A program made the translations under genes and the position numbers. Under the pieces are notes generated by a model. The model saw only the letters and a list, made by a program, of their open reading frames with translations, was not told where the DNA came from and ran no database searches. Of a stretch of 64,000 nucleotides of DNA, positions 1 through 64,000 are shown piece after piece. How positions within the stretch are numbered: position 1 is the stretch's first letter; each line of letters begins with the position of its first letter. Source of the DNA: Flaviaesturariibacter aridisoli (GTDB taxonomy: Bacteria; Bacteroidota; Bacteroidia; Chitinophagales; Chitinophagaceae); the NCBI RefSeq assembly GCF_004343705.1, contig NZ_SKFH01000006.1:1-64000 (forward strand). Reading direction: 5' to 3'.

Positions 1-1206
1 TTCAGCCAGACGGTGGGCACGCCTTCGGCCGTGCAGACCTATACGATCTCGGGCGCCAACCTCGTGAGCAGTGTGACGATCGTGCCGCCCGCAGGCTACG
101 AGATCTCGGCTGACGGGGGCACCAACTGGTTCAGCAGCACCTCGTCGCCCGCACTGACGCTTTCGCCTGCATCGGGCACCGTCGCCACCACGGCCATCAG
201 CGTGCGCCTCAACGCCGCTACGGCCGGTACCTTCAACGGGAACATCGTCAACACCGGCAGCGGCTTTACCACGGTGAACGTGCCGGTAACGGGTGTGGCC
301 GTGCTGCCGCCCACGGTGACCGTGAGCGCCGCGCTCAACAGCTTCGCACAAACGATCGGCGCCCCGAGCGCCACGCAATCGTACACCCTGTCGGGACAAA
401 ACCTGACGGCTCCCGTAACGATCACCGCACCGGCGGGCTACCAGATCTCGATCGATGGCGGCAGCACCTGGGCCATAACGGCCACGGTAACGCCGGCCGC
501 AGGCATCATCGCGCCCGTGACGGTTTCGGTGCGCCTCAACGCAACAACACCCGGCAACTACGGTGGCAGCATCAGCAATGCCAGCACGGGCGCCGCTACC
601 CGCAACGTGACCCTGAGCGGCACCGCCGTGGCACCGCCTTCGCTGACCGTTACCGGCACGCCACTGCAGCCCTTCCTGCAGCAGCTCGGCCAACCCTCTG
701 CCGTACAGACCTATGTGCTGACGGGCTCTTCGCTGGTGGGCAACACGACCGTGACCCCGCCGTCGGGCTACCAGGTCTCGATCGACACTGGCCGCACCTG
801 GTCGTTCCAGCCGATCGTGATCAACGGCACGGGCGGTGTGGTGCTGGTGAGCGTACGGCTCAACGCCGGCACCGTAGGCATCTACAACGGTACCATCACC
901 CACGCCACTGCCGGCACCGCTGTGCTCCATGTGGCTGTAACGGGAAGCACGTCGGGCACGGCCAACCGTGCGTACGCCCTGTACCCGGTTCCGGCCTACA
1001 GCCAGATCTACTTTGTGCACCCGAGCGATCACCGCGCGGCCACGATCACGATCTACGGCACTGGCGGCCAGCGTATCAAAACGATCGCCGCCACGACCGG
1101 ATCTGCCGAAACGGTGATCCGCCTGTGGGACCTGCCGCAAGGCATGTACCTCGCGGTGTTCGACGACGGCAGCCAGCGCATTACCCAGCAGTTTATCAAG
1201 AAGTAA
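1..1206 (+). CDS. T9SS-sorted repeat surface protein (5' partial)
   Basis: The reading frame is open from the first base, so the N-terminus lies outside the window. The visible 401 residues hold three tandem repeats of about 100 aa. Each repeat has an F-x-Q-x-x-G-x-PSA-x-Q-x-Y opening, a P-x-GY-x-IS-x-DGG/T core and an S-VRLNA end, and looks like an Ig-like or cadherin-like beta module. The last 75-80 residues (from YALYPVPA) look like a type IX secretion C-terminal sorting domain ending in QQFIKK. The product is therefore probably exported across the outer membrane and attached to the surface. It sits directly before the pectin locus and could be the tail of a large secreted polysaccharide-active enzyme or adhesin. 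The catalytic part, if any, is not visible. A strong terminator follows at once. Confidence 0.75.
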   Translation, partial: FSQTVGTPSAVQTYTISGANLVSSVTIVPPAGYEISADGGTNWFSSTSSPALTLSPASGTVATTAISVRLNAATAGTFNGNIVNTGSGFTTVNVPVTGVAVLPPTVTVSAALNSFAQTIGAPSATQSYTLSGQNLTAPVTITAPAGYQISIDGGSTWAITATVTPAAGIIAPVTVSVRLNATTPGNYGGSISNASTGAATRNVTLSGTAVAPPSLTVTGTPLQPFLQQLGQPSAVQTYVLTGSSLVGNTTVTPPSGYQVSIDTGRTWSFQPIVINGTGGVVLVSVRLNAGTVGIYNGTITHATAGTAVLHVAVTGSTSGTANRAYALYPVPAYSQIYFVHPSDHRAATITIYGTGGQRIKTIAATTGSAETVIRLWDLPQGMYLAVFDDGSQRITQQFIKK

Positions 1207-1210
1207 TACA

Positions 1211-1242
1211 AGATGCCGGTCCGGGACCGGCATCTTTTTTTT
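1211..1242 (+). terminator. Rho-independent terminator
   Basis: An 11-bp stem (AGATGCCGGTC with its complement, 1211-1221 and 1225-1235) is followed by an uninterrupted T tract. It separates the T9SS gene from the pectin operon. Confidence 0.9.
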
Positions 1243-1271
1243 GTTCCCTTTGTAGCCTGACCACTTATCCA

Positions 1272-2225
1272 ATGAAACAGATTTTATCCGTATTTCTACT
1301 ATTGACGGCGCTGGCCACCGCGGCGCAGAAAAAAGGCGACTGGGTGGTGGCGCAGGACGGCAGTGGCCGCTTTCGCACCGTGCAGGCCGCGCTCAACGCC
1401 GTTCCCGAAGGCAACAGCAAGCCGCTCACCATTTTTCTGAAAAAGGGCGTTTACTCTGAAGTGATCATCGTGGACGCCACCAAGAATTTCGTGCGCCTGG
1501 TGGGTGAGGACCGCGACGCTACCGTCATCACCTTCAACAACCACGCCGGCACGCGCCTTCCCAACGGAGATACGCTCAACACCTGGACCTGCGCCACCGC
1601 CTTCGTCTATGGCAACGACTTCCGCGCGCAGAATATTACCTTCCGCAACGACGCCGGGTTCAACGCCGGGCAGGCCGTGGCGCTTCGGGTAGAGGGCAAC
1701 CGTGCCGCCTTCCGCAACTGCCGGATGACGGGCTTCCAGGATGTGCTCTTCCTGAGCGGCTCGGGGGTGAAGCACTACTTCCGTGACTGCGAAATTGACG
1801 GCACGACGGATTTTATTTTTGGGGCGGCGACGGCCGTATTCCGGAAGTGCCACATTCACAGCAAGAAGAATTCGCACGTAACAGCCGCTTCCACCAACAG
1901 CATCATTCCCTACGGCTTCGTGTTCCTCGACTGCCTCCTCACGGCCGATTCCAACATCAATAAAGTATCCCTGGGCCGCCCCTGGAGCCCGACCGCATCG
2001 GTGACGTACATCCGTTGCTGGATGGGAAGCCACATTGTGCCCGAAGGATGGAACAACTGGAAGAATCCCGCAAATGAAGCCACGGCCCGCTATGCCGAGT
2101 ATGGCAGCACGGGTCCCGGCGCACGTCCGGAAGCACGCGTTCCATGGGCACGGCAGCTGACGAAGGAACAGGCTGACCAGTATACCGTGAAAAAGATCCT
2201 GGGCGACTGGGAGCCGGAGCAATGA
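1272..2225 (+). CDS. Pectinesterase, carbohydrate esterase family 8
   Basis: A 317-aa secreted enzyme that removes methyl esters from homogalacturonan, preparing it for lyases and hydrolases. The start at 1272 is chosen because it opens a clear signal peptide (MKQILSVFLLLTALATAAQ); the frame is open further upstream but without such a signal. CE8 landmarks are present: QAVALR with the oxyanion-hole Gln, GFQDVLF with the first catalytic Asp, TTDFIFG with the second Asp, and LGRPW with the Arg. The length fits single-domain bacterial family members. It is the first gene of the co-directional pectin cluster, and its stop overlaps the start of the GH43 gene (ATGA). A second, more divergent CE8 gene lies at 9888. 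Confidence 0.9.
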   Translation: MKQILSVFLLLTALATAAQKKGDWVVAQDGSGRFRTVQAALNAVPEGNSKPLTIFLKKGVYSEVIIVDATKNFVRLVGEDRDATVITFNNHAGTRLPNGDTLNTWTCATAFVYGNDFRAQNITFRNDAGFNAGQAVALRVEGNRAAFRNCRMTGFQDVLFLSGSGVKHYFRDCEIDGTTDFIFGAATAVFRKCHIHSKKNSHVTAASTNSIIPYGFVFLDCLLTADSNINKVSLGRPWSPTASVTYIRCWMGSHIVPEGWNNWKNPANEATARYAEYGSTGPGARPEARVPWARQLTKEQADQYTVKKILGDWEPEQ

Positions 2226-3880
2226 GTAATGAATCATACGTGATGGAAAAAAAGAATTACTGGCGCAGGGGCAGCCTTTGGATCTTGTCCGTATTTCTAC
2301 TGGGCACTTCGCAGGCGCAGGAGTCGCTTTCCAGGACCTGGGTTTCGGACCAGGGGGACGGCACTTACATCAACCCGGTGCTGCATGCGGATTATTCCGA
2401 TCCGGATGCGATCCGCGTGGGGGATGATTACTACCTGACGGCTTCATCTTTCGAGGACATCCCCGGTCTGCCGATATTGCATTCTAAAGACCTCGTAAAC
2501 TGGCGCCTCATCGGGCACGCGTTGCCGCGGCTGGACCCGGCGGCGCATTTTGCTGTACCCCGCCACGGCTGCGGTGTATGGGCGCCTTCGCTCCGTTATC
2601 ACAAGGGTGAGTTTTACCTATATTATCCCGATCCCGACTTCGGCATTTTCCTGCTCAAGGCGAAGAAGGTTGAAGGGCCCTGGAGCGCACCGGTGTTGGT
2701 AGCCGCAGGTAAAGGCCTCATTGATCCCTGTCCACTTTGGGACGACGACGGCCAGGCCTACCTCGTGCACGCCTACGCCGGCAGCCGTGCGGGCATTAAG
2801 AGCGTGCTGGTTTTACGTCGCCTCAGCCCCGACGGCACCCGCACGCTGGATGAGGGCGTGCTTGTGTACGATGGTCATGCCACCGATCCCACCATCGAGG
2901 GACCTAAGCTGTACAAGCGCGAGGGCTGGTACTACATCTTTGCGCCTGCCGGCGGCGTTTCGACCGGCTGGCAGCTCGTGCTGCGCTCGAAAAATATCTA
3001 CGGTCCCTACGAGCGCAAAGTGGTGATGGGCCAGGGCAGTACGCCCATCAACGGGCCGCACCAGGGCGCCTGGGTGCGCACGCAGGGAGGAGAGGACTGG
3101 TTCCTGCACTTCCAGGACAAGGAGGCATACGGCCGCGTGCTGCACCTCCAGCCAATGCGCTGGAATTCGGGATGGCCCGTGATCGGCGTCGATTCCGCAG
3201 GGAGCGGCAAGGGCGTTCCGGTACTGCGCTTTCGTAAGCCCAACGTCGGCCGCAACTGGCCAAAAGCAACACCGCCGGAAAGCGATGAGTTCAATAGCAC
3301 CCGCATCGGCAGGCAGTGGCAATGGCCCGCCAATTCGAAAGCCACCTGGGCCTTTGCCGACGCGGCCTCGGGCGTACTGCGCCTTTTTTCCGATGTGTTG
3401 CCGGACAGTGCGCGCAACCTCTGGGGCGCCGCAAATGTGCTGCAGCAGAAGTTCCCTGCCGAATCCTTTACCGCCACCACCCAAGTGACCTTTCATCCAA
3501 ACGCCAAACTGCAGGAGCGCGCCGGGCTTTCGGTGATGGGACTTGCTTATGCCGGGCTTGCGTTGCAACGCGACAGCATCGGCCTGCGCCTGCTCGGCCT
3601 GCACTGTCCCGATGCCGACAAAGGCGGGGCGGAGCAAAGCACCGTGTTGGCCACGGGCCTGCCTGCGAACGTATATCTACGGGTGACGGTCGCCGCCGGC
3701 GCGCGATGCCGCTTCAGTTGGAGCACCGACGGAACGCACTTCACCGAATGGCCGCAGCTCTTCGTCGCACAGCCCGGCCGCTGGAAAGGCGCCAAGCTGG
3801 GTTTGTTTTGCGTACGCCCCAGCAGTACCAATGACGCCGGTTACCTGGATGTGGATTGGTTCCGCCTGGAAAGTTTGTAG
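2222..3880 (+). CDS. Glycoside hydrolase family 43 with C-terminal beta-sandwich
   Basis: A 552-aa secreted arabinofuranosidase/xylosidase-type enzyme expected to trim arabinan or xylan side chains of pectin. A signal peptide is visible. The ATG at 2222 overlaps the previous stop; an ATG at 2243 (MEKKNYW) gives a tidier signal and is an alternative start. The N-terminal five-blade propeller region (about residues 45-320) begins with YINPVLHADYSDPDAI, which holds the catalytic Asp, and has WAPSLRY and the IEGPKLYK segment with the likely catalytic Glu. The C-terminal 200 residues, starting near SDEFNSTRIGRQW, resemble the GH43 C2 concanavalin-like domain. The exact GH43 subfamily and substrate cannot be told from the sequence alone. 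Confidence 0.85.
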   Translation: MSNESYVMEKKNYWRRGSLWILSVFLLGTSQAQESLSRTWVSDQGDGTYINPVLHADYSDPDAIRVGDDYYLTASSFEDIPGLPILHSKDLVNWRLIGHALPRLDPAAHFAVPRHGCGVWAPSLRYHKGEFYLYYPDPDFGIFLLKAKKVEGPWSAPVLVAAGKGLIDPCPLWDDDGQAYLVHAYAGSRAGIKSVLVLRRLSPDGTRTLDEGVLVYDGHATDPTIEGPKLYKREGWYYIFAPAGGVSTGWQLVLRSKNIYGPYERKVVMGQGSTPINGPHQGAWVRTQGGEDWFLHFQDKEAYGRVLHLQPMRWNSGWPVIGVDSAGSGKGVPVLRFRKPNVGRNWPKATPPESDEFNSTRIGRQWQWPANSKATWAFADAASGVLRLFSDVLPDSARNLWGAANVLQQKFPAESFTATTQVTFHPNAKLQERAGLSVMGLAYAGLALQRDSIGLRLLGLHCPDADKGGAEQSTVLATGLPANVYLRVTVAAGARCRFSWSTDGTHFTEWPQLFVAQPGRWKGAKLGLFCVRPSSTNDAGYLDVDWFRLESL

Positions 3881-3887
3881 TTTCTGG

Positions 3888-3916
3888 TTGGTAGTTTGCG
3901 GTTGGATTTAGCTTTG
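3888..3916 (+). promoter_or_regulatory. Candidate Bacteroidota promoter
   Basis: TTG at 3888, an 18-bp spacer and TAGCTTTG at 3909-3916 match the Bacteroidota -33/-7 pattern (TTG, TAnnTTTG). It lies 49 bp before the start of the oxidoreductase gene, suggesting an internal promoter in the locus. Confidence 0.4.
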
Positions 3917-3964
3917 AGACCTTAACTGGAAACCCTAAACTTCAAACCCCAAACTTTTTCTCCC

Positions 3965-5008
3965 TTGAACCCCATACGCACCGCACTTCTTTCGTTCGGA
4001 CTTTCCGGAAAAGTATTTCATGCACCTTTCCTGCACCGGCATCCAGGCTTTGCACTGGTAGCGGTGTGGGAACGCAGCCGCAAGGAGGCGGAAAGCCGCT
4101 ACCCCGGCATTCGTTCTTACGCGTCGCTCGAGCACCTGCTCGAAGATGAGCACATCGAGCTCGTGGTGGTCAACACGCCCAATCACACGCACTATGAATA
4201 TGCGCGGGCGGCCTTGCAGGCCGGCAAACACGTGATCGTGGAAAAGCCGTTCGTTGCTTCGGTTGCGGAAGGAGCGGAGCTGCTGCAACTCGCCCATGCC
4301 CGCGGGCTCCAGCTTTCTGTGTACCAGAACCGGCGCTGGGACAGCGACTTCCGCACCGCGCAGCGTGTGTTACGCGAAGGATTGTTGGGCGAAGTGGTGG
4401 AAGCCGCGTTTCATTTCGACCGATACAATCCCGCGCTCAGCGTGAAGGAACACAAAGAAACCGCCAGGCCTGGTGTGGGCGTGCACTACGACCTGGGGCC
4501 GCACATCATTGATGCGGCGCTGCACCTGTTCGGGCTGCCGCAATCGGTATTCGCCTCGCTCCGTCGCCTGCGCGCTGGCTCGCAGGTGCCCGACGACATG
4601 GACCTGCTGCTGTTCTACCCGCGCTTGCGCGTGCGGCTTCATGCCGGCTATTTCGTGCGTGAGCCGCTGCCCGCATTCCAGTTGTTCGGTACAGAAGGCA
4701 CCTTTCTGAAGGCAAGGGCGGATGTTCAGGAAGCGGCCCTGCTGGCGGGCGCAACGCCCGGTGGCTCAGGCTGGGGCCTTGAGCCCGAAGCAGCGCAGGG
4801 CATTCTTTACACGGGTGCCGCCGACGAAGCATGGCGCCGCACCGTACCCACCGAGCCGGGCGACTACACCGCGTACTTCGACGGCATCTGCCAGGCGCTC
4901 CGCGAAGGAGCCGCACTGCCGGTAACGGGCGCCGAAGGGCTCGATGTGATCCGCGTGCTCGAGGCCGCGGAGCGCAGCGCGGAAAATGGTTGCCGCGTAC
5001 CTCTTTGA
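3965..5008 (+). CDS. Gfo/Idh/MocA family oxidoreductase
   Basis: A 347-aa cytoplasmic NAD(P)-dependent sugar dehydrogenase-like protein with no signal peptide. The N-terminus has the Rossmann segment TALLSFGLSGKVFHAPFL. The family signature EKP (in IVEKPFV, about residue 92) holds the conserved Lys, and the H-Y-DLGPHIID stretch is typical of the C-terminal alpha/beta domain. The start is a TTG at 3965, since no in-frame ATG lies before the Rossmann motif. The substrate is unknown. Its place among pectin genes suggests action on a uronic acid, deoxysugar or side-chain sugar, but this is inference. About 270 bp without genes follow. Confidence 0.8.
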   Translation: MNPIRTALLSFGLSGKVFHAPFLHRHPGFALVAVWERSRKEAESRYPGIRSYASLEHLLEDEHIELVVVNTPNHTHYEYARAALQAGKHVIVEKPFVASVAEGAELLQLAHARGLQLSVYQNRRWDSDFRTAQRVLREGLLGEVVEAAFHFDRYNPALSVKEHKETARPGVGVHYDLGPHIIDAALHLFGLPQSVFASLRRLRAGSQVPDDMDLLLFYPRLRVRLHAGYFVREPLPAFQLFGTEGTFLKARADVQEAALLAGATPGGSGWGLEPEAAQGILYTGAADEAWRRTVPTEPGDYTAYFDGICQALREGAALPVTGAEGLDVIRVLEAAERSAENGCRVPL

Positions 5009-5102
5009 ACAGCATTTTGACCGCAATACCACATCCGGGGAAAACCGCGCCGCGACGCGGTCTTCGGCCAGGGAGGGCTCTGGCGCGGGACCTTCTTCGT
5101 CC

Positions 5103-5232
5103 CGGAAACGTTTTCGGTAACGATTGCGTAAAAAAAGCCTTTTCAACTTCTTGCGCTTAGGCCCAATTCAAGTAGACTTGTTGTGCAATCAACCGTTCTC
5201 AAACCTGAGGCTATTGATGCAAGCAATCGTTA
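5103..5232. promoter_or_regulatory. Palindrome and 10-bp inverted repeat before GH28 gene
   Basis: In the gap upstream of the GH28 gene, CGGAAACGTTTTCG (5103-5116) is a near-perfect palindrome centred on CG, like LacI-family operators. Directly beside it TAACGATTGC (5118-5127) recurs inverted as GCAATCGTTA (5223-5232). These are candidate operator sites. No cognate regulator is encoded nearby. Confidence 0.3.
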
Positions 5233-5278
5233 TTCCGGCGGCATAGTTCCCTATACTGCCTTTTACTTATCAAATTCT

Positions 5279-6946
5279 ATGAAACATATACTTTTCATCA
5301 CCAGCTTGCTATTCTCTGCTTCCCTGCTCGCCCAGAAAGGATCCGTCTCCGCAAAGGTGAAGGCCGACGGGCGCATGCCGGTGGTGGTGAAAGACCCCGT
5401 TTTCCGGAAGGATACCGTGCGCATTACCCGTTTCGGCGCCAGGGCCGACGGTCAGTTACTGAACACGAAGGCCATCAACGAAGCCATCGCCGCCCAGAGC
5501 CGCAAGGGCGGCGGCGTAGTGCTTGTGCCTTCGGGCTTCTGGCTCACCGGTCCCGTAACACTCCGGAGCAATGTCAACCTCCACCTCGCCAAGGGCGCCC
5601 TGCTGCAGTTCACTTCCGACTTCGACCAGTACCCGCTGGTGGAAGGCGAGTGGGAGGGTGGCCCGCAGATGCGCAACCAGTCGCCGCTTAGTGCGCAGAA
5701 CGCCGTAAACATCGCCATCACCGGCTTCGGCGTCATCGACGGCAACGGCGACGCCTGGCGCATGGTCAAAAAAGACAAGCTCACCGAATCGCAATGGCGC
5801 CGCCTCGTGGCTTCGGGCGGTGTGCTGAGTGATGATAAAAAGACCTGGTACCCGTCTGCCAAAAGCAAGGCCGGTGCCGCCTTGAAAAACCCCGGCGTCA
5901 TCGAAGCCGGCAAAACCCCTGAATTCTACGCCTCCGTCAAAGACTTCCTGCGTCCGAACCTGCTTGTGTTCTCGCGTTGCAGGAACGTACTGCTGCAAGG
6001 TGTCACCTTTCAGAACTCGCCCGCCTGGGGCCTTCATCCGCTGATGTGCGAGAACCTGGTGGTGCGCAGTGTGTATGTGAAGAACCCCTGGTACGCGCAG
6101 AACGGCGACGGCATCGACGTAGAGAGCTGCAAGAATGTGCTCATCGAGAACAGCACCTTCGACGTCGGCGATGACGGTATCTGCATCAAATCGGGCCGCG
6201 ACGCCGCCGGCCGCAAGCGCGGCATGCCTACCGAAAACCTCCTCGCCCGTAATAATACGGTCTACCACGCCCACGGTGGATTCGTGATCGGCTCCGAGAT
6301 GAGCGGCGGCGCGCGCAACATCTGGGTGGACAACAACACCTTTATCGGCACCGACATCGGCCTGCGCTTCAAATCCACGCGCGGCCGGGGCGGCATCGTG
6401 GAGAACATCTACGTGACCAATACGGTGATGAAAGACATCGTGGGCGAAGCCATCCTGTTCGACATGTACTATGCCGCGCAGGACCCGGTGCCGCTGGCCG
6501 GCGAAGAGCGCAAACCGCCGGTGGTGGAAATGAAGCCTGTTACCGAAGAAACGCCGCAGTTCCGCAACTTCCGCATCAACGGTGTGGTGTGCAACGGCGC
6601 CGAGAAAGGCATCTTCGTACGCGGCCTGCCCGAGATGGCCATCAAGGACGTGGTGCTCGAAAACATGGTGCTCGAAGCCCGCAAGGGACTCGACATGACC
6701 GAGGGCTCCGGCATCAGCATCAACAACGTGCGGTTCATCACCCGCGAGCTGAACCCCGTGCTCAACATCCACAACAGCCAGGATATTTCCCTCAAGGGAA
6801 TTCAATACGAAAAGGCCGAACTGCTGCTCAACGTCAGTGGAGAGAAAAGCGACCGCATCACGGTCAGCGCTACCGACAAGGCAGCAGCCACGAAGGATCT
6901 TGAACTGTCCTACGGAGCCCGCCCCGGCGTGGTGACCTGGAATTAA
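5279..6946 (+). CDS. Glycoside hydrolase family 28 (polygalacturonase-like)
   Basis: A 555-aa secreted beta-helix enzyme expected to hydrolyse galacturonosyl linkages in pectin. The ATG at 5279 opens a signal peptide (MKHILFITSLLFSASLLAQ); the frame continues upstream without a plausible signal. GH28 landmarks in order are NGDGIDVES, GDDGICIKSG with the paired catalytic Asp residues, AHGGFVIGSE in place of the canonical GHG, and GLRFKSTRGRGG with the RxK motif. The front region TRFGARADG is usual in Bacteroidota GH28 proteins. Whether it acts on homogalacturonan or rhamnogalacturonan is not decidable by eye. A second GH28 with an extra domain closes the locus. Confidence 0.9.
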   Translation: MKHILFITSLLFSASLLAQKGSVSAKVKADGRMPVVVKDPVFRKDTVRITRFGARADGQLLNTKAINEAIAAQSRKGGGVVLVPSGFWLTGPVTLRSNVNLHLAKGALLQFTSDFDQYPLVEGEWEGGPQMRNQSPLSAQNAVNIAITGFGVIDGNGDAWRMVKKDKLTESQWRRLVASGGVLSDDKKTWYPSAKSKAGAALKNPGVIEAGKTPEFYASVKDFLRPNLLVFSRCRNVLLQGVTFQNSPAWGLHPLMCENLVVRSVYVKNPWYAQNGDGIDVESCKNVLIENSTFDVGDDGICIKSGRDAAGRKRGMPTENLLARNNTVYHAHGGFVIGSEMSGGARNIWVDNNTFIGTDIGLRFKSTRGRGGIVENIYVTNTVMKDIVGEAILFDMYYAAQDPVPLAGEERKPPVVEMKPVTEETPQFRNFRINGVVCNGAEKGIFVRGLPEMAIKDVVLENMVLEARKGLDMTEGSGISINNVRFITRELNPVLNIHNSQDISLKGIQYEKAELLLNVSGEKSDRITVSATDKAAATKDLELSYGARPGVVTWN

Positions 6947-6961
6947 AACCGCCCTGTGCGC

Positions 6962-8863
6962 ATGAAACACGTTTGGACGATTGCATTGCTCTTGCTCGGC
7001 ACCGCCGCCCGCGCGCAGGCTCCTGCCGCACAGGCCGCCGCGCTTGCCGGGACGGCTATGAGCCTGTGGCCCGACTCGATGCTGCTGCCCGGCGACAAAG
7101 CCGCCAAGTGGCGCTACGACCAGGGCGTGGTGCTCAAGGGCGTGGAAGGTCTTTGGCGCAGGACCGGCGACGGCAAGTGGTTCCGCTATATGCAGCGCAG
7201 CATGGACGTGTTCGTGCAGCCCGATGGCAGCATCCGCGGCTACAAGCCCGATGAATACAACATCGACCACCTCAACAACGGAAAGGTGCTGCTCACGCTC
7301 TGGCAGGTAACCGGCCAGGAGAAGTACCGCCAGGCCGCGGAAAACCTTTTCCACCAGATCGCCACGCATCCCCGCACTTCGGAAGGTTCCTTCTGGCACA
7401 AGAAGGTGTATCCCGGCCAGGTGTGGCTCGACGGCCTCTACATGGGGCAGCCCTTTTATGCGCAGTATGCGCAGGCTACCGGCAATGAAGCGGCCTTCAA
7501 CGATATCACCCGCCAATTTGTCCTCATCGAAGGCCATGCCCGCGACCCGAAGACGGGATTGCTGTACCACGGCTGGGACGAAACGCGCCAGCAGAAGTGG
7601 GCGGACCAAATCACCGGCCGCTCGCCCCACGTATGGGGGCGCGCCCTTGGCTGGTACGGAATGGCGCTGGTAGACGCGCTCGAATGCTACCCCGAAAAAC
7701 ATCCCGGCCGCGATTCGCTGATCGCTATCCTCAACCGCTTTGCCGCTGCGGTGGTGAACGTGCAGGATACGAGCGGTGCGTGGTACGATGTGCCGAACCT
7801 GCCGAAGGAACCAGGGAACTACCTCGAAGCATCCGCTTCTTCTATGCTGGTGTATACGCTGGCCAAGGGCGTTCGCCTGGGCTACCTGCCGCGCAGGTAT
7901 ACGGCTGCCGCCCAAAAAGGCTATGCAGGGATCATCCGTCATTTTATCAGCACCGAAAACGGGCGCACCGATCTGAAAGGAACGGTAGCCGTGTCGGGCC
8001 TCGGTGGGAATCCCTACCGTGACGGATCTTTCGCTTACTATATGAGCGAGCCGGTGATCGTGAACGACCCCAAAGGTGTCGGCGCCTTCATCAACATGGC
8101 CAACGAGATGGCCTTGCTTTCCGCCGCACGCCCCGGCACCGGCGGCACTGTGCTGCTCGACTACTGGTTCAACAACGAATGGAAAAAAGGATACAACGGT
8201 AAGCCGCAGCGCTTTCACTATACCTGGGAAGACCGCAGCAACAGCGGCTTTTCATTCCTCGGCGACCTGTTTCGCTACAATGGCTTCCGCACCGCGTCGC
8301 TCGGGGTGGCGCCCACGACGCAAAACCTGAAGGGCGCCTCGGTATACGTGATCGTGGATCCCGATACCGAAAAGGAAACGGCGGATCCGCACTACATGAA
8401 CGATACGGCGGCTACGGCCATCGCGCAGTGGGTCAAGAATGGCGGCACGCTCATGCTGCTGGGCAACGATGCCGGCAACTGCGAGCTGCAGCGCTTCAAC
8501 ATCCTGGCGTCGAAATTCGGCATCCGCTTCAACGAAGACCATTTCAACCTGGTGCAGAAAGACCAGTTTGAGCAAGGTTCGGTGACGGTGGCGCCGGGCA
8601 ACCCGGTTTTTCCGAGGGCGCGCAACCTGTACATAAAGGAGTTGGCTACGCTCGACGTAACAGCACCAGCCACCGTCTTGCTTCAAAAAGAGGGCAAGGC
8701 CATCATGGCCCTGGCCCGCTACGGGAAAGGCCGCGTGCTTGCGCTCGGCGATCCCTGGCTGTACAACGAATACACCGATGGCCGCAAGCTGCCGCCGGGA
8801 TACGATAACTACGTTGCCGCCATTGACCTCGTTCTCTGGCTCACCGAAAAATATTCCAAATGA
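6962..8863 (+). CDS. GH105 unsaturated rhamnogalacturonyl hydrolase fused to DUF4350-like domain
   Basis: A 633-aa secreted protein. The ATG at 6962 (MKHVWTIALLLLG) is preferred over a GTG two codons earlier. Residues about 25-370 form an alpha/alpha-barrel of the YteR/YesR type, which removes the unsaturated uronic acid left at the non-reducing end by pectin lyases. Diagnostic stretches are WRYDQGVVLKG, NIDHLNNG, VWLDGLYMGQPF with the conserved Asp, and the WGRALGWYGMAL helix. The C-terminal 240 residues (from GGTVLLDYWFNNE) resemble the DUF4350/GATase-like domain, with a WVKNGGTLMLLGND core, found fused to GH105 in other Bacteroidota. Its stop overlaps the start of the PL10 gene by 4 bp, so the two are probably translationally coupled. 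Confidence 0.85.
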   Translation: MKHVWTIALLLLGTAARAQAPAAQAAALAGTAMSLWPDSMLLPGDKAAKWRYDQGVVLKGVEGLWRRTGDGKWFRYMQRSMDVFVQPDGSIRGYKPDEYNIDHLNNGKVLLTLWQVTGQEKYRQAAENLFHQIATHPRTSEGSFWHKKVYPGQVWLDGLYMGQPFYAQYAQATGNEAAFNDITRQFVLIEGHARDPKTGLLYHGWDETRQQKWADQITGRSPHVWGRALGWYGMALVDALECYPEKHPGRDSLIAILNRFAAAVVNVQDTSGAWYDVPNLPKEPGNYLEASASSMLVYTLAKGVRLGYLPRRYTAAAQKGYAGIIRHFISTENGRTDLKGTVAVSGLGGNPYRDGSFAYYMSEPVIVNDPKGVGAFINMANEMALLSAARPGTGGTVLLDYWFNNEWKKGYNGKPQRFHYTWEDRSNSGFSFLGDLFRYNGFRTASLGVAPTTQNLKGASVYVIVDPDTEKETADPHYMNDTAATAIAQWVKNGGTLMLLGNDAGNCELQRFNILASKFGIRFNEDHFNLVQKDQFEQGSVTVAPGNPVFPRARNLYIKELATLDVTAPATVLLQKEGKAIMALARYGKGRVLALGDPWLYNEYTDGRKLPPGYDNYVAAIDLVLWLTEKYSK

Positions 8864-9891
8864 GCACCCGGCTGCACCATATGATGCTGGCGGGTTTGCT
8901 GTTTTCGGCATCCTTACTGAACGCCCAGGATTCCCTGGCCGACAACATGCTGCTGTACCAGCGCTCCGTGGGCGGCTGGCCGAAGCATATCGGCGAGGTA
9001 AAGATCGATTACAGCAAGTCCATCAGCGACAACGAGCGCGCCGGCTTGCTGGACGACAAAGGCCGCAACGACGCCACCATCGACAATGGGGCGACCACCA
9101 AAGAGATCCGCTACCTGCTGAAAGCGTTCATCCGCCATGGCAACAAAGCCTATATCGATGCCGCCGAATCCGGCCTGCGTTACCTGCTGGCCATGCAGTA
9201 TGCCAACGGGGGCTTCCCGCAGTTCTGGCCCGACACCAGCGGCTACCGCAAGCAGATCACGTATAACGACAACGCGATGGTGAACGCGCTCAACGTATTG
9301 TGGGACGTGGCACACCGGCAAAACGGTTTCGAGCTGATGGACCCGCGGCTGGTTGCTCCCGCGCAGAAGGCCGTGGACCGCGGCATTGCCTGCATCCTGA
9401 AAACGCAGGTGCGGGTAAACGGCCAGCTGACGGTTTGGTGCGCCCAGCACGACAAGTATACGCTGTCACCGGTAAAAGCGCGTGCCTTCGAGCTCGTGTC
9501 GCTGAGCGGCTCCGAAAGCGTGGGTATCGTTGAATTCCTGATGAAGCAGGAAAAGCCTTCGGCCGGGGTGCGGACGGCAATTGAAAGCGCCGTTGCCTGG
9601 TTCCAGCGCAGCCGCATCGATGGCTACAGCTACGGCGACGTGCCGGCGCCGGGCAGTCCCAAAGGGTTCGACCGCTTGCCGCAGCCCGATACCGGCGCGG
9701 TTATCTGGGCCCGTTTTTACGACATTGATTCCAATCGCCCCTTCTTCAGCGGCCGCGACGGCGTGAAGAAGTGGGAGTTGACGCAGATCGAATACGAGCG
9801 CCGCACCGGCTACGGCTGGTATGGCACCTGGCCCAAAGAGCTGCTCGGGAAGAAGTACCACGAATGGAAAAAACGCAACGACCTGCCATGA
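8860..9891 (+). CDS. Pectate lyase, polysaccharide lyase family 10
   Basis: A 343-aa secreted enzyme that cleaves de-esterified polygalacturonan by beta-elimination, giving the unsaturated ends used by the GH105 protein just upstream. The signal peptide is MSTRLHHMMLAGLLFSASLLNAQ. PL10 features include the opening YQRSVGGWPKHI, DNGATTKEIRYL, the YANGGFPQFWPD segment, ITYNDNAMVNALNVL, and the C-terminal RFYDIDSNRPFFSGRDG with the conserved Arg/Asp region. Length matches a single catalytic domain. It starts inside the stop of the GH105 gene and its own stop overlaps the next pectinesterase start (both ATGA). Confidence 0.9.
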   Translation: MSTRLHHMMLAGLLFSASLLNAQDSLADNMLLYQRSVGGWPKHIGEVKIDYSKSISDNERAGLLDDKGRNDATIDNGATTKEIRYLLKAFIRHGNKAYIDAAESGLRYLLAMQYANGGFPQFWPDTSGYRKQITYNDNAMVNALNVLWDVAHRQNGFELMDPRLVAPAQKAVDRGIACILKTQVRVNGQLTVWCAQHDKYTLSPVKARAFELVSLSGSESVGIVEFLMKQEKPSAGVRTAIESAVAWFQRSRIDGYSYGDVPAPGSPKGFDRLPQPDTGAVIWARFYDIDSNRPFFSGRDGVKKWELTQIEYERRTGYGWYGTWPKELLGKKYHEWKKRNDLP

Positions 9892-10925
9892 AGCGCTTCG
9901 CATCCATAGCATTGGGGGCAGTACTGCTCGCTTCGGCCACCGGTTGCGCGGCGCAGCACCGTAGTATTACGGTTGCTCTTCCGGGCAGCAAGGCCGATTT
10001 CCATTCCATCCAGGAGGCGATCAACAGCCTGCCCGATTCGGCGGCCGCGCCGCGCGTTATCCGCATCGCCCGCGGTGTTTACAGAGAGAAGCTGTTCATC
10101 AGCAAGCACAACATCATGCTGCTCGGCGAGGACCGTGACGGTACCGTGATCACCCAAGACATTGCCCGCGACGAGTGGCGCTGCGACCACCCCGACGACT
10201 GGGGCGTGGCTACGATGAACCTCAATGGGAATGACCTCACGCTGCAAAACCTGACGGTGGCCAACGAGTACGGCTTCAACCAGAAGGCGCCCCGCACCGT
10301 GGCCTGCGCCGCCGATTCGGTAACGCACGAAAAGGTGATCACAAAAGACGGCCACCAGATGGCGCTGCGCAGCATGAAGGCAACGCGCCTGCGCGCCCTC
10401 AATTGCCGCTTCCGTGCCTGGGCCGGCGACACCGTCAGCCCCTGGAACCTCGAGAACGGCATGTTCTACTTCAAGGACTGCCTGATGGAAGGCGGCGTGG
10501 ACTTCTATTGCCCGCGCGGCTGGGCCTGGGCGGAGAACTGCAGCTTCTTCGCCAACACCGGGCCGGCAGCCATCTGGCACGACGGCTCGGGCAACGCATC
10601 CTTCAAGACCGTATTGAAAGGTTGCCGCTTCGATGGCTACCCGGGATTCAAGCTGGGACGCTATCACAAAGACGCCCAATTCTACCTCGTCGACTGCCGG
10701 TTTTCGGAAGCGATGAGCGACACGGATCTCTACCAGGTCAAAACGGCCAATGTGCTGCAGTGGGGCCGCCGCGTGTATTACAGCGGCTGCCATCGCAACG
10801 GCGGCGACTTTGCCTGGTTCGCGGATAATATGCAGCAGGACGGCCGGGTCACGAAACCTTCCGAGGTGACAGTGCGCTGGCTGTTCGGCGATACCTGGAA
10901 CCCGCTTCAACAAACCACTCCCTAA
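9888..10925 (+). CDS. Divergent pectinesterase (CE8), probable lipoprotein
   Basis: A 345-aa second pectin methylesterase. The ATG at 9888 overlaps the PL10 stop and opens a lipoprotein-like signal (ending ASATGC), so it may be anchored in a membrane, unlike the CE8 at 1272. The catalytic skeleton is kept but the motifs are altered. HQMALR carries the Gln, AWAGDTVSP the first Asp (usually GFQD), GGVDFYCPRG the second Asp (usually TDFIFG), and KLGRYHKD the Arg (usually LGRPW). The Asp-Asp-Arg core suggests an active esterase with changed subsites, perhaps for oligogalacturonides or acetylated pectin. That substrate idea is inference. Confidence 0.8.
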   Translation: MKRFASIALGAVLLASATGCAAQHRSITVALPGSKADFHSIQEAINSLPDSAAAPRVIRIARGVYREKLFISKHNIMLLGEDRDGTVITQDIARDEWRCDHPDDWGVATMNLNGNDLTLQNLTVANEYGFNQKAPRTVACAADSVTHEKVITKDGHQMALRSMKATRLRALNCRFRAWAGDTVSPWNLENGMFYFKDCLMEGGVDFYCPRGWAWAENCSFFANTGPAAIWHDGSGNASFKTVLKGCRFDGYPGFKLGRYHKDAQFYLVDCRFSEAMSDTDLYQVKTANVLQWGRRVYYSGCHRNGGDFAWFADNMQQDGRVTKPSEVTVRWLFGDTWNPLQQTTP

Positions 10926-10935
10926 TCCACCTAGT

Positions 10936-12453
10936 ATGATCCTTTCCCGCTATACACTCAAAAACATTCCCGGCGACGTGGCAAGCGTGCCCGATGAGGC
11001 GATCTTTGAATTGCCCGAGAAAGTGCTGCAGTTCGGGACCGGCGTGTTGCTCCGCGGCCTGCCGGATTACTTTATCGACAAGGCCAACCGCGCCGGGCTG
11101 TTCAACGGCCGCGTAGTGGTGGTCAAGTCGACCACCCACGGCGATACGCGCGACTTCGACCGTCAGGACGGTCTCTACACGCTCTGCATCCGCGGCTTCG
11201 AAGACGGCCGCAAGGTCGACGAGCTCCAGGTGAACGCCTCCATCAGCCGCGTGCTCAGCGCCGGCGAACAGTGGGAGGAGATCCTGGAATGCGCCCACAA
11301 CGCCGACATGCAGATCATCATTTCCAACACCACCGAGGTCGGCATCGAGCTCGTGCAGGACGATATCCGCCACCACCCGCCGAAGTCTTTTCCCGGCAAG
11401 CTGCTGGCCTTTTTGTACGAGCGCTTCCGCGCCTTCGAGGGCTCGGCCGTCAGCGGAATGGTGATCGTGCCCACCGAGCTTATTCCCGACAACGGGTCGA
11501 AGCTGCAGTCGATCGTGCTGGAGCTCGCGCACCTCAATGGCCTCGAGGATACGTTCATCGAATGGCTGGAAACCAATAATCATTTTTGCAATTCGCTCGT
11601 GGACCGCATCGTGCCCGGCCGCCCCGAAGCAGCCGACAGCGCCCAGCTACAGGAAGCCACCGGCTACAGCGACAAGCTGCTCACCGTGGCTGAAGTATAC
11701 CGACTGTGGGCCATCGAGGGCGATGAACACGTGCGCTCCGTACTGAGCTTTTCCGGCGCCGACGCCGGTGTGGTGATCACCCCCGATATTGGTGTATACC
11801 GCGAGTTGAAGCTGCGCGTGCTCAACGGCACCCACACCCTGAGCTGCGGCCTCGCCTTCCTGGCGGGCTGCGAAACGGTGAAGGAAGCGATGGACGACGA
11901 GGCTGTGGCCACCTTTATCGCCGACCTGATGCAGGTGGAGATCGCGCCGGCCATTCCTTACAACCTGGATCCCGCGCTGGCCGCGGACTTTGGCCGCAAG
12001 GTGCTGGACCGCTTCGCCAACCCTTTCCTGAAGCACCAATGGCTGTCGATCACGATGAACTACAGCTCGAAGATGAAGATGCGTTGCCTGCCACTGCTGC
12101 GGGAACACTACCGCCGGCAGGGATCGGTGCCCGAACTGATGACGCTCGGCTTTGCCGCATACCTGCGCTTTATGAAGGCGGTGGAACTGATCGACGGCAA
12201 ATACTATGGCGAGCTCGCCGGCGAGCGCTACCACATCCAGGACGACCAGGCGCCGGTATTCTTCCGCCGCTGGGCGGGCCTCTCCGTCCCCGCGCTGGTG
12301 CGCGACGTACTGCGCGACTCCTTCTGGGGTGTGTCGCTGTATGACCTTCCCGGCTTTGCCGATGCCGTGACCGACAAGCTGAATTCCATCCTCCACAACG
12401 GCGTCCGCGAGTCGCTGGAGGCCCAACCCATTAAAAAAGTGAACGTAGCATGA
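10936..12453 (+). CDS. uxaB: Tagaturonate reductase (altronate oxidoreductase)
   Basis: A 505-aa cytoplasmic enzyme of the mannitol/polyol dehydrogenase family that reduces D-tagaturonate to D-altronate with NADH. Visible marks are the NAD-binding stretch LQFGTGVLLRG near residue 35, NTTEVGIEL, the TELIPDNG motif, and LKLRVLNGTHT, which carries the Lys/Asn/His catalytic group of the family. It has no signal peptide. It starts 10 bp after the preceding pectinesterase and its stop overlaps the uxaA start (ATGA), placing it in the galacturonate isomerase pathway with UxaC and UxaA. Confidence 0.93.
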   Translation: MILSRYTLKNIPGDVASVPDEAIFELPEKVLQFGTGVLLRGLPDYFIDKANRAGLFNGRVVVVKSTTHGDTRDFDRQDGLYTLCIRGFEDGRKVDELQVNASISRVLSAGEQWEEILECAHNADMQIIISNTTEVGIELVQDDIRHHPPKSFPGKLLAFLYERFRAFEGSAVSGMVIVPTELIPDNGSKLQSIVLELAHLNGLEDTFIEWLETNNHFCNSLVDRIVPGRPEAADSAQLQEATGYSDKLLTVAEVYRLWAIEGDEHVRSVLSFSGADAGVVITPDIGVYRELKLRVLNGTHTLSCGLAFLAGCETVKEAMDDEAVATFIADLMQVEIAPAIPYNLDPALAADFGRKVLDRFANPFLKHQWLSITMNYSSKMKMRCLPLLREHYRRQGSVPELMTLGFAAYLRFMKAVELIDGKYYGELAGERYHIQDDQAPVFFRRWAGLSVPALVRDVLRDSFWGVSLYDLPGFADAVTDKLNSILHNGVRESLEAQPIKKVNVA

Positions 12454-14099
12454 GTGCCCGTGTGTTGAAAGTTCATCGTGCCGACAATGTGCTCGTAGCG
12501 CTGCAGGATCTCTCCCGCGGCGAGCGGGTTTCCTATGACGGAACGGCTTATACGCTGGTGGACGATATCCCCGCCAAGCACAAGTTCTTTATGCAGGATA
12601 TGCAGGCCGGCGACGCCGTGATCATGTACGGCGTGCTGGTGGGCAAGGCGCAATACGCCATTCCCGCTGGTGCCCGTATGAGCACTGAGAATACAAAGCA
12701 CGCCGCCGATCCTTACGATTACCGCGGTGTTCAATACGAATGGAAGGCGCCCGACGTGTCGAAATTCGCGGGCCGCACCTTCAACGGCTACCACCGCGCC
12801 GACGGGCGCGTGGGCACCGCCAACTACTGGCTGTTCATCCCCACCGTGTTTTGCGAGAACCGCAACCTCGACGTTATCCGCGAAGCCCTGCACAACGAGC
12901 TGGGCTACGCCGTGACGGCGAAGTACAAGCAGTATGCCCGTGCCCTGGTAGAGGCCTATAACAAGGGCGAAGACTTGTCCGGGTTGGATCTTGCTCCCTC
13001 CCCTTCGGGGAGGGTCGGGGAGGGGCCGCGTGTTTTCCGCAACGTCGACGGCATCAAGTTCCTCAACCACCAGGGCGGCTGCGGCGGCATCCGCCAGGAT
13101 GCAGCCATCCTGAGCAAACTGCTGGCGGCCTATGCCGATCATCCCAACGTGGGCGGCATCACCGTGCTGAGCCTCGGGTGCCAGAACCTGCAGTCGAACG
13201 ACTTTCTTAACGACCTCAAAGAACGCAATCCTTCGTTCAGCAAACCGCTGTATATTTTCGAGCAGCAGCAGTCGCAGAGTGAAGAACAAATGATCGCCGA
13301 CGCGATCCGCAAAACCTTTGAAGGGCTTGTGGAGATCAACAAGATCGAGCGGCAGCCTGCCCCGCTGACGGAACTTACCGTCGGTGTAAAGTGCGGCGGC
13401 TCCGACGGCTTCAGCGGCATCTCGGCCAACCCCGCAGTGGGCTACTGCTCCGATCTGCTCGTAGCCCTGGGCGCCAAAGTGCTGCTGGCCGAATTTCCCG
13501 AGCTTTGCGGCGTGGAGCAGGAGCTCGTAGACCGATCGGTGAACGAGCCCATCGCCCGCAAGTTCATACACCTGATGAAGCGTTACGAAGAGATCGTAAC
13601 CGCCGTAGGATCGGGCTTTCATATGAATCCTTCGCCCGGCAACATCAAGGATGGCCTCATTACCGACGCCATTAAAAGTGCCGGCGCGGCCCGCAAGGGC
13701 GGTACCTCGCCGGTTGTAGATGTTCTGGACTATACAGAGCCCGCCGTGAAGCCGGGCCTGAACCTCGTGTGCACCCCCGGCAACGACGTGGAGGCCACTA
13801 CGGGCAAGGCCGCTTCAGGCGCAACGCTCATTCTGTTTACCACCGGTCTCGGCACGCCCACGGGCAACCCCGTGTGCCCCACCATCAAGGTGGCCACCAA
13901 CTCCAAGCTGGCGGCCCGCATGAAAGACATTATCGACATCGACACCGGCCCGGTGATCTCCGGCGAAAAAACCATCGAAGAGATGGGAGAGGAGATCCTC
14001 GAATACTGCATCCGCGCCGCCTCCGGCGAGGTGCATCCTAAAGCTGTAATCCTAAACCAGGACGACTTCATCCCATGGAAGCGGGGCGTGTCGTTATAA
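12450..14099 (+). CDS. uxaA: Altronate dehydratase
   Basis: A 549-aa enzyme that dehydrates D-altronate to 2-keto-3-deoxygluconate in the cytoplasm. An N-terminal SAF-type segment (about 1-75) precedes the catalytic UxaA domain, with GYHRADGRVGTANYW, FLNHQGGCGG holding metal-ligand Cys residues, LGCQNLQSND, VGVKCGGSDGFSG and the TTGLGTPTGNPVCPTIKV region. It overlaps uxaB by 4 bp. An odd feature is an extra segment of about 13 aa (LAPSPSGRVGEGP) just before the RVFRNVDGIKFLNH motif. It is encoded by a GC-rich hairpin repeat inserted in frame (see 12994-13027). Because flanking conserved motifs are intact the enzyme is probably functional. Confidence 0.93.
   Translation: MSARVLKVHRADNVLVALQDLSRGERVSYDGTAYTLVDDIPAKHKFFMQDMQAGDAVIMYGVLVGKAQYAIPAGARMSTENTKHAADPYDYRGVQYEWKAPDVSKFAGRTFNGYHRADGRVGTANYWLFIPTVFCENRNLDVIREALHNELGYAVTAKYKQYARALVEAYNKGEDLSGLDLAPSPSGRVGEGPRVFRNVDGIKFLNHQGGCGGIRQDAAILSKLLAAYADHPNVGGITVLSLGCQNLQSNDFLNDLKERNPSFSKPLYIFEQQQSQSEEQMIADAIRKTFEGLVEINKIERQPAPLTELTVGVKCGGSDGFSGISANPAVGYCSDLLVALGAKVLLAEFPELCGVEQELVDRSVNEPIARKFIHLMKRYEEIVTAVGSGFHMNPSPGNIKDGLITDAIKSAGAARKGGTSPVVDVLDYTEPAVKPGLNLVCTPGNDVEATTGKAASGATLILFTTGLGTPTGNPVCPTIKVATNSKLAARMKDIIDIDTGPVISGEKTIEEMGEEILEYCIRAASGEVHPKAVILNQDDFIPWKRGVSL
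12994..13027 (+). repeat. In-frame palindromic GC repeat inside uxaA
   Basis: CCCTCCCC (12996-13003), loop TTC and GGGGAGGG (13007-13014) form an 8-bp perfect stem, followed by a second G-rich arm GGGGAGGGG. It looks like a dispersed intergenic-type (REP-like) palindrome that has landed in a coding region while keeping the frame. Confidence 0.6.
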
Positions 14100-14116
14100 A
14101 CTCCCATCAACTTGCT

Positions 14117-15559
14117 ATGAAACAGTTTCTCGACGAAAACTTTCTCCTGAATAACAAAACGGCGGAGCTCCTCTACCACGAGTTCGCCGCGCCGATGCCC
14201 ATCATCGACTACCATTGTCACCTGCCGCCCGACCAGATCGCGGCCGATGGCAACTTCGCCAACCTCACGCAGGTATGGCTTTACGGCGACCACTACAAGT
14301 GGCGCGCGATGCGCACCAACGGCATCAACGAGCGCTACTGCACCGGCGATGCACCCGACTTTGAAAAGTTCCAGAAGTGGGCGGAAACCGTTCCTTATAC
14401 ACTGCGCAACCCGCTCTACCACTGGACGCACCTCGAACTTCAGCGCTATTTTAGCGTGCAGGACATCCTGAATCCCGGCACGGCGGGACGCATCTACGAA
14501 GAGTGCTCGGCTAAGCTGCAAACACCGGAGTATTCCGTACGCGGCCTGCTCCGCAAGATGAACGTCAAAGTGGTGTGCACCACCGATGACCCCATCGACA
14601 CGCTGGAGCATCATGCACAAATCAAGGCCGACGGCTTTGAAACCCGCATCCTGCCGGCCTTTCGTCCCGACAAGGCCATGAACGTAGACCATGTTGCTAC
14701 GTTCAATGACTACCTGGGCAAACTGGAGGCGGTGACCAACCTGTCGATCTCTTCTTTCAACGATTACCTCGCTGCGCTGAAATCGCGCCACGACTTCTTT
14801 GCCACGATGGGTTGCTCCGTGTCGGACCACGGCCTGGAGCAGATCTACGCCGAGCCCTGGAGCGAAAGCGAAGTGCGCGGCATCTTCTCCAAAATCCGCT
14901 CCGGCGGCGAGCTGTCGGCGCTCGAAAACCTCAAGTTCAAATCGGCGATGCTCGAGATCTTCGCCGTCTGGGATTGGGAAAAAGGCTGGGTGCAGCAATA
15001 CCATCTCGGCGCCCTGCGCAACAACAACCTGCGGATGATGCGCCGCCTCGGCCCCGACACCGGCTGGGACTCCATCGGCGACTTCTCACAAGGCCGCGCG
15101 CTGGCCACCTTCCTCGCCCGCCTCGACGAGAAAGACCAGCTGGCCAAGACGATCCTCTACAACCTCAACCCGGCCGACAATGAAATGATGGCCACGATGA
15201 TCGGCAACTTCAACGACGGCTCCGTGGCCGGCAAGATCCAGTACGGGTCGGGTTGGTGGTTCCTCGATCAGAAGGACGGCATGACGAGGCAGATCAACGC
15301 CCTGTCGAACATGGGCCTCCTGAGCCGCTTTGTGGGCATGCTCACCGATAGCCGCTCGTTCCTCTCGTACCCGCGCCACGAATACTTCCGCCGCCTCCTG
15401 TGCAATATGTTCGGCGAAGAGATCGAAAACGGCGAGCTGCCGGCCGATATCGATTGGACCGGCCAGGTTATCCGCGACATCTGTTACAACAACGCCTCGA
15501 ATTATTTTAACTGGAAAGAGGCATCCGCTCCGGTAACGTTGCCGGTGACGAACGGCTGA
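14117..15559 (+). CDS. uxaC: Uronate isomerase
   Basis: A 480-aa amidohydrolase-fold enzyme that isomerises D-galacturonate to D-tagaturonate (and D-glucuronate to D-fructuronate), the first intracellular step after uptake. The ATG at 14117 is chosen because MKQFLDENFLL is the usual start. Landmarks are IIDYHCHLPP with the metal-binding His-x-His, CTTDDPIDTLEHH, ILPAFRPDKA, AALKSRHDFF and the C-terminal LTDSRSFLSYPRHEYFRR. Length is normal. It lies 17 bp after uxaA and 20 bp before kdgK. Confidence 0.95.
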   Translation: MKQFLDENFLLNNKTAELLYHEFAAPMPIIDYHCHLPPDQIAADGNFANLTQVWLYGDHYKWRAMRTNGINERYCTGDAPDFEKFQKWAETVPYTLRNPLYHWTHLELQRYFSVQDILNPGTAGRIYEECSAKLQTPEYSVRGLLRKMNVKVVCTTDDPIDTLEHHAQIKADGFETRILPAFRPDKAMNVDHVATFNDYLGKLEAVTNLSISSFNDYLAALKSRHDFFATMGCSVSDHGLEQIYAEPWSESEVRGIFSKIRSGGELSALENLKFKSAMLEIFAVWDWEKGWVQQYHLGALRNNNLRMMRRLGPDTGWDSIGDFSQGRALATFLARLDEKDQLAKTILYNLNPADNEMMATMIGNFNDGSVAGKIQYGSGWWFLDQKDGMTRQINALSNMGLLSRFVGMLTDSRSFLSYPRHEYFRRLLCNMFGEEIENGELPADIDWTGQVIRDICYNNASNYFNWKEASAPVTLPVTNG

Positions 15560-15579
15560 ATTGTCCGAAATTGAGCGAC

Positions 15580-16596
15580 ATGAAAAAGGTTATTTGCTTC
15601 GGTGAACTGCTGCTGCGCCTGTCGCCGCGCCTCAATGGCGCGTGGATCGCGGAGCACCAGATGCCGGTATACATAGGGGGCGCCGAGCTCAATGTGGCCC
15701 GCGCCCTGGCCCGCTGGGGGCTGCCGGTAGGTTATTGCACCGCACTGCCCGCCCACGGCCTTGCCGACGAAGTGATCTCGTTCGTACGCGAGCAGGGCAT
15801 CGACGTGTCGGCGATCCGCCGCTCGGGCGAACGCATCGGCACGTACTACCTGCCGCAGGGTGCCGATATGAAGGCCGCCGGCGTCATCTACGACCGCGCC
15901 TATTCGTCGTTCTGGAACCTCGCACCCGGTGAGATCAACTGGGACGAAGTGTTTGCCGACGTGCACTGGTTTCATTTCAGCGCCATCTCGCCGGCCCTCA
16001 ATGCACAGGCCGCCACCGTATGTCTCGAAGCCGCCATGGCCGCCTCCCGCCGCGGTATCACCGTGTCCGTAGATCTCAATTACCGCGCAAAGCTGTGGCA
16101 ATACGGTAAGCAGCCCATCGACGTGATGCCCGAGCTGGTGCAACACTGCGATGTAGTGATGGGCAACATCTGGGCCGAGCAGCAAATGCTTGGCATCCCC
16201 GTACCCGCCAGCCTGGTGGATGCGAAGGAAGCCTGCCTGGAGCAATCCTGGCAAAGCTCCGGTGAGATCCTGCGCCGCTACCCGCGCTGCCGCCAGGTGG
16301 CCAACACCTTCCGCTTCGATGCGGGCGAGGGTGGCATCCGCTACTACGCCACGCTTTACGATGGGAATGCTTCTTACGTGTCGCCCGAACAGCAGGCCGC
16401 AACGATCGTGGACAAAGTGGGCAGCGGCGATACGTTCATGGCGGGCCTGATCTACGGCAACTGCCAGAACTGGTGGCCGCAGGAAGTGATCGACTTCGCC
16501 GCCGCCGCCGCCTTCAACAAATTATTCATCTATGGCGACGCCACCACTTCGTCGGTGGAGGAGATCACCAAAGCTCATAACAATTATGTCTACTAA
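15580..16596 (+). CDS. kdgK: 2-keto-3-deoxygluconate kinase (PfkB family)
   Basis: A 338-aa ribokinase-family sugar kinase that phosphorylates the product of UxaA (KDG) to KDPG. The ATG at 15580 (MKKVICFGELLLRLSP) is preferred over a TTG three codons earlier. PfkB marks are IGGAELNVARALARWG near the N-terminus and the C-terminal nucleotide/anion-hole motif DKVGSGDTFMAGL, in which Ser replaces the more usual Ala of GAGD. The assignment to KDG rather than another sugar rests on position between uxaC and eda. Its stop lies 11 bp inside the next gene, indicating coupling with the aldolase. Confidence 0.88.
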   Translation: MKKVICFGELLLRLSPRLNGAWIAEHQMPVYIGGAELNVARALARWGLPVGYCTALPAHGLADEVISFVREQGIDVSAIRRSGERIGTYYLPQGADMKAAGVIYDRAYSSFWNLAPGEINWDEVFADVHWFHFSAISPALNAQAATVCLEAAMAASRRGITVSVDLNYRAKLWQYGKQPIDVMPELVQHCDVVMGNIWAEQQMLGIPVPASLVDAKEACLEQSWQSSGEILRRYPRCRQVANTFRFDAGEGGIRYYATLYDGNASYVSPEQQAATIVDKVGSGDTFMAGLIYGNCQNWWPQEVIDFAAAAAFNKLFIYGDATTSSVEEITKAHNNYVY

Positions 16597-17242
16597 CGAT
16601 CCGTTGTTGTCCGGACTGCTCGCGCAGCGGCTGCTGCCGCTGTGGTACCACGAGTGTGCGAACACCAGCGTGGCGGTGCTCGAAGGCCTTTATGCCGGCG
16701 GCATCCGCTACGTGGAATACACCAACCGCGGTCCTGCGGCCCCGGCCAACTTCAAGGCGCTGCGCGCAACGGCCGACGGGCTCGACGGATTGCAGCTGGG
16801 CATCGGCACCATCAAGAACGATGACCAGGCCCGCCAGTACCTCGACCTCGGTGCCGACTTTCTCATCGCCCCCTCGGTAAACACCGGGGTAGGTGCTTTG
16901 GCCGCTGCTGCGGGCAAGCCGTGGATCCCGGGCTGCATGACGCCCACCGAGATCGCCGATGCCGAGAACGCAGGTGCGCAGGTGGTGAAGATCTTCCCGG
17001 GCAACGTGCTCGGGCCGGCCTTTATTTCGGCCGTGCGCGACCTCTTCCCCGGCCTGCGCTTCCTGGTAACGGGCGGCGTGGAAGCCGAAACCGCCAACCT
17101 CGAAGGCTGGTTCAGGGCCGGCGCTTCCGGCGTGGGCATGGGCAGCAAGCTGCTGTCGAAAGAACTGATGGACAACCCCGACAGGGACCGCATCCGGGAC
17201 GCCGCCGCACAGGCGCTCGCCCTCGTGCAGCAAATACGGTAA
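16586..17242 (+). CDS. eda: KDPG/KHG aldolase
   Basis: A 218-aa class I aldolase that splits KDPG into pyruvate and glyceraldehyde-3-phosphate, finishing galacturonate catabolism. The ATG at 16586 (MSTNDPLLSGLL) overlaps the end of kdgK by 11 bp. Family features include YVEYTNRG with the catalytic Glu/Arg region, LGIGTIKN, FLIAPSVN, PWIPGCMTPTEI, the Schiff-base Lys in VVKIFPGN, and VTGGVEAE. Length is typical for the Eda trimer subunit. The exuT-like transporter follows 17 bp later. Confidence 0.93.
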   Translation: MSTNDPLLSGLLAQRLLPLWYHECANTSVAVLEGLYAGGIRYVEYTNRGPAAPANFKALRATADGLDGLQLGIGTIKNDDQARQYLDLGADFLIAPSVNTGVGALAAAAGKPWIPGCMTPTEIADAENAGAQVVKIFPGNVLGPAFISAVRDLFPGLRFLVTGGVEAETANLEGWFRAGASGVGMGSKLLSKELMDNPDRDRIRDAAAQALALVQQIR

Positions 17243-17259
17243 CACGAAAAACTTGCCAT

Positions 17260-18732
17260 ATGATTGAACTACAAACGGCGCCACCGCCCAAAGCCAAACA
17301 GGTTGTTTCGGCCATGACGAAATACCGCTGGACGATCTGCACGCTGCTCTTTTTTTCAACCACCATCAACTACCTCGACCGGCAGGTGCTTTCGCTCACG
17401 TGGAAGAAATACCTGATCCCGGAATTTCACTGGACCGACAGCGACTACGGCACCATCACCGCCCTGTTCTCCATCTTCTACGCGGTGTCGATGCTGCTGG
17501 CCGGCCGTTTTGTAGACTGGATGGATACGAAGAAAGGTTTCCTCTGGGCCATCAGCATCTGGTCGGCGGGTGCCTGCATCCACGCCTTGTGCGGCATTGC
17601 CACGTCCGGTATCCTCACCGGGCACTGGATGGTGAGCTTCGAGGGCGCGAAAGAAGCGCTCGCCGGCTTCGACAAGGCGGCCGTCATCACCTCCACCAGC
17701 GTATCGTTGTTCATCTTCGCCCGCGTGGTGCTGGCCCTTGGTGAGGCTGGAAACTTCCCTGCCGCAATCAAGGCTACGGCCGAATATTTTCCGAAGAAGG
17801 ACCGCGCCTTCGCCACCAGCCTTTTCAATGCCGGCGCCACCGTAGGCGCGCTGCTGGCCCCGCTGACGATCCCCTACATTGCCGACGCCTGGGGCTGGGA
17901 GATGGCTTTTGTGGTCATCGGCGCATTGGGCTTCGTGTGGATGGCCTTCTGGACCTTCCTGTATAAAAAGCCCGACCTCCACCCGCGGGTGAGCAAGGCG
18001 GAACTCGCCTACATCCAGCAGGACAACGCACGGCCCGGCACCATCGCGCAGGCGGCTGCCCCGCCCCGCCGCATGTCGTTCGGAGAATGCTTCCGCTATC
18101 GTCAGACCTGGGCTTTTGCCTTCGGTAAATTCATGACCGATGGCGTATGGTGGTTCTACCTCTTCTGGACCCCGGCTTACCTCGCCGACATCTACGGCAT
18201 GACCGGCACCAAAAGCTCCTTGCCCCTCTTTGTATTGTACGCCATCACGCTGCTTTCGATCATTGGCGGCTGGTTGCCTACCTACTTCGTGAACAAGCTG
18301 GGGATGAACCCTTACGAAGGCCGGATGAAGGCGATGCTGATCTTCGCTTTCTTCCCGCTGCTGGCCCTGCTCGCGCAGCCGCTCGGCGGCTACAGCGCCT
18401 GGTTCCCGGTGGTGATCATCGGCGTTGCGGGTGCAGCGCACCAAAGCTGGTCGGCCAATATCTTCTCGACCGTTGGTGATATGTTCCCAAAGTCGGCGGT
18501 GGCTACCGTTACCGGCATCGGCGGCATGGCCGGCGGCATCGGGTCGTTCCTCATCAACAAGGGCTCGGGTGTGCTGTTTACGCATGCCGATAATACCGGG
18601 ATGAGTTTCCTCGGCTTTCATGGCAAGGAAGCCGGCTACTTCATTATCTTCTCTATTTGCGCCGTTGCCTACCTCATTGGCTGGATCGTGATGAAATCGC
18701 TTGTGCCGAAATATCAGCCCATTGGCGAATAA
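17260..18732 (+). CDS. exuT: MFS hexuronate transporter (ExuT-like)
   Basis: A 490-aa integral inner-membrane permease of the anion:cation symporter branch of the major facilitator superfamily. It probably imports galacturonate/glucuronate for the UxaC-UxaB-UxaA pathway encoded just upstream. The ATG at 17260 is picked because the MIELQTAPPPKAK tail leads directly into the first membrane helix (YRWTICTLLFFSTTINYLDRQ). The ACS-type loop signature GRFVDWMDTKKGF and a long periplasmic insertion after helix 3 are visible, with about 12 hydrophobic segments overall. The frame is open far upstream but overlaps eda. Substrate is inferred from context and similarity to ExuT. Confidence 0.85.
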   Translation: MIELQTAPPPKAKQVVSAMTKYRWTICTLLFFSTTINYLDRQVLSLTWKKYLIPEFHWTDSDYGTITALFSIFYAVSMLLAGRFVDWMDTKKGFLWAISIWSAGACIHALCGIATSGILTGHWMVSFEGAKEALAGFDKAAVITSTSVSLFIFARVVLALGEAGNFPAAIKATAEYFPKKDRAFATSLFNAGATVGALLAPLTIPYIADAWGWEMAFVVIGALGFVWMAFWTFLYKKPDLHPRVSKAELAYIQQDNARPGTIAQAAAPPRRMSFGECFRYRQTWAFAFGKFMTDGVWWFYLFWTPAYLADIYGMTGTKSSLPLFVLYAITLLSIIGGWLPTYFVNKLGMNPYEGRMKAMLIFAFFPLLALLAQPLGGYSAWFPVVIIGVAGAAHQSWSANIFSTVGDMFPKSAVATVTGIGGMAGGIGSFLINKGSGVLFTHADNTGMSFLGFHGKEAGYFIIFSICAVAYLIGWIVMKSLVPKYQPIGE

Positions 18733-18751
18733 ACAGTTCAAAGAATACCTG

Positions 18752-20707
18752 ATGAAATCAATCGTACTTGGAGTGGCGCTTTTCGGCGCCACCGTCCTTT
18801 CTGCCCAGACCCGAAACGAACAATACTACCTGAAGGCAACGCCTTTCAAGATGCAGGCGCCCGTGCTGCCGAAGTTTGCAGCCAAGACCTTTTCGCTGCG
18901 CAGTTATGGAGCCGTTTCCGACGGGCAGACCCTCAATACGGCGGCCTTTGCCAAAGCCATCAATGCCTGTGCGAAAGCCGGCGGCGGCAAGGTGCTGGTG
19001 CCCGCGGGCCTCTGGCTCACGGGGCCCATCGAGCTGAAGAGTGGCGTCAACCTCGTGGTGGAGCGTGGCGCGATCATCCAGTTCACACCCGACCGCAGCC
19101 AATACCCGGTAGAGCAGTTGCCGGGCTCCTCGTCGTACGCGGTACGTCCGCCGCTGTTTGCCTACAAGGCGAAGAACGTGGCCATAACGGGCGAAGGCAT
19201 TATCGACGGCGGCGGCGACAGCTGGCGGCCTGTCAAAAAAGATAAGGTGACGGCGAGCCAATGGTCTGCACTCAGCAAGAGCGGCGGCACCATCAGCACC
19301 GACGGAAAGCTGTGGTGGCCCAGCGCCGGGGCGATGGCGGGAGAGGAGTACCTCAAAACACTGAAGGGAAAGACGGCCCTCACCGCAACAGACTATGAGC
19401 CCGCGCGCGACTTTTTACGTCCGCACATGGTGCAGTTGAGCAATTGCGAGTACATTCTCGTGGAAGGCGTCACGATCCGCAACTCGCCCAAGTTCGTGTT
19501 CTATCCCACCGCTTCCACCAACCTCACCATGCGCCACGTAACCATCTTCAACGAAGAGTGGGCGCAGAATGGTGACGGTATCGACATCAGCGCCTGCAAA
19601 AATGTGTTGATCTACAAGTGTACGGTTTCGGCCGGCGACGACGCCATCTGCATGAAGTCGAGCTCTTCGGCCAACAGCACCGCTCCGCGCCTGGAGAACG
19701 TGCTTGTAGCGGGCTGCACCGTATACCGCGGCCATGGCGGCTTCGTGATCGGCTCCAACACGGATGGCGGCATGAACAACATCAGCGTGGCCGACTGCAA
19801 CTTCATCGGCACCGACATCGGCATCCGCGTAAAGAGCAATGCCGGCCGTGGCGGCCTTGTGCGCAACGTATTTATACGGGACATTTTCATGCGCGACATC
19901 AAGGAGGAAGCTGTTTCTTTCGATACGTATTATGAAGACGTAACGGCCGGCAAGGAAGCCAGGGATGTGAAGACTACGGCACAGGACAAAGTGCCCGAGT
20001 TCCGCGGCTTCGTATTGAAGAACATCGTTTGCCGCGGCGCGCGCACGGCTGTGTTTATGCGGGGGCTGCCCCAGATGCCGGTGCGGCAGATCCTCTTCGA
20101 TTCCTTCTTGGTGTCGGCGCAGAATGCCTTCGAAGCGCAGGATACGCAAAACATCGTGTTCCAGCATTCGAAGGTGCTGCTGCCCGGTGGCGTTGAGCGC
20201 GACCTCGGCAAAGCGCCCGCACCGGCGTTTTTCGGACTTCCGATGCGTCCGCATTTTTCGGTGGATATGAAGGAGTTTTCGCGCCAATACCACGCCCGGC
20301 AAGCACTTTGGGACAAGGCGTTCGAGTTCCTCCGCACGCGCAGGCTCGCAGAGCTGGCGCCGGGTAAATACCCGCTGCTGGGCGATAGTGTGTTCGTAAG
20401 CGTTACCTACGGACCGGAAAAAGATTTTGATTCTACTAAGTGGGAAGCCCATCGCAGGTACATCGACCTGCAATATATTATTGAAGGCAAGGAAAAGATG
20501 GGTGTGGCCCCGCTGGCCGCGGCGAAGGAAGTGATGGCCTACAACGAAACGAAAGATGTGGCTAACTACAGCGCGGAAGGCACTTTTCACATCGCCGATC
20601 CGACGGCCTTCTTTCTTTTTTTTCCGCAGGATGTGCACCGGCCCAACATCCGCGTGGCGGAAGGAAACGTGCGCAAGATGGTGATCAAGATCCTGGCGGC
20701 GCCGTAA
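18752..20707 (+). CDS. GH28 polygalacturonase fused to YhcH/YiaL (DUF386) domain
   Basis: A 651-aa secreted two-domain protein. The ATG at 18752 opens a signal peptide (MKSIVLGVALFGATVLSAQ). Residues about 45-490 are a GH28 beta-helix with NGDGIDISA, SAGDDAICMKSSSS, YRGHGGFVIGS (canonical GHG) and GIRVKSNAGRGG (RxK). After a linker, residues about 505-650 match the YhcH/YjgK/YiaL family: EAHRRYIDLQYIIEGKE, then FFLFFPQDVHRPNI and VRKMVIKIL, with the His/Glu/Asp metal-site pattern kept. That family is thought to act on sugar anomers or sialic-acid-type sugars and is normally a stand-alone cytoplasmic protein. Here it would be exported together with the hydrolase. It starts 19 bp after the exuT gene, and a strong terminator ends the locus. 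Confidence 0.85.
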   Translation: MKSIVLGVALFGATVLSAQTRNEQYYLKATPFKMQAPVLPKFAAKTFSLRSYGAVSDGQTLNTAAFAKAINACAKAGGGKVLVPAGLWLTGPIELKSGVNLVVERGAIIQFTPDRSQYPVEQLPGSSSYAVRPPLFAYKAKNVAITGEGIIDGGGDSWRPVKKDKVTASQWSALSKSGGTISTDGKLWWPSAGAMAGEEYLKTLKGKTALTATDYEPARDFLRPHMVQLSNCEYILVEGVTIRNSPKFVFYPTASTNLTMRHVTIFNEEWAQNGDGIDISACKNVLIYKCTVSAGDDAICMKSSSSANSTAPRLENVLVAGCTVYRGHGGFVIGSNTDGGMNNISVADCNFIGTDIGIRVKSNAGRGGLVRNVFIRDIFMRDIKEEAVSFDTYYEDVTAGKEARDVKTTAQDKVPEFRGFVLKNIVCRGARTAVFMRGLPQMPVRQILFDSFLVSAQNAFEAQDTQNIVFQHSKVLLPGGVERDLGKAPAPAFFGLPMRPHFSVDMKEFSRQYHARQALWDKAFEFLRTRRLAELAPGKYPLLGDSVFVSVTYGPEKDFDSTKWEAHRRYIDLQYIIEGKEKMGVAPLAAAKEVMAYNETKDVANYSAEGTFHIADPTAFFLFFPQDVHRPNIRVAEGNVRKMVIKILAAP

Positions 20708-20726
20708 GCGCGGGGGCAAATTTTGT

Positions 20727-20768
20727 AAGGCGGCCTGTAGTTGTACAACTACAGGCCGCCTTCTTTTT
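20727..20768 (+). terminator. Terminator with 36-bp perfect palindrome
   Basis: Bases 20727-20762 are a perfect inverted repeat with 18-bp arms and no free loop, followed by CTTTTTG. It closes the pectin/galacturonate locus and may work in both directions. Confidence 0.85.
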
Positions 20769-21025
20769 GCGTACACATCCTGCAAATAAAATTGGCAGGA
20801 TCTCACTTAGTTGTGCTACAAATGACCTCGTTTGAATGATGTTGCTTTGTATTCATAGATGACACGGTAATTCTTTCCTTCCTTCCCTGTCGCCGATCAT
20901 CGCCAACTGTAGAACCGTCCAACTATCCTGATTAAAGCCGTTTGGTCCAATCCTCCTGAACAAGCCCCGTTTGCTCCTACGGCAGACGAATCGTCTTTCA
21001 TTCATTCTAAACCAAACCGCCACTT
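20769..21025 (+). other. Intergenic leader of the T9SS surface gene
   Basis: No gene is seen here. AACTGTAGAACCGTCC near 20906-20921 resembles a stretch (AACTGTAAAACACCGTCC, about 24202-24219) before the histidine kinase gene, and a weaker match (GACTGTAAAATCC) lies before the small gene at 27324. No clear TAnnTTTG promoter is visible. Confidence 0.3.
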
Positions 21026-23245
21026 ATGCAAGCCAAAAATCTACTCGCAACAATCCTGTTCATTCTGTGCCTTTTCCTGGTCGCAACAGTGTCGGCCAAC
21101 AATGTCATTGCCCGTACCTCCGGGAATTGGGGTACTGCTTCTACTTGGGTGCGCACTTTGTCGGGAACGATCCGCACAGTGGACCACAGTACCACTATAA
21201 CCGGCACAGGTACGTCCTTTACCACCGATCTGACTGTAAACAGTACGCTTTATGCGGCTGACGGCTCGGTGATCGGCACTATTCAATCTATTACCAGCGC
21301 CACCTCCTTAAAGCTTTATTCCGGTGCCAATAATGATAACTCCGCCCTGGCATACGGAAAGGAGGCAGTGCCGCAAGCGGGTGACGATGTAACCATCGGC
21401 AATCACTTTGATGTAACGCTTAATCAAACTGCCACCATCAATAAGTTGACCCTACAGGCATACAATAGCTCAACGGGCACCACCACGCTGATCATCGGTG
21501 CTTTTACATTGAATATTACCGGCAACCTGGCGATCAACGGCGGCAGCAATTCGAATCGCGTTGCAAAGGTCATTTTTTCGGGCGCTGGAATCCTGAATGT
21601 CAGCGGGGATGTAACCATTGGTTCAGGTGCAGGCGGCTCCAATTCAGCGTCACTTGATTTGACGAACGGTGGAACGGAAGTTGGCGGCAAACTGCGTCTC
21701 GGCGGTGCCATTTCGCGCAATACATCGGATGGTAGCTGGACTCCTGGCACTACGGCAACCGTAGAATATTTTGCTTCGTCAGGCCAGAACGTCAACACGG
21801 CGCTTTCTTATCCGAAACTGCTGTTCACCGGCGGCACCAAAACCGTCAACTCCGGTACACTTACAATTGCCGGCGACTGGACAATCAATTCAGCCACCAA
21901 CCTCTCTTCCAATAATCCCAACGCCACAGTAACCGGATATGTAACCGGAACCGGCACCATTACCAAAGGGACAGGTACCATCACCACGAGCGCCAACTGG
22001 ACTAATACCGGTACGTTCCCGACTGGCGTCAACGTAACTTTCAACAACTCGACGAGTGTAGCTATTCCCGCGCAAACCTACGGCACACTTGGGGTCGTCA
22101 ATGCTAAGACCCTGGCGGGGGATGTAACAGCCAGTACGCTGCAGTTGGGCACCAATGCCCGTCTCAGTCTTGGTGGCAGTAGCCTTACCGCTGGAACCCT
22201 CTCGGGCGGAAGCTCTACCAACTATGTAGTCACGAATGGCACAGGTGTTCTTAAAGTGACGGCCGCCAGTACGCAAGCTTTTCCAGTAGGTCCCACCTCT
22301 TCCATCTATTCTCCTGTAACGGTATCCGGCACCAACCGCGACTGGTCCGTACGTGTTCAGAATTCATTCAGCGGCTACCCGAGCACGGGCATGAGCGGCG
22401 CGCTGAAACTGGTATGGCACATCACACCTTCTGCCTCCGCAACGGCCAACGTTACCTTCCAGTATTCGGAAAGCCAGGTTAGTTTTACTTCGCCTGCTAA
22501 GATGGATGTCTACCACTACGGAGTACCGAGCCCGAACCCGTACAATGTAGGCGCCGGCTGGTACTTGGCCACCAATGGCAACGATATTACGGTGGGAGGC
22601 ACGCCCAGCGCCCGTACAATCGCACTGACCTCACAAAGCCAGTTTTCACCCTTCGCTGCCAGCACTAATGCCTCGCCCCTGCCCATCCGCCTGCTTTCCT
22701 TCTCGGGCCGCAAGCAAACCTCGGGCTCGCTGCTCACCTGGGCAACGGCCGGCGAGTCGATGAACAGCGGATTCGAAGTACAGCGCTCTTCCGACGGCAT
22801 CACGTTCAACGTCATCGGCTTTGTGTCGAGCCTGGCCGCCGGCGGCAACAGCAGCCACACACTTAATTACTCGTTCTCTGACAATGCGCCCTTCCGTGGC
22901 CGCATCTACTACCGCCTCCGCCAGCTGGATATCGACGGCCGCGCACACCTGAGCCAGACGGTGCTGCTGAATGCCGATAAAGGCGGGGCCCTCAGCATCG
23001 GTGCCTTCTACCCGAGCCCCGTACGCAAGAGCGCCCAGGTGTCGGTGGAAGTAGCCGAAGCCGGCGATCTGACCCTGCGCATCGTATCGATGAGCGGCGC
23101 GCAGATGCGCAGCTGGAAAGCCGCTGCCGGCGCCGGTACCAATACGCTGGCCGTTGCTGCCGACGACCTGCCCGCGGGCACTTACTTCCTGCAGGTGCTG
23201 GATGCACAAGGCAACAGCAGCAGCAGCCGTTTTGTGAAGCAATAG
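21026..23245 (+). CDS. T9SS type A sorting domain surface protein
   Basis: A 739-aa exported protein. The signal peptide is MQAKNLLATILFILCLFLVATVSA. The body is rich in Thr, Ser, Gly and Asn, with short beta-strand repeats (for example GTITKGTGTITTSANW and LTIAGDWTINS) like those of Bacteroidota adhesin-type beta-helices. Near residue 550 the LPIRLLSFSGRK...LLTWATAGE module appears, which commonly precedes the T9SS tail. The last 80 residues (from FYPSPVRKSAQ to SSRFVKQ) are the sorting domain. No catalytic domain is recognised, so an adhesin or structural surface role is likely but not shown. The LuxR-type regulator follows 83 bp downstream on the same strand. Confidence 0.8.
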   Translation: MQAKNLLATILFILCLFLVATVSANNVIARTSGNWGTASTWVRTLSGTIRTVDHSTTITGTGTSFTTDLTVNSTLYAADGSVIGTIQSITSATSLKLYSGANNDNSALAYGKEAVPQAGDDVTIGNHFDVTLNQTATINKLTLQAYNSSTGTTTLIIGAFTLNITGNLAINGGSNSNRVAKVIFSGAGILNVSGDVTIGSGAGGSNSASLDLTNGGTEVGGKLRLGGAISRNTSDGSWTPGTTATVEYFASSGQNVNTALSYPKLLFTGGTKTVNSGTLTIAGDWTINSATNLSSNNPNATVTGYVTGTGTITKGTGTITTSANWTNTGTFPTGVNVTFNNSTSVAIPAQTYGTLGVVNAKTLAGDVTASTLQLGTNARLSLGGSSLTAGTLSGGSSTNYVVTNGTGVLKVTAASTQAFPVGPTSSIYSPVTVSGTNRDWSVRVQNSFSGYPSTGMSGALKLVWHITPSASATANVTFQYSESQVSFTSPAKMDVYHYGVPSPNPYNVGAGWYLATNGNDITVGGTPSARTIALTSQSQFSPFAASTNASPLPIRLLSFSGRKQTSGSLLTWATAGESMNSGFEVQRSSDGITFNVIGFVSSLAAGGNSSHTLNYSFSDNAPFRGRIYYRLRQLDIDGRAHLSQTVLLNADKGGALSIGAFYPSPVRKSAQVSVEVAEAGDLTLRIVSMSGAQMRSWKAAAGAGTNTLAVAADDLPAGTYFLQVLDAQGNSSSSRFVKQ

Positions 23246-23328
23246 GATTAACGGCGCCGAACCACGCCGTCAGTAGGACCCTGGAAGGAGTTTCGAACCC
23301 TCTATTCCCGGATTCAAAACACGAACCT

Positions 23329-23940
23329 ATGATGCAAGTAGATGTTGTTTGTTCCGATGATCGGCTCCGCGCAGCGATCGCCGATTGCCTCGCCGGCCGC
23401 TCCGATATGAGCCTCGGTTTCGCAACCGCCAACCTCCGCGATGCGCTCAAAGCCGCCGGCGTTCTTCCACCTCAGGCATTGATCATCGATGGCGACGAAA
23501 AGGAAATGATCGGAGAGCAGCTCGGGCAACTGCAGGCCATCTGGCCCGAAAGCCCGGTGCTGCTGCTGATCGGGATGGCAGATATGGGCAGCGTGGTGAC
23601 GCTCCTGCACAAACAGGTGCAAGGCTACCTGCTCAAAGAAAACCTGCGGCGGGGCTTGCCGCTGGCGCTCCGGCTGCTGGGCGAAGGCGAGCTCTACCTG
23701 GACTCCACCCTGCTCCGCCCGCTGCTGCGCCGCGCGAGCCTGCTTCGGAGCCAGTCTGTACCGCTCTGTGTTACGCGGCAGGAACGCGAAGTGCTCGACC
23801 TCGTGCTGGCCGGCCTCAGCTACAAGGAAATCGCCAACCGCTGCTTCCTTACGGCCGACACGCTGAACGCACATATCCGGAATCTCTTTTCCAAGCTGAA
23901 AGTGCATTCCAAAACTGAACTCATCACCCGCTTCCGCTAG
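23329..23940 (+). CDS. LuxR/NarL-type response regulator
   Basis: A 203-aa DNA-binding regulator. The N-terminal receiver-like half is degenerate. The first strand VDVVCSDDRL has one acidic pair, the phospho-acceptor strand reads ALIIDGDEKE, and YLLKEN supplies the conserved Lys. The C-terminal LuxR helix-turn-helix is clear (residues about 143-203): LTRQ-like VTRQEREVLDLVLAGLSYKEIA, then LNAHIRNLFSKLKVHSKTELI. It could answer to the PAS kinase encoded downstream, or act without phosphorylation. Its stop is followed by a terminator. Confidence 0.85.
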   Translation: MMQVDVVCSDDRLRAAIADCLAGRSDMSLGFATANLRDALKAAGVLPPQALIIDGDEKEMIGEQLGQLQAIWPESPVLLLIGMADMGSVVTLLHKQVQGYLLKENLRRGLPLALRLLGEGELYLDSTLLRPLLRRASLLRSQSVPLCVTRQEREVLDLVLAGLSYKEIANRCFLTADTLNAHIRNLFSKLKVHSKTELITRFR

Positions 23941-23990
23941 ACGGGGCAAGGGTTGATTCGATAAACTACTTTTTGTTTTCGGGGGATCCG

Positions 23991-24020
23991 AGACTGCCTT
24001 TCCAGGCGGTCTTTTTTTTT
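23991..24020 (+). terminator. Rho-independent terminator
   Basis: A 9-bp stem (AGACTGCCT with AGGCGGTCT, one G-T pair), loop TTCC, and a run of T residues follow the LuxR-type gene. Confidence 0.8.
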
Positions 24021-24273
24021 ACCCGGATCGGTGTAGTCGAAGAACTACAACCGAATACGGATAAATTCTATGTTAATGATGTTCAGTTCTAAAATTAACA
24101 TAGTATTTTTACTGTAGAAGCTCGTAGAAGCCCTATCATACAGCGGAGCCCCGCCACTCTTTGCCTCGGAATCAAGAAACTCATTGCCTCGTTACGCCTA
24201 CCAACTGTAAAACACCGTCCCGAAGCGATTGACGGCTTCAGGTCATTTTTTTGAGAACCAACTGATTCCTGCC
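24021..24273 (+). promoter_or_regulatory. Leader of PAS kinase gene with two inverted repeats
   Basis: TGTAGT/ACTACA (24032-24037 and 24044-24049) and CTATGTTAAT/ATTAACATAG (24068-24077 and 24094-24103, 16-bp spacer) lie upstream of the kinase gene, followed by AACTGTAAAACACCGTCC at about 24202. These could be operators. No confident promoter is seen. Confidence 0.3.
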
Positions 24274-26529
24274 ATGACACCCAATCATGTATCGCCACTT
24301 CGTATCGCAGATGGAATGAGTGTCGCCTCCATCGCACCGAAAGTCACCGGGAGCGTGCCTGACTTCTGGAGCGGCATTCCCGACAACCTTTATCGCTTCA
24401 TCGTGGAGAACTGCCACGAAGGGGTCTGGATGATCAACCCCGAAACACAAACACTTTACGTCAACCGCAAAATGGCCGAGATGCTCGGCTGCACCGTAGA
24501 CGATCTGATGGGCGGAGACGTGCTTGGCTTTATTGACCCCGCCTACCGTGCTTCCTTTGTTACCCACCAGCTCCTGCGCCGCAACGGCGAGTCCGAACAA
24601 TACGAATTCTGCCTGCGCAATAAGCTGGACGAGCCCGTGTGGGTGCTGATCGCCGCCACGCCGATCATGCAAAACGACGTCTTCACCGGCACCCTCGCGA
24701 TGGTGATGGACATCAGCAGCCGCAAGCAGATGGAGACCGAGCTGCTGCAATCGGTTCAGCGCTTTCACCTGGCCCTGCAGGCCACCCGCGACGGCATCTG
24801 GGAATGGGACTTCCGCGAAAGCCGGATGTACTTCTCGGCGCGCTTCTGCGAGATCCTCGGCTATGCAGCCGACGATACGGCGCTGGAGCGCTCCTACCAC
24901 GCCTGGGCCAGCCGCATCCATCCGAGCCACCGCGGCTTCGTGGAGCAGCAGTTGCAGCGCCACCTGGCCGAGAACGTTCCCTTTGAAGTAGAATACCTGC
25001 ACCTCCACCGATCGGGCACCTATCGCTGGCACAAAGCCAACGGACAGGCCCGCTTCGACGAGAACGGCAAGCCCTACCGCATGGCCGGATCGGTGCGCGA
25101 CATATCCGAAGAAAAAGAAGTGGAGCAGGCGATGCTCCAGGAGAAAGCTTTTTCCGATTCCATCATCAACAGCCTCCCCGGCGTCTTCTACCTACTCGAC
25201 GAAAGCGGGCGCCTCGAGCGCTGGAACCGCAACCTCGAGCGCGTAGCCGGCCGCAGCAGCGAAGAGGTGGCCAACATGCCCGCCCTCGACCTGGTGGCGC
25301 CCGAAGACCGTCCGCAGGTGCTCGAAGTATTCGAAGCCGCGCTGCGCCAGGGCTGGGGAAAGGCCGAAGCCCGCCTGCAGCATATCGACGGCAGCACCCG
25401 CGACTTTTATTTCAACGGAAAGCTTGTACGCCACGGCGCGCGCCACGCGCTGGTGGGCATGGGCATCGATATTTCTGAACGAAAGGAGACCGAGCAGCTG
25501 CTTCGCCTGTCGGAATCGAAGTACCGGATGCTGTTCGACTTCAACCCGGTGCCGCTCTTCATGGTGCGCGCCAAAGACCTGCAGTTTCTCGACGTCAACT
25601 ACGCCGCGATGCAGCACTACCAGTTCACGAAGGAAGAATTCCTGCGGATGTCGTATGCGCAAGTGGAATTCGGCGCCAGCGGCAACAGCCTGGCCGACAG
25701 GGCCCAGTCGTTCGACCGCGTGGTAACGCATTCCCGCAAGGACGGCCAGCGGATGCAGATGCAGGTAAGCCATCACCTGATCGATCACAACAACGAAGAA
25801 GCGCTCCTGTTTCTTTGCCTCGACGTTACCGAAAAGCTGAAGAACGAAGAGCTGCTGCGCCGCTCCTACGAAGAGATCCGCGAGCTTGCCGTTCACCTGC
25901 AGGACGTGCGGGAAAAAGAGCGCACCGAGATCGCCCGCGACATCCACGACGAGCTGGGCCAGGCCCTGACCGCTGTGCGGATGAACCTGTCGAGCATCCT
26001 GCGCAAGCCCGAAGAAACGTTGCAGAACCTCGAGAAGATCCGCGAGGCCCTCGCCCTGACCGAGCAAACAATGTCGTCGGTGCGCAAGATCGCCACGGAG
26101 CTGCGCCCCACCCTGCTCGACGACCTGGGGCTCGTGGAGGCGCTGCGCTGGTACGTGGACGGCTTCCGCAAGCGGATGGACCTCCAGGTGTTCCTGTGCA
26201 CGAGCTGCACCGGCACCATTTCCGATCCGCAGATATCGATCGTGATCTTCCGCATTGTGCAGGAATCGCTGACCAATATCGCCCGGCATGCGCTTGCCGG
26301 CAAGGTGCAGGTAAGCATCGAGCAATCGGGCACTTCGCTGCTGCTGCGCATCGAAGACGATGGAGTTGGTTTCGATATCGCAACGGCCCGCAAGGCCGAC
26401 AGCCTCGGCATGCTCGGCCTGAAGGAGCGTGCGCAATCGATTAAAGGAGAATACACCGTTGTCAGCTGGCCCGGCCGCGGAACGGTGGTGCAGGTGTTTG
26501 TACCCGACGCTTTTGTCAACTCTAACTGA
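24274..26529 (+). CDS. PAS-domain sensor histidine kinase (NarX/HisKA_3 type)
   Basis: A 751-aa soluble kinase. The ATG at 24274 (MTPNHVSPLR) is preferred over a TTG 15 codons upstream. No membrane segments are seen. Four PAS/PAC units follow each other at about residues 45-155, 165-290, 295-410 and 415-535 (for example EGVWMINPETQTLYVNRKM, GIWEWDFRESRMYF, GVFYLLDESGRLERWN, PLFMVRAKDLQFLDVN). The DHp of HisKA_3 type has the phospho-acceptor His in ARDIHDELGQALTAV. The HATPase has EDDGVGFD and LGMLGLKERAQSI. It probably senses an intracellular or redox signal and phosphorylates the regulator encoded 5 bp downstream. Confidence 0.92.
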   Translation: MTPNHVSPLRIADGMSVASIAPKVTGSVPDFWSGIPDNLYRFIVENCHEGVWMINPETQTLYVNRKMAEMLGCTVDDLMGGDVLGFIDPAYRASFVTHQLLRRNGESEQYEFCLRNKLDEPVWVLIAATPIMQNDVFTGTLAMVMDISSRKQMETELLQSVQRFHLALQATRDGIWEWDFRESRMYFSARFCEILGYAADDTALERSYHAWASRIHPSHRGFVEQQLQRHLAENVPFEVEYLHLHRSGTYRWHKANGQARFDENGKPYRMAGSVRDISEEKEVEQAMLQEKAFSDSIINSLPGVFYLLDESGRLERWNRNLERVAGRSSEEVANMPALDLVAPEDRPQVLEVFEAALRQGWGKAEARLQHIDGSTRDFYFNGKLVRHGARHALVGMGIDISERKETEQLLRLSESKYRMLFDFNPVPLFMVRAKDLQFLDVNYAAMQHYQFTKEEFLRMSYAQVEFGASGNSLADRAQSFDRVVTHSRKDGQRMQMQVSHHLIDHNNEEALLFLCLDVTEKLKNEELLRRSYEEIRELAVHLQDVREKERTEIARDIHDELGQALTAVRMNLSSILRKPEETLQNLEKIREALALTEQTMSSVRKIATELRPTLLDDLGLVEALRWYVDGFRKRMDLQVFLCTSCTGTISDPQISIVIFRIVQESLTNIARHALAGKVQVSIEQSGTSLLLRIEDDGVGFDIATARKADSLGMLGLKERAQSIKGEYTVVSWPGRGTVVQVFVPDAFVNSN

Positions 26530-26534
26530 CCCCT

Positions 26535-27164
26535 ATGTTGCGAATTTTAATTGCCGATGACCATCCGATTGTACGACGCGGACTGCGGGAAATTTTACAG
26601 GACGAATACACGAATGCGGTCATTGTGGAGGTGTCCGACGCCGACGCGGTGATCGTGGAATGCATGCGCCAGCGATGGGACCTCGTGATTTCCGACATCA
26701 GCATGCCGGGCCGCAGCGGCCTCGAGATGCTGTACCAGCTGAAAGAACAACTGCCCCATGTGCCGGTGTTGATGCTCAGCGTGTACCCCGAAGAGCAATA
26801 CGCCGCCCGGGTGCTGAAGGCCGGTGCGGTCGGCTACCTCAACAAAGACATGGCCCCGCAGGAACTCGTAGGGGCCGTGCGCAAGGTGTTGTCGGGGTCG
26901 AAATACATCACGCCGACCGTGGCGGAAAAGCTGCTCGAGAGCCTTCGCCGCGACGGACACCTGATGGAGCACGAAGCACTTTCCGACCGCGAGTTTGAAG
27001 TGTTCCGCATGCTGGCCTCGGGCATGGGCATCGCCGGCATCGCCGAGCAGCTCAAGCTGAGCTCTACGACCATCAGCACCTACCGGGCCCGCATCCTCAC
27101 CAAAATGGGCGCCCGCTCCAACGCCGACCTGGTACGCTACGCGATGGATCATTCGCTGCTCTGA
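26535..27164 (+). CDS. NarL/FixJ-family response regulator
   Basis: A 209-aa two-component regulator, almost certainly the partner of the PAS kinase, whose stop lies 5 bp upstream. The receiver (about 1-120) has the acidic pocket ILIADDHP, the phospho-acceptor Asp in LVISDISMPG, the switch Ser in LMLSVYPE and the Lys in GYLNKDM. The C-terminal LuxR helix-turn-helix starts at ALSDREFEVFRMLASGMG and includes LSSTTISTYRARILTKMGA. Target genes are unknown; the T9SS surface gene upstream is a possible one. Confidence 0.93.
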   Translation: MLRILIADDHPIVRRGLREILQDEYTNAVIVEVSDADAVIVECMRQRWDLVISDISMPGRSGLEMLYQLKEQLPHVPVLMLSVYPEEQYAARVLKAGAVGYLNKDMAPQELVGAVRKVLSGSKYITPTVAEKLLESLRRDGHLMEHEALSDREFEVFRMLASGMGIAGIAEQLKLSSTTISTYRARILTKMGARSNADLVRYAMDHSLL

Positions 27165-27323
27165 GGGCTGCGGAAAAGTACGCGGGTTTTTACGAGGCCT
27201 CCGGATTTACTACAAAGCCGCCCTAAGCGGTTTCCGGTAGGCGGGGAAAATGTGTTTTCCAATCCGGCAGGAAAGACACATCTTTCCGCTGCACGTCACT
27301 GTGACTGTAAAATCCAAATCCCT

Positions 27324-27629
27324 ATGCTCTTTTCAACACCATCATCCGGCGGCACCGCCGCCACGCCTCTCCAAACGGAAACCGAAGCAGCAGACCTCGC
27401 GCCGCTTTACCAGTGGACCAGTCACGCCCAGCAGATCCGCGCGGAGCTGCAGGAGAACCTGGCTCAAAGCCTGGCCGCCGCCAAGCTGTACCTCGACATG
27501 GCCGAGCGCGACGGCGATCGCGTGCTGCTCGCCAAAGCCAAAGACCTTGTAGACCAGGTGATCTACGAGATGATCCGCCTCACACGGCTGCTGCCGCCTG
27601 CCGAAATGAGTCTCGCCGTGGCCGTTTAA
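27324..27629 (+). CDS. Small protein resembling a histidine-kinase dimerisation helix
   Basis: A 101-aa soluble protein starting at the ATG at 27324. The middle (about residues 35-85) reads QIRAELQENLAQSLAAAKLYLDMAE and continues to VIYEMIRLTRLLPP. That is the pattern of a HisKA_3 two-helix hairpin (normally ...ELHDNLGQ-L), but the phospho-acceptor His is replaced by Gln and no ATPase domain follows. It may be a degenerate or regulatory DHp fragment that binds a kinase or regulator. It lies about 160 bp after the response regulator gene on the same strand. Function is unproven. Confidence 0.5.
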   Translation: MLFSTPSSGGTAATPLQTETEAADLAPLYQWTSHAQQIRAELQENLAQSLAAAKLYLDMAERDGDRVLLAKAKDLVDQVIYEMIRLTRLLPPAEMSLAVAV

Positions 27630-27655
27630 GCCGGCGCCTGACCGTTACCCTTTTG

Positions 27656-27685
27656 CAACGCCCCGTCCTGACCGACGGGGCGTTG
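27656..27685. terminator. 12-bp perfect hairpin, weak terminator candidate
   Basis: CAACGCCCCGTC and its exact complement are separated by CTGACC. No T tract follows on either strand, so termination is uncertain; it could be an attenuator or transcript-stabilising hairpin. Confidence 0.4.
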
Positions 27686-27801
27686 CCGTTCGCGGTCACG
27701 GTTGCGTGCTATACTATATTAATTTGGTAGACTAATTGGCCGTTCCTATTTTCGCCCCGAAAGGGTCTTGCCCCGACAATTGCTTGCTGTAGGACAAAAC
27801 A

Positions 27802-28200
27802 ATGCGAATGGTATTTCTACAGGAACTCAACGACCTCTTCGCCGGCGGCGATGCCGCGTCGGCCCTGCGCCGCGTTTCGGAGCTGTTTCCGGGGCGCGCC
27901 GTCTGCTCCACTTCGCTGGGGCAGGAAGACGGGGTGCTCACCGATCTCATCGCCCGCAACGCTCCCGGCATACGGATTTTTACTATGGATACCGGCCACA
28001 ACTTTCCCGAAACCATTGCATTCCGCGACCGGATGGCGCCTGAAAGCGGCCTGGAACTGATCGTGCGCTCCGATGCCGCCGGCCTCGACACGGTGATCGC
28101 CGAGATCGAGGCGGCTACCCTGTCGGAGCGCGGTGCCCGCATCGACGACAAGCGCTTCGAGCCCGCCCTGGAGAAGCGAAAGAAATAAGGCTATTTCTGG
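27802..28200 (+). pseudogene. cysH-cysD deletion chimera (decayed sulfate assimilation)
   Basis: The 128-codon frame begins like PAPS/APS reductase (CysH): CSTSLGQEDGVLTDLIARN, then RIFTMDTGHNFPET, which is the substrate-binding region. It stops well before the catalytic Cys tail. After about residue 94 it switches to a stretch matching the extreme C-terminus of sulfate adenylyltransferase subunit 2 (CysD): ATLSERGARIDDKRFEPALEKRKK. A TAA then interrupts the normal ending, because the next codons read GYF, the usual CysD terminus, and run on through TGG where the stop would be. So an internal deletion joined the start of cysH to the end of cysD, followed by point decay. The product cannot be an active reductase. 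Confidence 0.75.
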
Positions 28201-28235
28201 TACCGTAGAAATACGGGACAAAAAACAATTCGCTT

Positions 28236-28433
28236 ATGACCCAACGACCTTTTTCAATGCTCTATACCAATCGCCTCCGGCGCATCGGCCGCTTCCTGTT
28301 GCAGGCGCTGCTGGTTGCGCTGCTGATCCTGCTCGGCGCCCGGCTCAATGTGATCAAAGCCCAGGCTGCTTGCCTGACCCCGGATAGCGCCCTGCATCAT
28401 GTGGCCACCAAAGAAGGCCTGCTCGTGAAGTAA
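28236..28433 (+). CDS. Small single-helix membrane protein, uncertain
   Basis: A 65-codon frame with a basic N-terminus (NRLRRIGRF) and one hydrophobic helix (LLQALLVALLILLGARL), then a short polar tail. It lies between the cysH-cysD relic and the DUF2490 gene on the same strand. No family is recognised. It may be a genuine small inner-membrane protein or part of the decayed cluster. Confidence 0.35.
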   Translation: MTQRPFSMLYTNRLRRIGRFLLQALLVALLILLGARLNVIKAQAACLTPDSALHHVATKEGLLVK

Positions 28434-28444
28434 TTTCGACGCTT

Positions 28445-29197
28445 ATGAAACAGACATCCTTCCTTGCTTTCTTATTGGCCTGCGGTGCACTATCCGCCGG
28501 GGCGCAAGCCAAGATCCGCACACAGTCTACGCAAGCCTGGGTCGGTTATTTCAACCAAACTCGTCTCAGCGACCGCTGGGGGCTTTGGCTCGAAGGCCAA
28601 CTGCGCACGCAAGACGACCTCGTGGATGGTCTGTCGCAGAGCATCCTGCGCGGCGGTCTTACCTATTACCTCGCCGATAACACCAAGGCGACGGCCGGGT
28701 ATGCATTCGTCAATCACTTCCCCGCAGATAATCACCCTGACGTCTCGCAGCCCGAGCACCGCGTCTGGCAGCAGGTTCAGTGGCACACCAGGTACCGCCG
28801 CCTGCGCACGATGCAGTGGTTTCGACTGGAAGAACGCTATCGTCGCCGCATTGCCGCGGACGGTTCGCTGGGCGAGGGGCATCAATTCAATTACCGCGCG
28901 CGTTACAACTTCCTGCTGCAAATGCCGCTGGCACCTGAAGTGCGCAAGGGCACCGTTTCGCTCATCGCCAACAACGAAGTGATGGTCAATTTCGGTAAGG
29001 AGATCGTAACGAACTATTTCGACCAGAACCGTGCGTTCCTGGGTGCGGCCTTCAACCTCAACGCCGCCGACAATATCCAGGCAGGCTACCTCAACGTGTT
29101 TCAGCAACTGGGCACGCCGGGGCGCTACCGCACGCTTCATACGGCGCGCCTCTCGTTTTTTCACAACCTGGACCTGCGCAAAAAGAACCGCCCATGA
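28445..29197 (+). CDS. DUF2490 family outer-membrane beta-barrel-like protein
   Basis: A 250-aa protein with a signal peptide (MKQTSFLAFLLACGALSAGAQA). The rest is alternating amphipathic strands (QAWVGYFNQTRLSDRWGLWLE, GGLTYYLADN, LRTMQWFRLEERY, YRARYNFLLQM) and ends with an aromatic-basic strand (RLSFFHNLDL). This is the usual look of DUF2490, a Bacteroidota family predicted to form small outer-membrane barrels of unknown function. It is sandwiched between relics of cysH-cysD and cysN, so it may have been a member of a sulfate-assimilation operon, or have been moved there. Confidence 0.7.
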   Translation: MKQTSFLAFLLACGALSAGAQAKIRTQSTQAWVGYFNQTRLSDRWGLWLEGQLRTQDDLVDGLSQSILRGGLTYYLADNTKATAGYAFVNHFPADNHPDVSQPEHRVWQQVQWHTRYRRLRTMQWFRLEERYRRRIAADGSLGEGHQFNYRARYNFLLQMPLAPEVRKGTVSLIANNEVMVNFGKEIVTNYFDQNRAFLGAAFNLNAADNIQAGYLNVFQQLGTPGRYRTLHTARLSFFHNLDLRKKNRP

Positions 29198-29231
29198 TCC
29201 TTATTCGGCCGCATTCGAATGCGCATCACGA

Positions 29232-29450
29232 ACGCTGGAGCTTGAAGACGATGTCGACAGTGCGCGCGGTACGATGATCGTGCCGGCTGGCGCTGCTCCT
29301 GCGCCCTTGCAGTCTTTCACGGCGACGCTCAACCGGATGGATGAAGCCGCGCTCTCGCCCGCAACGACCTATTTACTTCAACACGGAACCAACCTCATCG
29401 ATGAGTTCAGCAACCGCACGGTTGGGGTCGGATTTATCGCTTCTTTTTAA
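29232..29450 (+). pseudogene. cysN remnant with internal deletion
   Basis: No start fits this stretch as a gene. It encodes TLELEDDVDSARGTMIVP, then SFTATLNRMDEAALSP and TYLLQHGTN, which correspond to the elongation-factor-like domains 2/3 of sulfate adenylyltransferase subunit 1 (CysN). It jumps directly to [15 protein letters not shown], the C-terminal end of CysN. The GTPase domain and the part between these two blocks are missing. It is a deletion-scarred relic of the same pathway as the cysH-cysD chimera upstream. Confidence 0.75.
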
Positions 29451-29497
29451 TAAGCTACCGGTCTGGCACAAGGGTAAATTTGAACGAAGGAATTTTT

Positions 29498-30313
29498 ATG
29501 GCAACAAACGAGCTTATAGAGGCACTGGTGGCCGGGCGGGGCGCCCGGGAGAACTGGCTGCCGGAGAAGGAGCGGGCACGCGGGTTTGTAGAGGATCTTT
29601 TCGGGTTTCTGTTCGGCGATGAAAAAGGCACTGTGCCCCTGCGCGTGCAACTCGAAGAGCGTCTCGACGAGTTGCGTACCGAGCTTTGTCACCTGCTTCG
29701 TGAAGACGGGAGCAGCGCCACGGACCGGTTTTTTGCGCAGCTGCCCGAGGTGTATCGCCTCCTGCTCGACGATGCGCGGGCGATCCTGGAAAGCGATCCT
29801 GCAGCAAGATCGCTCGAAGAAGTGCTGGCTTCGTACCCTGGCTTCTACGCCACCTACGTGCACCGCGTGGCGCATGCGTTGTGGCGGGAAGGGTGCCGCC
29901 TGCTGGCGCGCTTTTTTTCCGAGCACGCCCACGGCCGCACGGGCATCGATATTCATCCCGGCGCGCGGATTGGCCGCTCCTTTGCCATCGACCACGGCAC
30001 CGGGATCGTTATCGGTGAAACCACCGAGATCGGCAACGACGTGAAGATCTACCAGGGCGTGACGCTTGGTGCATTGAACGTATCCAAAGGCGCTGCCGCA
30101 GCCAAACGGCATCCCAGCATCGGCGATGGCGTGGTGATCTATGCGGGCGCCACTATTCTCGGTGGCGACACCGTGGTGGGTGCCGGTAGCATTATCGGGG
30201 GCAACGTATGGCTGACGTATAGTGTTCCGCCCAACTCGGTGGTGTACCACAAGAGCGAAGTGCACATCAAGACGCAGGATCCGTTTCCCGAGCCGATCAA
30301 CTTCAGTATCTGA
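29498..30313 (+). CDS. cysE: Serine O-acetyltransferase
   Basis: A 271-aa cytoplasmic enzyme that acetylates L-serine for cysteine synthesis. The ATG at 29498 is preferred over an in-frame TTG at 29480 because GAAGGA sits 7 bp before it. The N-terminal helical half (about 1-130) is followed by [18 protein letters not shown], then the left-handed beta-helix of hexapeptide repeats: [58 protein letters not shown]. Catalytic His/Asp residues are in IDHGTG and HPSIGD. It is 18 bp before cysK. The intact pair contrasts with the broken sulfate-reduction genes, suggesting use of external reduced sulfur. Confidence 0.93.
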
Positions 30314-30331
30314 TTTTTAAACAACCAACAT

Positions 30332-31243
30332 ATGAAAGCAAACAGCATTCTCGACATCATCGGCAAAACGCCGCACGTGCGGCTGGCCCGTCTTTTCGGC
30401 ACCGACCACGAGGTGTGGATCAAACTGGAAAAGCAAAACCCAGGCGCTTCCATCAAGGACCGCATCGCGCTCTCGATGATCGAGGATGCAGAGCAGAAGG
30501 GCTTGCTGCATAAGGACAGCGTCATCATTGAGCCAACCTCCGGCAATACCGGGATCGGGCTGGCGCTGGTAGCGGCGGTGAAAGGCTACAAGCTGGTGCT
30601 GGTGATGCCGGAAAGTATGAGTATCGAACGCCGCCGCCTCATGCAGGTATACGGGGCCGAGTTTGTTCTTACGCCACGGGAGAAGGGGATGAAGGGCGCC
30701 ATCGAGCGGGCGCAGGAATTGGCGAAGGAAACGCCGGGCGGCTGGATTCCCCAGCAGTTCGACAACGCGGCCAACACCGAAGTGCACCGCCGCACCTCCG
30801 CGCGTGAGATCCTTGACGACTTCGCCGACGGCCTCGACTACGTGATCACGGGTGTAGGCACCGGCGGCCACATCACCGCCATCGCCGAAGTGGTGAAGGA
30901 GAAAATGCCCAACCTGAAAGTGTTCGCCGTGGAGCCCGAGTTGTCGCCGGTGCTGAGTGGCGGCGCGCCGGCCCCGCACCCGCTGCAGGGCCTTGGTGCC
31001 GGCTTTGTGCCTTCCATCCTCAACGTGGGCGCGCTCGACGGCGTCATCCAGGTGGGCAAGGACGAAGCCTATGACTTTGCACGACGGCTGGCGCGTGAGG
31101 AGGGCATCTTTGGCGGTGTTTCCACCGGTGCAGCCCTGGCGGCTGTTGCGAAGAAGCTTCCGGAGCTCCCCAAGGGCTCGAAGATCCTTACGTATAACTA
31201 CGATACGGGCGAGCGCTATTTTTCGATCGAAGGATTATTCTAG
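30332..31243 (+). CDS. cysK: Cysteine synthase A (O-acetylserine sulfhydrylase)
   Basis: A 303-aa PLP enzyme that makes cysteine from O-acetylserine (from CysE) and sulfide. The PLP Lys is in [12 protein letters not shown], the substrate loop is [11 protein letters not shown], the phosphate-binding loop is [10 protein letters not shown], and the C-terminal GVSTGAAL completes the fold-type II signature. Length is normal. It lies 18 bp after cysE and forms an operon with it. Confidence 0.96.
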
Positions 31244-31299
31244 CAAATAACGCCCGCGGTGGGGACTGTAATTGTTCCGGGGCAGTTGTTGGCAATGGG

Positions 31300-31851
31300 A
31301 ATGGTTCGTCGTTGTGAAGCGACCGGTTGCGCACTGGTGGGCGAGGTGTTTCCGCACATAAGCGTAGCTGCTGCGGGTACTATCGAACGGGTCGCCCGGT
31401 GTTTCGTCCTGCTCCACGAAAAAGTCCTTTCTTCCCGCCATCGCTGCGGCCCGGAAGATCCGAGCGAAGTCGATCGTTCCCCGATCTAATGTACGGCGCG
31501 GCCCCAACCGTGAAGCAGGGTGCCCTGTCGTTGTTGGGCGGGGATTGATTCTGCGCCCAGCCGGTAGTGGCTGCTGATGGCCTTTAGCCCGCTGCGCCGC
31601 AGCTGGTTCGCGAAGTCCGCAGGTTTCATTCCATAAAGAAATTACGAGCCGGTATAAGTGGCGAGCTCCACTTCGCGGTATCCGATTTGGGCCACGCGGC
31701 CCAGCGTAGCGGAAGGATCTTGGCCCATTTGCCGGCGAACGGTATGCAACAGGCGGCCAGCCGCTGGCTTCTTTGCCGATAGCAGGGACGGCTGAGGCAG
31801 CGAATCCGTGAGCAGGAGCGCGCTGTGTTGCAGGAAGGTGCGGCGGTACAT
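31300..31851 (-). pseudogene. Broken sugar-phosphate isomerase/epimerase (TIM barrel)
   Basis: Read on the minus strand from an ATG at 31851, the relic starts MYRRTFLQHSALLL, a Tat/signal-like leader, then GRVAQIGYREVELATYTGS and an in-frame TAA. The frame goes on with YGMKPADFANQLRRSGLKAISSHY and then loses coherence. Further on, GTIDFARIFRAAAMAGRKDFFVEQDE and STRSSYAYVRKHL give the C-terminal end of the xylose-isomerase-like TIM-barrel family. More than half of the barrel is missing between these parts. It is therefore a nonsense- and deletion-damaged gene next to the integrative element's left end. Confidence 0.75.
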
Positions 31852-31923
31852 CGTTGAAAGTAGTACTTGTTCCTCACTTTTTTCAAAGCCCGGCCGGGTC
31901 GTAGAGGTTGCTGATCGGCTACA

Positions 31924-31955
31924 AAAAAAGCCCCGGCCTGTAAAGACCCGGGGCT
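31924..31955 (-). terminator. Displaced terminator of the tRNA-Arg gene
   Basis: On the minus strand GCCCCGG and CCGGGGC form a stem (31955-31949 and 31937-31931) followed by seven T residues. It lies 8 bp outside the left att repeat. In the uninterrupted chromosome it would sit just after the tRNA-Arg 3' end. Confidence 0.8.
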
Positions 31956-31963
31956 TTGTGAAG

Positions 31964-31977
31964 TGGCCTCGCCAGGG
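31964..31977. repeat. attL: 14-bp duplication of the tRNA-Arg 3' end
   Basis: GTGGCCTCGCCAGG here is identical to 44297-44310, where it forms the 3' acceptor stem and T-stem strand of an intact tRNA-Arg. Flanking bases differ on both sides. Confidence 0.88.
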
Positions 31978-32245
31978 CTTTTGATTATTAGCTACAATTC
32001 AGTGCTGTGGCGAGTTTGGCAGGATTGGGCTGGTGTTCGTTGTCGGTTTGGTGGTCGGTTTTCGTTTTGGGCACTAATTGGCGTCGCTACCATTTGTATG
32101 CCGGGTGTACTAGTTTACACTTAGTTGTATCTCGAAGTTTAAAAGCAGCCGTTCGTTCACGAGTTGTATGTGGTTCCGGGTCCAAAGTTTTGTGGCTGCT
32201 AAAGCAAAGCCGTATGTATGCTGTATGTGTTTGTATGTGTATGCA

Positions 32246-33061
32246 CTATTCCGAAATAACGAAGGTGATAGGTTGTGTTCTGATGGCTTTGACAGGCTTA
32301 CCTTGATACATTGCGGGAATAAATTTCGGAGCAAGGCTCATAACCCTTAGTGCTTCACGCTCTACCCCATAACCTACACTATTTAAGACCTTAACATCAG
32401 TAACATTTCCATCGGTGTCAACAGTAAACTGCACTTTAGCCGTATATGTACCTGGAGGTATGTTTTTATCTAAGCTGTCTACCTTAGGAGTTGTTGCTAA
32501 GAATGTTCTCCATGAAGCAGGATATTTTGTTTCTACATCGAATATGGGTGTTTCGGTTTTTGCAAGTACTTCTGCCTCTGGCGGTATATCAGTTTTTGTA
32601 AGTTCTGCATTGGGGTCGTCTTTTGGACTTGCAGATGCTGTTGTGCGAGCTTGATCTTCGTTAAGTTTCCGTTGGCGAAGGGCTTCCATATAGCGCTTGT
32701 CGTATTTGTAAGCTTGCTCAATGTAGTTAGCCATACGGTTACCCTGATTGTAAGACCCGCATAGATCTGCTAGCTGGTGGCGTAGGAGTTCACCATTGCC
32801 CAAGGTTAGCAAAAGCTGTAAGCAAAGGTTGTCCTGGAACTTGGTATTGTTAGCTACGTTTTCGACTCGTGCAAGTGCATTTGATAGAGAGCCGCCTTCA
32901 TTCAGTGTTTTGCTGACTAATAGGCTTTTCGAAAGTTGACTCAGTTGCCCGGTTTTATAACGGTAGGCAACGCTTTGCCAGAAAGGTTTCATTTGAGGCA
33001 CTTGGCTGGATGCAGTTGTTGCAAGTAGTGTTGCAGCTAGGAGTAGGTAGATAAAGCGCAT
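32246..33061 (-). CDS. TonB C-terminal domain protein (energy-transducer-like)
   Basis: A 271-aa exported protein. The start at 33061 (MRFIYLLLAATLLATTASSQ) gives a signal peptide; the frame is open 19 codons further upstream without one. The middle is helical with several Asn/Gln/Lys residues and resembles a TPR-like or coiled region. The last 85 residues (KVQFTVDTDGNVTDVKVLNS, then ALRVMSLAPKFIPAMYQGKPV and ITFVISE) are the TonB_C fold that contacts outer-membrane receptors. It lacks the classical TonB transmembrane anchor and Pro-rich linker. It is cargo at the left end of the island and its role there is unknown. Confidence 0.75.
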   Translation of the reverse strand: MRFIYLLLAATLLATTASSQVPQMKPFWQSVAYRYKTGQLSQLSKSLLVSKTLNEGGSLSNALARVENVANNTKFQDNLCLQLLLTLGNGELLRHQLADLCGSYNQGNRMANYIEQAYKYDKRYMEALRQRKLNEDQARTTASASPKDDPNAELTKTDIPPEAEVLAKTETPIFDVETKYPASWRTFLATTPKVDSLDKNIPPGTYTAKVQFTVDTDGNVTDVKVLNSVGYGVEREALRVMSLAPKFIPAMYQGKPVKAIRTQPITFVISE

Positions 33062-33377
33062 AAAATAAGGTGTGCTCCCTGCTAACATCCAGTAGAGGCA
33101 CCGCCAAGCGCCTTGCAAGAATGATACGGCAAGAGAGACACACCCGTACGGGTGCGCCTGCTAAGCCGTTCCTTCCTGCTGTGAAAAATTTGGCGGTTTT
33201 CTACTGGCGGAACGTTAGAGTCGCAGCTTTTTTAATATGTTACTGTAGCAAAGTAACGCAAATAGCTTAATAAACCGGTGAGCGACACAATCGGCATTTT
33301 AAGGCTCTTTTGAGGCGTTGGGAGACATGGTCGCACATGGTTCGGCAAAAGTTGCCTTAAGGGCTTAAAAGTGTCAA
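33062..33377. other. Gap between TonB-like and Rep-like genes
   Basis: No gene is recognised. It holds a perfect palindrome CACCCGTACGGGTG (33141-33154) and a hairpin GTTACT/AGTAAC with a 7-nt loop (33239-33257). These lie just downstream of the Rep-like gene and could be a terminator or replication-origin structure. Confidence 0.35.
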
Positions 33378-34316
33378 TTAGATCGCTTGGCTGGCATTTA
33401 TTTGTTGGGCAATGTAGTAGCAAGCAGTAAACGCTACTTTTTGAGCGAGTTCGGTGGCAAACTCACACTCTTCAGATAGATTTACATCACTGTACAACTC
33501 TGTGAGTTTGCTCTTTGTGCGGCTTGCATATACATAGTTCTTTGGCATTTGAGCATTGATGATAGCAAACACATTTTTCAACCCACCGTAAGCCTCAATA
33601 CCCTTTAGTATGAGATGTGCGTACACATCTTTAGGGGATTGTAGGGGGATAGCCGGGAGTTTTAGCGACTCGAATATGATTTTGCTAAATTCTCTTGCCC
33701 AAAGCGCGACCAAGTGGTTTTGAACTTTGCAGGATTGCAAGCTAGCTAGTGTGAAGTCCGGTCGCTGCGGTGAAACATTAAGGTTTAATAGGCGTACCTC
33801 GTAGCGGAGCACCTTAAGGTCAAACGGAATACCTGTATTGACAGTGAGGCTTCCTCTAAAGTGCTCCGTTTTGTTATAGAACCGTAAGTAGATGGTGTCT
33901 TTCATAAACACTCGCTGCTTATTGGTGTGCCCGAAGTATTTGGCATAGCCCTTGGCCATTTCCATAGCTTCCAGATATGTGCTGGGATTGTGGCGTACAG
34001 GTATGTTAAAGCCGAACTCTAATTCACTTATGGGCGTAGAAAGCGGTAAGTTGAGTTCACCAGCTATGGCCTGTATGTTCTGGATATTGGTAACCTTATC
34101 GGCATTGAGCGAATTGTATTCCAAGCCGAACTTAGTAATGCTCCCGGCAATTGTCAGGCTTTTAGCTCTCGCAATGACTCGGAGGTTTGCATAGTTCGCC
34201 GTGAAGCCTGTTGGCGTGTGCTTAACGTTACTTGTTTTAGGGCTATTGAGCACAATGCTGGTTATAGATGCTATTGTCTCATGGTTGGTTATGTTGATCT
34301 TTATTCTGTCTAACAT
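33378..34316 (-). CDS. Replication-initiator-like protein (phage X/RCR Rep type)
   Basis: A 312-aa protein starting MLDRIKINI. It has IYLRFYNKTEHFRGS and VLRYEVRLLN, the Y-K and L-R-x-E-x-R-L pattern seen in rolling-circle initiators of filamentous phages and small Bacteroidota plasmids (Phage_X/Rep families). The N-terminal ELEFGFNIPV...NPSTYL segment also fits that group. A catalytic Tyr cannot be assigned with certainty. It is the last gene of a tight minus-strand set (HTH gene, unknown gene, Rep) with gaps of 1 and 5 bp. If correct, the island can probably replicate after excision. Confidence 0.5.
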   Translation of the reverse strand: MLDRIKINITNHETIASITSIVLNSPKTSNVKHTPTGFTANYANLRVIARAKSLTIAGSITKFGLEYNSLNADKVTNIQNIQAIAGELNLPLSTPISELEFGFNIPVRHNPSTYLEAMEMAKGYAKYFGHTNKQRVFMKDTIYLRFYNKTEHFRGSLTVNTGIPFDLKVLRYEVRLLNLNVSPQRPDFTLASLQSCKVQNHLVALWAREFSKIIFESLKLPAIPLQSPKDVYAHLILKGIEAYGGLKNVFAIINAQMPKNYVYASRTKSKLTELYSDVNLSEECEFATELAQKVAFTACYYIAQQINASQAI

Positions 34317-34321
34317 GGCAC

Positions 34322-34747
34322 TTATTGTAATATTAATTGGTTAATAAAGGGAAACGTGGTGGACGCGCTTTTTCGCAGGTTGCGCAGCTTACTGTCAAAT
34401 GCGCCCGTTTGGACCATTTCAAGTAAGTAAGCGCTATAAGAATTTTTTTCAGGGAATATGAGAATTTCTATGATGCCCAGGTTTGGGGTTATGAGTGCAA
34501 CTCCCGCATCCATGTTTTTAGCGAGATGACATAGGCCGTACCAAGTTGGCCATGCTGTGTGCATTGTTATGGTGGTGCTGTTTACAGCAAGGGCAGCGGT
34601 AAACGTTATCTGTGTTAGTGTTTTCAAGTCGACGTCTTTCTCAAACGGGGCGTACTTGCCAAATGAAAACTTTCTAGAATAATGTCGCTTATTGTCATCG
34701 TCCTCTGCAAAGACGTAGTAGAGGGGGGTAGTTAGCTTGGCCTTCAT
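34322..34747 (-). CDS. Hypothetical island protein
   Basis: A 141-aa soluble protein of unknown family. It starts MKAKLTTPLYYVFAEDDDNK, has a central hydrophobic stretch (TQITFTAALAVNSTTITMHT) too polar for a firm membrane call, and a basic C-terminus (LRNLRKSASTTF). It is tightly packed between the excisionase-like HTH gene (1-bp gap) and the Rep-like gene (5-bp gap), so it probably works with replication or excision of the element. Confidence 0.6.
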   Translation of the reverse strand: MKAKLTTPLYYVFAEDDDNKRHYSRKFSFGKYAPFEKDVDLKTLTQITFTAALAVNSTTITMHTAWPTWYGLCHLAKNMDAGVALITPNLGIIEILIFPEKNSYSAYLLEMVQTGAFDSKLRNLRKSASTTFPFINQLILQ

Positions 34748-34748
34748 G

Positions 34749-35030
34749 TCATTTGCCTTTTAGTGATTTGCTTTTTATGCTTTGATCGAGTTCTTGTTTG
34801 TTATAACGGATTTGCCTCCCAACTGGGTAAGCCGTAAGCTTATACCCCTTGGTTAGCTTTCGGAGCGTTGGTTTGGAAACGCCTAGGTATTTACAAGCCT
34901 CGTCGAATGTTAGCCATTCCTCGCCCTTTTGTTCTTGGACGGCTTTTAGCGTTTCAAAGGCTTTGTTTATGGCCTTAGTTATGAGGTTCGTGAGTTCTGG
35001 CTCAGTGATCAGCATTAATCTTTCCTGCAT
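34749..35030 (-). CDS. Helix-turn-helix protein, excisionase-like
   Basis: A 93-aa DNA-binding protein. The C-terminal half, EEWLTFDEACKYLGVSKPTLRKL, then LTAYPVGRQIRYNKQEL, is the MerR-like winged HTH_17 fold found in excisionases and element-encoded regulators. An N-terminal helix (ELTNLITKAINKAFETLKAV) may mediate dimerisation. It is the first gene of the minus-strand replication set and is transcribed divergently from the XRE gene. Confidence 0.8.
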   Translation of the reverse strand: MQERLMLITEPELTNLITKAINKAFETLKAVQEQKGEEWLTFDEACKYLGVSKPTLRKLTKGYKLTAYPVGRQIRYNKQELDQSIKSKSLKGK

Positions 35031-35151
35031 TTTGCCTTGATTTCACTTAGTAACTAGTTCGAAAAATCAATTTCGGGCAGTTGTAGCTGCCCATTTACTA
35101 TGTTTTGCACTAAATGATTGAAAGACATAGTGTTGCAAGAAGCAAACTAAA

Positions 35152-35168
35152 TATTCGATTATCGAATA
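35152..35168. promoter_or_regulatory. Palindromic operator candidate
   Basis: TATTCGA, spacer TTA and TCGAATA form a 7-bp-arm inverted repeat in the divergent intergenic region, 47 bp before the XRE gene. It is a likely site for an element repressor controlling both directions. Confidence 0.45.
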
Positions 35169-35214
35169 ATTGCTTGGGAGAATATTTTATTACATTAGAG
35201 AATAATTAATCTAT

Positions 35215-35565
35215 ATGCCGTTTCGTAATAAGGTAATGAGTGATACCAGCAGGTGGGGTTTCAAACGATTTTCACCGGAGGAACGAAAAGGCATTTGGGA
35301 AGAGGTTGGCAGATTGCTTTGGAAAGCAAGGGTATCACCGGATGATCCAGATGAAGGTTTTTCGCAGGCGATGGTTGTGAAGACGGGAATAATAAGCCAA
35401 AGTGCTTTATCAAAAGTTGAGAGTGGCAAGCAGTCAATCGATATTATCACAATGGCAGAGCTTGCTAGCCTTTATGAGGTTGAATTAGAAAGTTTAATAC
35501 CTGCGATCCTTAAAGAAGTCAATATTCTAATTGAAGAACGCAAAGAGAATCAAGAAAAAGGTTAG
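35215..35565 (+). CDS. XRE-family transcriptional regulator
   Basis: A 116-aa Cro/CI-type repressor. The helix-turn-helix is SQAMVVKTGIISQSALSKVE followed by SGKQSIDIITMAELASLYEV (about residues 50-90), flanked by N-terminal helices (ERKGIWEEVGRLLWKARV). It faces the excisionase-like gene across a palindrome-containing region and is followed 43 bp later by the GIY-YIG gene on the same strand. It probably regulates its own operon and perhaps element excision. Confidence 0.8.
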   Translation: MPFRNKVMSDTSRWGFKRFSPEERKGIWEEVGRLLWKARVSPDDPDEGFSQAMVVKTGIISQSALSKVESGKQSIDIITMAELASLYEVELESLIPAILKEVNILIEERKENQEKG

Positions 35566-35608
35566 CTGTTTCTGAGCGCCGAAAAATGCATTTATTAAAT
35601 GCTTGCTT

Positions 35609-36076
35609 ATGACGTTAAATGAAGTAAAAAACTTAATTGCACCCTATGTAGTAAAATCAACAGTTTGCCGCATCCAATATTCTAGCTTAGAAAGAGATCT
35701 ATCGGGTGCGTGCTATAATGAAATGATAAGACGTAGCATAGAGGCCAAGCTATATGGAATCTACTTGTGGACTGTTCCAGATGGCAGAATTGTCTATTGT
35801 GGCAAGGCTGGAACTGTTAAAAACGATGGTACATATGGTAAGCATGCTCTTTGCAACCGTTTAGTCGCTTCAAGGGGAAAAGATAAGACAACTAAGATTG
35901 ACGAGTCAACATTCAAATTCATGTTCCGATTCATGCATTTACAGAAAATTGAATTTTTAGATTTGCATGTCTTTTACACTAAAGATGAAGTGCCGCCAGC
36001 TTATGTCGAAAGTATGGTGCTGTTTAATTATTTGAAAGCCAATTCTAGGTTGCCGACCCTGAATAAATCATTTTAG
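35609..36076 (+). CDS. GIY-YIG nuclease-fold protein
   Basis: A 155-aa protein; the ATG at 35609 is preferred over a TTG two codons earlier. The fold is indicated by YGIYLW (GIY at 50-52), IVYCGKAG (62-68, the YIG-equivalent strand), an Arg at 84 in CNRLVA, and Glu134 in AYVESMVLFNYLK, the metal ligand. It ends LPTLNKSF, a common finish in small GIY-YIG proteins. All catalytic positions appear kept. It could be a restriction-type nuclease acting with the island's methyltransferase operon, a homing/repair nuclease, or a separate defence gene. It shares a plus-strand operon with the XRE regulator. Confidence 0.65.
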   Translation: MTLNEVKNLIAPYVVKSTVCRIQYSSLERDLSGACYNEMIRRSIEAKLYGIYLWTVPDGRIVYCGKAGTVKNDGTYGKHALCNRLVASRGKDKTTKIDESTFKFMFRFMHLQKIEFLDLHVFYTKDEVPPAYVESMVLFNYLKANSRLPTLNKSF

Positions 36077-36094
36077 GACGTTACACAATAACAT

Positions 36095-36364
36095 ATGAAA
36101 CATATACTGGTGTTAGATCATAAAACGAAACGCTTTACGAAGTTTATACACTTAAGGGAAATTACAGAGATGCACATAACAAAGAATATAAACAAAATGA
36201 TAGATGCTGGTTATAGTGTCTCAATTTCAGATGCTAACCCTGGTGGTCCACAATTTGAGCTAATAAAACAAGGGTGGGTAGAAGATGATGGGGCTTATGA
36301 TCGTCTCATTCTTGATTATAATCAGATTAACAATCCTCCGCTTAGTCGTTGGAAAAATAGCTAG
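36095..36364 (+). CDS. Hypothetical small protein
   Basis: An 89-aa acidic-tailed protein starting MKHILVLDHKTKRFTKFIHL, with no recognised domain. It follows the GIY-YIG gene by 18 bp and may be co-transcribed with it, for example as a specificity or inhibitory partner. It is followed by a bidirectional terminator. Confidence 0.6.
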   Translation: MKHILVLDHKTKRFTKFIHLREITEMHITKNINKMIDAGYSVSISDANPGGPQFELIKQGWVEDDGAYDRLILDYNQINNPPLSRWKNS

Positions 36365-36447
36365 GTTTCCTAAAGCCTACCAATTGGGCGCTTGGAAGCA
36401 TCGATTTGCAAAGTGGAAAAACCTCAGGGTACGAACGCTGTCAAAAT

Positions 36448-36475
36448 AAAAGGCACGCTTTTAAACGTGCCTTTT
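36448..36475. terminator. Bidirectional terminator between convergent operons
   Basis: AAAAGGCACG and CGTGCCTTTT form a 10-bp stem with an 8-nt loop, A-rich on one side and T-rich on the other, between the plus-strand GIY-YIG group and the minus-strand methyltransferase operon. Confidence 0.85.
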
Positions 36476-36530
36476 GAATTTAAAATCGCTTTGTAAACAG
36501 TCTAACAATAAACAGTAAAAGCCTTGCAAT

Positions 36531-38438
36531 TCAGTTCAGCCTTGGTGGTCGTGTTTGAGTTGTAATTTCCTGAGCCACAACTTTATTTTCCTCCTTCTTT
36601 TTTACAATAGTAGCGCCAGAAGCAGCTTGTGCAGGAACAGCCTTTGTCTCACCGGCTGCAAAATCATGTAGCTCGGCTGTCCTTGACAAGTGTTGTGTAT
36701 ATTTTTCTAATAGTGTTTTAGCACCCGTCCCTTTGTAATGTTTAACGCGTGTAATTCCAAAGTTTAGCGTAGTTAGATTATCGTTTTTTATTATGGGGAG
36801 TACTAACGGATTAGATGCAACAATAACAGCTTTAGGGAAAAACTCGTCCAAAATTACCGTTTGGTGGTCTTTAGGTAAGCTTGAAATCATTTCCTTCACT
36901 GAGAGTATTTTCTTTCGCAATTCGTCGAGCTGAGCAGAAAGGAATCCGAAACGGGTTTCCCAGCAGCTAGATAAGTAAGAAACATCTATTTTAGGTTCAC
37001 CAAAGTGGATAACTGCTTCGCCCTTTTCATTGAAAACGCATAGATCTAATACATCTATATCAACTATCAAGTAAGAGTTGAAATGCACCAACCCAAATTT
37101 GTTAGTGCCGTTTTCGAAATATTCTAAAAGATGTTGGTCTTTAGCCTTTGCCAGATCGGGCTGCTTCTTTTTGTTATAATCGAGTTCTTCAATGCGTAGC
37201 AGAGTGGCAACTTTTGCGTTTCTAATCCCCTTCTTTTTGCCCATTCCGCGAATCATCATATCACAAGGTTGGGCTACGAGAATGTATTTGGTCTGATCGA
37301 TTTGGAAGATGTCACCATTTTCTAACGGTTTCCGGAGCTTATTGATAATATCCCCAGAATCATAAATTTCAGCGTGCCTTATTAAGAGTTTATCTGAGTA
37401 AGGCTGCATGGTACTTGGAATATCAAATTGAATATCGGCAAACGGTTCTGCGTACTTTAATTGTTCATTGATAATCGGAACATAGTCATTTTTGGTCATT
37501 CGCTCTTTGAGTTTGTTCTCAAACTCTATGTCAGCAATTCTAATAATAGTTTCGGGTACCCATACACCTTCTCTTAAAGAAGTTTGCAAAATTGTCTGGT
37601 CAAAGTCATAGGTATCGAAGGAGTCAACACGTTTAGCTGCATCTTCATAGCTTGCCTTAATTAGTGCTTTCGTGTGTTGTTTAATTGTCTCAAAATATTT
37701 GTTTAAAAGAGTCTTCTTAATCCCGTCTGCGAAAACTTCCGGGTTGTCTAACCTTTCCTTTGCCAAGGGAAAAAAGTCGTTTACTTGGAGGTTTATTTCA
37801 GGATTTTCCTCAATAAGACTGTCCCTAAATCCTAATTCCTCTCTTGCAGATGAGATTTTATGTGTTAGTAATGAGCAAATGACTTTGTTATTAGCCGCAG
37901 ACTGTTTTACTTGAGCAATTAAGTTGTGACCTTTTGTAGATTGATATTTTATCCCTGCGTGCGATAAGTCTTCATCAAAAAGCACAAGCGCCATTTCGCC
38001 GTCTGCAATAAGTTCATTGAGTTTAGTTTTTTCTGTGTCCCATTGTTGAGGGGACATAATCTTGACAATTCCACCAGGAAGTTGTTCTTGTACACGTTTT
38101 GCTCTTTCAAAGTCAAGTTTGATTTCCTCCCCACCTGATATTTTCAAGATTTCTACATAAATCTCTTTTTTCTTTTCAAATGGTAGGGTCTGCCATTCGC
38201 TTGAAAACTGACTAATAACTCCTTCTTTTGGCATATCCCAATCCGCGCCATCGAAATTTATCGCTTGTAACGCATCTTGTTTGTTGAAGCCGTATATCTT
38301 TTCTATTTCGCCAGATATTACTTGGAAATCGATGTCCGAGAGATTGTTCTCGTCGTCAACATAATAAACGCTAGTTATGTTCAATAAAGCAAGTAAATCC
38401 TGCAGTCTGTCAACAGTTGGTTTTTGGTCGTTAGGCAT
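36531..38438 (-). CDS. Receiver-like protein, third gene of the methyltransferase-ATPase operon
   Basis: A 635-aa soluble protein. Residues about 20-240 look like a response-regulator receiver with a long insertion: VYYVDDE (acidic Asp28/Asp29), LVLFDEDLS (Asp155 or Asp157 in the phospho-acceptor strand), SLLTHK (Thr192) and FPLAKERL (Lys227). The C-terminal half has a GDIFQIDQTKYILVAQPCDMMIR segment, a QPCD motif seen in uncharacterised partners of GHKL ATPases, and no recognised nuclease or HTH. It starts 2 bp after the ATPase gene ends. By inference it accepts phosphate or binds the ATPase-kinase and acts as output or control of the system. Confidence 0.65.
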   Translation of the reverse strand: MPNDQKPTVDRLQDLLALLNITSVYYVDDENNLSDIDFQVISGEIEKIYGFNKQDALQAINFDGADWDMPKEGVISQFSSEWQTLPFEKKKEIYVEILKISGGEEIKLDFERAKRVQEQLPGGIVKIMSPQQWDTEKTKLNELIADGEMALVLFDEDLSHAGIKYQSTKGHNLIAQVKQSAANNKVICSLLTHKISSAREELGFRDSLIEENPEINLQVNDFFPLAKERLDNPEVFADGIKKTLLNKYFETIKQHTKALIKASYEDAAKRVDSFDTYDFDQTILQTSLREGVWVPETIIRIADIEFENKLKERMTKNDYVPIINEQLKYAEPFADIQFDIPSTMQPYSDKLLIRHAEIYDSGDIINKLRKPLENGDIFQIDQTKYILVAQPCDMMIRGMGKKKGIRNAKVATLLRIEELDYNKKKQPDLAKAKDQHLLEYFENGTNKFGLVHFNSYLIVDIDVLDLCVFNEKGEAVIHFGEPKIDVSYLSSCWETRFGFLSAQLDELRKKILSVKEMISSLPKDHQTVILDEFFPKAVIVASNPLVLPIIKNDNLTTLNFGITRVKHYKGTGAKTLLEKYTQHLSRTAELHDFAAGETKAVPAQAASGATIVKKKEENKVVAQEITTQTRPPRLN

Positions 38439-38440
38439 GA

Positions 38441-40948
38441 TTAAACAAGTATAGATGAAAAGTTTATCTGGAATTTGAATTGCCGGTTATGTTCATTGCG
38501 ATCTTCTAAAAGATACACTTCACTAGAAACAGTATCAAGCAACTGCTGTACAATGAACAACCCTAAACCCCGGCCTTGACTTCTTGGTTTTCCCGTTACA
38601 AAAGGCTGAAAAACCCTTTTTGCTAATTCAGGGTCTATGCCAGGCCCATTGTCATAAATAACTAAAAACGGATTGTTCAGTTCAATACTTATGGTCGGCT
38701 CAAAACCTTTATTAGTTCGCATTCTGTCTTTAAGCCAATATTCAGAGTTTAGTACGATGTTGTCTATTATTTGGGTTAGTTTGCCTCTACTCATCCTTAT
38801 TACGAACCCTGATTTCGAATAGTTGATCTTGAGTTTAATCTGATTGCCGAAACGATCTTGATAGTATGACCCAAGCTCTTCGATAAACGAGTTCAAGTTT
38901 ATGTCATGCTTCGTTTCACGAACAAATTTCAACGAAGGAGCGAGGTGGCTTAGTTGTTTTCGTAAAGATTGAATCGCATTTTTGACGTATTCGATGTAGA
39001 CGAATACGGAAGAAGTATCAACAATTTCTTTCCCCTTGATTTTCTTTTGTACTGTATTAGTTTGGTCAAGTAATCTATCAACAATATGGGAAATTTCATG
39101 TGATAATGCTTCGGCAGTTAATCCCAGGCCGGCGAGTTCCGCAAATTCTGTAAGTTGACTTTCCAGATCCTCCACTTTGGGCTTAATATAATTGGCATCT
39201 TGTTCGAGCTTTTTTGCGATCTCTAGAATTGAGTCAACTTTGATTAATACTTCCATTGCTCGTTGCAGCGCGTCATCAATTTCTAACAGCAAATCTCTTT
39301 GACGTTGTTCATTTTCATCTTTAGCCTTTGTTTGTTTAGAGTGATTGACCGTTTGTCGAACGACTTGCGCAACCCTAGCTAAAACCGGGGTTAGTTTATG
39401 GGTTTGGTCTTGTAAGTCTTTAGCTTGGCTTGATGTATTTTTTATTCTTGCGAAAGAATCGCGTATGTCGGTTATTCCTCCCGAGCTTTTGGCAATTTGC
39501 TTTCGGTATTCTGAATAACTTCTTCTTGTCTTCTCCAATAAGTCGTTGATTTGATCTACTATTTTTGTCATCAACAAGAAAAAGTTTTGAGAATATGGAG
39601 ATTCCATAAAACCTTCTCTGTCGGTTTTTTCTCTGAGGTACTTGTTTTTGTCTGCACTCAAAGAAATAAAGCCAATAACATTGCTAGGTTTTAGGCCATA
39701 ATAAGACCCGCCAGATGTCCATGATCCACCAAGCTTTAGCCAATCCTGCCCATCAATGCCAAATGGTTTGATGCCAAACCCATCGCGGAAAACACGAATG
39801 CCTTTCTGATTCTTTACTAGGGTTTTGAATTGAGAAAAGTCGTCAAAAACAGAGTCTAGCGAATCATTTTCTCGTAAGTTGAAATCATCAATTTCGCCGA
39901 AGAAATCCCCTGGGTCCGCTAATTCTTCGTTGCCATTTATCATAGTTAATGCTCGTTTCGGCAAGTTTGCCAGATCAAAGCTTTTCTTAAAAGTATAAAG
40001 TACGCCATTGGTCCCTTTATACTCTAAGCCATCAAGGAAGAACGCCCGGTTTTCTTCCTTATTTGTAAGAAATCTGAAAAAGCTTTTTCCTTGGTCTTCC
40101 GCAACTAAGTTTTGGTAAACAGCTCGATCATCGGCTGGGTTATTGCCCCCGAAGAGCTTATACATTTTTACACTTCCGGAGATAGTAAGTTTTCCAGAAG
40201 CATATTCTACCTTATAACGCGACACGGCTTGGCTCCTAAGTGCTTCGCCTATTTCATCCAAGTCAATTTTTTCACCATTAATGGTTAGGTAAACATGAAA
40301 TGTTCTCTTTTGCTTAAAAGGAAAAATTAACTGAGATAGTTGCCCCTTAACTCTGTCCGCAAGTTTGCCTTCCCATAAATTAGGATCTTTCAAACAACGT
40401 ATAACTAACTTAGTTCCTTTAGGTTGGAAACGTTTCTCGATGTTATTGAAATAAGTTGGTACGCTTGTTAGTGCCACATCTTCTGTAAAATCGTCCCAAT
40501 TGAAAGCAATATGGTGGATGTGGTTTTCTTCGACTCTACTTGTGAGCATTTCCAGTTTGTTGCCTAATCGCTGGGTACTCAATCTTCCCAAACCTTTGTC
40601 TCCAAGCGGAGTTCTGTCGCATGGAGTCTTAAGGCCTTGCTCCTTCAATTGCCTCTTGTGCGATAATGAAATAACTAGCCAGCCATTCTTTATCTCATCT
40701 TCATTCATTCCAAAGCCGCCATCTTCAATTATAATATAGCCTTTGTCGTTTACGTATCGAAATGGTTCCTCTGACAATTTGCCCCGCGTGTCAATTTCAA
40801 TCCTTACCCAATTTGAGCAAGCATCGTAGGAGTTTTTTACTAACTCCATAATTGCAGTCACCTCATCTGTAACTAATTCCTCGCCTAGTTGTTTCACAAC
40901 AGCGGCGCTGATGTCAAAGTGGGCTGAAGTGTTTATTTTAGTTTCCAA
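38441..40948 (-). CDS. Dual GHKL ATPase with histidine-kinase-like C-terminus
   Basis: An 835-aa soluble protein. Residues 1-250 form an Hsp90/MutL/MORC-type ATPase: Glu35 and Asn39 in MELVKNSYDA, DGGFGMN (76-82) and LGDKGLGR (115-122). A transducer-like region holds IRVFRDGFGIKPFG (384-397). A coiled coil spans about 470-600. Residues 612-660 resemble a histidine-kinase DHp with an H-box (ALSHEISH, His617). The end is a second Bergerat fold: Asn730/Asn734 in IIDNIVLNSEYW, DNGPG (766-770) and GRGLGL (792-797). Its start overlaps the methyltransferase gene by 11 bp and the receiver-like gene follows after 2 bp. The product looks like a DNA-responsive ATPase combined with a kinase. Confidence 0.75.
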   Translation of the reverse strand: METKINTSAHFDISAAVVKQLGEELVTDEVTAIMELVKNSYDACSNWVRIEIDTRGKLSEEPFRYVNDKGYIIIEDGGFGMNEDEIKNGWLVISLSHKRQLKEQGLKTPCDRTPLGDKGLGRLSTQRLGNKLEMLTSRVEENHIHHIAFNWDDFTEDVALTSVPTYFNNIEKRFQPKGTKLVIRCLKDPNLWEGKLADRVKGQLSQLIFPFKQKRTFHVYLTINGEKIDLDEIGEALRSQAVSRYKVEYASGKLTISGSVKMYKLFGGNNPADDRAVYQNLVAEDQGKSFFRFLTNKEENRAFFLDGLEYKGTNGVLYTFKKSFDLANLPKRALTMINGNEELADPGDFFGEIDDFNLRENDSLDSVFDDFSQFKTLVKNQKGIRVFRDGFGIKPFGIDGQDWLKLGGSWTSGGSYYGLKPSNVIGFISLSADKNKYLREKTDREGFMESPYSQNFFLLMTKIVDQINDLLEKTRRSYSEYRKQIAKSSGGITDIRDSFARIKNTSSQAKDLQDQTHKLTPVLARVAQVVRQTVNHSKQTKAKDENEQRQRDLLLEIDDALQRAMEVLIKVDSILEIAKKLEQDANYIKPKVEDLESQLTEFAELAGLGLTAEALSHEISHIVDRLLDQTNTVQKKIKGKEIVDTSSVFVYIEYVKNAIQSLRKQLSHLAPSLKFVRETKHDINLNSFIEELGSYYQDRFGNQIKLKINYSKSGFVIRMSRGKLTQIIDNIVLNSEYWLKDRMRTNKGFEPTISIELNNPFLVIYDNGPGIDPELAKRVFQPFVTGKPRSQGRGLGLFIVQQLLDTVSSEVYLLEDRNEHNRQFKFQINFSSILV

Positions 40949-42350
40949 TTTTCCTAAATATTAATATGTCTTCGTAGCTCATCAATTCAGCGTCCTTGTT
41001 ACGATAAGCCATCCTCTTGTTTAAAATCTCTCTTTCGATTCTTGTTACGACAATTGCACCCTTACTTACAATGAGTTCTTCAATTATTCTATCATTGGGA
41101 ATTTCAATGCCGCCTACGTTTCTGTTTCCAACCGTCCAAATTTGGTAGGAATCAAGTTTAAGGGAGTCATGTATATTCTGGATAGATAGTGATAGGTCAT
41201 AGATAAAGCTTACGACCTTTTTCAATTTGTCGGGAGATTTAGATTCTAATGAGCGATAAGTAGCATAAAACGATGGTGAACACCTAAACAATTCTTGTAG
41301 TTGTTTTTCATCTAAGGTTTGCAGCTTGCCGCCAAGCCCTCGGCTATCAATTTCGGATGTTGTCCTCAAAAAGTCACTGGTTGCTAATTCATGAATGTCA
41401 GACAAGTCAATCCATTGTAGCGGTAGATACGAATGCTGGCCGTACGTAACAGTGGTTTTATTATCTCCATAGGGAGGCGACGTTACGAGCAAATCAAAAT
41501 AATTAGATTGGTTGTTAGGGGTGTAGACCTTTGTTTTGCTATCTAAAAGGCGTAAGCTTACCTCTCCCAGGTAGGCGCCTTTAGAAAGTTTGTTTGCGTT
41601 TGTCAAGAGATTGGAATACCAAAGAAGGTCTTTTAAGCAAGATTCGAAATGTTCTTTGAATAGATTGATCGATGATAAGCTTCGTTTTTGTATTTCGTCT
41701 GCAGGCCGAGTATGTAGTTTATAGGTCGATGTGCGATCATTTGAATTGATTCTAACTACTTCGGCAAGGATAACCCAATAGAAACGTCGAATTGCCGGTC
41801 GCTTTTCTTTTCGAATTGCCCTGACTATTTTCGATAGTTCAACTGCCGTAGAGTGCTTAAACCATTTGTGCAAGCCGGTAAAGTTCGCTTCAATATTTTC
41901 TGATTGATCGTTTTCAATTGAGTTAAATAAATCTGACTTCCTTTCTTCAATTGCCTTTACGTAAAAAGGGCCGGTTCTTGTTCTAGTTACCAATACAGCT
42001 AACGGATTAATATCCTGACCAAAGCAATCGAGTCCATTTTCCATGCATGCAACCAACGATGTCCCTGAACCCATATACGGGTCCAATACATTCGAAATCC
42101 CTGGCTTGCAATTGATGATTATTTCGATCAGCTTTTTTTGGACGACAGGGACCATCATTGCAGGATACTGGAAAAAACAGTGTAAATACTCCTTTCTATC
42201 ATGATCTGGCGATGACCAGAAATTGTTATCAGTTTGTGTTAATGCGCTAATTTCTTCAGCTATCAACAAATCGATTTCTTGCGGCAATAAAGCTCGTACA
42301 TTACCAGGTGCATCCCTTTCCCTAACAGGCTCATTAGCAATTGGTTCCAT
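40938..42350 (-). CDS. DNA methyltransferase (SPPY type), first gene of island operon
   Basis: A 470-aa amino-methyltransferase. The AdoMet motif I is VLDPYMGSGTSL (Asp90 to Gly96), followed by LDCFGQDINPLA (motif II region). The catalytic motif IV is TSPPYGD (290-296). The 190 residues between them would hold the target-recognition region, as in alpha-type enzymes. SPPY suggests N4-cytosine rather than N6-adenine methylation, which is inference. No type II nuclease is adjacent. It leads a three-gene operon overlapping the ATPase gene by 11 bp. It could mark self DNA for the ATPase-receiver pair, or be an effector. Confidence 0.8.
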   Translation of the reverse strand: MEPIANEPVRERDAPGNVRALLPQEIDLLIAEEISALTQTDNNFWSSPDHDRKEYLHCFFQYPAMMVPVVQKKLIEIIINCKPGISNVLDPYMGSGTSLVACMENGLDCFGQDINPLAVLVTRTRTGPFYVKAIEERKSDLFNSIENDQSENIEANFTGLHKWFKHSTAVELSKIVRAIRKEKRPAIRRFYWVILAEVVRINSNDRTSTYKLHTRPADEIQKRSLSSINLFKEHFESCLKDLLWYSNLLTNANKLSKGAYLGEVSLRLLDSKTKVYTPNNQSNYFDLLVTSPPYGDNKTTVTYGQHSYLPLQWIDLSDIHELATSDFLRTTSEIDSRGLGGKLQTLDEKQLQELFRCSPSFYATYRSLESKSPDKLKKVVSFIYDLSLSIQNIHDSLKLDSYQIWTVGNRNVGGIEIPNDRIIEELIVSKGAIVVTRIEREILNKRMAYRNKDAELMSYEDILIFRKIGN

Positions 42351-42370
42351 TCTTGAGGTAGTAAGTCAAG

Positions 42371-42378
42371 CAAATCTA
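42371..42378 (-). promoter_or_regulatory. Candidate -7 box of the methyltransferase operon
   Basis: On the minus strand this reads TAGATTTG, a match to TAnnTTTG, 21 bp before the methyltransferase ATG. No convincing -33 element is seen. The remaining gap to 42586 holds nothing else recognisable. Confidence 0.3.
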
Positions 42379-42586
42379 TTTATATTCTGGTTATTTTCCT
42401 ATAGGGCCCTGATTGAGGTATCTCTTGTTGTAAGTATTTGATAAACAGTACTTAAAGTCAGATTTAATGTTCATTTCCGCACCTGCCTGGTTAATGACAG
42501 TGGTTTTATTACGGTTACTTGCCGAATTTAAGTCGGGAAAATTCGGGTATACGTACGGTAGGTAGGCATATGCCAAGGTGGTTGTA

Positions 42587-43909
42587 TTAAGCAGCTTTTT
42601 GGTCTGTTTTACTCTCTTCCTTTCTCTTAGCTAAGTAATCTGCGAGTTTGTTGTGTACCTCTTCGCGCGTAATTTTTACATATTTAAGCAACGTATCCTC
42701 TTTAGTATGTGCTGTAAAGCGCATTACATCATGTGTTGTAAACTCTCCTGTTTTGATGAGGTTGGTAGCAAAAGACCTGCGGCCTACATGGCAGGTTAAA
42801 AGCTGCCACTTCTCGAACTGCTTTGTTACTTTCTTATCCCCGATGGTCCGGCGCTTGGCGACTTTCACTTTAAGCGATTCGACCTTTTGCCCGAGTTCCT
42901 TGAGGTACGTGTTTAGCTTTTGATTTGATATGGCGGGAGGAAACGAGTTGTTGTATTTTGCCATGATCTGGTGTAACACTGGATCGATAGGGATTTTGAC
43001 AGGCTCCCCGGTTTTTTGGGTTTCGATTTCGATCCGGCCGTCAACCACATTGTTTTCAACTGTAAGTCTTACCACATCGGCGTAGCGCAGGCCTGTATAA
43101 CATGAAATAAGGAACAGGTCCCTCGCTTTGTCGAGTTTGGGGTTGTTGACTAAGTCGAGCTCAGCTAGGGCATCAATCTCTTCCCAATTTAGGTATATGC
43201 TATCTGCTGTTTCACTAGGGGCTGTAAAGTCGTGGTGCTTAAACTTCGTGTATTTGTTGATGCCAGCTTCGGTTGCGGCGTTTAGGAATCGTTTGAGCGT
43301 TTTCAGCGACTTTCCAACTGAGTTTAGGCAAAGGCCACGGTTTGCTACTAGGTAGTCCATGTAGCGGCTCCGGAAGTCAATATCGATTTCTGCAAAGTTT
43401 ACCCGATGGCCTGTGTCCTTGATATAGTCCTCAATGTGCTTTAGGGTGGTTTTGTATTTCTGGATTGTTGGGTAAGCCAGCGATTTACCGGTCTTTGCGT
43501 TTTTGCGCCCCTTTGCTTGTTCAATAAACTGTTTGATATAGGGGATAAAGTCGCGTACCGGTCCCGATTTGCGGTCCAAAGCGATATCCAAGAGGTCTTT
43601 TAGTTTGTTTGGACTAGGTATTTCGCCGTTGTTATCGTTTTTGTACTGGGTGTACACTTCACCTGCTATGTGCTTTATTTTTTCCAACGACCGGTTAAAC
43701 TCAGAGAAGTCGGCGGTGCTTTTTGCACGTTGATACCCCTTCTTGGATTTATCGCCCTGCCAGTGCTTAGGGTGAATGCGTTCGTTGGTAGGGTAAATGA
43801 GCTTTTGATTGCAGTAGCGGATAACCATGTTTACCGGTGTGTCTGTGGTACTTTGCGTGTCCCGAAGGTTGAAATTTACATTTAAGGTTGTTCTTGCCAT
43901 TGGGTTCAA
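42587..43909 (-). CDS. Tyrosine recombinase (integrase) of the island
   Basis: A 440-aa phage-type site-specific recombinase. It has an N-terminal arm/SAM-like domain (about 1-230) with the N-terminal LNVNFNLRD common in Bacteroidota transposon integrases. The catalytic domain has Arg275 in CYTGLRYADVVRL, Lys299 in TQKTGEPVKIP, His374 and Arg377 in CHVGRRSFATNL, His401 in TAHTKEDT and the nucleophile Tyr410 in LLKYVKIT. All catalytic residues are present. An ATG three codons in (43900) is an alternative start. Its position next to tRNA-Arg, with matching att repeats, makes it the enzyme that inserted this element. Confidence 0.93.
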   Translation of the reverse strand: MNPMARTTLNVNFNLRDTQSTTDTPVNMVIRYCNQKLIYPTNERIHPKHWQGDKSKKGYQRAKSTADFSEFNRSLEKIKHIAGEVYTQYKNDNNGEIPSPNKLKDLLDIALDRKSGPVRDFIPYIKQFIEQAKGRKNAKTGKSLAYPTIQKYKTTLKHIEDYIKDTGHRVNFAEIDIDFRSRYMDYLVANRGLCLNSVGKSLKTLKRFLNAATEAGINKYTKFKHHDFTAPSETADSIYLNWEEIDALAELDLVNNPKLDKARDLFLISCYTGLRYADVVRLTVENNVVDGRIEIETQKTGEPVKIPIDPVLHQIMAKYNNSFPPAISNQKLNTYLKELGQKVESLKVKVAKRRTIGDKKVTKQFEKWQLLTCHVGRRSFATNLIKTGEFTTHDVMRFTAHTKEDTLLKYVKITREEVHNKLADYLAKRKEESKTDQKAA

Positions 43910-44296
43910 TTTTGAATAACAAAACTAGTTTGATAGACTGGAAAACGCATGAGTGAAAATGTGCATACGATGCGTGCAACGCACTAGATTTCCGTTGTTT
44001 ATCTCAGTTTTCCTGTTAGCCTAGATGGGTAGATTGAAACCGAAAAATGAAAGGAAAGGAAGGCAATTGAATGTGTTAAGAATTTGCAAAAGCAACGAAT
44101 GGGCTCCGGCTTTAGTCTGTTTGCAAATAGTGCTTAATAAAACAAAACCGACCACTTAAGGGTCGGTAGTCGGTTTCGTTGTCGCATTTAGTTATACCGC
44201 GCTTTGCTTAGTTTTTCTTTGTTTGGCTGTAACTCACGCCTGTAGAGGGTTTTCGGAGAAGGCAGTGAAAGCAAAAACAAAGAGCGGTAGTTATTT
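43910..44296. other. Integrase-proximal end of the island
   Basis: There is no gene in this gap. It contains CAAAACTA (43920-43927, TAGTTTTG on the minus strand), a possible -7 box for the integrase. Two TTTGCAAA-type repeats (near 44082-44091 and 44120-44128) could be recombinase arm sites, and a terminator lies at 44136-44166. The integrase promoter and arm sites are guesses. Confidence 0.3.
44136..44166 (-). terminator. Element-borne terminator downstream of tRNA-Arg
   Basis: On the minus strand CCGACC and GGTCGG form a 6-bp stem with a 7-nt loop (44166-44148), followed by TTTTGTTTT. It stands about 130 bp after the tRNA 3' end, where the host terminator was displaced by the insertion. 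Confidence 0.65.
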
Positions 44297-44310
44297 GTGG
44301 CCTCGCCAGG
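44297..44310. repeat. attR inside the tRNA-Arg 3' end
   Basis: GTGGCCTCGCCAGG is the second copy of the 14-bp repeat also found at 31964-31977. It covers the T-stem 3' strand, the acceptor 3' strand and the discriminator base. Confidence 0.88.
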
Positions 44311-44369
44311 AATCGAACCTGGATCTGGAGCTTCGGAAACTCTTATACTATCCATTGTACTACGAGGCC
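44298..44369 (-). tRNA. tRNA-Arg (anticodon CCG)
   Basis: A 72-nt cloverleaf. The acceptor stem is GGCCTCG/CGAGGCC, the D stem GTAC/GTAT, the anticodon loop TTCCGAA with anticodon CCG, and the T arm CCAGG-TTCGATT-CCTGG, with discriminator A. CCA is not encoded. The anticodon stem has one mismatch at its base (A-C). The 3' end is the integration site of the island on its left. Confidence 0.93.
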
Positions 44370-44576
44370 AATACCGCCGCAAATGCCCGGCGGGCGACAA
44401 AGATAGGGAAACTAAGGTTCTCCAGAGGAGCGGAGCTGCGGGTGGTTCTAAAGGTTTTCAGGGTTCTGAAGGCTGGCAGACCTGATTGCCGCCGCCCGTT
44501 GCTAAGTACCAGTGGTCGGTCGCCGTTGGTAAATTCCTGTTGCCAATAAATCAATATACCAATAAACTATTCCCCG

Positions 44577-45155
44577 CTACTTCAGCAACCCATGCGCATT
44601 GGTGGCGAAGATTTTCACCGCGATGGCCAGCAATATGACGCCGAAGAACTTGCGGATGGCGATGAGCCCCGACGGTCCCAGCAACCGCTCGATGTGGCGC
44701 AGCGAGCGCAGCACCAGGTACACAAACAGCAGGTTGGCCAGGATGCCCAGCAGGAGCGTCGTGTAGTCGAAGTTGGCCTTGAGGGAGATGATGGTGGTGA
44801 GGGTGCCCGAGCCGGCAATGAGCGGGAAGGCGATCGGCACGACCGTTGCCGCGCGCGCCTCGCCTTCGCTTTTAAAGAACTCCACGCCCAGCACCATTTC
44901 CAGCCCCACGATAAAGATCACGATCGAGCCACCCACGGCGAAGGAATTCACCTCGAGGCCGAGGAGGCTCAGGAAGGGCTTACCCAGGTAGAGGAAGCCG
45001 ATCATCAGGGCGCCCGAGATGAGCGTGGCCCGCGCCGCATGGATGTCGCCCAGGCGGTTCTTGAGCGTCACCAGCACCGGCACTGCGCCCACGATGTCGA
45101 TAACGGCAAAGAGCGTGAAGGTCACCGTGAGGAGGTCTTTGAGGTTGAGTTCCAT
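44577..45155 (-). CDS. MarC family integral membrane protein
   Basis: A 192-aa inner-membrane protein; the ATG at 45155 (MELNLKDLLTVTFTLFAVIDIVGAVPVL) gives the usual MarC length, while the open frame upstream is repeat sequence. About six hydrophobic helices are visible, with the family pattern FAVIDIVGAVP near the start and FPLIAGSGTLTTIISL in the middle. The function of the family is unknown despite the historical antibiotic-resistance name. It lies 140 bp beyond the tRNA-Arg gene's upstream side and is preceded by a repeat array. Confidence 0.88.
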   Translation of the reverse strand: MELNLKDLLTVTFTLFAVIDIVGAVPVLVTLKNRLGDIHAARATLISGALMIGFLYLGKPFLSLLGLEVNSFAVGGSIVIFIVGLEMVLGVEFFKSEGEARAATVVPIAFPLIAGSGTLTTIISLKANFDYTTLLLGILANLLFVYLVLRSLRHIERLLGPSGLIAIRKFFGVILLAIAVKIFATNAHGLLK

Positions 45156-45189
45156 GGCGAAGGGTTTGCGGCAAATATCGGGAATCGGC

Positions 45190-45359
45190 AGTCGTGAGGC
45201 GTCAGCCGTGAAGCGTGAGTCGTCAGGCCGCGATGCACGGTAATTAAAAATGTCCCGCAAGCGGAACGTTATTCAAAGCGGGCGTCAGCACTCACGCCTG
45301 ACGGCTCACGCCTGACGCCTCACGCCTGACGCCTCACGCCTGACGGTTCACGCCTCACG
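45190..45359. repeat. Opposed arrays of 14-bp TGACGCCTCACGCC-type repeats
   Basis: About five imperfect copies of CTCACGCCTGACGC run from 45291 to 45359. A shorter set of the reverse complement (GTGAGGCGTCAG, then GTGAAGCGTGAG) lies at 45190-45227. Together they could fold as a long cruciform around a 55-60-bp centre. The right array runs into the end of the next gene and supplies its TGA stop codon at 45355-45357. Confidence 0.7.
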
Positions 45360-46062
45360 TTTCCAGCTCCAGGAACGAAAACACCGTTTCCGGCTGCGGC
45401 TCCGCAAAGCAGTCATCACAGCTTCTCGGTGCCGGGTAGCTTCGCTGCAGCACCGCCCCGGTCCGGAACGGCACCGGACGTAGAAATACAGGTCCGTCGT
45501 AAACGAAGGAATGGTACTCGCCGTTTTCCCCGCAGGGATCCACACCGGCGGGGAGGTCGCGCAGGAAGGCGGCGTCGAGCGCGCGGCCGCAGAAGGAGCG
45601 GTCGAGAAAGCTTTCGTTCACGGCCACGATGACGGCACGGAAGCCGAGAGCGATGAACGCTTCCAGCAGCCCCTTCGTGTCGCGCCCCCAGAGCGGGAAG
45701 AGGCCCTGCAGACCGGATTTTTCGAGCTGCTGCAGGCGGTACTGCTTCAGGTCTTCGAGAAACAGGTCGCCGTAGGCAGCGCAGTCGTAGCCCTGCGCTT
45801 TGAGTCCGGCATGCGTGTCCAGCAGCACGCGCTCGTAGGCTTCCATGCCCGGTTGCGCGGGGAGCTCCATGACCGAGAGCTTTTTGCCGAGCGCGGCGGC
45901 CTGCGCTTCGAGCAACGGGCGTGGTACGCCGTGCATGGCGATGCGGCCGGTGGCTTCGTTGACGGCTGTCAGCAGGCGGTCAAAAGAAAGGCCCTGCTGC
46001 CCGGCATAGTGCAGGCAGAGGGCCGAATCTTTACCGCCGCTCCAGTTGAGGAAGGCGTTCAT
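45355..46062 (-). CDS. PP-loop ATPase, diphthine-ammonia-ligase (Dph6) family
   Basis: A 235-aa cytoplasmic adenylating enzyme. The ATG at 46062 leads into FLNWSGGKDSALCLHY, the PP-loop. VNEATGRIAMHGVP, YGDLFLEDLKQYR, LFPLWG and GENGEYHSFVYDGPVF are the family signatures. In eukaryotes Dph6 makes diphthamide; bacteria lack diphthamide, so this member does something else. It starts 1 bp after the btuB-like gene and is under the same B12 riboswitch, which points to a role in cobalamin or corrinoid use. That role is inference. Its last codons merge with a repeat array. Confidence 0.8.
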   Translation of the reverse strand: MNAFLNWSGGKDSALCLHYAGQQGLSFDRLLTAVNEATGRIAMHGVPRPLLEAQAAALGKKLSVMELPAQPGMEAYERVLLDTHAGLKAQGYDCAAYGDLFLEDLKQYRLQQLEKSGLQGLFPLWGRDTKGLLEAFIALGFRAVIVAVNESFLDRSFCGRALDAAFLRDLPAGVDPCGENGEYHSFVYDGPVFLRPVPFRTGAVLQRSYPAPRSCDDCFAEPQPETVFSFLELET

Positions 46063-46063
46063 A

Positions 46064-48025
46064 TTACTTGAATTGAAGGGTCGCGCCCACCGTGAAGTTA
46101 AAGCGACGGGAGTTGTAGCCATAGGCATCGGTATACTTCGTGTCGAACAGGTTGCGCAGGTCGGCGAAGAGGCGCAGCTGCTGGTGCAGCTGGTAATCCG
46201 TATAAAAGTCCACCATGCTGTAGGCCTTCAGCTCCTTCGGCGAGCCGCCGAAGATGAACTCCTCGCGCGCGCCCACGTAGCGGAAAGAAGCGCTCACCGT
46301 CCACGACTTGCAGGGATAGAAGCCGGCCGTGAGGTTCACGAGGTCCTTCGGGCGTCGGAACAGGTTGTTGTAGCTCGTATCGCCTTTTACCGAGTAGCTG
46401 AAAGTGATAGGATCGTATACATATTGGAGCGTGTTCACTTCACCCGTTACCCACGTGTAATTGGCGGAGGCGAAGTAGCGCTCGTTGCGGGCCTGCAGCT
46501 CCAGCTCCACGCCGTGGTCTTTCTGGCGGTTGTAGTTGAAGTACTGGTTGGTGGCGCTGTTGTAGTCGATGCCGTTCTTCGTGTCGCGGCTGAACCAGGC
46601 GCCGCGGATCATCAGCTGGCGCAGCGGGCGTACTTCCACACCGGCGTCGATCGTGGTCGACTCTTCGGGCTTCAGCGTGCGGGTGCCGGCCGAGCCGTCG
46701 TACAACTGGTACAGCGTGGGCACCTTGTAGCCGGAAGCGATGTTGAAGAACAGCTTTACCTGCCCCGCAATACGGTACGACGGGTTGAAGCTCCAGGTGA
46801 AGTTGTCGCCGTACAGCGAGTGGTGGTTGTAGCGGCCACCGAGTTCGGCATTAAAACCTTTAAGGTCCCTGAGCAGCAGCGAGGCGAAGACGCCGGTCTG
46901 CGTGGCCTTGCTCGAGTCTTTCGACAGCTCCGATTTATAGTCGCCGAAGGCGCTGTGCGAGAGGTAAAACTGGTCGGTGTTCTGCAGGCGCAGGTCGGCG
47001 CCGCCCAGCAGCTCGAAGTGCGGGGCGAGGCGCACGCTGGTATAGGCTTCGGCGAAGTGCGCGCGGCCCGTATACCGTTGCTTCGTCCAGTCGGAGAAGG
47101 CACCCACGAACAGCGAGTCGTCCCAGTAGCGGCGCTCGGCCACGCTGTAGCTGTAGTTGAGTACGAGGCGGTTTTCGGCGCCGTAGCGGATGTCGGCGCT
47201 GGCGCCCGTGGAAGCCTGGTCGAATTTGACGCTGTAGTCTTTCGCATCGCTGAAGGCGCCGTTGTCGAGATCGGTTACGTAGTGCGAGCCCTGGCCGAAG
47301 ACGCGCAGTTGGGCGTTCTTCGACAGGCGAATGCCCACCGAGGCCTGGAAGGCGTCCTGGCGGAAGCCGTCGTTGTCGAAGCTGCCCGTGTGCAGCGTGT
47401 CTTCGGCGCTCGAGAAGCCTTCCGACGTCAGGCGGTTGTACGAGGCGTTGTAGGAGAGGCGCTTGCTGCGGCCGGCCACGCTGAGCGCGCCCTTGAACGT
47501 GTTGTACGAGCCGCGGGCGAGGGTGCCCGAGCCTTCGAGGCCGGTGGCGGCGCCTTTGCGGCTGATGATGTTGATGACGCCGGCCACGGCGTCGGAGCCG
47601 TAGAGCGTGGACAGCGAGCCCTTCACGATCTCGATGCGCTCGATGTTTTCCACCGGCAGGCTGTTGAGGTCGAAAGAGCCGACGATGGTGGAGGGATCGT
47701 TCATCGGAACGCCGTCGAGCAGGATAAGGGTCTTGCCGATGCCGGCGCCGCGCAGGTACAGGTCGGGGTAGGTGCCCTGGTTGTTCTGCGCGCCGATGAG
47801 GACGAAGCCCGCCTGCCGGTTGAGCACTTCGGCCACCGAGCGGCCGCTGCTGCGGCGCAGCACGTCGGGGCCGACCACGGTCACGACCTTGCCGGTCTCA
47901 TTGACATTCTTCGGAAACTTGGTGGCCGTCACTACGACCTCCGCTAAAACGCGCTGGGCACTGTCGGTTTGTGCAAATGCATGGCTGCAGCCCAGGATGG
48001 CAGCCACGGCGAAAACTCTTTTCAT
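46064..48025 (-). CDS. btuB: TonB-dependent vitamin B12 receptor
   Basis: A 653-aa outer-membrane receptor. A signal peptide (MKRVFAVAAILGCSHAFAQ) is followed by the plug domain: VVVTATKFPKNV as a TonB-box-like start, VNRQAG-type LNRQAGFVLIGAQNNQGTYPDLYLRGAG, LLDGVPMNDP and IERIEIVKGSLSTLYGSDAVAGVINI. A 22-strand barrel ends in FNFTVGATLQFK with a terminal aromatic. BtuB function is supported by the cobalamin riboswitch directly upstream on the same strand. It has no carboxypeptidase-like N-terminal extension, so it is not a SusC type. Confidence 0.9.
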   Translation of the reverse strand: MKRVFAVAAILGCSHAFAQTDSAQRVLAEVVVTATKFPKNVNETGKVVTVVGPDVLRRSSGRSVAEVLNRQAGFVLIGAQNNQGTYPDLYLRGAGIGKTLILLDGVPMNDPSTIVGSFDLNSLPVENIERIEIVKGSLSTLYGSDAVAGVINIISRKGAATGLEGSGTLARGSYNTFKGALSVAGRSKRLSYNASYNRLTSEGFSSAEDTLHTGSFDNDGFRQDAFQASVGIRLSKNAQLRVFGQGSHYVTDLDNGAFSDAKDYSVKFDQASTGASADIRYGAENRLVLNYSYSVAERRYWDDSLFVGAFSDWTKQRYTGRAHFAEAYTSVRLAPHFELLGGADLRLQNTDQFYLSHSAFGDYKSELSKDSSKATQTGVFASLLLRDLKGFNAELGGRYNHHSLYGDNFTWSFNPSYRIAGQVKLFFNIASGYKVPTLYQLYDGSAGTRTLKPEESTTIDAGVEVRPLRQLMIRGAWFSRDTKNGIDYNSATNQYFNYNRQKDHGVELELQARNERYFASANYTWVTGEVNTLQYVYDPITFSYSVKGDTSYNNLFRRPKDLVNLTAGFYPCKSWTVSASFRYVGAREEFIFGGSPKELKAYSMVDFYTDYQLHQQLRLFADLRNLFDTKYTDAYGYNSRRFNFTVGATLQFK

Positions 48026-48149
48026 AAAAAGGGTTTTGTGGTGACTGCTTCCGGTAAAAGGGGAACTAAAAAGCGCAAACTTTCCATTCCTTGCTTTTCA
48101 CCCGAAAGCAAAATTGAATCGTCATCCCGGCACAGGCCGGGACCATCGC

Positions 48150-48408
48150 AACAGGCAGGTCTTCTGGCTCAATCCTTCGGGCGCCTTCCCATGGCGCTTG
48201 TGGCGCCACAGTGGCAAGTTGCCTGGGAGGTGGGCATTGAATAGTGAATAATCAATATTGAATAACGCAGGGAAATGCACTTATTCAATAAACATTATTC
48301 AATAGACATTATTCAATGATCCGCCTCGGATCTTACAGCTACGGGGATAGCTCCTGATTCCAACAGGATTCCCTTTTCATCCCGGCGATTGCGCACCGGG
48401 AACCGATT
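48150..48408 (-). promoter_or_regulatory. Cobalamin (AdoCbl-type) riboswitch
   Basis: On the minus strand the order is AAAAGGGAATCC, then CCCCGTAGCTGTAA, GCCACTG, TGGGAAGGC and finally the B12 box AGCCAGAAGACCTGCC (48169-48154). These are the conserved blocks of the cobalamin riboswitch. A hairpin CCCGGC/GCCGGG follows before the gene and may be the expression platform. It controls the btuB-like receptor and the PP-loop gene, presumably repressing them when B12 is plentiful. An AT-rich insert interrupts its variable part (see next entry). Confidence 0.92.
48235..48318. repeat. AT-rich imperfect hairpin inserted in the riboswitch
   Basis: Repeats of ATTGAATA and its complement TATTCAAT on the two arms (48235-48274 and 48281-48318) form a long imperfect stem around GGGAAA. 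The base composition is very unlike the flanking GC-rich riboswitch. Confidence 0.65.
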
Positions 48409-48501
48409 GCGGGGGCGAAGATAGGGGAAACGGCTCCTTGCGTAGATAGATCGCTATCCAGGACGCGCTTTGTTTTGTATCTTGAAACCTTATCTGCATC
48501 T

Positions 48502-48996
48502 ATGTCACCTTACCTCAAACTGCTCGGGCTTTTTACCCTCACCGTCTACATCCTCTACTTCCTGGCGCGGCGGCGCAGGCAGCCGGCGGCGGCCGACCCC
48601 GGCGAAGGAGCTGCACGCCTGCACCTGTTCAAGCTCAGTGCCGACCGCTACCCGGTGCTCTTCGATCACTGCGACTTCCGCGACCGCTCCTACGCCGAGG
48701 AAGTGCCCGGCGATGGCTCCGACCTGCAGGCCGCGGCGGCCGTTATGGGCGCGGGCACGCTGGTGCTGCTGGCCAACCGCGCCGAGCTGCAGGAAACCGT
48801 ACGCACCCTGCTGTATTACCAGGACCCCGCCCTGTGCGGCGGCAAACGGCTGGCGCAGGCCCTGCCCCTCGACGCCACCACGCTGAAGTACCACGTGCTC
48901 GAAGGGCATGTATTCCTGTACGTCAGCCGCAGCAACCCGGGGCAATACGTCTTTACGATCGAAGAGCCTACGGGCGTTCCTGCCCCAACGGCCTGA
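48502..48996 (+). CDS. Hypothetical membrane-anchored protein
   Basis: A 164-aa protein starting at the ATG at 48502 (an upstream in-frame start at 48475 lacks support). One N-terminal hydrophobic helix (LKLLGLFTLTVYILYFLA) with positive RRRR after it suggests an inner-membrane anchor with the rest in the cytoplasm. The remainder is acidic, with no recognised motif. It is transcribed divergently from the B12 operon. A short low-information gap separates it from the next membrane gene. Confidence 0.6.
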   Translation: MSPYLKLLGLFTLTVYILYFLARRRRQPAAADPGEGAARLHLFKLSADRYPVLFDHCDFRDRSYAEEVPGDGSDLQAAAAVMGAGTLVLLANRAELQETVRTLLYYQDPALCGGKRLAQALPLDATTLKYHVLEGHVFLYVSRSNPGQYVFTIEEPTGVPAPTA

Positions 48997-49119
48997 TCCG
49001 CGGCAGCCGCTGCGCGCTGGTCCTTGCGCCCCTTCTTTCCTGCCAGGAACGGGAAGACGCGTTAAAAACTTTTTTTGAAATGAAGCATTGCCCGTTGGCC
49101 CATTACCCGTGCGTTTGCC

Positions 49120-49602
49120 ATGAGTAGCCCGGTGCCGCAAGAACCGCTCGTGGTCCGCCAGTCGCGGACGAAGCTGCTCGGCTTCGTGCTGCTCGGTGGC
49201 GCGATGCTCCTTTATTACTTCCTGGGTCCTTATCAGAAGACGCGCATCTTCTACCGGCATAGCCCGGTGCTCGCCAGCATCGTCGGCGTTGTCTTCTTCG
49301 CCCTGTTCTTTTATTTCCTGTCGGAGTTGATCCGGCGGAAGGCGGAGCTCGTACTGAGCGCCGAAGGGATCGAGCTGCGCGACAAGGGCCTGTTTGAATG
49401 GCACCGGATGCAGTGCTTTAAAACGGTATATTACCGCCACAGCGAAAACGGCGACGAGGAGCTGGTGCTGCAGTTCCGCGATTTTGCCGACCTTGTGTTG
49501 CGGATCGACGCGCTCGAGATCGGCCGCGAGGAGCTGGTGGAGCGCATCCTGCAGTACAAGGGCGGCGCGGACTTTTATTACGCGGGGCACGAGGTCAAGT
49601 AA
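49120..49602 (+). CDS. Hypothetical two-helix membrane protein
   Basis: A 160-aa protein with two adjacent membrane helices (LLGFVLLGGAMLLYYFLG and VLASIVGVVFFALFFYFL) followed by a soluble domain of short strands (ELVLSAEGIELRD, FEWHRMQCFKTVYY, ELVLQFRDFADLVLRID). This resembles the bacterial PH-like fold of small membrane proteins (STM3941/YdbT-like), but the family is not certain. It lies 33 bp before the next gene. Confidence 0.65.
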   Translation: MSSPVPQEPLVVRQSRTKLLGFVLLGGAMLLYYFLGPYQKTRIFYRHSPVLASIVGVVFFALFFYFLSELIRRKAELVLSAEGIELRDKGLFEWHRMQCFKTVYYRHSENGDEELVLQFRDFADLVLRIDALEIGREELVERILQYKGGADFYYAGHEVK

Positions 49603-49634
49603 CCCGGGCCCGCAGAACGACCATAAATCAACTC

Positions 49635-50513
49635 ATGAAACAACTCCTCTCCCTGCTTGCCCTTCTTCTTTCAGCACACGGCTACGGACAAATGGATCCC
49701 TCCCTGGCGCTCCGATGGAAACTGCAGACGAATGAAGTGGTGCATTACAAAACGACCATGCAGGAGGTGGATACTTCCGGCGTGGCGAATTTCTCCATCA
49801 ATCTCGGGGGCATATTCGAACTATTGAATAAGGACAGCATCCATGCGGGATTGTCGCGGGCAAATGCTTTTTTCCAGGACTTGAATAAGGCCGTCGATGA
49901 CATGCCCCTGATAACCCGGCTTTCCAGAAAGAAGGAGCACGTTGTGGACATTGAAATGCTGCTGGACGACAAGCCATCGGCTAAAAAGAGCAAGGATAGC
50001 TCGGTGAGCGCTATGGTCGATTTGATGGGAAAGATGACCGGTGCCGTGATGCTGAGAGGAGCGGTTTATGACAGCGGCGCCATCGAGAGCTTTTACGTCA
50101 AGAACGACCAGCGGAACCTTATCGCTGTTTTCTTTCAACTGCCCGGCAAGCCGGTAAAAGTCGGCGACTCCTGGTCGTTGGATGTGAATTTCATTTCTAT
50201 GGACCAAAATTTCAAATGTGACACAGCGTACCGGAAAAACAAAGTGACGTTGCTCGACGTGAAAGAGTCCGGCGCGGGTAAAATCGCGGTGCTGAAGTAC
50301 GACCTGGAGGAATTTATTTCCGGCGACTTCAATAGCCCCATGTTCGGCACAGCCAAAGGCAGTAAAACAATGATGAAAGTGACGTACCAGGCTGTCGGGG
50401 AGTTTTCCGTAGAAAAGGGGCGCTGGAGCAGTTACAACGGGTTCATTTCGATCGCCGCTTCGGGTGTGGTGACCCAGGCTTCCACGAAGAAGTTTTCCTT
50501 GTCGCCGCAGTAA
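49635..50513 (+). CDS. Exported hypothetical protein (DUF6263-like)
   Basis: A 292-aa protein with signal peptide MKQLLSLLALLLSAHGYGQ. The mature part has LRWKLQTNEVVHYKTTMQ near the start, GKPVKVGDSWSL in the middle, and KVTYQAVGEFSVEKGRWSSYNGFISI near the end. This layout resembles Bacteroidota periplasmic proteins of the DUF6263 type, whose function is unknown. The GC content is a little lower than in its neighbours. Confidence 0.6.
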   Translation: MKQLLSLLALLLSAHGYGQMDPSLALRWKLQTNEVVHYKTTMQEVDTSGVANFSINLGGIFELLNKDSIHAGLSRANAFFQDLNKAVDDMPLITRLSRKKEHVVDIEMLLDDKPSAKKSKDSSVSAMVDLMGKMTGAVMLRGAVYDSGAIESFYVKNDQRNLIAVFFQLPGKPVKVGDSWSLDVNFISMDQNFKCDTAYRKNKVTLLDVKESGAGKIAVLKYDLEEFISGDFNSPMFGTAKGSKTMMKVTYQAVGEFSVEKGRWSSYNGFISIAASGVVTQASTKKFSLSPQ

Positions 50514-50628
50514 GTGGTGAGGGGCGGCGCACAGGCCTGCTGCAGGTAGACCAGCGCTGCCGCATCCACGACCAGCCGAAAGGCCCTACCTTGGAACAGA
50601 TCGGTTTTCAGCAGCAACGTTTTTCGTT

Positions 50629-50770
50629 ATGAAACTAAAAAAAAACAATCGGCGCATTTACCCCGATTTCGCAAAAAAAAAACGACGACCTGCTGCTGAA
50701 GGCGAAGAACTCCGATTCGTTTTACATCCGCCGGAACGGCCACCTCACCGGGTTCGTGCCGGGTGAGTAA
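50629..50770 (+). pseudogene. Small frameshifted or slippage-dependent reading frame
   Basis: An ATG at 50629 starts MKLKKNNRRIYPDFA and reaches a run of ten A residues (50673-50682). In the frame reached by a one-base shift there, the sequence continues KNDDLLLKAKNSDSFYIRRN to a stop at 50770, giving about 46 coherent residues. Without the shift the product turns into an Arg/Pro-rich tail. This may be a pseudogene, a sequencing error in the A run, or a slippage site. No family is recognised. Confidence 0.35.
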
Positions 50771-50801
50771 TCTAAACCCATTTACCTTTTTAACCTGCAG
50801 C

Positions 50802-51125
50802 ATGCCGACGCCTCCCACACGTTCCCGCATCCTGGCCGCGCGCATCCTGCTCGGCCTGCTCTTCCTGCTGGTGGGGCTGCAGCTGTTCGCGTATTTCAGA
50901 ACGCGCTACGAGCTGGAGTCGCCGCTGATCCCCGTGTCGATCGTCCGCTCCCTGTCGCGGCCGTTCCTGGTATCGGCCGCTTTCCTGCTCGCTTCAGGGC
51001 TGGCCGCGGCCGCGCTGTTGTATCAACGGAAATACCGGGCCGTGCTGGTCCTGTGCGTGCTCGTCCTCCTGCTCAACCAGGTCGGGCACCAATACGGGTT
51101 GTTCCGGAGCCTGCTGGGTGAGTGA
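50802..51125 (+). CDS. Hypothetical three-helix membrane protein
   Basis: A 107-aa protein; the ATG at 50802 is chosen because the upstream GTG start overlaps the preceding relic. It has three hydrophobic helices (ILLGLLFLLVGLQLFAYF, FLVSAAFLLASGLAAAALLY, AVLVLCVLVLLLNQVG) and short basic loops, so it is an inner-membrane protein of unknown function. A bidirectional terminator separates it from the convergent DUF6261-like gene. Confidence 0.6.
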   Translation: MPTPPTRSRILAARILLGLLFLLVGLQLFAYFRTRYELESPLIPVSIVRSLSRPFLVSAAFLLASGLAAAALLYQRKYRAVLVLCVLVLLLNQVGHQYGLFRSLLGE

Positions 51126-51218
51126 GGGTTGAAGTGGACGGCACCTCGCCGCCTCTTTTGAAAGGAGCGGGACAGGCCCACCAGGGAAACCTTCGGGTAT
51201 TGATCGTTCTTCCATAAA

Positions 51219-51244
51219 AAACGCCGGTCGGCAGACCGGCGTTT
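51219..51244. terminator. Bidirectional terminator
   Basis: AAACGCCGGTC and GACCGGCGTTT form an 11-bp stem with loop GGCA, A-rich before and T-rich after, between two convergent genes. Confidence 0.85.
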
Positions 51245-51265
51245 GTGTGCCCAAAGATCATTGAG

Positions 51266-52063
51266 TCAGGCTTGCGGCGTATCTGTGCCCGGCGTCCCCG
51301 AAGCGGCTTCCGCGGCTTTGGCCTTTTCGGCCTGCGTCGCCCGCGCCGCCAGCAGGGCGCTGTATTCCTCGGTGATGGCATTGGCGGCGCCGATGGCGTT
51401 GAGCCAGGGGCGGTCGTCCTGCCGCAGGCGTTTGGCCGCGGCCCGGCCGGCATTGAGGTGCGTGGCCACCTCCTCGTAGAGGGGGCGGGCCTCGGTGAGT
51501 TTGTCTTTAACCGAATAGTCTACCTGCAGCTCCTGGCTGGCGCGCTCCTGGCCGCGGGCGATGGACAGCGTGTCGTACTCGGTGTTCACCGTTTGCAGGT
51601 GGTCGGCCCAGCGCTGCAGGCCGAGGGCGGCCACGGCGGCGGCGAGCCCGGGCTTTTCGCGCCAGTCGCGGAGGAAGGAGTTGATGGTGGTGGTTTCGGC
51701 CTTCACGGTCATCCGGATAATGGTGCCGGCGCCGCCATACAGGCGCAAGTTGTCATGGAGCTTTTGCGCGCCCAGCTTGCAGGCCGCATCAGGATCCATA
51801 CGATGGCCGTCGCAGATTTTGCCGAGGCCGCTCACCAGTCCGTCGCGCTCGGCCTCCAGTTCCTCCATCCGTCCGCTTTGCGAGGCGCCGGTAGCCTGGC
51901 GGAAGGCCCTCTTGCCTTCCTGCAGGCGGCCTTCCAATTCGGTGAGGTTTTCACTGAGCGCATCGGATAAGTTGCCGCCGGCGCGGATGACGCGGATGAA
52001 TTGTTCGAGGTAGCGGAGGGCTTCGGCCTGAGGAAGGCGTTCGAAATACAATTGTTGCAACAT
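51266..52063 (-). CDS. DUF6261-like protein, copy A
   Basis: A 265-aa all-helical soluble protein without signal peptide. It starts MLQQLYFERLPQAEALRYLEQFI; long amphipathic helices continue through RLRQDDRPWLNAIGAANAITEEYSALLA, and the tail is low-complexity Ala/Thr/Pro. Its length, helix pattern and C-terminal N-x-IT-E motif match the protein at 61369-62112, so the two are paralogues. I associate them with DUF6261, a Bacteroidota family of unknown function, with limited certainty. About 115 bp upstream begins a degenerate tandem array with a 42-bp period (52178-52462). A TAAATTGG box (minus strand, 52093-52086) precedes the start, with a TAACTTGG counterpart in copy B. Confidence 0.65.
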   Translation of the reverse strand: MLQQLYFERLPQAEALRYLEQFIRVIRAGGNLSDALSENLTELEGRLQEGKRAFRQATGASQSGRMEELEAERDGLVSGLGKICDGHRMDPDAACKLGAQKLHDNLRLYGGAGTIIRMTVKAETTTINSFLRDWREKPGLAAAVAALGLQRWADHLQTVNTEYDTLSIARGQERASQELQVDYSVKDKLTEARPLYEEVATHLNAGRAAAKRLRQDDRPWLNAIGAANAITEEYSALLAARATQAEKAKAAEAASGTPGTDTPQA

Positions 52064-52669
52064 AAAACAGTGGTTTTTGGTTACTCCAATTTACTCTTTT
52101 CCCGGAAGAAAAAAGAATTCCTGGCTTTTATTACGGCAACGGGCACCCGCGAACCGGAAAGTGCCCTCCGTGGATCTGCGAAGGCCGTTTGCAACTTCGC
52201 GGCTGCCTTTTCACGACCGGCAAAGCCGGTTTTCTCTTTCGCGGGTGCCTTTGCGGGGTTTGCAAAGGCCGTTTGCAGCTTCGCGGGTGCCTCCGCGGCG
52301 GCGAAGAGCCCGTTTTCAAGTTCGCGCGCCCCTTTTCCGGCTCCGCAGAGGCTGCTTGCAACTTCGCGGGTGGCTTTTCCTTTCTGCGGAGGGCGTTTGC
52401 AGGTTCGCGGATGGCTTTTGCGTGCGGACGAAGGCTACTATGAAATGCGCGGGCGGGCTTTTGCGTAGGTTTAGGAACAGCCGGTTGCGTTTTCCGGGTT
52501 GCCCCGTGCAGCGGCCAACAAAGCCTGCTGCGCTTTGGCCTCCGGGCGGTCTTACTATTTGCTTAATTTCATTCCCGGCCAGCGCAAAGCCTGGTCGTTA
52601 GGCGACCGGCCGTAGCTTGCCTCAGCTAATACACCCCCTGACCCTCACCTAACTAATACCGTAACACCG
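52064..52669. repeat. Degenerate 42-bp tandem array A
   Basis: There is no convincing gene in this gap of about 600 bp. TTCGCG anchors recur at 52196, 52238, 52280, 52321, 52363 and 52404 (a weaker TGCGCG at 52446), that is, every 41-42 bp from about 52178 to 52462. A typical unit is GCAAAGGCCGTTTGCAACTTCGC then GGGTGCCTTT. Units contain a GCGAAG/CTTCGC inverted pair able to form small hairpins. Because the period is 14 codons, long open frames arise on both strands as a by-product. It lies directly upstream of DUF6261-like copy A. Confidence 0.75.
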
Positions 52670-53086
52670 ATGCAAGATGTGGATATAGATAAGCTTGTTC
52701 AGCAAGCCTCAACCTCCGGGAGCGCAGACGATCTCAAACAGCTTTGGAAGGCGGCGCTGAACCTGGAGCAATGGCACTTTATTACCAAGGTCGGGGAGCC
52801 GCTGCAGGACCGGAAGCCCTTTGTCGGGGTGATCGACGACAAACCCTGGGTATTTGTGTTCACCGACAGGCAGAAGGCGCAGTCCTTTGGTTCGATGCCG
52901 CAAAACGAAGGCTTTATCGACAGCAGCGGCAGTGCGCTGATACTATCTATGGACACCGGCAAGGCCATCGGCTACCTGCTGGAGCTGGCGAACGCCGGCG
53001 TGTACGGCGTCCGGTTCAATGAGGGGAATGGGTGGTATGCCCCGCTGGGCAATTTGCCCGCGGTCATTGCGTACGTGCGGCAATAA
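52670..53086 (+). CDS. SseB-like hypothetical protein
   Basis: A 138-aa cytoplasmic protein. The pattern WKAALNLEQWHFITK, then KPWVFVFTDRQKAQSFG and a hydrophobic strand ALILSMDTGKAIGYLLEL resembles the N-terminal fold of SseB-type proteins, where W-FVFTD marks the central strands. The match is weak and the function unknown. It precedes another small hypothetical gene by 28 bp on the same strand. Confidence 0.55.
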   Translation: MQDVDIDKLVQQASTSGSADDLKQLWKAALNLEQWHFITKVGEPLQDRKPFVGVIDDKPWVFVFTDRQKAQSFGSMPQNEGFIDSSGSALILSMDTGKAIGYLLELANAGVYGVRFNEGNGWYAPLGNLPAVIAYVRQ

Positions 53087-53114
53087 GCATTTATCAGAAA
53101 AAAACATTCCTCCT

Positions 53115-53438
53115 ATGCCTCCAAGACCCATCCGGCAAGACGAACAGGCTTTGATAGCGCACCTCCTCCTGCTCATCGGGGCCGGCAGTACCTATCGCAT
53201 ACCCGGCGAGGTGGAGGACCTCGATGACGGGGGAATGGGCAGCATTCAGCTCTCCCGCAACGGGCAGCATGCCGGCGACCTGGTGAAGGTGAACTACATC
53301 GATGAAGATGGGCAGGCCGTGCTCCTGGTACTTACCCGGAATCAATTCGACGAGCTCTTCGACCTGGATATCTGGAAGGTCGACTTCACGCCTTTGCGGC
53401 GGTTCCCGAAGCCCGGACAGGTTACGCTTGCGGAGTGA
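53115..53438 (+). CDS. Hypothetical protein, possibly DUF6984-like
   Basis: A 107-aa soluble protein; the ATG at 53115 (MPPRPIRQDEQALIAHLLLL) is taken as start because the open upstream frame overlaps the preceding gene. The R-P-I-x-x-D-E-x-x-LI-x-LL opening and the later GSIQLSRNGQHAGDLVKVNY strands give an alpha/beta character. A link to DUF6984 is possible but not secure. It probably forms an operon with the SseB-like gene. Confidence 0.55.
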   Translation: MPPRPIRQDEQALIAHLLLLIGAGSTYRIPGEVEDLDDGGMGSIQLSRNGQHAGDLVKVNYIDEDGQAVLLVLTRNQFDELFDLDIWKVDFTPLRRFPKPGQVTLAE

Positions 53439-53589
53439 TCACAACAGCAGCAGCCGTCGCGGTGAATCATTTTTTAAACGTTCTGTCTAAAACGACTAAC
53501 ACTTCAGGTCACCCTCCAATTAGAAGCGTCCGGCCTGTTCGCAGAAACCGCGATGCCCCCTATTCACAGATTTGTCGGTAAATTTGAGT

Positions 53590-53814
53590 ATGCGCAGTGT
53601 ACAGGTGAACATATTGAATCCAAAGGCGGCGGCGCTGCTTCAAAGCCTGGCCGACCTGAAGCTTATCAGCATCGAGGAGCAGGGTGGCGATGATTTCGCC
53701 CGGGTATTAAAGCGAGTCCGCGCTAAAGCCGGCAAGCAGGTTCCATCGTTGGACGAAATCAGTGAAGAGGTTGAAGCCGTTCGCAGCAAACGGGCCAAAC
53801 GTGGCAAAGCATAG
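53590..53814 (+). CDS. Antitoxin of a PIN-type toxin-antitoxin pair
   Basis: A 74-aa protein starting at the ATG at 53590 (MRSVQVNILNPKAAALLQSL). The N-terminal strand-helix and the charged C-terminus (LDEISEEVEAVRSKRAKRGKA) are usual for small antitoxins that bind DNA and neutralise a PIN RNase. It overlaps the downstream PIN gene by 14 bp, as in VapBC operons. The exact antitoxin family is not identified. Confidence 0.7.
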   Translation: MRSVQVNILNPKAAALLQSLADLKLISIEEQGGDDFARVLKRVRAKAGKQVPSLDEISEEVEAVRSKRAKRGKA

Positions 53815-54205
53815 GCTCGTTGTCGATACAAACCTGTGGATCTCTTTTTTACTAGGATCGGCTCCTCGTAAATGGGACCAGGCACTGCTGTCCGATAATC
53901 ATGTGCTCTTGTTCAGCCAGGAGCTTTTAGAAGAGTTCCTTACGGTGGCACAGCGTCCAAAGTTTCGCAAATACTTTAACCTGCCTGACCTCGAAGCATT
54001 GATGTTGGCGCTGCAGGAAAAAGCGGAATTTGTCGATGTGCAGAGCAACGTGGCCGCCTGCCGCGACCCGAAAGATAATTTTCTCCTTTCCCTTTGTAAA
54101 GATGGGCGGGCAACACACCTACTTACCGGCGACCAGGATCTGCTGGATCTTCTGAAGTTTGGCAAGACCCGGATTCTGACGATTAAGGAGTACCTCGCCT
54201 CCTGA
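53801..54205 (+). CDS. PIN-domain ribonuclease toxin (VapC-like)
   Basis: A 134-aa toxin of the 'toxin-antitoxin system, PIN family' type. The GTG at 53801 is chosen since it directly precedes KHRLVVDTNLWISFLLG, which holds the first catalytic Asp. Further metal-site residues are Glu in LLEEFLTVAQRP, Asp in ACRDPKDNFLLSL and Asp in LLTGDQDLL. All four acidic positions are present. It overlaps the antitoxin gene by 14 bp and ends before a terminator. It is likely to cleave RNA when the antitoxin is lost. Confidence 0.85.
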   Translation: MAKHRLVVDTNLWISFLLGSAPRKWDQALLSDNHVLLFSQELLEEFLTVAQRPKFRKYFNLPDLEALMLALQEKAEFVDVQSNVAACRDPKDNFLLSLCKDGRATHLLTGDQDLLDLLKFGKTRILTIKEYLAS

Positions 54206-54241
54206 TGCATCGCACGTAGATACTTGCTCTATAGCGCCAAT

Positions 54242-54268
54242 AACGCCGGTCATTCGACCGGCGTTTTT
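54242..54268 (+). terminator. Rho-independent terminator
   Basis: AACGCCGGTC and GACCGGCGTT form a 10-bp stem with loop ATTC, followed by T residues, after the PIN toxin gene. On the other strand it may also stop the giant T9SS gene. Confidence 0.85.
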
Positions 54269-54336
54269 ATTTCACACACATCTTTTCGTCATCGTCATCC
54301 CGGTCGCCTGCAACAGGGACCATGCGACCGGAACCT

Positions 54337-57300
54337 TTACTCTTTCACCAGCCGGATCGTCTGCTTGCTTCCTTCGGCATCCACGATCGTCACAAAGTAC
54401 ACACCCGCGGCGCGGCTGTCCATCGGGACGGTCAGCGTTTGAGTGCCGGCGCTGACGCGCGCCGTTTGCTGCCACAGGCTGCGGCCGGCGGCATCGAAGA
54501 GGGCGAGCTGCACGGTGCCGGACGTGCCGGCGGCCAGTTGCAGCGCCGCGTTGCCGCGCACCGGGTTCGTGGTAAACGTAGCCGTGCCTGCCGCGGCATT
54601 ACTGCCGTCCGTGAGGCGGATGATCGAAGTATACGCGCTGCGGCCGTCGAGGTCGGTCTGCTTGATGCGGTAGTACAGCGTGCCCTGTGCATTACGGCGC
54701 GTGTAGCGGTAGTGCTGCCCGGCGGTGCTGTTGCCCGCGCCGGCAACCTGCGCGATCGCCGTGAAGCTGCGGCCGTCGGTGCTTTCTTCTACTGTAAAGC
54801 CCGCGTTGTTGCTTTCGGTGGCGGTGCCCCACTGCAGTTCGTCGTTCGACGCGCGGCGCTCGCCACTGAAGGAAGTCCAGGTAACGGGGAGCACGGCGTT
54901 GAGCATCCGCACCGAGAAGGGCGAGAAGCTCGTGAAGCCGCTACGCGATACGCTGTAAGGATTGGAGCCGGCGGCCATGAGGGCGCTCGTGCCATAGTCC
55001 CAGGCGCCGCCGGTATGGTGCGCCAGGCGGCAGCTGTTGCGGGCGAAGCTCGGGAGCTCCAGGGCCGCGGGCCACTGCACCTGCACGGTGGCGTTGAGGT
55101 TGCCAGGCGTTGCCTCGGAGATCATCCAGGTGGCGTTGACGGCATAGCTCGAAAGGGCGCCGCCCGTGCTGCCGTTGATCTGCGCGGTCGGGAGGAGGCG
55201 CACCGAGATGTTGTCGGCCAGCGAGCCGCTGTTGAGGGTCACCGTGGCGGGCAGGTAAGCGCCCTCCGTACCCACGGCGAAGGTCTTGCCCGCGCCGGCA
55301 GCGATCGGCAGGGTGAAGGCACCCGCGCCGGTGGCCACCACGTAGTTCGTGGCGCTGCTCGTATAGTTGCCGCTGCTGATGGCCAGGTTGTAGTCGCCGA
55401 GCGTCAGCTTGCCGCTCGTAAGCGCCAGCGAGCCGCTGAGGGCCACGTGGCTGCCGAGGCTGAGGCCGAGGGCGTTGTTGAGCGTCACCACGTTGAGCGT
55501 GGAGGCGGCCGCCAGGTGCTGCGCCTGCACGCCGTTGAACAGCAGCGTGGTGCCGGTGGCGGTAAATACGCCGGGGCTCGTTTGCGTGAAGTCGCCGCCG
55601 ATGCTGTGCGTAAAGGCGCCGCCGGTGAAGGTGCCCCCGCTGATGGTGAAGTGCTTCAGCACGGTGAGCGCGGCGGAGGTGGTCTTCGTGCCGGCGCTGA
55701 TTTCCACCGAGCCGTACACGATCGAAGGCGTGAAGGCCTGCGCGGCGCCGTTGTATTCGACGATGCTGAAGGAGTCCAGCGCGTATTGCGTGAACGCGGG
55801 GATGGCGCTCGTGCCGCCAATGCGGAGGCGGGCGTTGTTCTCGATGGTGAGCGTGTTGACGGCACCCGCGGTGGCGTCCTGCGCCAGGGTCAGCGCGCCG
55901 ATGTCGAGCGTGCCCGAGGTGATGTTGAGGTCGGCTACGCCGGCAACGTTCTTCTGCAGCGTCAGCGTGTTGCCGCTGCTTTTTTCCACGTCGAAGTCGG
56001 CCAGCGTGAGCGTGGCGGCGGCGCCCGTGAGGTTGCCGTTGATCGCGCCGTTGAAGGTGACGCCGGCGAGGGTGGCGTCGATCGTGCCGTTCATCGTCAG
56101 GTCGTGCATGACGTTGAACTCCGAGTTGACCGTGAGGGCCGCGCCCGTGTTCACCGTAGCGTTGTAGAAGTTGGTGGCCGACGAGCCCGAGATCTGGGCC
56201 GTCGGCGACGTGAAGAGGAAGGTGGACGTGCCGCCGTTGAGTGTGCCGTCGGATTCCATGTCGCCGGCCAGTGTATAGGTATAGGAGCCGGCATTCAACA
56301 CGCCGTTCGCGGAGATGGAGAAGGTGCCGCCGATGTTGCTCCAGTTGGCCGCCGGTGTCACGGCGTTGGAATTGGCGATGGTCACGTTGTTGAGCGCGCC
56401 GGGCGTGCCGGTGACGCTGAGGGCGCCCGTGCCGCCGAAGGTGACGGTGCCGGTGCTGCTGAAATAGTTGGTGCCCGTGTTGGCGCCGAGGTAGGCGGTC
56501 TTCGCCGAGGAGGGGCTGAACAGCATCGTGCCGGGGCCGGTTACGATCCCGTTGTTGCTGAAGCTGCCCGCGATGGTATGGGTGGAGGAGCCCGTGTTGA
56601 AGGTGGCGCCTGCATTCACATTAAAGGCCACGAGCACTTTCCAGTCCACGCTGGGCGTGATACCGCCCGTGTTGTTGATGTTGAGGGTAGCGAAGGTGGG
56701 CGTGCTGGTGGAGTTGAGCACCGGCGCTACCGTGCCGTTGAAGTTCACCACGCCGGTCGACGTGTTCACCAGCGCGTTGATCAGCGAGATGGTCTGCACC
56801 TGCGTGCCCATGAACGTCGTAACGCCGCTGCCGGTGATGGAGCCGCTGTTGTAGAAGTCGCCGTAGATGATGTTGGTGTTGGGGCCTGCGGCATAAGTAG
56901 CCCCGGTCAGCACGCGCAACGATTGCAGTGTGATGTCGGCACTGGAGAGCGAGTAGGAGCCGTACACCGTCAGCTTGTTGAAGGTGGTGTTGCCCGTGAT
57001 GGTCTTGCCGGTGCCCATGGCCAGCACGGCGCCCGTTGCCGGGGCGAAGGTGCCGCTGTTGGTCCAGTTGCCGTAGAGCGACAGGTTGTGGACCGATCCG
57101 TCGAGGGTGGCGCCGGAGGCGATGCTGAGGTTGCCCTGCACGGTGGTGGGGCCGGCCAGCGTTTTGGTGCCGCTGCCCGACAGCGCCAGGTGGCCGTACG
57201 ATACGCCGGTGACGCTCTGCGCTATGTTGCCGTTGTAGTAGGTGTTGCTCGAAGCACCGAAGGTGTAATAGGTGTAGTTGGCGGGGAAGTTGGCCGCGCC

Positions 57301-60300
57301 GCCCACGTACAGCGCCGCGCCGTCGGCCACCTGCAGGGTGCCGCCGATGGTGTTGCGGGCCGCGCTGAAGGTTTTGAGGTCGAGCGTGCCGGCGGTTACC
57401 AGCAGGTCGCTGTTGAGGGTGATGTTGCCGGCCAGCGTGGCGGTGCCGGAAGGCTTGTCGATCACCAGCTTGTTGAAGGAGGTGGCCGCGATGCTCTGGT
57501 TGCCGCTGCCGTTGAAGGTGGCCACGCCGCCGTTGGGCAGGTAGGTGCCGTTGTTGTACCAGTTGCCGCCGATCTTGATGGAGGTGCGGTTGGTGGCAAA
57601 GGCGGCCGGCTGCACCGTCACGTCGCCGAGGATGGAGGTGGGGCCGGAGAAGTCGAAGGTGCCGGCCTTTACGAGCAGGTTGCCGGTAACGGTGGTGCTG
57701 GCGAGCGGGTTGGTGCTGGCGGTGGCGGCCGTCTTGTCGATCACCAGCTGGTTGTAGGTCACGCCGCCCACCGACTGGAAGGCGCCGCCGTTGTAGGTCA
57801 CGGTGCCGCTGCCGGCGCTGAAGTTCCCGCTGCTGTAGGTGAAGTCGCCGCCGATAGAGAGGTTGCCGGCGCCGTTGAAGGTGATGGCTGCCGCGCCGCT
57901 CTGCGTGAGCGACCCGGTGAGTGTTGCATTGCCGCTGCCGATAACGAGGTTGATGTCGTGGCCGCTGGTGCCGTCGCTGAGCAGGATGTTGCCGCCCACG
58001 GTGAGCGTTTGCGCACCCACGCTGATGCTGTGTGTGGCGTTGGCGCTCCAGCTGCCGCTGATGTTGCCCTGCGTGCTGAGCGGGCCGCCCGAGAGGCTGA
58101 GGGTTACGGGCTGGGCGCTGCCGAGCAGGATGCTCTTGGCGCTGGCCGCGGTATACACTTTGGGCTGGTTGGCCGCGTTGTAGGCCACCACGCCGATCTG
58201 CACGATATCGTTGATCGAGGGCGGGTAGGAGGGGGCGCCCTGCACGTAGGTCCAGTTGGCGGGGTTGCTCCAGTCGTCGCTTGCCGAGCCGTTCCAGTTC
58301 ACCACGTTGGCCGTGGCCGAGAGGGTCCAGGTGCCGCTGATATTGGCGAGCGCCGTTTGCTGCACCCAGTTGTCGGTGGCGTTGCTGGAGGCGGAGCCGG
58401 CGCCGGTCCAGGTGCCGCTATTGAAGCGATAGAGTTGCATGGCCGCTTCGTTGTTGCCGTTCAGCTCACCATCCTCGTAGTGGAGGCGGAGCGTGGCGCT
58501 GCTGTAGCTGCCGGCGGCAAGGCTGACGGCATAGGTGCGGTTGACGGCCGATCCGAAGGGGAAGCCCGATACGGCCGTCTGCGCTACCGTAACAGTCACG
58601 CCGCTGATGCCCGAGGCGCCGGCAAAGGTGAGCTGGTTGTCGGCGCTCTCGAAGGCGTAGGCGGTGCCGGCAACAAGGCCGCCGGCCGGTGTGCGCTCGA
58701 TAGTTCCGAACAGGTGGCTGCCGTTGCTGTAGCTGACGGCGCCGGTGACGGTGATCTTGCTGCTGCCGGTGCGGAGCACGCCGTTGGTCATGTTGAGCGT
58801 CGGCGTGTTCATATTGTTGGCGAGAAACAGCGAGTTGGTGGCGGAGGTCTTGTTCAGCGTCAGCACGTTGAAGGTGGTGGCGCCGGTGATCGTGGCGTCG
58901 GCGCCGCCGCCGAACACGATGCTGCTGCCGGCGGGGCTGAAGGTGCCGTTGTTGGTCCAGTTGCCTTTGACGGTATCGATGAAGGCGCCGGCGGCGAAGG
59001 TGGTGCCGGCGGCGATGGTCAGGTCGGTATTGGTCACGAGGGCGCCGCCGCCGGTCTTGAGGCCGCCGTTGGACAGTGTCAGGTTGTCGTACGTCACGCC
59101 GGCAACGGTCTGCGCGCCGCCGTTGTACACCACGGTGTTGGGGATGGTGGTGGTGGCGTTGAAGGTGCCCGAGCCGGGCGTGAGGGCGCCGGCGATGCCG
59201 AGGCTGGAGTTGGCCGCCAGCTGCAGCTTCGTGGTGCTGACCAGGGCCACGCTATAAAGGTTGGCCGTGCCGTAGAACAGGCAGGTGGCCGATGTATTGG
59301 AGAAGTTGACGGTGCCGGCGGTAGCGGTGAGCGCGCCCGTGACGTCGAGGGTGTTGCTGATCGTAAACGAGGTGGCTGTGCTGAGCGAGCCGGTGGCCGA
59401 CAGGGTGTTGAGGCTGATGGTACCGGAGCCGGAGATCGTTTTGGATGCGCCGCTCATCACCAGGATGCCGCCCATGGTAAAGGAGCCGCTCACGGCCAGG
59501 TTGCCGGTAAGGGTGAAGCCCGCGGCGGCGGTAACGGTGCCGCTGACGGAGAGGTTGTTGAGGCTGATGCCCGAGCCGGAGATCGTTTTGGTCGTACCGC
59601 TCATCGTGAGGGTGCCGCTGCCGTAGGTAAGCACCCCCGAGCCGGTGGTGGACAGGTTGCCCGCTACATTGACGGCCGCCACGCTGGCCGCGATGCTGAT
59701 GCCGGAAGCCACTACGTTGAGGTTATTGAAGTTGAAGGTGCCGCTGCCGCTCACCGTGGAGCCGGAGCCGGTAAGCGTTACGGTGCCGGTGCCGCCGCTG
59801 ATGCTGCCGGCGTTGGCGAGGCCGCCGCCGAGGGTCAGCGTATCGGAAGAACCCGAGAGGGATGTACCGCTGCCGATCGTGCTGCCGTTGCTCACGGTCA
59901 GCTTGCCGGCGGTGGTTACGGCCACGCTGCCCGACGTGGTGAACGCGTTCGATACAACGGTGCCCGCGGGCACCGGCGTGCTGCCGGAGCCGGAGAGGGT
60001 GAGGTTGCCATACGACCTGCCTGAAACAGTCTGGGCGGCGCCGTAGTATTCCACGGTGCTGGTGTAGCCGAGGCTGTAGGTGCTGAAGTTGGCGGGGAAG
60101 TTGGAGGCGCCGCTGAGCATCAGCTTCGTGCCGTTGGCGAGGCTGAAGGTGCCGCCGGAGGCGGGCGGGGAGGCGCTTCGGTTGGCGCTGAGGGCTTTGA
60201 GGTCGAAGATGCCGCCATCCACGTAGATGTTGCCGTAGTTGGGGCTGGCCATATTCATCGAAGTGATCCCGGCCGCCAGGATGCGGGTGCCCGCGCCGCT

Positions 60301-61020
60301 GATGCGGAGGGTGGAGTAGGTCATATTGGCGACCGTCTGGGCGCCGGCGGAATTGTATTCCACGGTGGAGCCGCCGTTAAGGGTCACCGTGCCGGCGTAG
60401 TTGGCGCCGAAGGTGGCGGCCGTCACCTTGAGGGTGCCGGTGCTGCCGACGGTGAGGGTCTGGCCGTTGGCCCCGATCTGCACGGTTGCTGCCGGCAGCA
60501 GGGTGCCGTTGACGGTGAGGCCGGCGGCATACGTGATGGCGGTGTTGAGGGTCAGTACGGCGTTGGCGTTGATGGTGGCCTTGCGGAAGACCATCGCGTT
60601 GCCGCTGATGACGGCGGCGGTGCCGGTGAAGATAATGGACGCCTGGTTGGCCGAATAGGTGTAGGTGCCGTTGTTGGTCCAGCTGCCCGATACGGTGACC
60701 GTAGCCTTGCCCTGTTTAAAGGTGCTGCCGGCAGCAACCGAGATGGAGCCCGACACGCTCAGGTTCTTGTTGACGAAGAGCGTGAGGCCGCCCTGCACCG
60801 TAAGGCCGGCGCAGCTCGAGTTGGAAGAGACAGTGGGGGAATAGGGGCCGCTGTAGCTGGCGTCGCCGATGACGGCGGCCTTCGTAGCGCTGGGAATGCC
60901 GGCGGTCCAGTTGGCGGAATTGGACCAGGCGCTGCTGGCGCTGCCTTTCCAGCTGGTGGTCGTTTGGGCGGATGCCGACAGGGTGAGGAGGCCGAACAAG
61001 CAAAGAAGCCATGTTCTCAT
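54337..61020 (-). CDS. Giant T9SS surface protein with adhesin-like repeats (2,227 aa)
   Basis: A very large exported protein. The signal peptide is MRTWLLCLFGLLTLSASAQ. The first mature residues (TTTSWKGSASSAWSNSANW) and a later VVNWNGSASDDWSNPANWTYV are typical openings of Bacteroidota adhesin modules. The body holds dozens of imperfect units of the kind YNGGAQTVAGVTYDNLTLS / GNWTNNGTFSPA, predicted beta-helix. Near residue 1990 the VTWTSFSGERRASNDELQWGTATE module appears, and the final 80 residues (from TATFTTNPVRGNAALQ to TIRLVKE) are the type IX sorting domain. It is likely a surface adhesin or matrix protein. No enzyme domain is recognised. The antisense strand is open for 1,900 codons, an artefact of composition. 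Confidence 0.88.
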   Translation of the reverse strand: MRTWLLCLFGLLTLSASAQTTTSWKGSASSAWSNSANWTAGIPSATKAAVIGDASYSGPYSPTVSSNSSCAGLTVQGGLTLFVNKNLSVSGSISVAAGSTFKQGKATVTVSGSWTNNGTYTYSANQASIIFTGTAAVISGNAMVFRKATINANAVLTLNTAITYAAGLTVNGTLLPAATVQIGANGQTLTVGSTGTLKVTAATFGANYAGTVTLNGGSTVEYNSAGAQTVANMTYSTLRISGAGTRILAAGITSMNMASPNYGNIYVDGGIFDLKALSANRSASPPASGGTFSLANGTKLMLSGASNFPANFSTYSLGYTSTVEYYGAAQTVSGRSYGNLTLSGSGSTPVPAGTVVSNAFTTSGSVAVTTAGKLTVSNGSTIGSGTSLSGSSDTLTLGGGLANAGSISGGTGTVTLTGSGSTVSGSGTFNFNNLNVVASGISIAASVAAVNVAGNLSTTGSGVLTYGSGTLTMSGTTKTISGSGISLNNLSVSGTVTAAAGFTLTGNLAVSGSFTMGGILVMSGASKTISGSGTISLNTLSATGSLSTATSFTISNTLDVTGALTATAGTVNFSNTSATCLFYGTANLYSVALVSTTKLQLAANSSLGIAGALTPGSGTFNATTTIPNTVVYNGGAQTVAGVTYDNLTLSNGGLKTGGGALVTNTDLTIAAGTTFAAGAFIDTVKGNWTNNGTFSPAGSSIVFGGGADATITGATTFNVLTLNKTSATNSLFLANNMNTPTLNMTNGVLRTGSSKITVTGAVSYSNGSHLFGTIERTPAGGLVAGTAYAFESADNQLTFAGASGISGVTVTVAQTAVSGFPFGSAVNRTYAVSLAAGSYSSATLRLHYEDGELNGNNEAAMQLYRFNSGTWTGAGSASSNATDNWVQQTALANISGTWTLSATANVVNWNGSASDDWSNPANWTYVQGAPSYPPSINDIVQIGVVAYNAANQPKVYTAASAKSILLGSAQPVTLSLSGGPLSTQGNISGSWSANATHSISVGAQTLTVGGNILLSDGTSGHDINLVIGSGNATLTGSLTQSGAAAITFNGAGNLSIGGDFTYSSGNFSAGSGTVTYNGGAFQSVGGVTYNQLVIDKTAATASTNPLASTTVTGNLLVKAGTFDFSGPTSILGDVTVQPAAFATNRTSIKIGGNWYNNGTYLPNGGVATFNGSGNQSIAATSFNKLVIDKPSGTATLAGNITLNSDLLVTAGTLDLKTFSAARNTIGGTLQVADGAALYVGGAANFPANYTYYTFGASSNTYYNGNIAQSVTGVSYGHLALSGSGTKTLAGPTTVQGNLSIASGATLDGSVHNLSLYGNWTNSGTFAPATGAVLAMGTGKTITGNTTFNKLTVYGSYSLSSADITLQSLRVLTGATYAAGPNTNIIYGDFYNSGSITGSGVTTFMGTQVQTISLINALVNTSTGVVNFNGTVAPVLNSTSTPTFATLNINNTGGITPSVDWKVLVAFNVNAGATFNTGSSTHTIAGSFSNNGIVTGPGTMLFSPSSAKTAYLGANTGTNYFSSTGTVTFGGTGALSVTGTPGALNNVTIANSNAVTPAANWSNIGGTFSISANGVLNAGSYTYTLAGDMESDGTLNGGTSTFLFTSPTAQISGSSATNFYNATVNTGAALTVNSEFNVMHDLTMNGTIDATLAGVTFNGAINGNLTGAAATLTLADFDVEKSSGNTLTLQKNVAGVADLNITSGTLDIGALTLAQDATAGAVNTLTIENNARLRIGGTSAIPAFTQYALDSFSIVEYNGAAQAFTPSIVYGSVEISAGTKTTSAALTVLKHFTISGGTFTGGAFTHSIGGDFTQTSPGVFTATGTTLLFNGVQAQHLAAASTLNVVTLNNALGLSLGSHVALSGSLALTSGKLTLGDYNLAISSGNYTSSATNYVVATGAGAFTLPIAAGAGKTFAVGTEGAYLPATVTLNSGSLADNISVRLLPTAQINGSTGGALSSYAVNATWMISEATPGNLNATVQVQWPAALELPSFARNSCRLAHHTGGAWDYGTSALMAAGSNPYSVSRSGFTSFSPFSVRMLNAVLPVTWTSFSGERRASNDELQWGTATESNNAGFTVEESTDGRSFTAIAQVAGAGNSTAGQHYRYTRRNAQGTLYYRIKQTDLDGRSAYTSIIRLTDGSNAAAGTATFTTNPVRGNAALQLAAGTSGTVQLALFDAAGRSLWQQTARVSAGTQTLTVPMDSRAAGVYFVTIVDAEGSKQTIRLVKE

Positions 61021-61067
61021 AAGGTAGTTTTTAGGGGGTACGGCGACTTTTCAGGCGCGCGGAGCCG

Positions 61068-61111
61068 CAAAACTAAACCAGGTGTATGGCGGGCCTACCG
61101 AATATTCGGTA
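61068..61111. promoter_or_regulatory. Promoter box and 16-bp palindrome before the giant gene
   Basis: On the minus strand TAGTTTTG (61075-61068) fits the -7 consensus TAnnTTTG, 48 bp before the ATG. TACCGAATATTCGGTA (61096-61111) is a perfect 16-bp palindrome covering the expected -33 region, which suggests repressor or activator binding. Confidence 0.45.
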
Positions 61112-61192
61112 TAGAGGCGGGTTGTGTCGTTGAATGAAGATTTGGCTTAGGGAGGGGCAGGGTAAACGACTAGAGCACCTTAGCGGCTGTCT

Positions 61193-61300
61193 AAAATTAG
61201 TTGGTTGATTACCTGATGGTACGTACCGCCTCGCAGCGGCGGGAGCTACCAACAGGCCGTCCCTTCGGGACGGTAGGTAACCGGCACATTCGCGAGGGAA
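61193..61300. repeat. Truncated copy of the MITE-like repeat
   Basis: GCGGCTGTCTAAAATTA and the following TGGTTGATTACC-TGATGGTA match, in inverted orientation, the right end of the element at 62550-62859. A CCGTCCC/GGGACGG hairpin follows (around 61257-61273). The other end is missing. Confidence 0.65.
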
Positions 61301-61321
61301 TTCCGGGGCAACTGCCATAAA

Positions 61322-61349
61322 AAAAGCCCCTTCGGACGAAGGGGCTTTT
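61322..61349 (-). terminator. Rho-independent terminator
   Basis: AAAAGCCCCTTC and GAAGGGGCTTTT form a 12-bp stem with a 4-nt loop, just downstream of DUF6261-like copy B on the minus strand, with T/A tracts on both sides. Confidence 0.85.
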
Positions 61350-61368
61350 GGTAGCATTCCCGAGGCGC

Positions 61369-62112
61369 TCAGGCGCTGGCGGGCTTTTCTTCGGTGTGGC
61401 CGGCGCGCTGGGCCAGCTTCGTTTTCGCTTCCGCGGTCACGGCGTTGATGCCGGCAACCAGGCCCGCATAGGGCTCGGCGCCGCCGGTGAAATTGCAGGC
61501 GCTCTCCACCTGCTTCATCAGCGCGGTGTAGGCCTTGGCCGACACGCGGCGCAGCGCCACCATCCGGTAGGCGGCGGGCTTCACGGTTTCATCGTCGGTG
61601 CGTTTTTCCTGCAACTCGATAAAGCGGTTGTTGGCGCCTTCGAGGGCGTTCAGCAGCGACACGAGGCCCAGGGTTTCCAGGGCGTCCACGAGTTCGGGGC
61701 GGGCGCGGAGGTCGCGCACGAGGTTGGCGGTGAGTTTCGACTGGCTGTCGAAGTTGGCGCCCGTGAGCTTGCTGGCGGGGCCGTAGGTTTCCAGCACGGT
61801 GAGCAGGAGCACGGCCGCGGCCACGCGTCCGTCGTCTTCGCACAGGGCGAAGCCTTCGCAGAGGTGAAAGAAGGCCAGCGTGAAGCGGTCGCGGCCGGCG
61901 TCGGCGGCCTGGACGTCGTCGGAAAAGCGGGATCCTTTGGCGAGTTGCACGAGGCCGTTCATCTCGTCGTTGGTTTCGGTAAAATGCGCGAGGGCGGCCA
62001 CTACCGGGGGCGCGAGATTCAGGCCGGTGAAGTGCCTGGCGATGCGGTCGTTGTAAAAAACGCACTCGGCGTTGTTCAGGTCGCGGGGGTCGAGGCGGAG
62101 CAGTTCGTTCAT
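61369..62112 (-). CDS. DUF6261-like protein, copy B
   Basis: A 247-aa helical soluble protein, paralogous to the product of 51266-52063. It starts MNELLRLDPRDLNNAECVFYND and contains FTETNDEMNGLVQLAKGSRF. The C-terminal YAGLVAGINAVTAEAKTKLAQRAG parallels WLNAIGAANAITEEYSALLAARA of copy A. There is no signal peptide or catalytic motif. A TAACTTGG box (minus strand, 62134-62127) and then a degenerate 42-bp-period array (62274-62441) lie upstream, the same arrangement as copy A. The family assignment is tentative; the paralogy rests on length, helix pattern and the shared C-terminal motif. Confidence 0.65.
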   Translation of the reverse strand: MNELLRLDPRDLNNAECVFYNDRIARHFTGLNLAPPVVAALAHFTETNDEMNGLVQLAKGSRFSDDVQAADAGRDRFTLAFFHLCEGFALCEDDGRVAAAVLLLTVLETYGPASKLTGANFDSQSKLTANLVRDLRARPELVDALETLGLVSLLNALEGANNRFIELQEKRTDDETVKPAAYRMVALRRVSAKAYTALMKQVESACNFTGGAEPYAGLVAGINAVTAEAKTKLAQRAGHTEEKPASA

Positions 62113-62273
62113 GGTTTAGTTTTCTACCAAGTTACAGTAGCCGAAGCACCGGTACAAGAGCCCGCCGGCAGTTGTGGAAAACGCGTGCATAGCCGGAACG
62201 CCTCCTCCAAGGGCATTTCATAACCCATTGATCCCCAGTACGGATAGCTCCGTCCATCTTTATTTCAGACCTG

Positions 62274-62441
62274 TCGGAAGCCCCGGAAGCCCCGGAATTT
62301 TTCTTTTCGCCCCTTCCGGAAGCCCCGGAAGGGGCGCCCGGAAATTTTTGACGGCTGCCGGATGCCCCGACAGGGCCGCCCATTTCCCGGGGAGGGCTCC
62401 CGGATGTGGGGGCAGGTTCGAAAAGATTCCGGGCGGGCTCG
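62274..62441. repeat. Degenerate 42-bp tandem array B
   Basis: The gap between 62113 and the MITE holds no convincing gene. CCGGA-type anchors fall at 62316, 62358 and 62400, with a weaker TCGGA at 62274, exactly 42 bp apart. Inside the units shorter repeats of GGAAGCCCC occur. The array continues in weaker form to about 62480. The sequence differs from array A, though one unit of each contains GCGAAAAGAAAAA or GCGAAAGAGAAAA on the minus strand. It lies about 160 bp upstream of DUF6261-like copy B. Confidence 0.7.
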
Positions 62442-62549
62442 AACGGGGGGGAGGAGATTGCGGAAAACTTCGGGAAAAGGCATTTCCAACGGTTGATTTT
62501 TACAAGCTTTTGAAAGAGTGGAATGAGTAACGCGGTTCAGACTCGCTTA

Positions 62550-62859
62550 GAGGCTGTCTAAATAATTCGTTGAAAGTGCGTTAGTAGCGAACCGTCCCGA
62601 AGGGACGGAATATCGGTAGCCCCGGGTGCAACCCGGGGTTAAATGCGGGTAGGTTAACCGCGCACCCTGTAGGGGTGCCACCGCGTCGAACGGGCCCTCC
62701 CTGGGGCTTAAGCCCCAGGGATAAAGTGGCGCCCCTACAGGGCGCGCCATCTCACCCCGGCTCACGCTACCCCGGGTTACACCCGGGGCTACCAACATGC
62801 TGCCTCTTCGAGGCAGTACTTACCATCGGGTAATCAACCACTTAATTTTAGACAGTCTC
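62550..62859. mobile_element. MITE, 310 bp, with TTA target duplication
   Basis: Terminal inverted repeats GAGGCTGTCTAAA (62550) and GAGACTGTCTAAA (complement of 62859-62847) differ by one base. TTA flanks both ends (62547-62549 and 62860-62862), as for IS5-group target duplications. There is no transposase inside. The interior is a chain of hairpins, for example CCGTCCC-GAA-GGGACGG and CCTGGGGC/GCCCCAGG. It is probably mobilised by an IS elsewhere in the genome. Confidence 0.75.
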
Positions 62860-62973
62860 TTAGAACAGCCTGGGCCGCGCTCCCGTTCCCGCCGGCAATC
62901 CGTATTTTGGCGGCTGCAACCAGGACACAGCTGCCGGCAAAGGCAGTTGTATTTGCTACATCAAACATGCCCC

Positions 62974-63399
62974 ATGGTTTCTAATCTTTCTTCGATCTTC
63001 ATCAACGCCTCCAAAGAGCGTGTGTGGAACGTCATTTCCAATCCCGCCCTGGTCAAGGGCTGGCAGTACGGCAGCGAGCTGATCACCAGCTGGGAGCCCG
63101 GCACGCCCATCCGCTTTCGCACGCCCTGGCAGGGACAGGTATTCGAGCAATGGGGCACGGTGCGGGCGTTTCGCCCGCACGAGGAGCTGTCGTACAGCCT
63201 CTTCGCCCCGCGCGCGGGCCTGGACGACCAACCCGAAAATTATTTCGTGATGATCTATCGCCTTGAAGAAGCGGACGGCGGCACGAAGCTGACCATCCTC
63301 CAGGAAGACGGCCGTTCCGTGGCGGTGCAAAAGGAGCCCGAAGGGGAGGAGAACCCGGTGCTCCAGGCGCTGAAGGGCCTCGCCGAAGCGGCCCGCTGA
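62974..63399 (+). CDS. SRPBCC/AHSA1-type START-like domain protein
   Basis: A 141-aa cytoplasmic protein of the SRPBCC superfamily (AHSA1-like). The ATG at 62974 (MVSNLSSIFINASKERVWNVISNP) is the natural start; the open upstream frame runs into the MITE. Typical elements are ISNPALVKGWQYGSEL, GTPIRFRTPW, WGTVRAFRPHEELSYSLFA and TKLTILQEDGR, and it ends with a long C-terminal helix. It binds a hydrophobic ligand in most relatives; the ligand here is unknown. It is 38 bp before a lipoprotein gene. Confidence 0.85.
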   Translation: MVSNLSSIFINASKERVWNVISNPALVKGWQYGSELITSWEPGTPIRFRTPWQGQVFEQWGTVRAFRPHEELSYSLFAPRAGLDDQPENYFVMIYRLEEADGGTKLTILQEDGRSVAVQKEPEGEENPVLQALKGLAEAAR

Positions 63400-63437
63400 T
63401 CCGAATTCGTTACCTTGTTCCGGATAAAACCCCGCGC

Positions 63438-63884
63438 ATGAAATTCCTGTATCTCCTCATCGCCGCTCTCTTCCTCGGCTCCTGCAACTGGTTCAAGCAA
63501 AAGACCAAAGACACCGTCAACAAAACCGGCGAGGTGGTGGGGAAGGCGGGCTCGGAGTTCGTCAACGGCGTTTCGAAAGGCGTCGAAAAAAGCTTTGAGA
63601 ACGCCGTGGTCGTATCAGACGCCCTGAAGGGCGAAGGCCTGCGCACGGGCAAGGTGCTGATCAACGGCACCGACAGCACATCCGACAACATCGTAACGGC
63701 CTACCTGATCTTCGACAAAGACCTGTCGCAGGTGCTTACGGTGAAAGTGTTCACGGCGGGCGGACAGGAATACGGCCGCGTGTCGCAACCGGTGACGGGC
63801 AAGCGCAACGAGGCCCGCTATGTCGACTTCGTGTTCGACAAGCGTACCAACATCGACGGCAAGGGAACAATCACCATGGAATAA
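63438..63884 (+). CDS. Hypothetical lipoprotein
   Basis: A 148-aa protein with a lipoprotein signal MKFLYLLIAALFLGSC (lipobox LGSC). A following amphipathic helix region (KQKTKDTVNKTGEVVGKAGSE) leads into a small beta domain (GKVLINGTDSTSDNIVTAYL, then VLTVKVFTAGGQEYG). It is likely membrane-attached in the periplasm. No family is recognised. Confidence 0.7.
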   Translation: MKFLYLLIAALFLGSCNWFKQKTKDTVNKTGEVVGKAGSEFVNGVSKGVEKSFENAVVVSDALKGEGLRTGKVLINGTDSTSDNIVTAYLIFDKDLSQVLTVKVFTAGGQEYGRVSQPVTGKRNEARYVDFVFDKRTNIDGKGTITME

Positions 63885-63934
63885 TCGGGACCTTTTCCCC
63901 GCATCGGCTATATTTAGCCCTCAGTGCCCGCCCT

Positions 63935-64000
63935 ATGACCCCGCCCAAGCCCGGACTCCGCCTCTTCGATTTTACCATGATCGTCGTCTCGCTCGTGATC
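63935..64000 (+). CDS. Start of a membrane transporter gene (3' partial)
   Basis: An ATG at 63935 opens MTPPKPGLRLFDFTMIVVSL and the frame is still open at the window edge. A short polar start followed at once by a hydrophobic helix resembles amino-acid/polyamine (APC) permeases. The visible 22 codons are too few for a firm call. Confidence 0.4.
   Translation, partial: MTPPKPGLRLFDFTMIVVSLVI

Follow-up and report, generated by a model that had tools for sequence, protein, structure and literature searches.

Three genes that lie side by side on a genomic island of Flaviaesturariibacter aridisoli, and that encode a DNA methyltransferase, a sensor kinase with an N-terminal GHKL ATPase clamp and a receiver protein, form a conserved unit, and we put the chances at about even that this trio is a restriction-modification (R-M)-like system in which a phosphorelay takes the place of a dedicated restriction enzyme. 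The architecture of the trio, its intact catalytic residues, its conservation as a unit and the kinship of its methyltransferase to type II R-M were obtained by computation. The window, that is the whole stretch of DNA analysed, comprises 64,000 nt (positions 1-64,000 of contig NZ_SKFH01000006.1, assembly GCF_004343705.1).

The operon, its island and the methyltransferase

The first-pass annotation of this DNA had described three minus-strand genes, the first two overlapping by 11 bp and the last two separated by 2 bp, and all of them are present in the list of open reading frames (ORFs) (Table 1). From the ORF coordinates, the overlap of genes 1 and 2 covers 40938-40948 and the gap between genes 2 and 3 covers 38439-38440; the junctions (-11/+2) are identical in the nearest relative, locus L008 of Ilyomonas limi. 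The tRNA-integrated island on which the operon had been placed is borne out by a tRNA-Arg (CCG), a tyrosine integrase, a 14-bp exact repeat and a low G+C content: 1-kb bins between 32 and 44 kb have 38-46%, the rest of the window 51-68%. None of the ten island proteins scanned matched a Pfam/NCBIfam endonuclease above cut-off. A MADS link of the gene at 34749-35030 was dismissed, since this gene matches mad1 solely as a general excisionase-type HTH.

Table 1. Features of the operon and its island in the window
Feature	Position	Strand	Basis
Gene 1, DNA methyltransferase, 470 aa, ATG start	40938-42350	-	ORF call, Pfam, PADLOC
Gene 2, GHKL ATPase clamp (N-terminal) + coiled coil + histidine-kinase half, 835 aa, TTG start	38441-40948	-	
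Gene 2, N-terminal GHKL module, about residues 1-240	40229-40948	-	NCBIfam, fold matches
Gene 2, H-box + kinase ATPase, about residues 590-835	38444-39181	-	Fold matches, conserved residues
Gene 3, receiver protein, 635 aa, ATG start	36531-38438	-	Model, residues
Gene 3, receiver domain, about residues 1-235, helical insert about residues 35-120	37734-38438	-	
Gene 3, unclassified C-terminal domain, about residues 345-596	36651-37406	-	Model, conservation
Tyrosine integrase of the island	42587-43909	-	Pfam
tRNA-Arg (CCG), presumed attachment site	44297-44369	-	
14-bp exact repeat of tRNA 3' end (44297-44310), presumed far island end	31963-31976	+	

The product of gene 1 matches Pfam N6_N4_Mtase above cut-off and PADLOC MTase_II with an E-value of 1.2e-98, and it carries its motifs in the order DPxxGSGT (residues 90-97), then SPPY (residues 291-294), the latter being present in 36/36 rows of the family. 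The next-nearest methyltransferases outside the trio, found in 7 genomes of 395, score 257-309 bits on the class-1 profile, and in 6 of these 7 loci they adjoin MvaI_BcnI and/or RE_BsaWI restriction enzymes. The tie to restriction-modification suggested at first pass is thus upheld, and the methyltransferase is kin of type II R-M enzymes. In type II systems with MvaI_BcnI or RE_BsaWI, however, the restriction enzyme lies beside the methyltransferase, whereas in the window the kinase and receiver genes occupy that place and Pfam finds no enzyme of either family next to gene 1.

Domains of the kinase and of the receiver protein

Gene 2 matches Pfam HATPase_c_3 (residues 31-157) and HATPase_c (residues 723-827), each above cut-off, and its relatives match them in 36/37 and 37/37 cases, respectively. 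The ATPase residues E35, N39 and D76 are retained in 36, 35 and 36 of the 37 kin, and the kinase-half residues H617, N730, N734, D766 and G792/794/796 are each found in 37/37; G770 is also among the key residues of this half. Fold matches (E about 1e-11 to 1e-13) include MORC2, TRAP1/Hsp90, SMCHD1 and MutL, which the N-terminal clamp resembles, and histidine kinases; the structural overlaps with MORC2, SMCHD1 and MutL, taken over the GHKL domain and any S5-type transducer together, are long. Residues 11-242 match the NCBIfam family NF050001 (restrict_BbrUII) with an E-value of 4.7e-19, which favours the idea that gene 2 is itself a restriction enzyme, like the GHKL-bearing BbrUII/HgiDII enzymes with which it shares its N-terminal module, and that gene 3 merely controls it. 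We regard this as scarcely probable, since the match reaches 68.4 bits against a family cut-off of 550, covers only the N-terminal third of the family and stops at residue 242, and past that point gene 2 resembles histidine kinases and has invariant kinase residues. An N-terminal GHKL clamp is likewise present in the MORC/paraMORC ATPases (Iyer et al. 2008, PMC2292703), but, according to the available part of that paper, paraMORC1-5 carry nuclease, TIR or other extensions where gene 2 has a histidine-kinase half. A precedent for the R-M-like reading of the trio is VcSduA (Shedu), a paraMORC3-type GHKL-nuclease, which is described in the portion of the source at hand as stopping phages, requiring its ATPase glutamate and ending in a DUF4263 nuclease (PMC12137116), whereas gene 2 has no Pfam match to DUF4263.

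No family in Pfam, NCBIfam or PADLOC matches gene 3 above cut-off. As judged from its structure model and receiver residues, gene 3 is a receiver: among the 37 rows of A4, D28, D155, T/S192 and K227 are each found in 37/37 and D29 in 34/37. The first-pass domain readings of all three proteins hold up against Pfam, PADLOC, fold matches and conserved residues, and conservation among relatives likewise supports the key residues named there, namely His617, Glu35, Asp155 and SPPY; of the proposed pair Asp155/Asp157, Asp155 is the invariant receiver aspartate but Asp157 is variable (V in L004). In the C-terminal domain, D376, C392, R397 and G473 are each present in 37/37 rows, and R564 and R586 in 36/37 (one row ends early). 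No recognised catalytic fold was found for this domain, Foldseek giving no match at E <= 0.001, also against viral models; the receiver profile, run against PDB sequences, gave no match at E <= 1; and no DNA-binding domain is recognised in gene 3 by Pfam, the structure model or Foldseek. A MazF/PemK assignment of the C-terminal domain, prompted by eye and by the Foldseek rows 5hk0, 9ikd and 2mf2 (E 0.19-0.85; MazF-mt3 has a probability of 0.97 but E 0.19), was rejected: hhalign against 30 PemK proteins gave 0.2-0.4%, which lies inside the range of 40 column-shuffled controls or at its upper end, and a PF02452 match is absent from gene 3 and its relatives. We treat the MazF-like fold as an unproven fold hint only. 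A cREC_REC match in 1 of 37 receiver rows (E 0.0097) was put down to chance.

Conservation of the trio and its published relatives

From the genome scan a capped set of 80 loci was kept, from which the kin counts are drawn; by score, 37 of these 80 are close relatives of gene 2, and they are spread over at least about ten phyla. Whether the trio is conserved as a unit had been put up for testing, and co-occurrence across genomes confirms that it is: the receiver gene directly follows the kinase gene in 37/37 close-kin loci and the methyltransferase adjoins the kinase in 36/37, the 37th locus (L042) beginning 52 bp from a contig end. Downstream placement of the methyltransferase is seen in four loci, on the opposite strand in L031, L036 and L040 and on the same strand in L038, and because it is displaced yet present in these loci, the link between the three genes outlasts rearrangement. 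The distances between loci that the three proteins give are correlated, with Spearman coefficients of 0.80-0.84 for 36 loci against 0.30-0.38 for the best of 999 permutations, a correlation that is partly due to shared descent. L012 (same contig as L006) and L024 (near copy of L023) were left out of A4-A6; L059 (cut), L081 (split), L091 (copy of L056) and L095 (copy of L094) out of A7; L091 and L095 out of A8; and the long-branched L068, L079 and L094 out of the second tree.

Occurrence is sparse, at 3 of the 395 sampled genomes of the phylum, the window's own included. This sparseness and the carriage on mobile islands and plasmids (two relatives sit on plasmids) speak for a selfish linkage, in which the methyltransferase and the pair would move jointly as an addiction module that confers no protection; this is very unlikely in our view, as it leaves the phosphorelay unexplained, and it is compatible with the R-M-like reading.

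The first-pass label of an undescribed system does not stand: the general architecture was published by Bellieny-Rabelo et al. 2021 (PMC8011034), whose survey, in its available part, describes a HATPase_c_3 + H-box + HATPase_c kinase beside a receiver gene and in the vicinity of a methyltransferase. The methyltransferases beside these pairs are mostly C5, an upstream C5 gene being frequent but not universal, and N6/N4 methyltransferases are present according to the legend of Fig. 5 (PMC8011034). The window likewise has adjacent kinase and receiver genes, and the core His, receiver Asp pair, Asp, Thr/Ser and Lys of the 2021 system are all present in its family. HEF_HK (PF19191)/Response_reg_2 (PF19192) pairs have the same kinase domains, following receiver and upstream methyltransferase, and the order methyltransferase-kinase-receiver is also that of the 8 genomes with both PF19191 and PF19192. 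Kinase profiles of the window family and the sister group align end to end (hhalign E 2e-107), and the alignment of the receiver profiles starts in the receiver domain and reaches the P-C-D motif within the C-terminal domain (97.1%, E 5.4e-11). The window trio and the 2021 pairs differ, however, in the methyltransferase, which is N4/N6-type (N6_N4_Mtase) in the window versus C5 in the 2021 pairs, and in length, the window kinase having 835 aa versus 966-1001 aa and its receiver 635 aa versus 525-575 aa in the 8 HEF_HK genomes. PF19191 gives no match to the window kinase at E <= 1, HEF_HK matches 2 of 37 class-1 kinases, and PF19192 matches neither the window receiver nor any of the 37 rows. 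With an SH-aLRT of 100, the window family forms a branch apart from the PF19191 set and the remaining sequences, the trees being quick searches with SH-aLRT support only. The general kind being already known, the novelty lies in a clade of its own that has another type of methyltransferase.

No neighbour family is common to more than 5 of the 41 class-1 loci; therefore no nuclease is, and a universal fourth gene was rejected on the same count. The lack of a common nuclease, the usual role of two-component logic in gene control and the R-M-linked regulatory role proposed by the 2021 authors in the available text (PMC8011034) argue for epigenetic signalling instead of defence: the pair would respond to the state of the DNA or to nucleotide levels and regulate transcription or the methyltransferase itself, with the C-terminal domain binding DNA or a partner. 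We consider this rather unlikely, because gene 3 has no recognised DNA-binding domain, the linkage to R-M-type methyltransferases is close, HNH genes occur in sister loci, and the operon sits on a tRNA island, with plasmid carriage in two relatives.

A candidate phosphorelay mechanism and its possible executors

We infer the R-M-like mechanism in five steps. The methyltransferase would mark host sites; the GHKL clamp of gene 2 would engage DNA and its ATP-driven state would shift on unmarked or invading DNA; this change of state would turn on the kinase half and lead to autophosphorylation at His617; the phosphoryl group would pass from His617 to Asp155 of the receiver protein; and the phosphorylated receiver would free its C-terminal domain, most likely to act against nucleic acid or to recruit an effector. 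It is probably this domain that executes the response. A more specific version, in which a MORC-like clamp reads methylation and via His617/Asp155 arms a new effector type (the receiver C-terminal domain with its invariant D376/C392/R397) that destroys nucleic acid or disables the cell, appears to us rather unlikely.

Two-component logic is used in phage defence by Detocs, which is not known to have a methyltransferase or a MORC-like clamp; the PADLOC search of the window proteins has no Detocs family among the matches listed. The trio, by hypothesis, may also serve in phage defence. If phosphorelay-gated restriction is true, methylation-based self/non-self discrimination would be wired to a two-component phosphorelay and not to a nuclease, and the relay would add a delay, amplification or an off-switch absent from ordinary restriction enzymes. 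Eukaryotic MORC proteins silence foreign DNA, and their bacterial relatives would gain a testable sensor role. Under the more specific version, a single framework would exchange not only the methyltransferase (C5, N4/N6 or Eco57I-like) but also the executor, either the C-terminal domain or an HNH gene. The C-terminal domain shared by the receivers narrows the question to single residues.

Alternatively, the kinase/receiver pair may govern a nuclease encoded by a separate variable gene, be it a neighbouring HNH or other gene or a host nuclease. HNH_2 genes lie 86 bp upstream or 215 bp downstream in the class-1 loci L006 and L026, whose receivers have the C-terminal domain; HNH genes follow the short receivers of sister loci; no endonuclease is better represented than HNH_2 in the available part of the 2021 survey (PMC8011034); and the window has at 35603-36076 a gene with a weak GIY-YIG-like match, below cut-off (E 0.21). 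Against the neighbours of the related loci examined, however, blastp gave this gene no match (E <= 1e-3), and it was rejected as the restriction enzyme, and no such nuclease gene occurs in more than a few class-1 loci, which makes control of a separate nuclease decidedly unlikely. 

The sister group speaks for the R-M-like reading: seven of its loci have a receiver of less than 250 aa, too short for the C-terminal domain, and in 5 of these 7 the next gene is an HNH gene. This swap is not a clean one, since among the seven L081 resembles a split frame and L079 lacks HNH, and since L006 and L026 have HNH_2 genes in addition to the domain. The gene that follows the L079 receiver was taken by eye for CHAT-like, a reading that has no Pfam support and was rejected. 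In the tree, the HNH-bearing short-receiver loci form one clade, and the HNH swap was therefore perhaps one event.

The trio and its island

The first-pass annotation had described three minus-strand genes joined by an 11-bp overlap (genes 1 and 2) and a 2-bp gap (genes 2 and 3), and ORF calling confirmed this arrangement of the trio. The G+C content is 38-46% in 1-kb bins between 32 and 44 kb and 51-68% in the rest of the window. The TonB-domain gene is an odd cargo, and the 312- and 141-aa genes have no Pfam match over cut-off and no PHROGs match. Neither of the small genes that diverge from the trio gave a blastp match among the neighbours of related loci; a weak GIY-YIG match of the first (E 0.21) stays below the Pfam cut-off, and the second matches no family. 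Pfam gives nothing at E <= 1e-5 for the longer of two overlapping opposite-strand ORFs.

Features of the trio, its island and the rest of the window
Feature	Position	Strand	Basis or remark
Gene 1 (methyltransferase), 470 aa	40938-42350	-	ORF call; first in block 42350 down to 36531
Gene 2 (kinase), 835 aa	38441-40948	-	ORF call; second in block
Gene 3 (receiver), 635 aa	36531-38438	-	ORF call; third, ends block at 36531
Tyrosine integrase	42587-43909		Pfam
tRNA-Arg	44297-44369		
14-bp exact copy of tRNA-Arg end	31963-31976		
TonB C-terminal domain gene	32246-33118	-	within island boundary
Island genes of 312 and 141 aa	33378-34747	-	beside the HTH gene
Excisionase-type HTH gene	34749-35030		
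Small gene	35603-36076	+	divergent from trio
Small gene	36095-36364	+	divergent from trio
ORF, 2227 aa	54337-61020	-	overlaps next
ORF, 1900 aa	54322-60024	+	

The three proteins

Gene 1 is assigned to N6_N4_Mtase by Pfam and to MTase_II by PADLOC (E 1.2e-98), and its motif order is DPxxGSGT, then SPPY, with SPPY retained in 36/36 alignment rows of class 1, the close kin of gene 2. SPPY is usually a sign of N4-cytosine enzymes. Gene 2 contains Pfam domains HATPase_c_3 and HATPase_c; its AlphaFold2 model (pLDDT 82.8, pTM 0.59) structurally matches Hsp90/TRAP1, MORC2, SMCHD1, MutL and topoisomerase VI-B as well as histidine kinases, and in sequence the second half of the protein resembles histidine kinases of known structure, LvrB most closely (E 5.8e-24). 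Residues H617, N730, N734 and D766 are kept in 37/37 class-1 rows. Gene 3 matches no family over cut-off in Pfam, NCBIfam or PADLOC; its receiver residues are intact in the class-1 alignment, and Foldseek with its model (pLDDT 84.0, pTM 0.75) lists receivers (3cnb, prob 0.87) and MazF (5hk0, prob 0.97), nothing being found at E <= 0.001. The earlier reading of the products as an SPPY-type DNA methyltransferase, an Hsp90/MutL-like ATPase with a histidine-kinase-like half and His617 as a key residue, and a receiver-like protein is thus borne out.

The C-terminal part of gene 3 (~345-596) retains D376, C392, R397 and G473 in 37/37 rows; a proposed kinship to MazF failed a profile test. The C-terminal domain is common to receivers of class 1 and of its sister group, class 2: the whole receiver profiles align (97.1%, E 5.4e-11), the alignment reaching the P-C-D motif, the C-terminal domains alone align across 30 columns (95.4%, E 1.8e-08), and the motif Cys is present in 35/43 class-2 rows. 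The 'cytochrome P450' label of a receiver on a Hymenobacter monticola plasmid (related locus L004:7995-9791, NZ_CP094538.1) looks misannotated because the protein is homologous to gene 3.

Conservation of the trio and its published relatives

By tblastn, kin of gene 3 are present in 3/395 sampled genomes of the phylum (the window's own counted) and 2/72,556 plasmid records, and in none of 13 other genomes of the genus and family or 50,697 phage records; viral contigs searched with gene 3 gave none either. All four new loci have the trio in the same order; two are on plasmids, one of Hymenobacter and one of Rhizobium etli, and two in further genomes. A gene 2 profile scan of species genomes gave at least 593 matching stretches, of which 569 were confirmed and 80 kept; among the matches listed, 37 of the 80 reach 526 bits or more on the A2 profile and constitute class 1. 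Co-occurrence of the three genes in other genomes, a point raised by the first-pass annotation, was found: among the matches listed, the receiver gene is directly downstream of the kinase in 37/37 class-1 loci (one cut by the contig end) and the methyltransferase adjoins the kinase in 36/37, the 37th being cut by the contig end. Pairwise distances of the three proteins correlate (0.80-0.84). Of eight viral-contig loci, L088 has the trio and L089 the methyltransferase and kinase as far as the contig end. By record title, class 1 is found, among the matches listed, in Bacteroidota, Pseudomonadota, Actinomycetota, Planctomycetota, Chloroflexota, Bacillota, Myxococcota, Thermodesulfobacteriota, Nanobdellota and Aminicenantes, where single placements may be binning errors because several are MAGs. 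The trio of two MAGs labelled Nanoarchaeia (L028, L033), in which a small winged-HTH-like gene overlaps the methyltransferase start, represents either true archaeal carriage or a binning error.

Kinase/receiver pairs of this kind have been reported as 'TCS-like' kin of paraMORCs (Bellieny-Rabelo et al. 2021, PMC8011034); that paper gives 91.6% linkage across 644 regions and, as neighbours, mostly C5 methyltransferases, HNH_2 and Vsr. The term 'undescribed' used earlier therefore has to be given up, the window trio being new only as a branch. The domains of that paper (HEF_HK, PF19191; Response_reg_2, PF19192) are strongly present in 8/395 sampled genomes, all 8 with a methyltransferase-like gene of 354-368 aa (by motif), a kinase of 966-1001 aa and a receiver of 525-575 aa; the P-x-C-D motif is seen in at least 3 of these 8 receivers. 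The gene order is that of the window trio, whereas the window kinase has 835 aa and the receiver 635 aa. In the kinase tree, class 1 is set apart by a branch with SH-aLRT 100, as are the 8 published-type kinases, and this separation places the window trio in a new branch of the published kind. A search of the open-licence literature found no later work on TCS-like pairs and no phage tests, which does not prove their absence.

The restriction link and class 2

The class-1 methyltransferase profile, searched over the 395 genomes at E <= 1e-20, matches 30. Three of these are the trios, 7 score 257-309 bits, and the remaining 20 do not exceed 157 bits. A restriction enzyme family adjoins the methyltransferase in 6 of the 7, the six whose proteins were scanned (all but L159): MvaI_BcnI in L157, L158, L160, L161 (partial) and L162 and RE_BsaWI in L156 and also L157. 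The methyltransferases of the MvaI and BcnI systems produce N4-methylcytosine. Since restriction enzymes adjoin the nearest non-trio methyltransferases, the kinase-receiver pair sits where a restriction enzyme would be. The likeliest reading, with chances that seem to us about even, is that the trio is a restriction-like module for defence whose nuclease is replaced by a phosphorelay. The first-pass interpretation is partly supported: the anatomy and conservation of the trio stand, the novelty of its kind does not, and we infer its defence role, phosphorelay and execution.

Class 2 comprises the 43 kept loci outside class 1 together with 6 viral loci, with kinases of about 650-830 aa; all counts for it are among the matches listed. 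A same-strand gene lies directly 3' of the kinase in 47/49 loci (exceptions L072 and L084), and the aligned receivers have the Asp in 43/43 and the Lys in 40/43. Response_reg matches 15 receivers and Response_reg_2 one, and HEF_HK matches 3/47 kinases. Neighbours include a C5-methyltransferase-like cluster in 33 loci and a Vsr-like one in 16, both named by eye from sequences.

In seven listed class-2 loci the receiver is shorter than 250 aa, and the next gene passes the Pfam cut-off for an HNH domain in five of them (L057, L067, L076, L092, L093), which form one branch (SH-aLRT 90). Of the other two, L081 looks like a split frame and L079 has a gene of no recognised family next. Neither a profile of the five HNH genes nor the CxxC/H/CxxC pattern found a further case among neighbours, and both miss HNH_2 genes near class-1 L006 and L026, where both receivers have the C-terminal domain. 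Because these genes go undetected and coexist with the domain, complementarity of HNH gene and C-terminal domain is at most suggested.

In L079 (2846-4342), the receiver, which lacks the C-terminal domain, is followed by a 282-aa gene with His and Cys motifs resembling, by eye and without Pfam support, CHAT/caspase proteases. In L070 (12035-16251), a short receiver of 284 aa is followed by a 1120-aa Eco57I/TaqI-type methyltransferase, a further kind of methyltransferase on this chassis. A P-loop ATPase of ~540 aa, cut to 343 aa in L043 and HerA-like by eye only, lies directly 5' of the class-2 kinase in L043, L082 and L083. Three class-2 loci (L049, L064, L081) adjoin a second GHKL protein of ~490-540 aa and proteins of 940-947 aa and 669-795 aa, a set that by eye resembles MutL-Z1-AIPR type defence genes.
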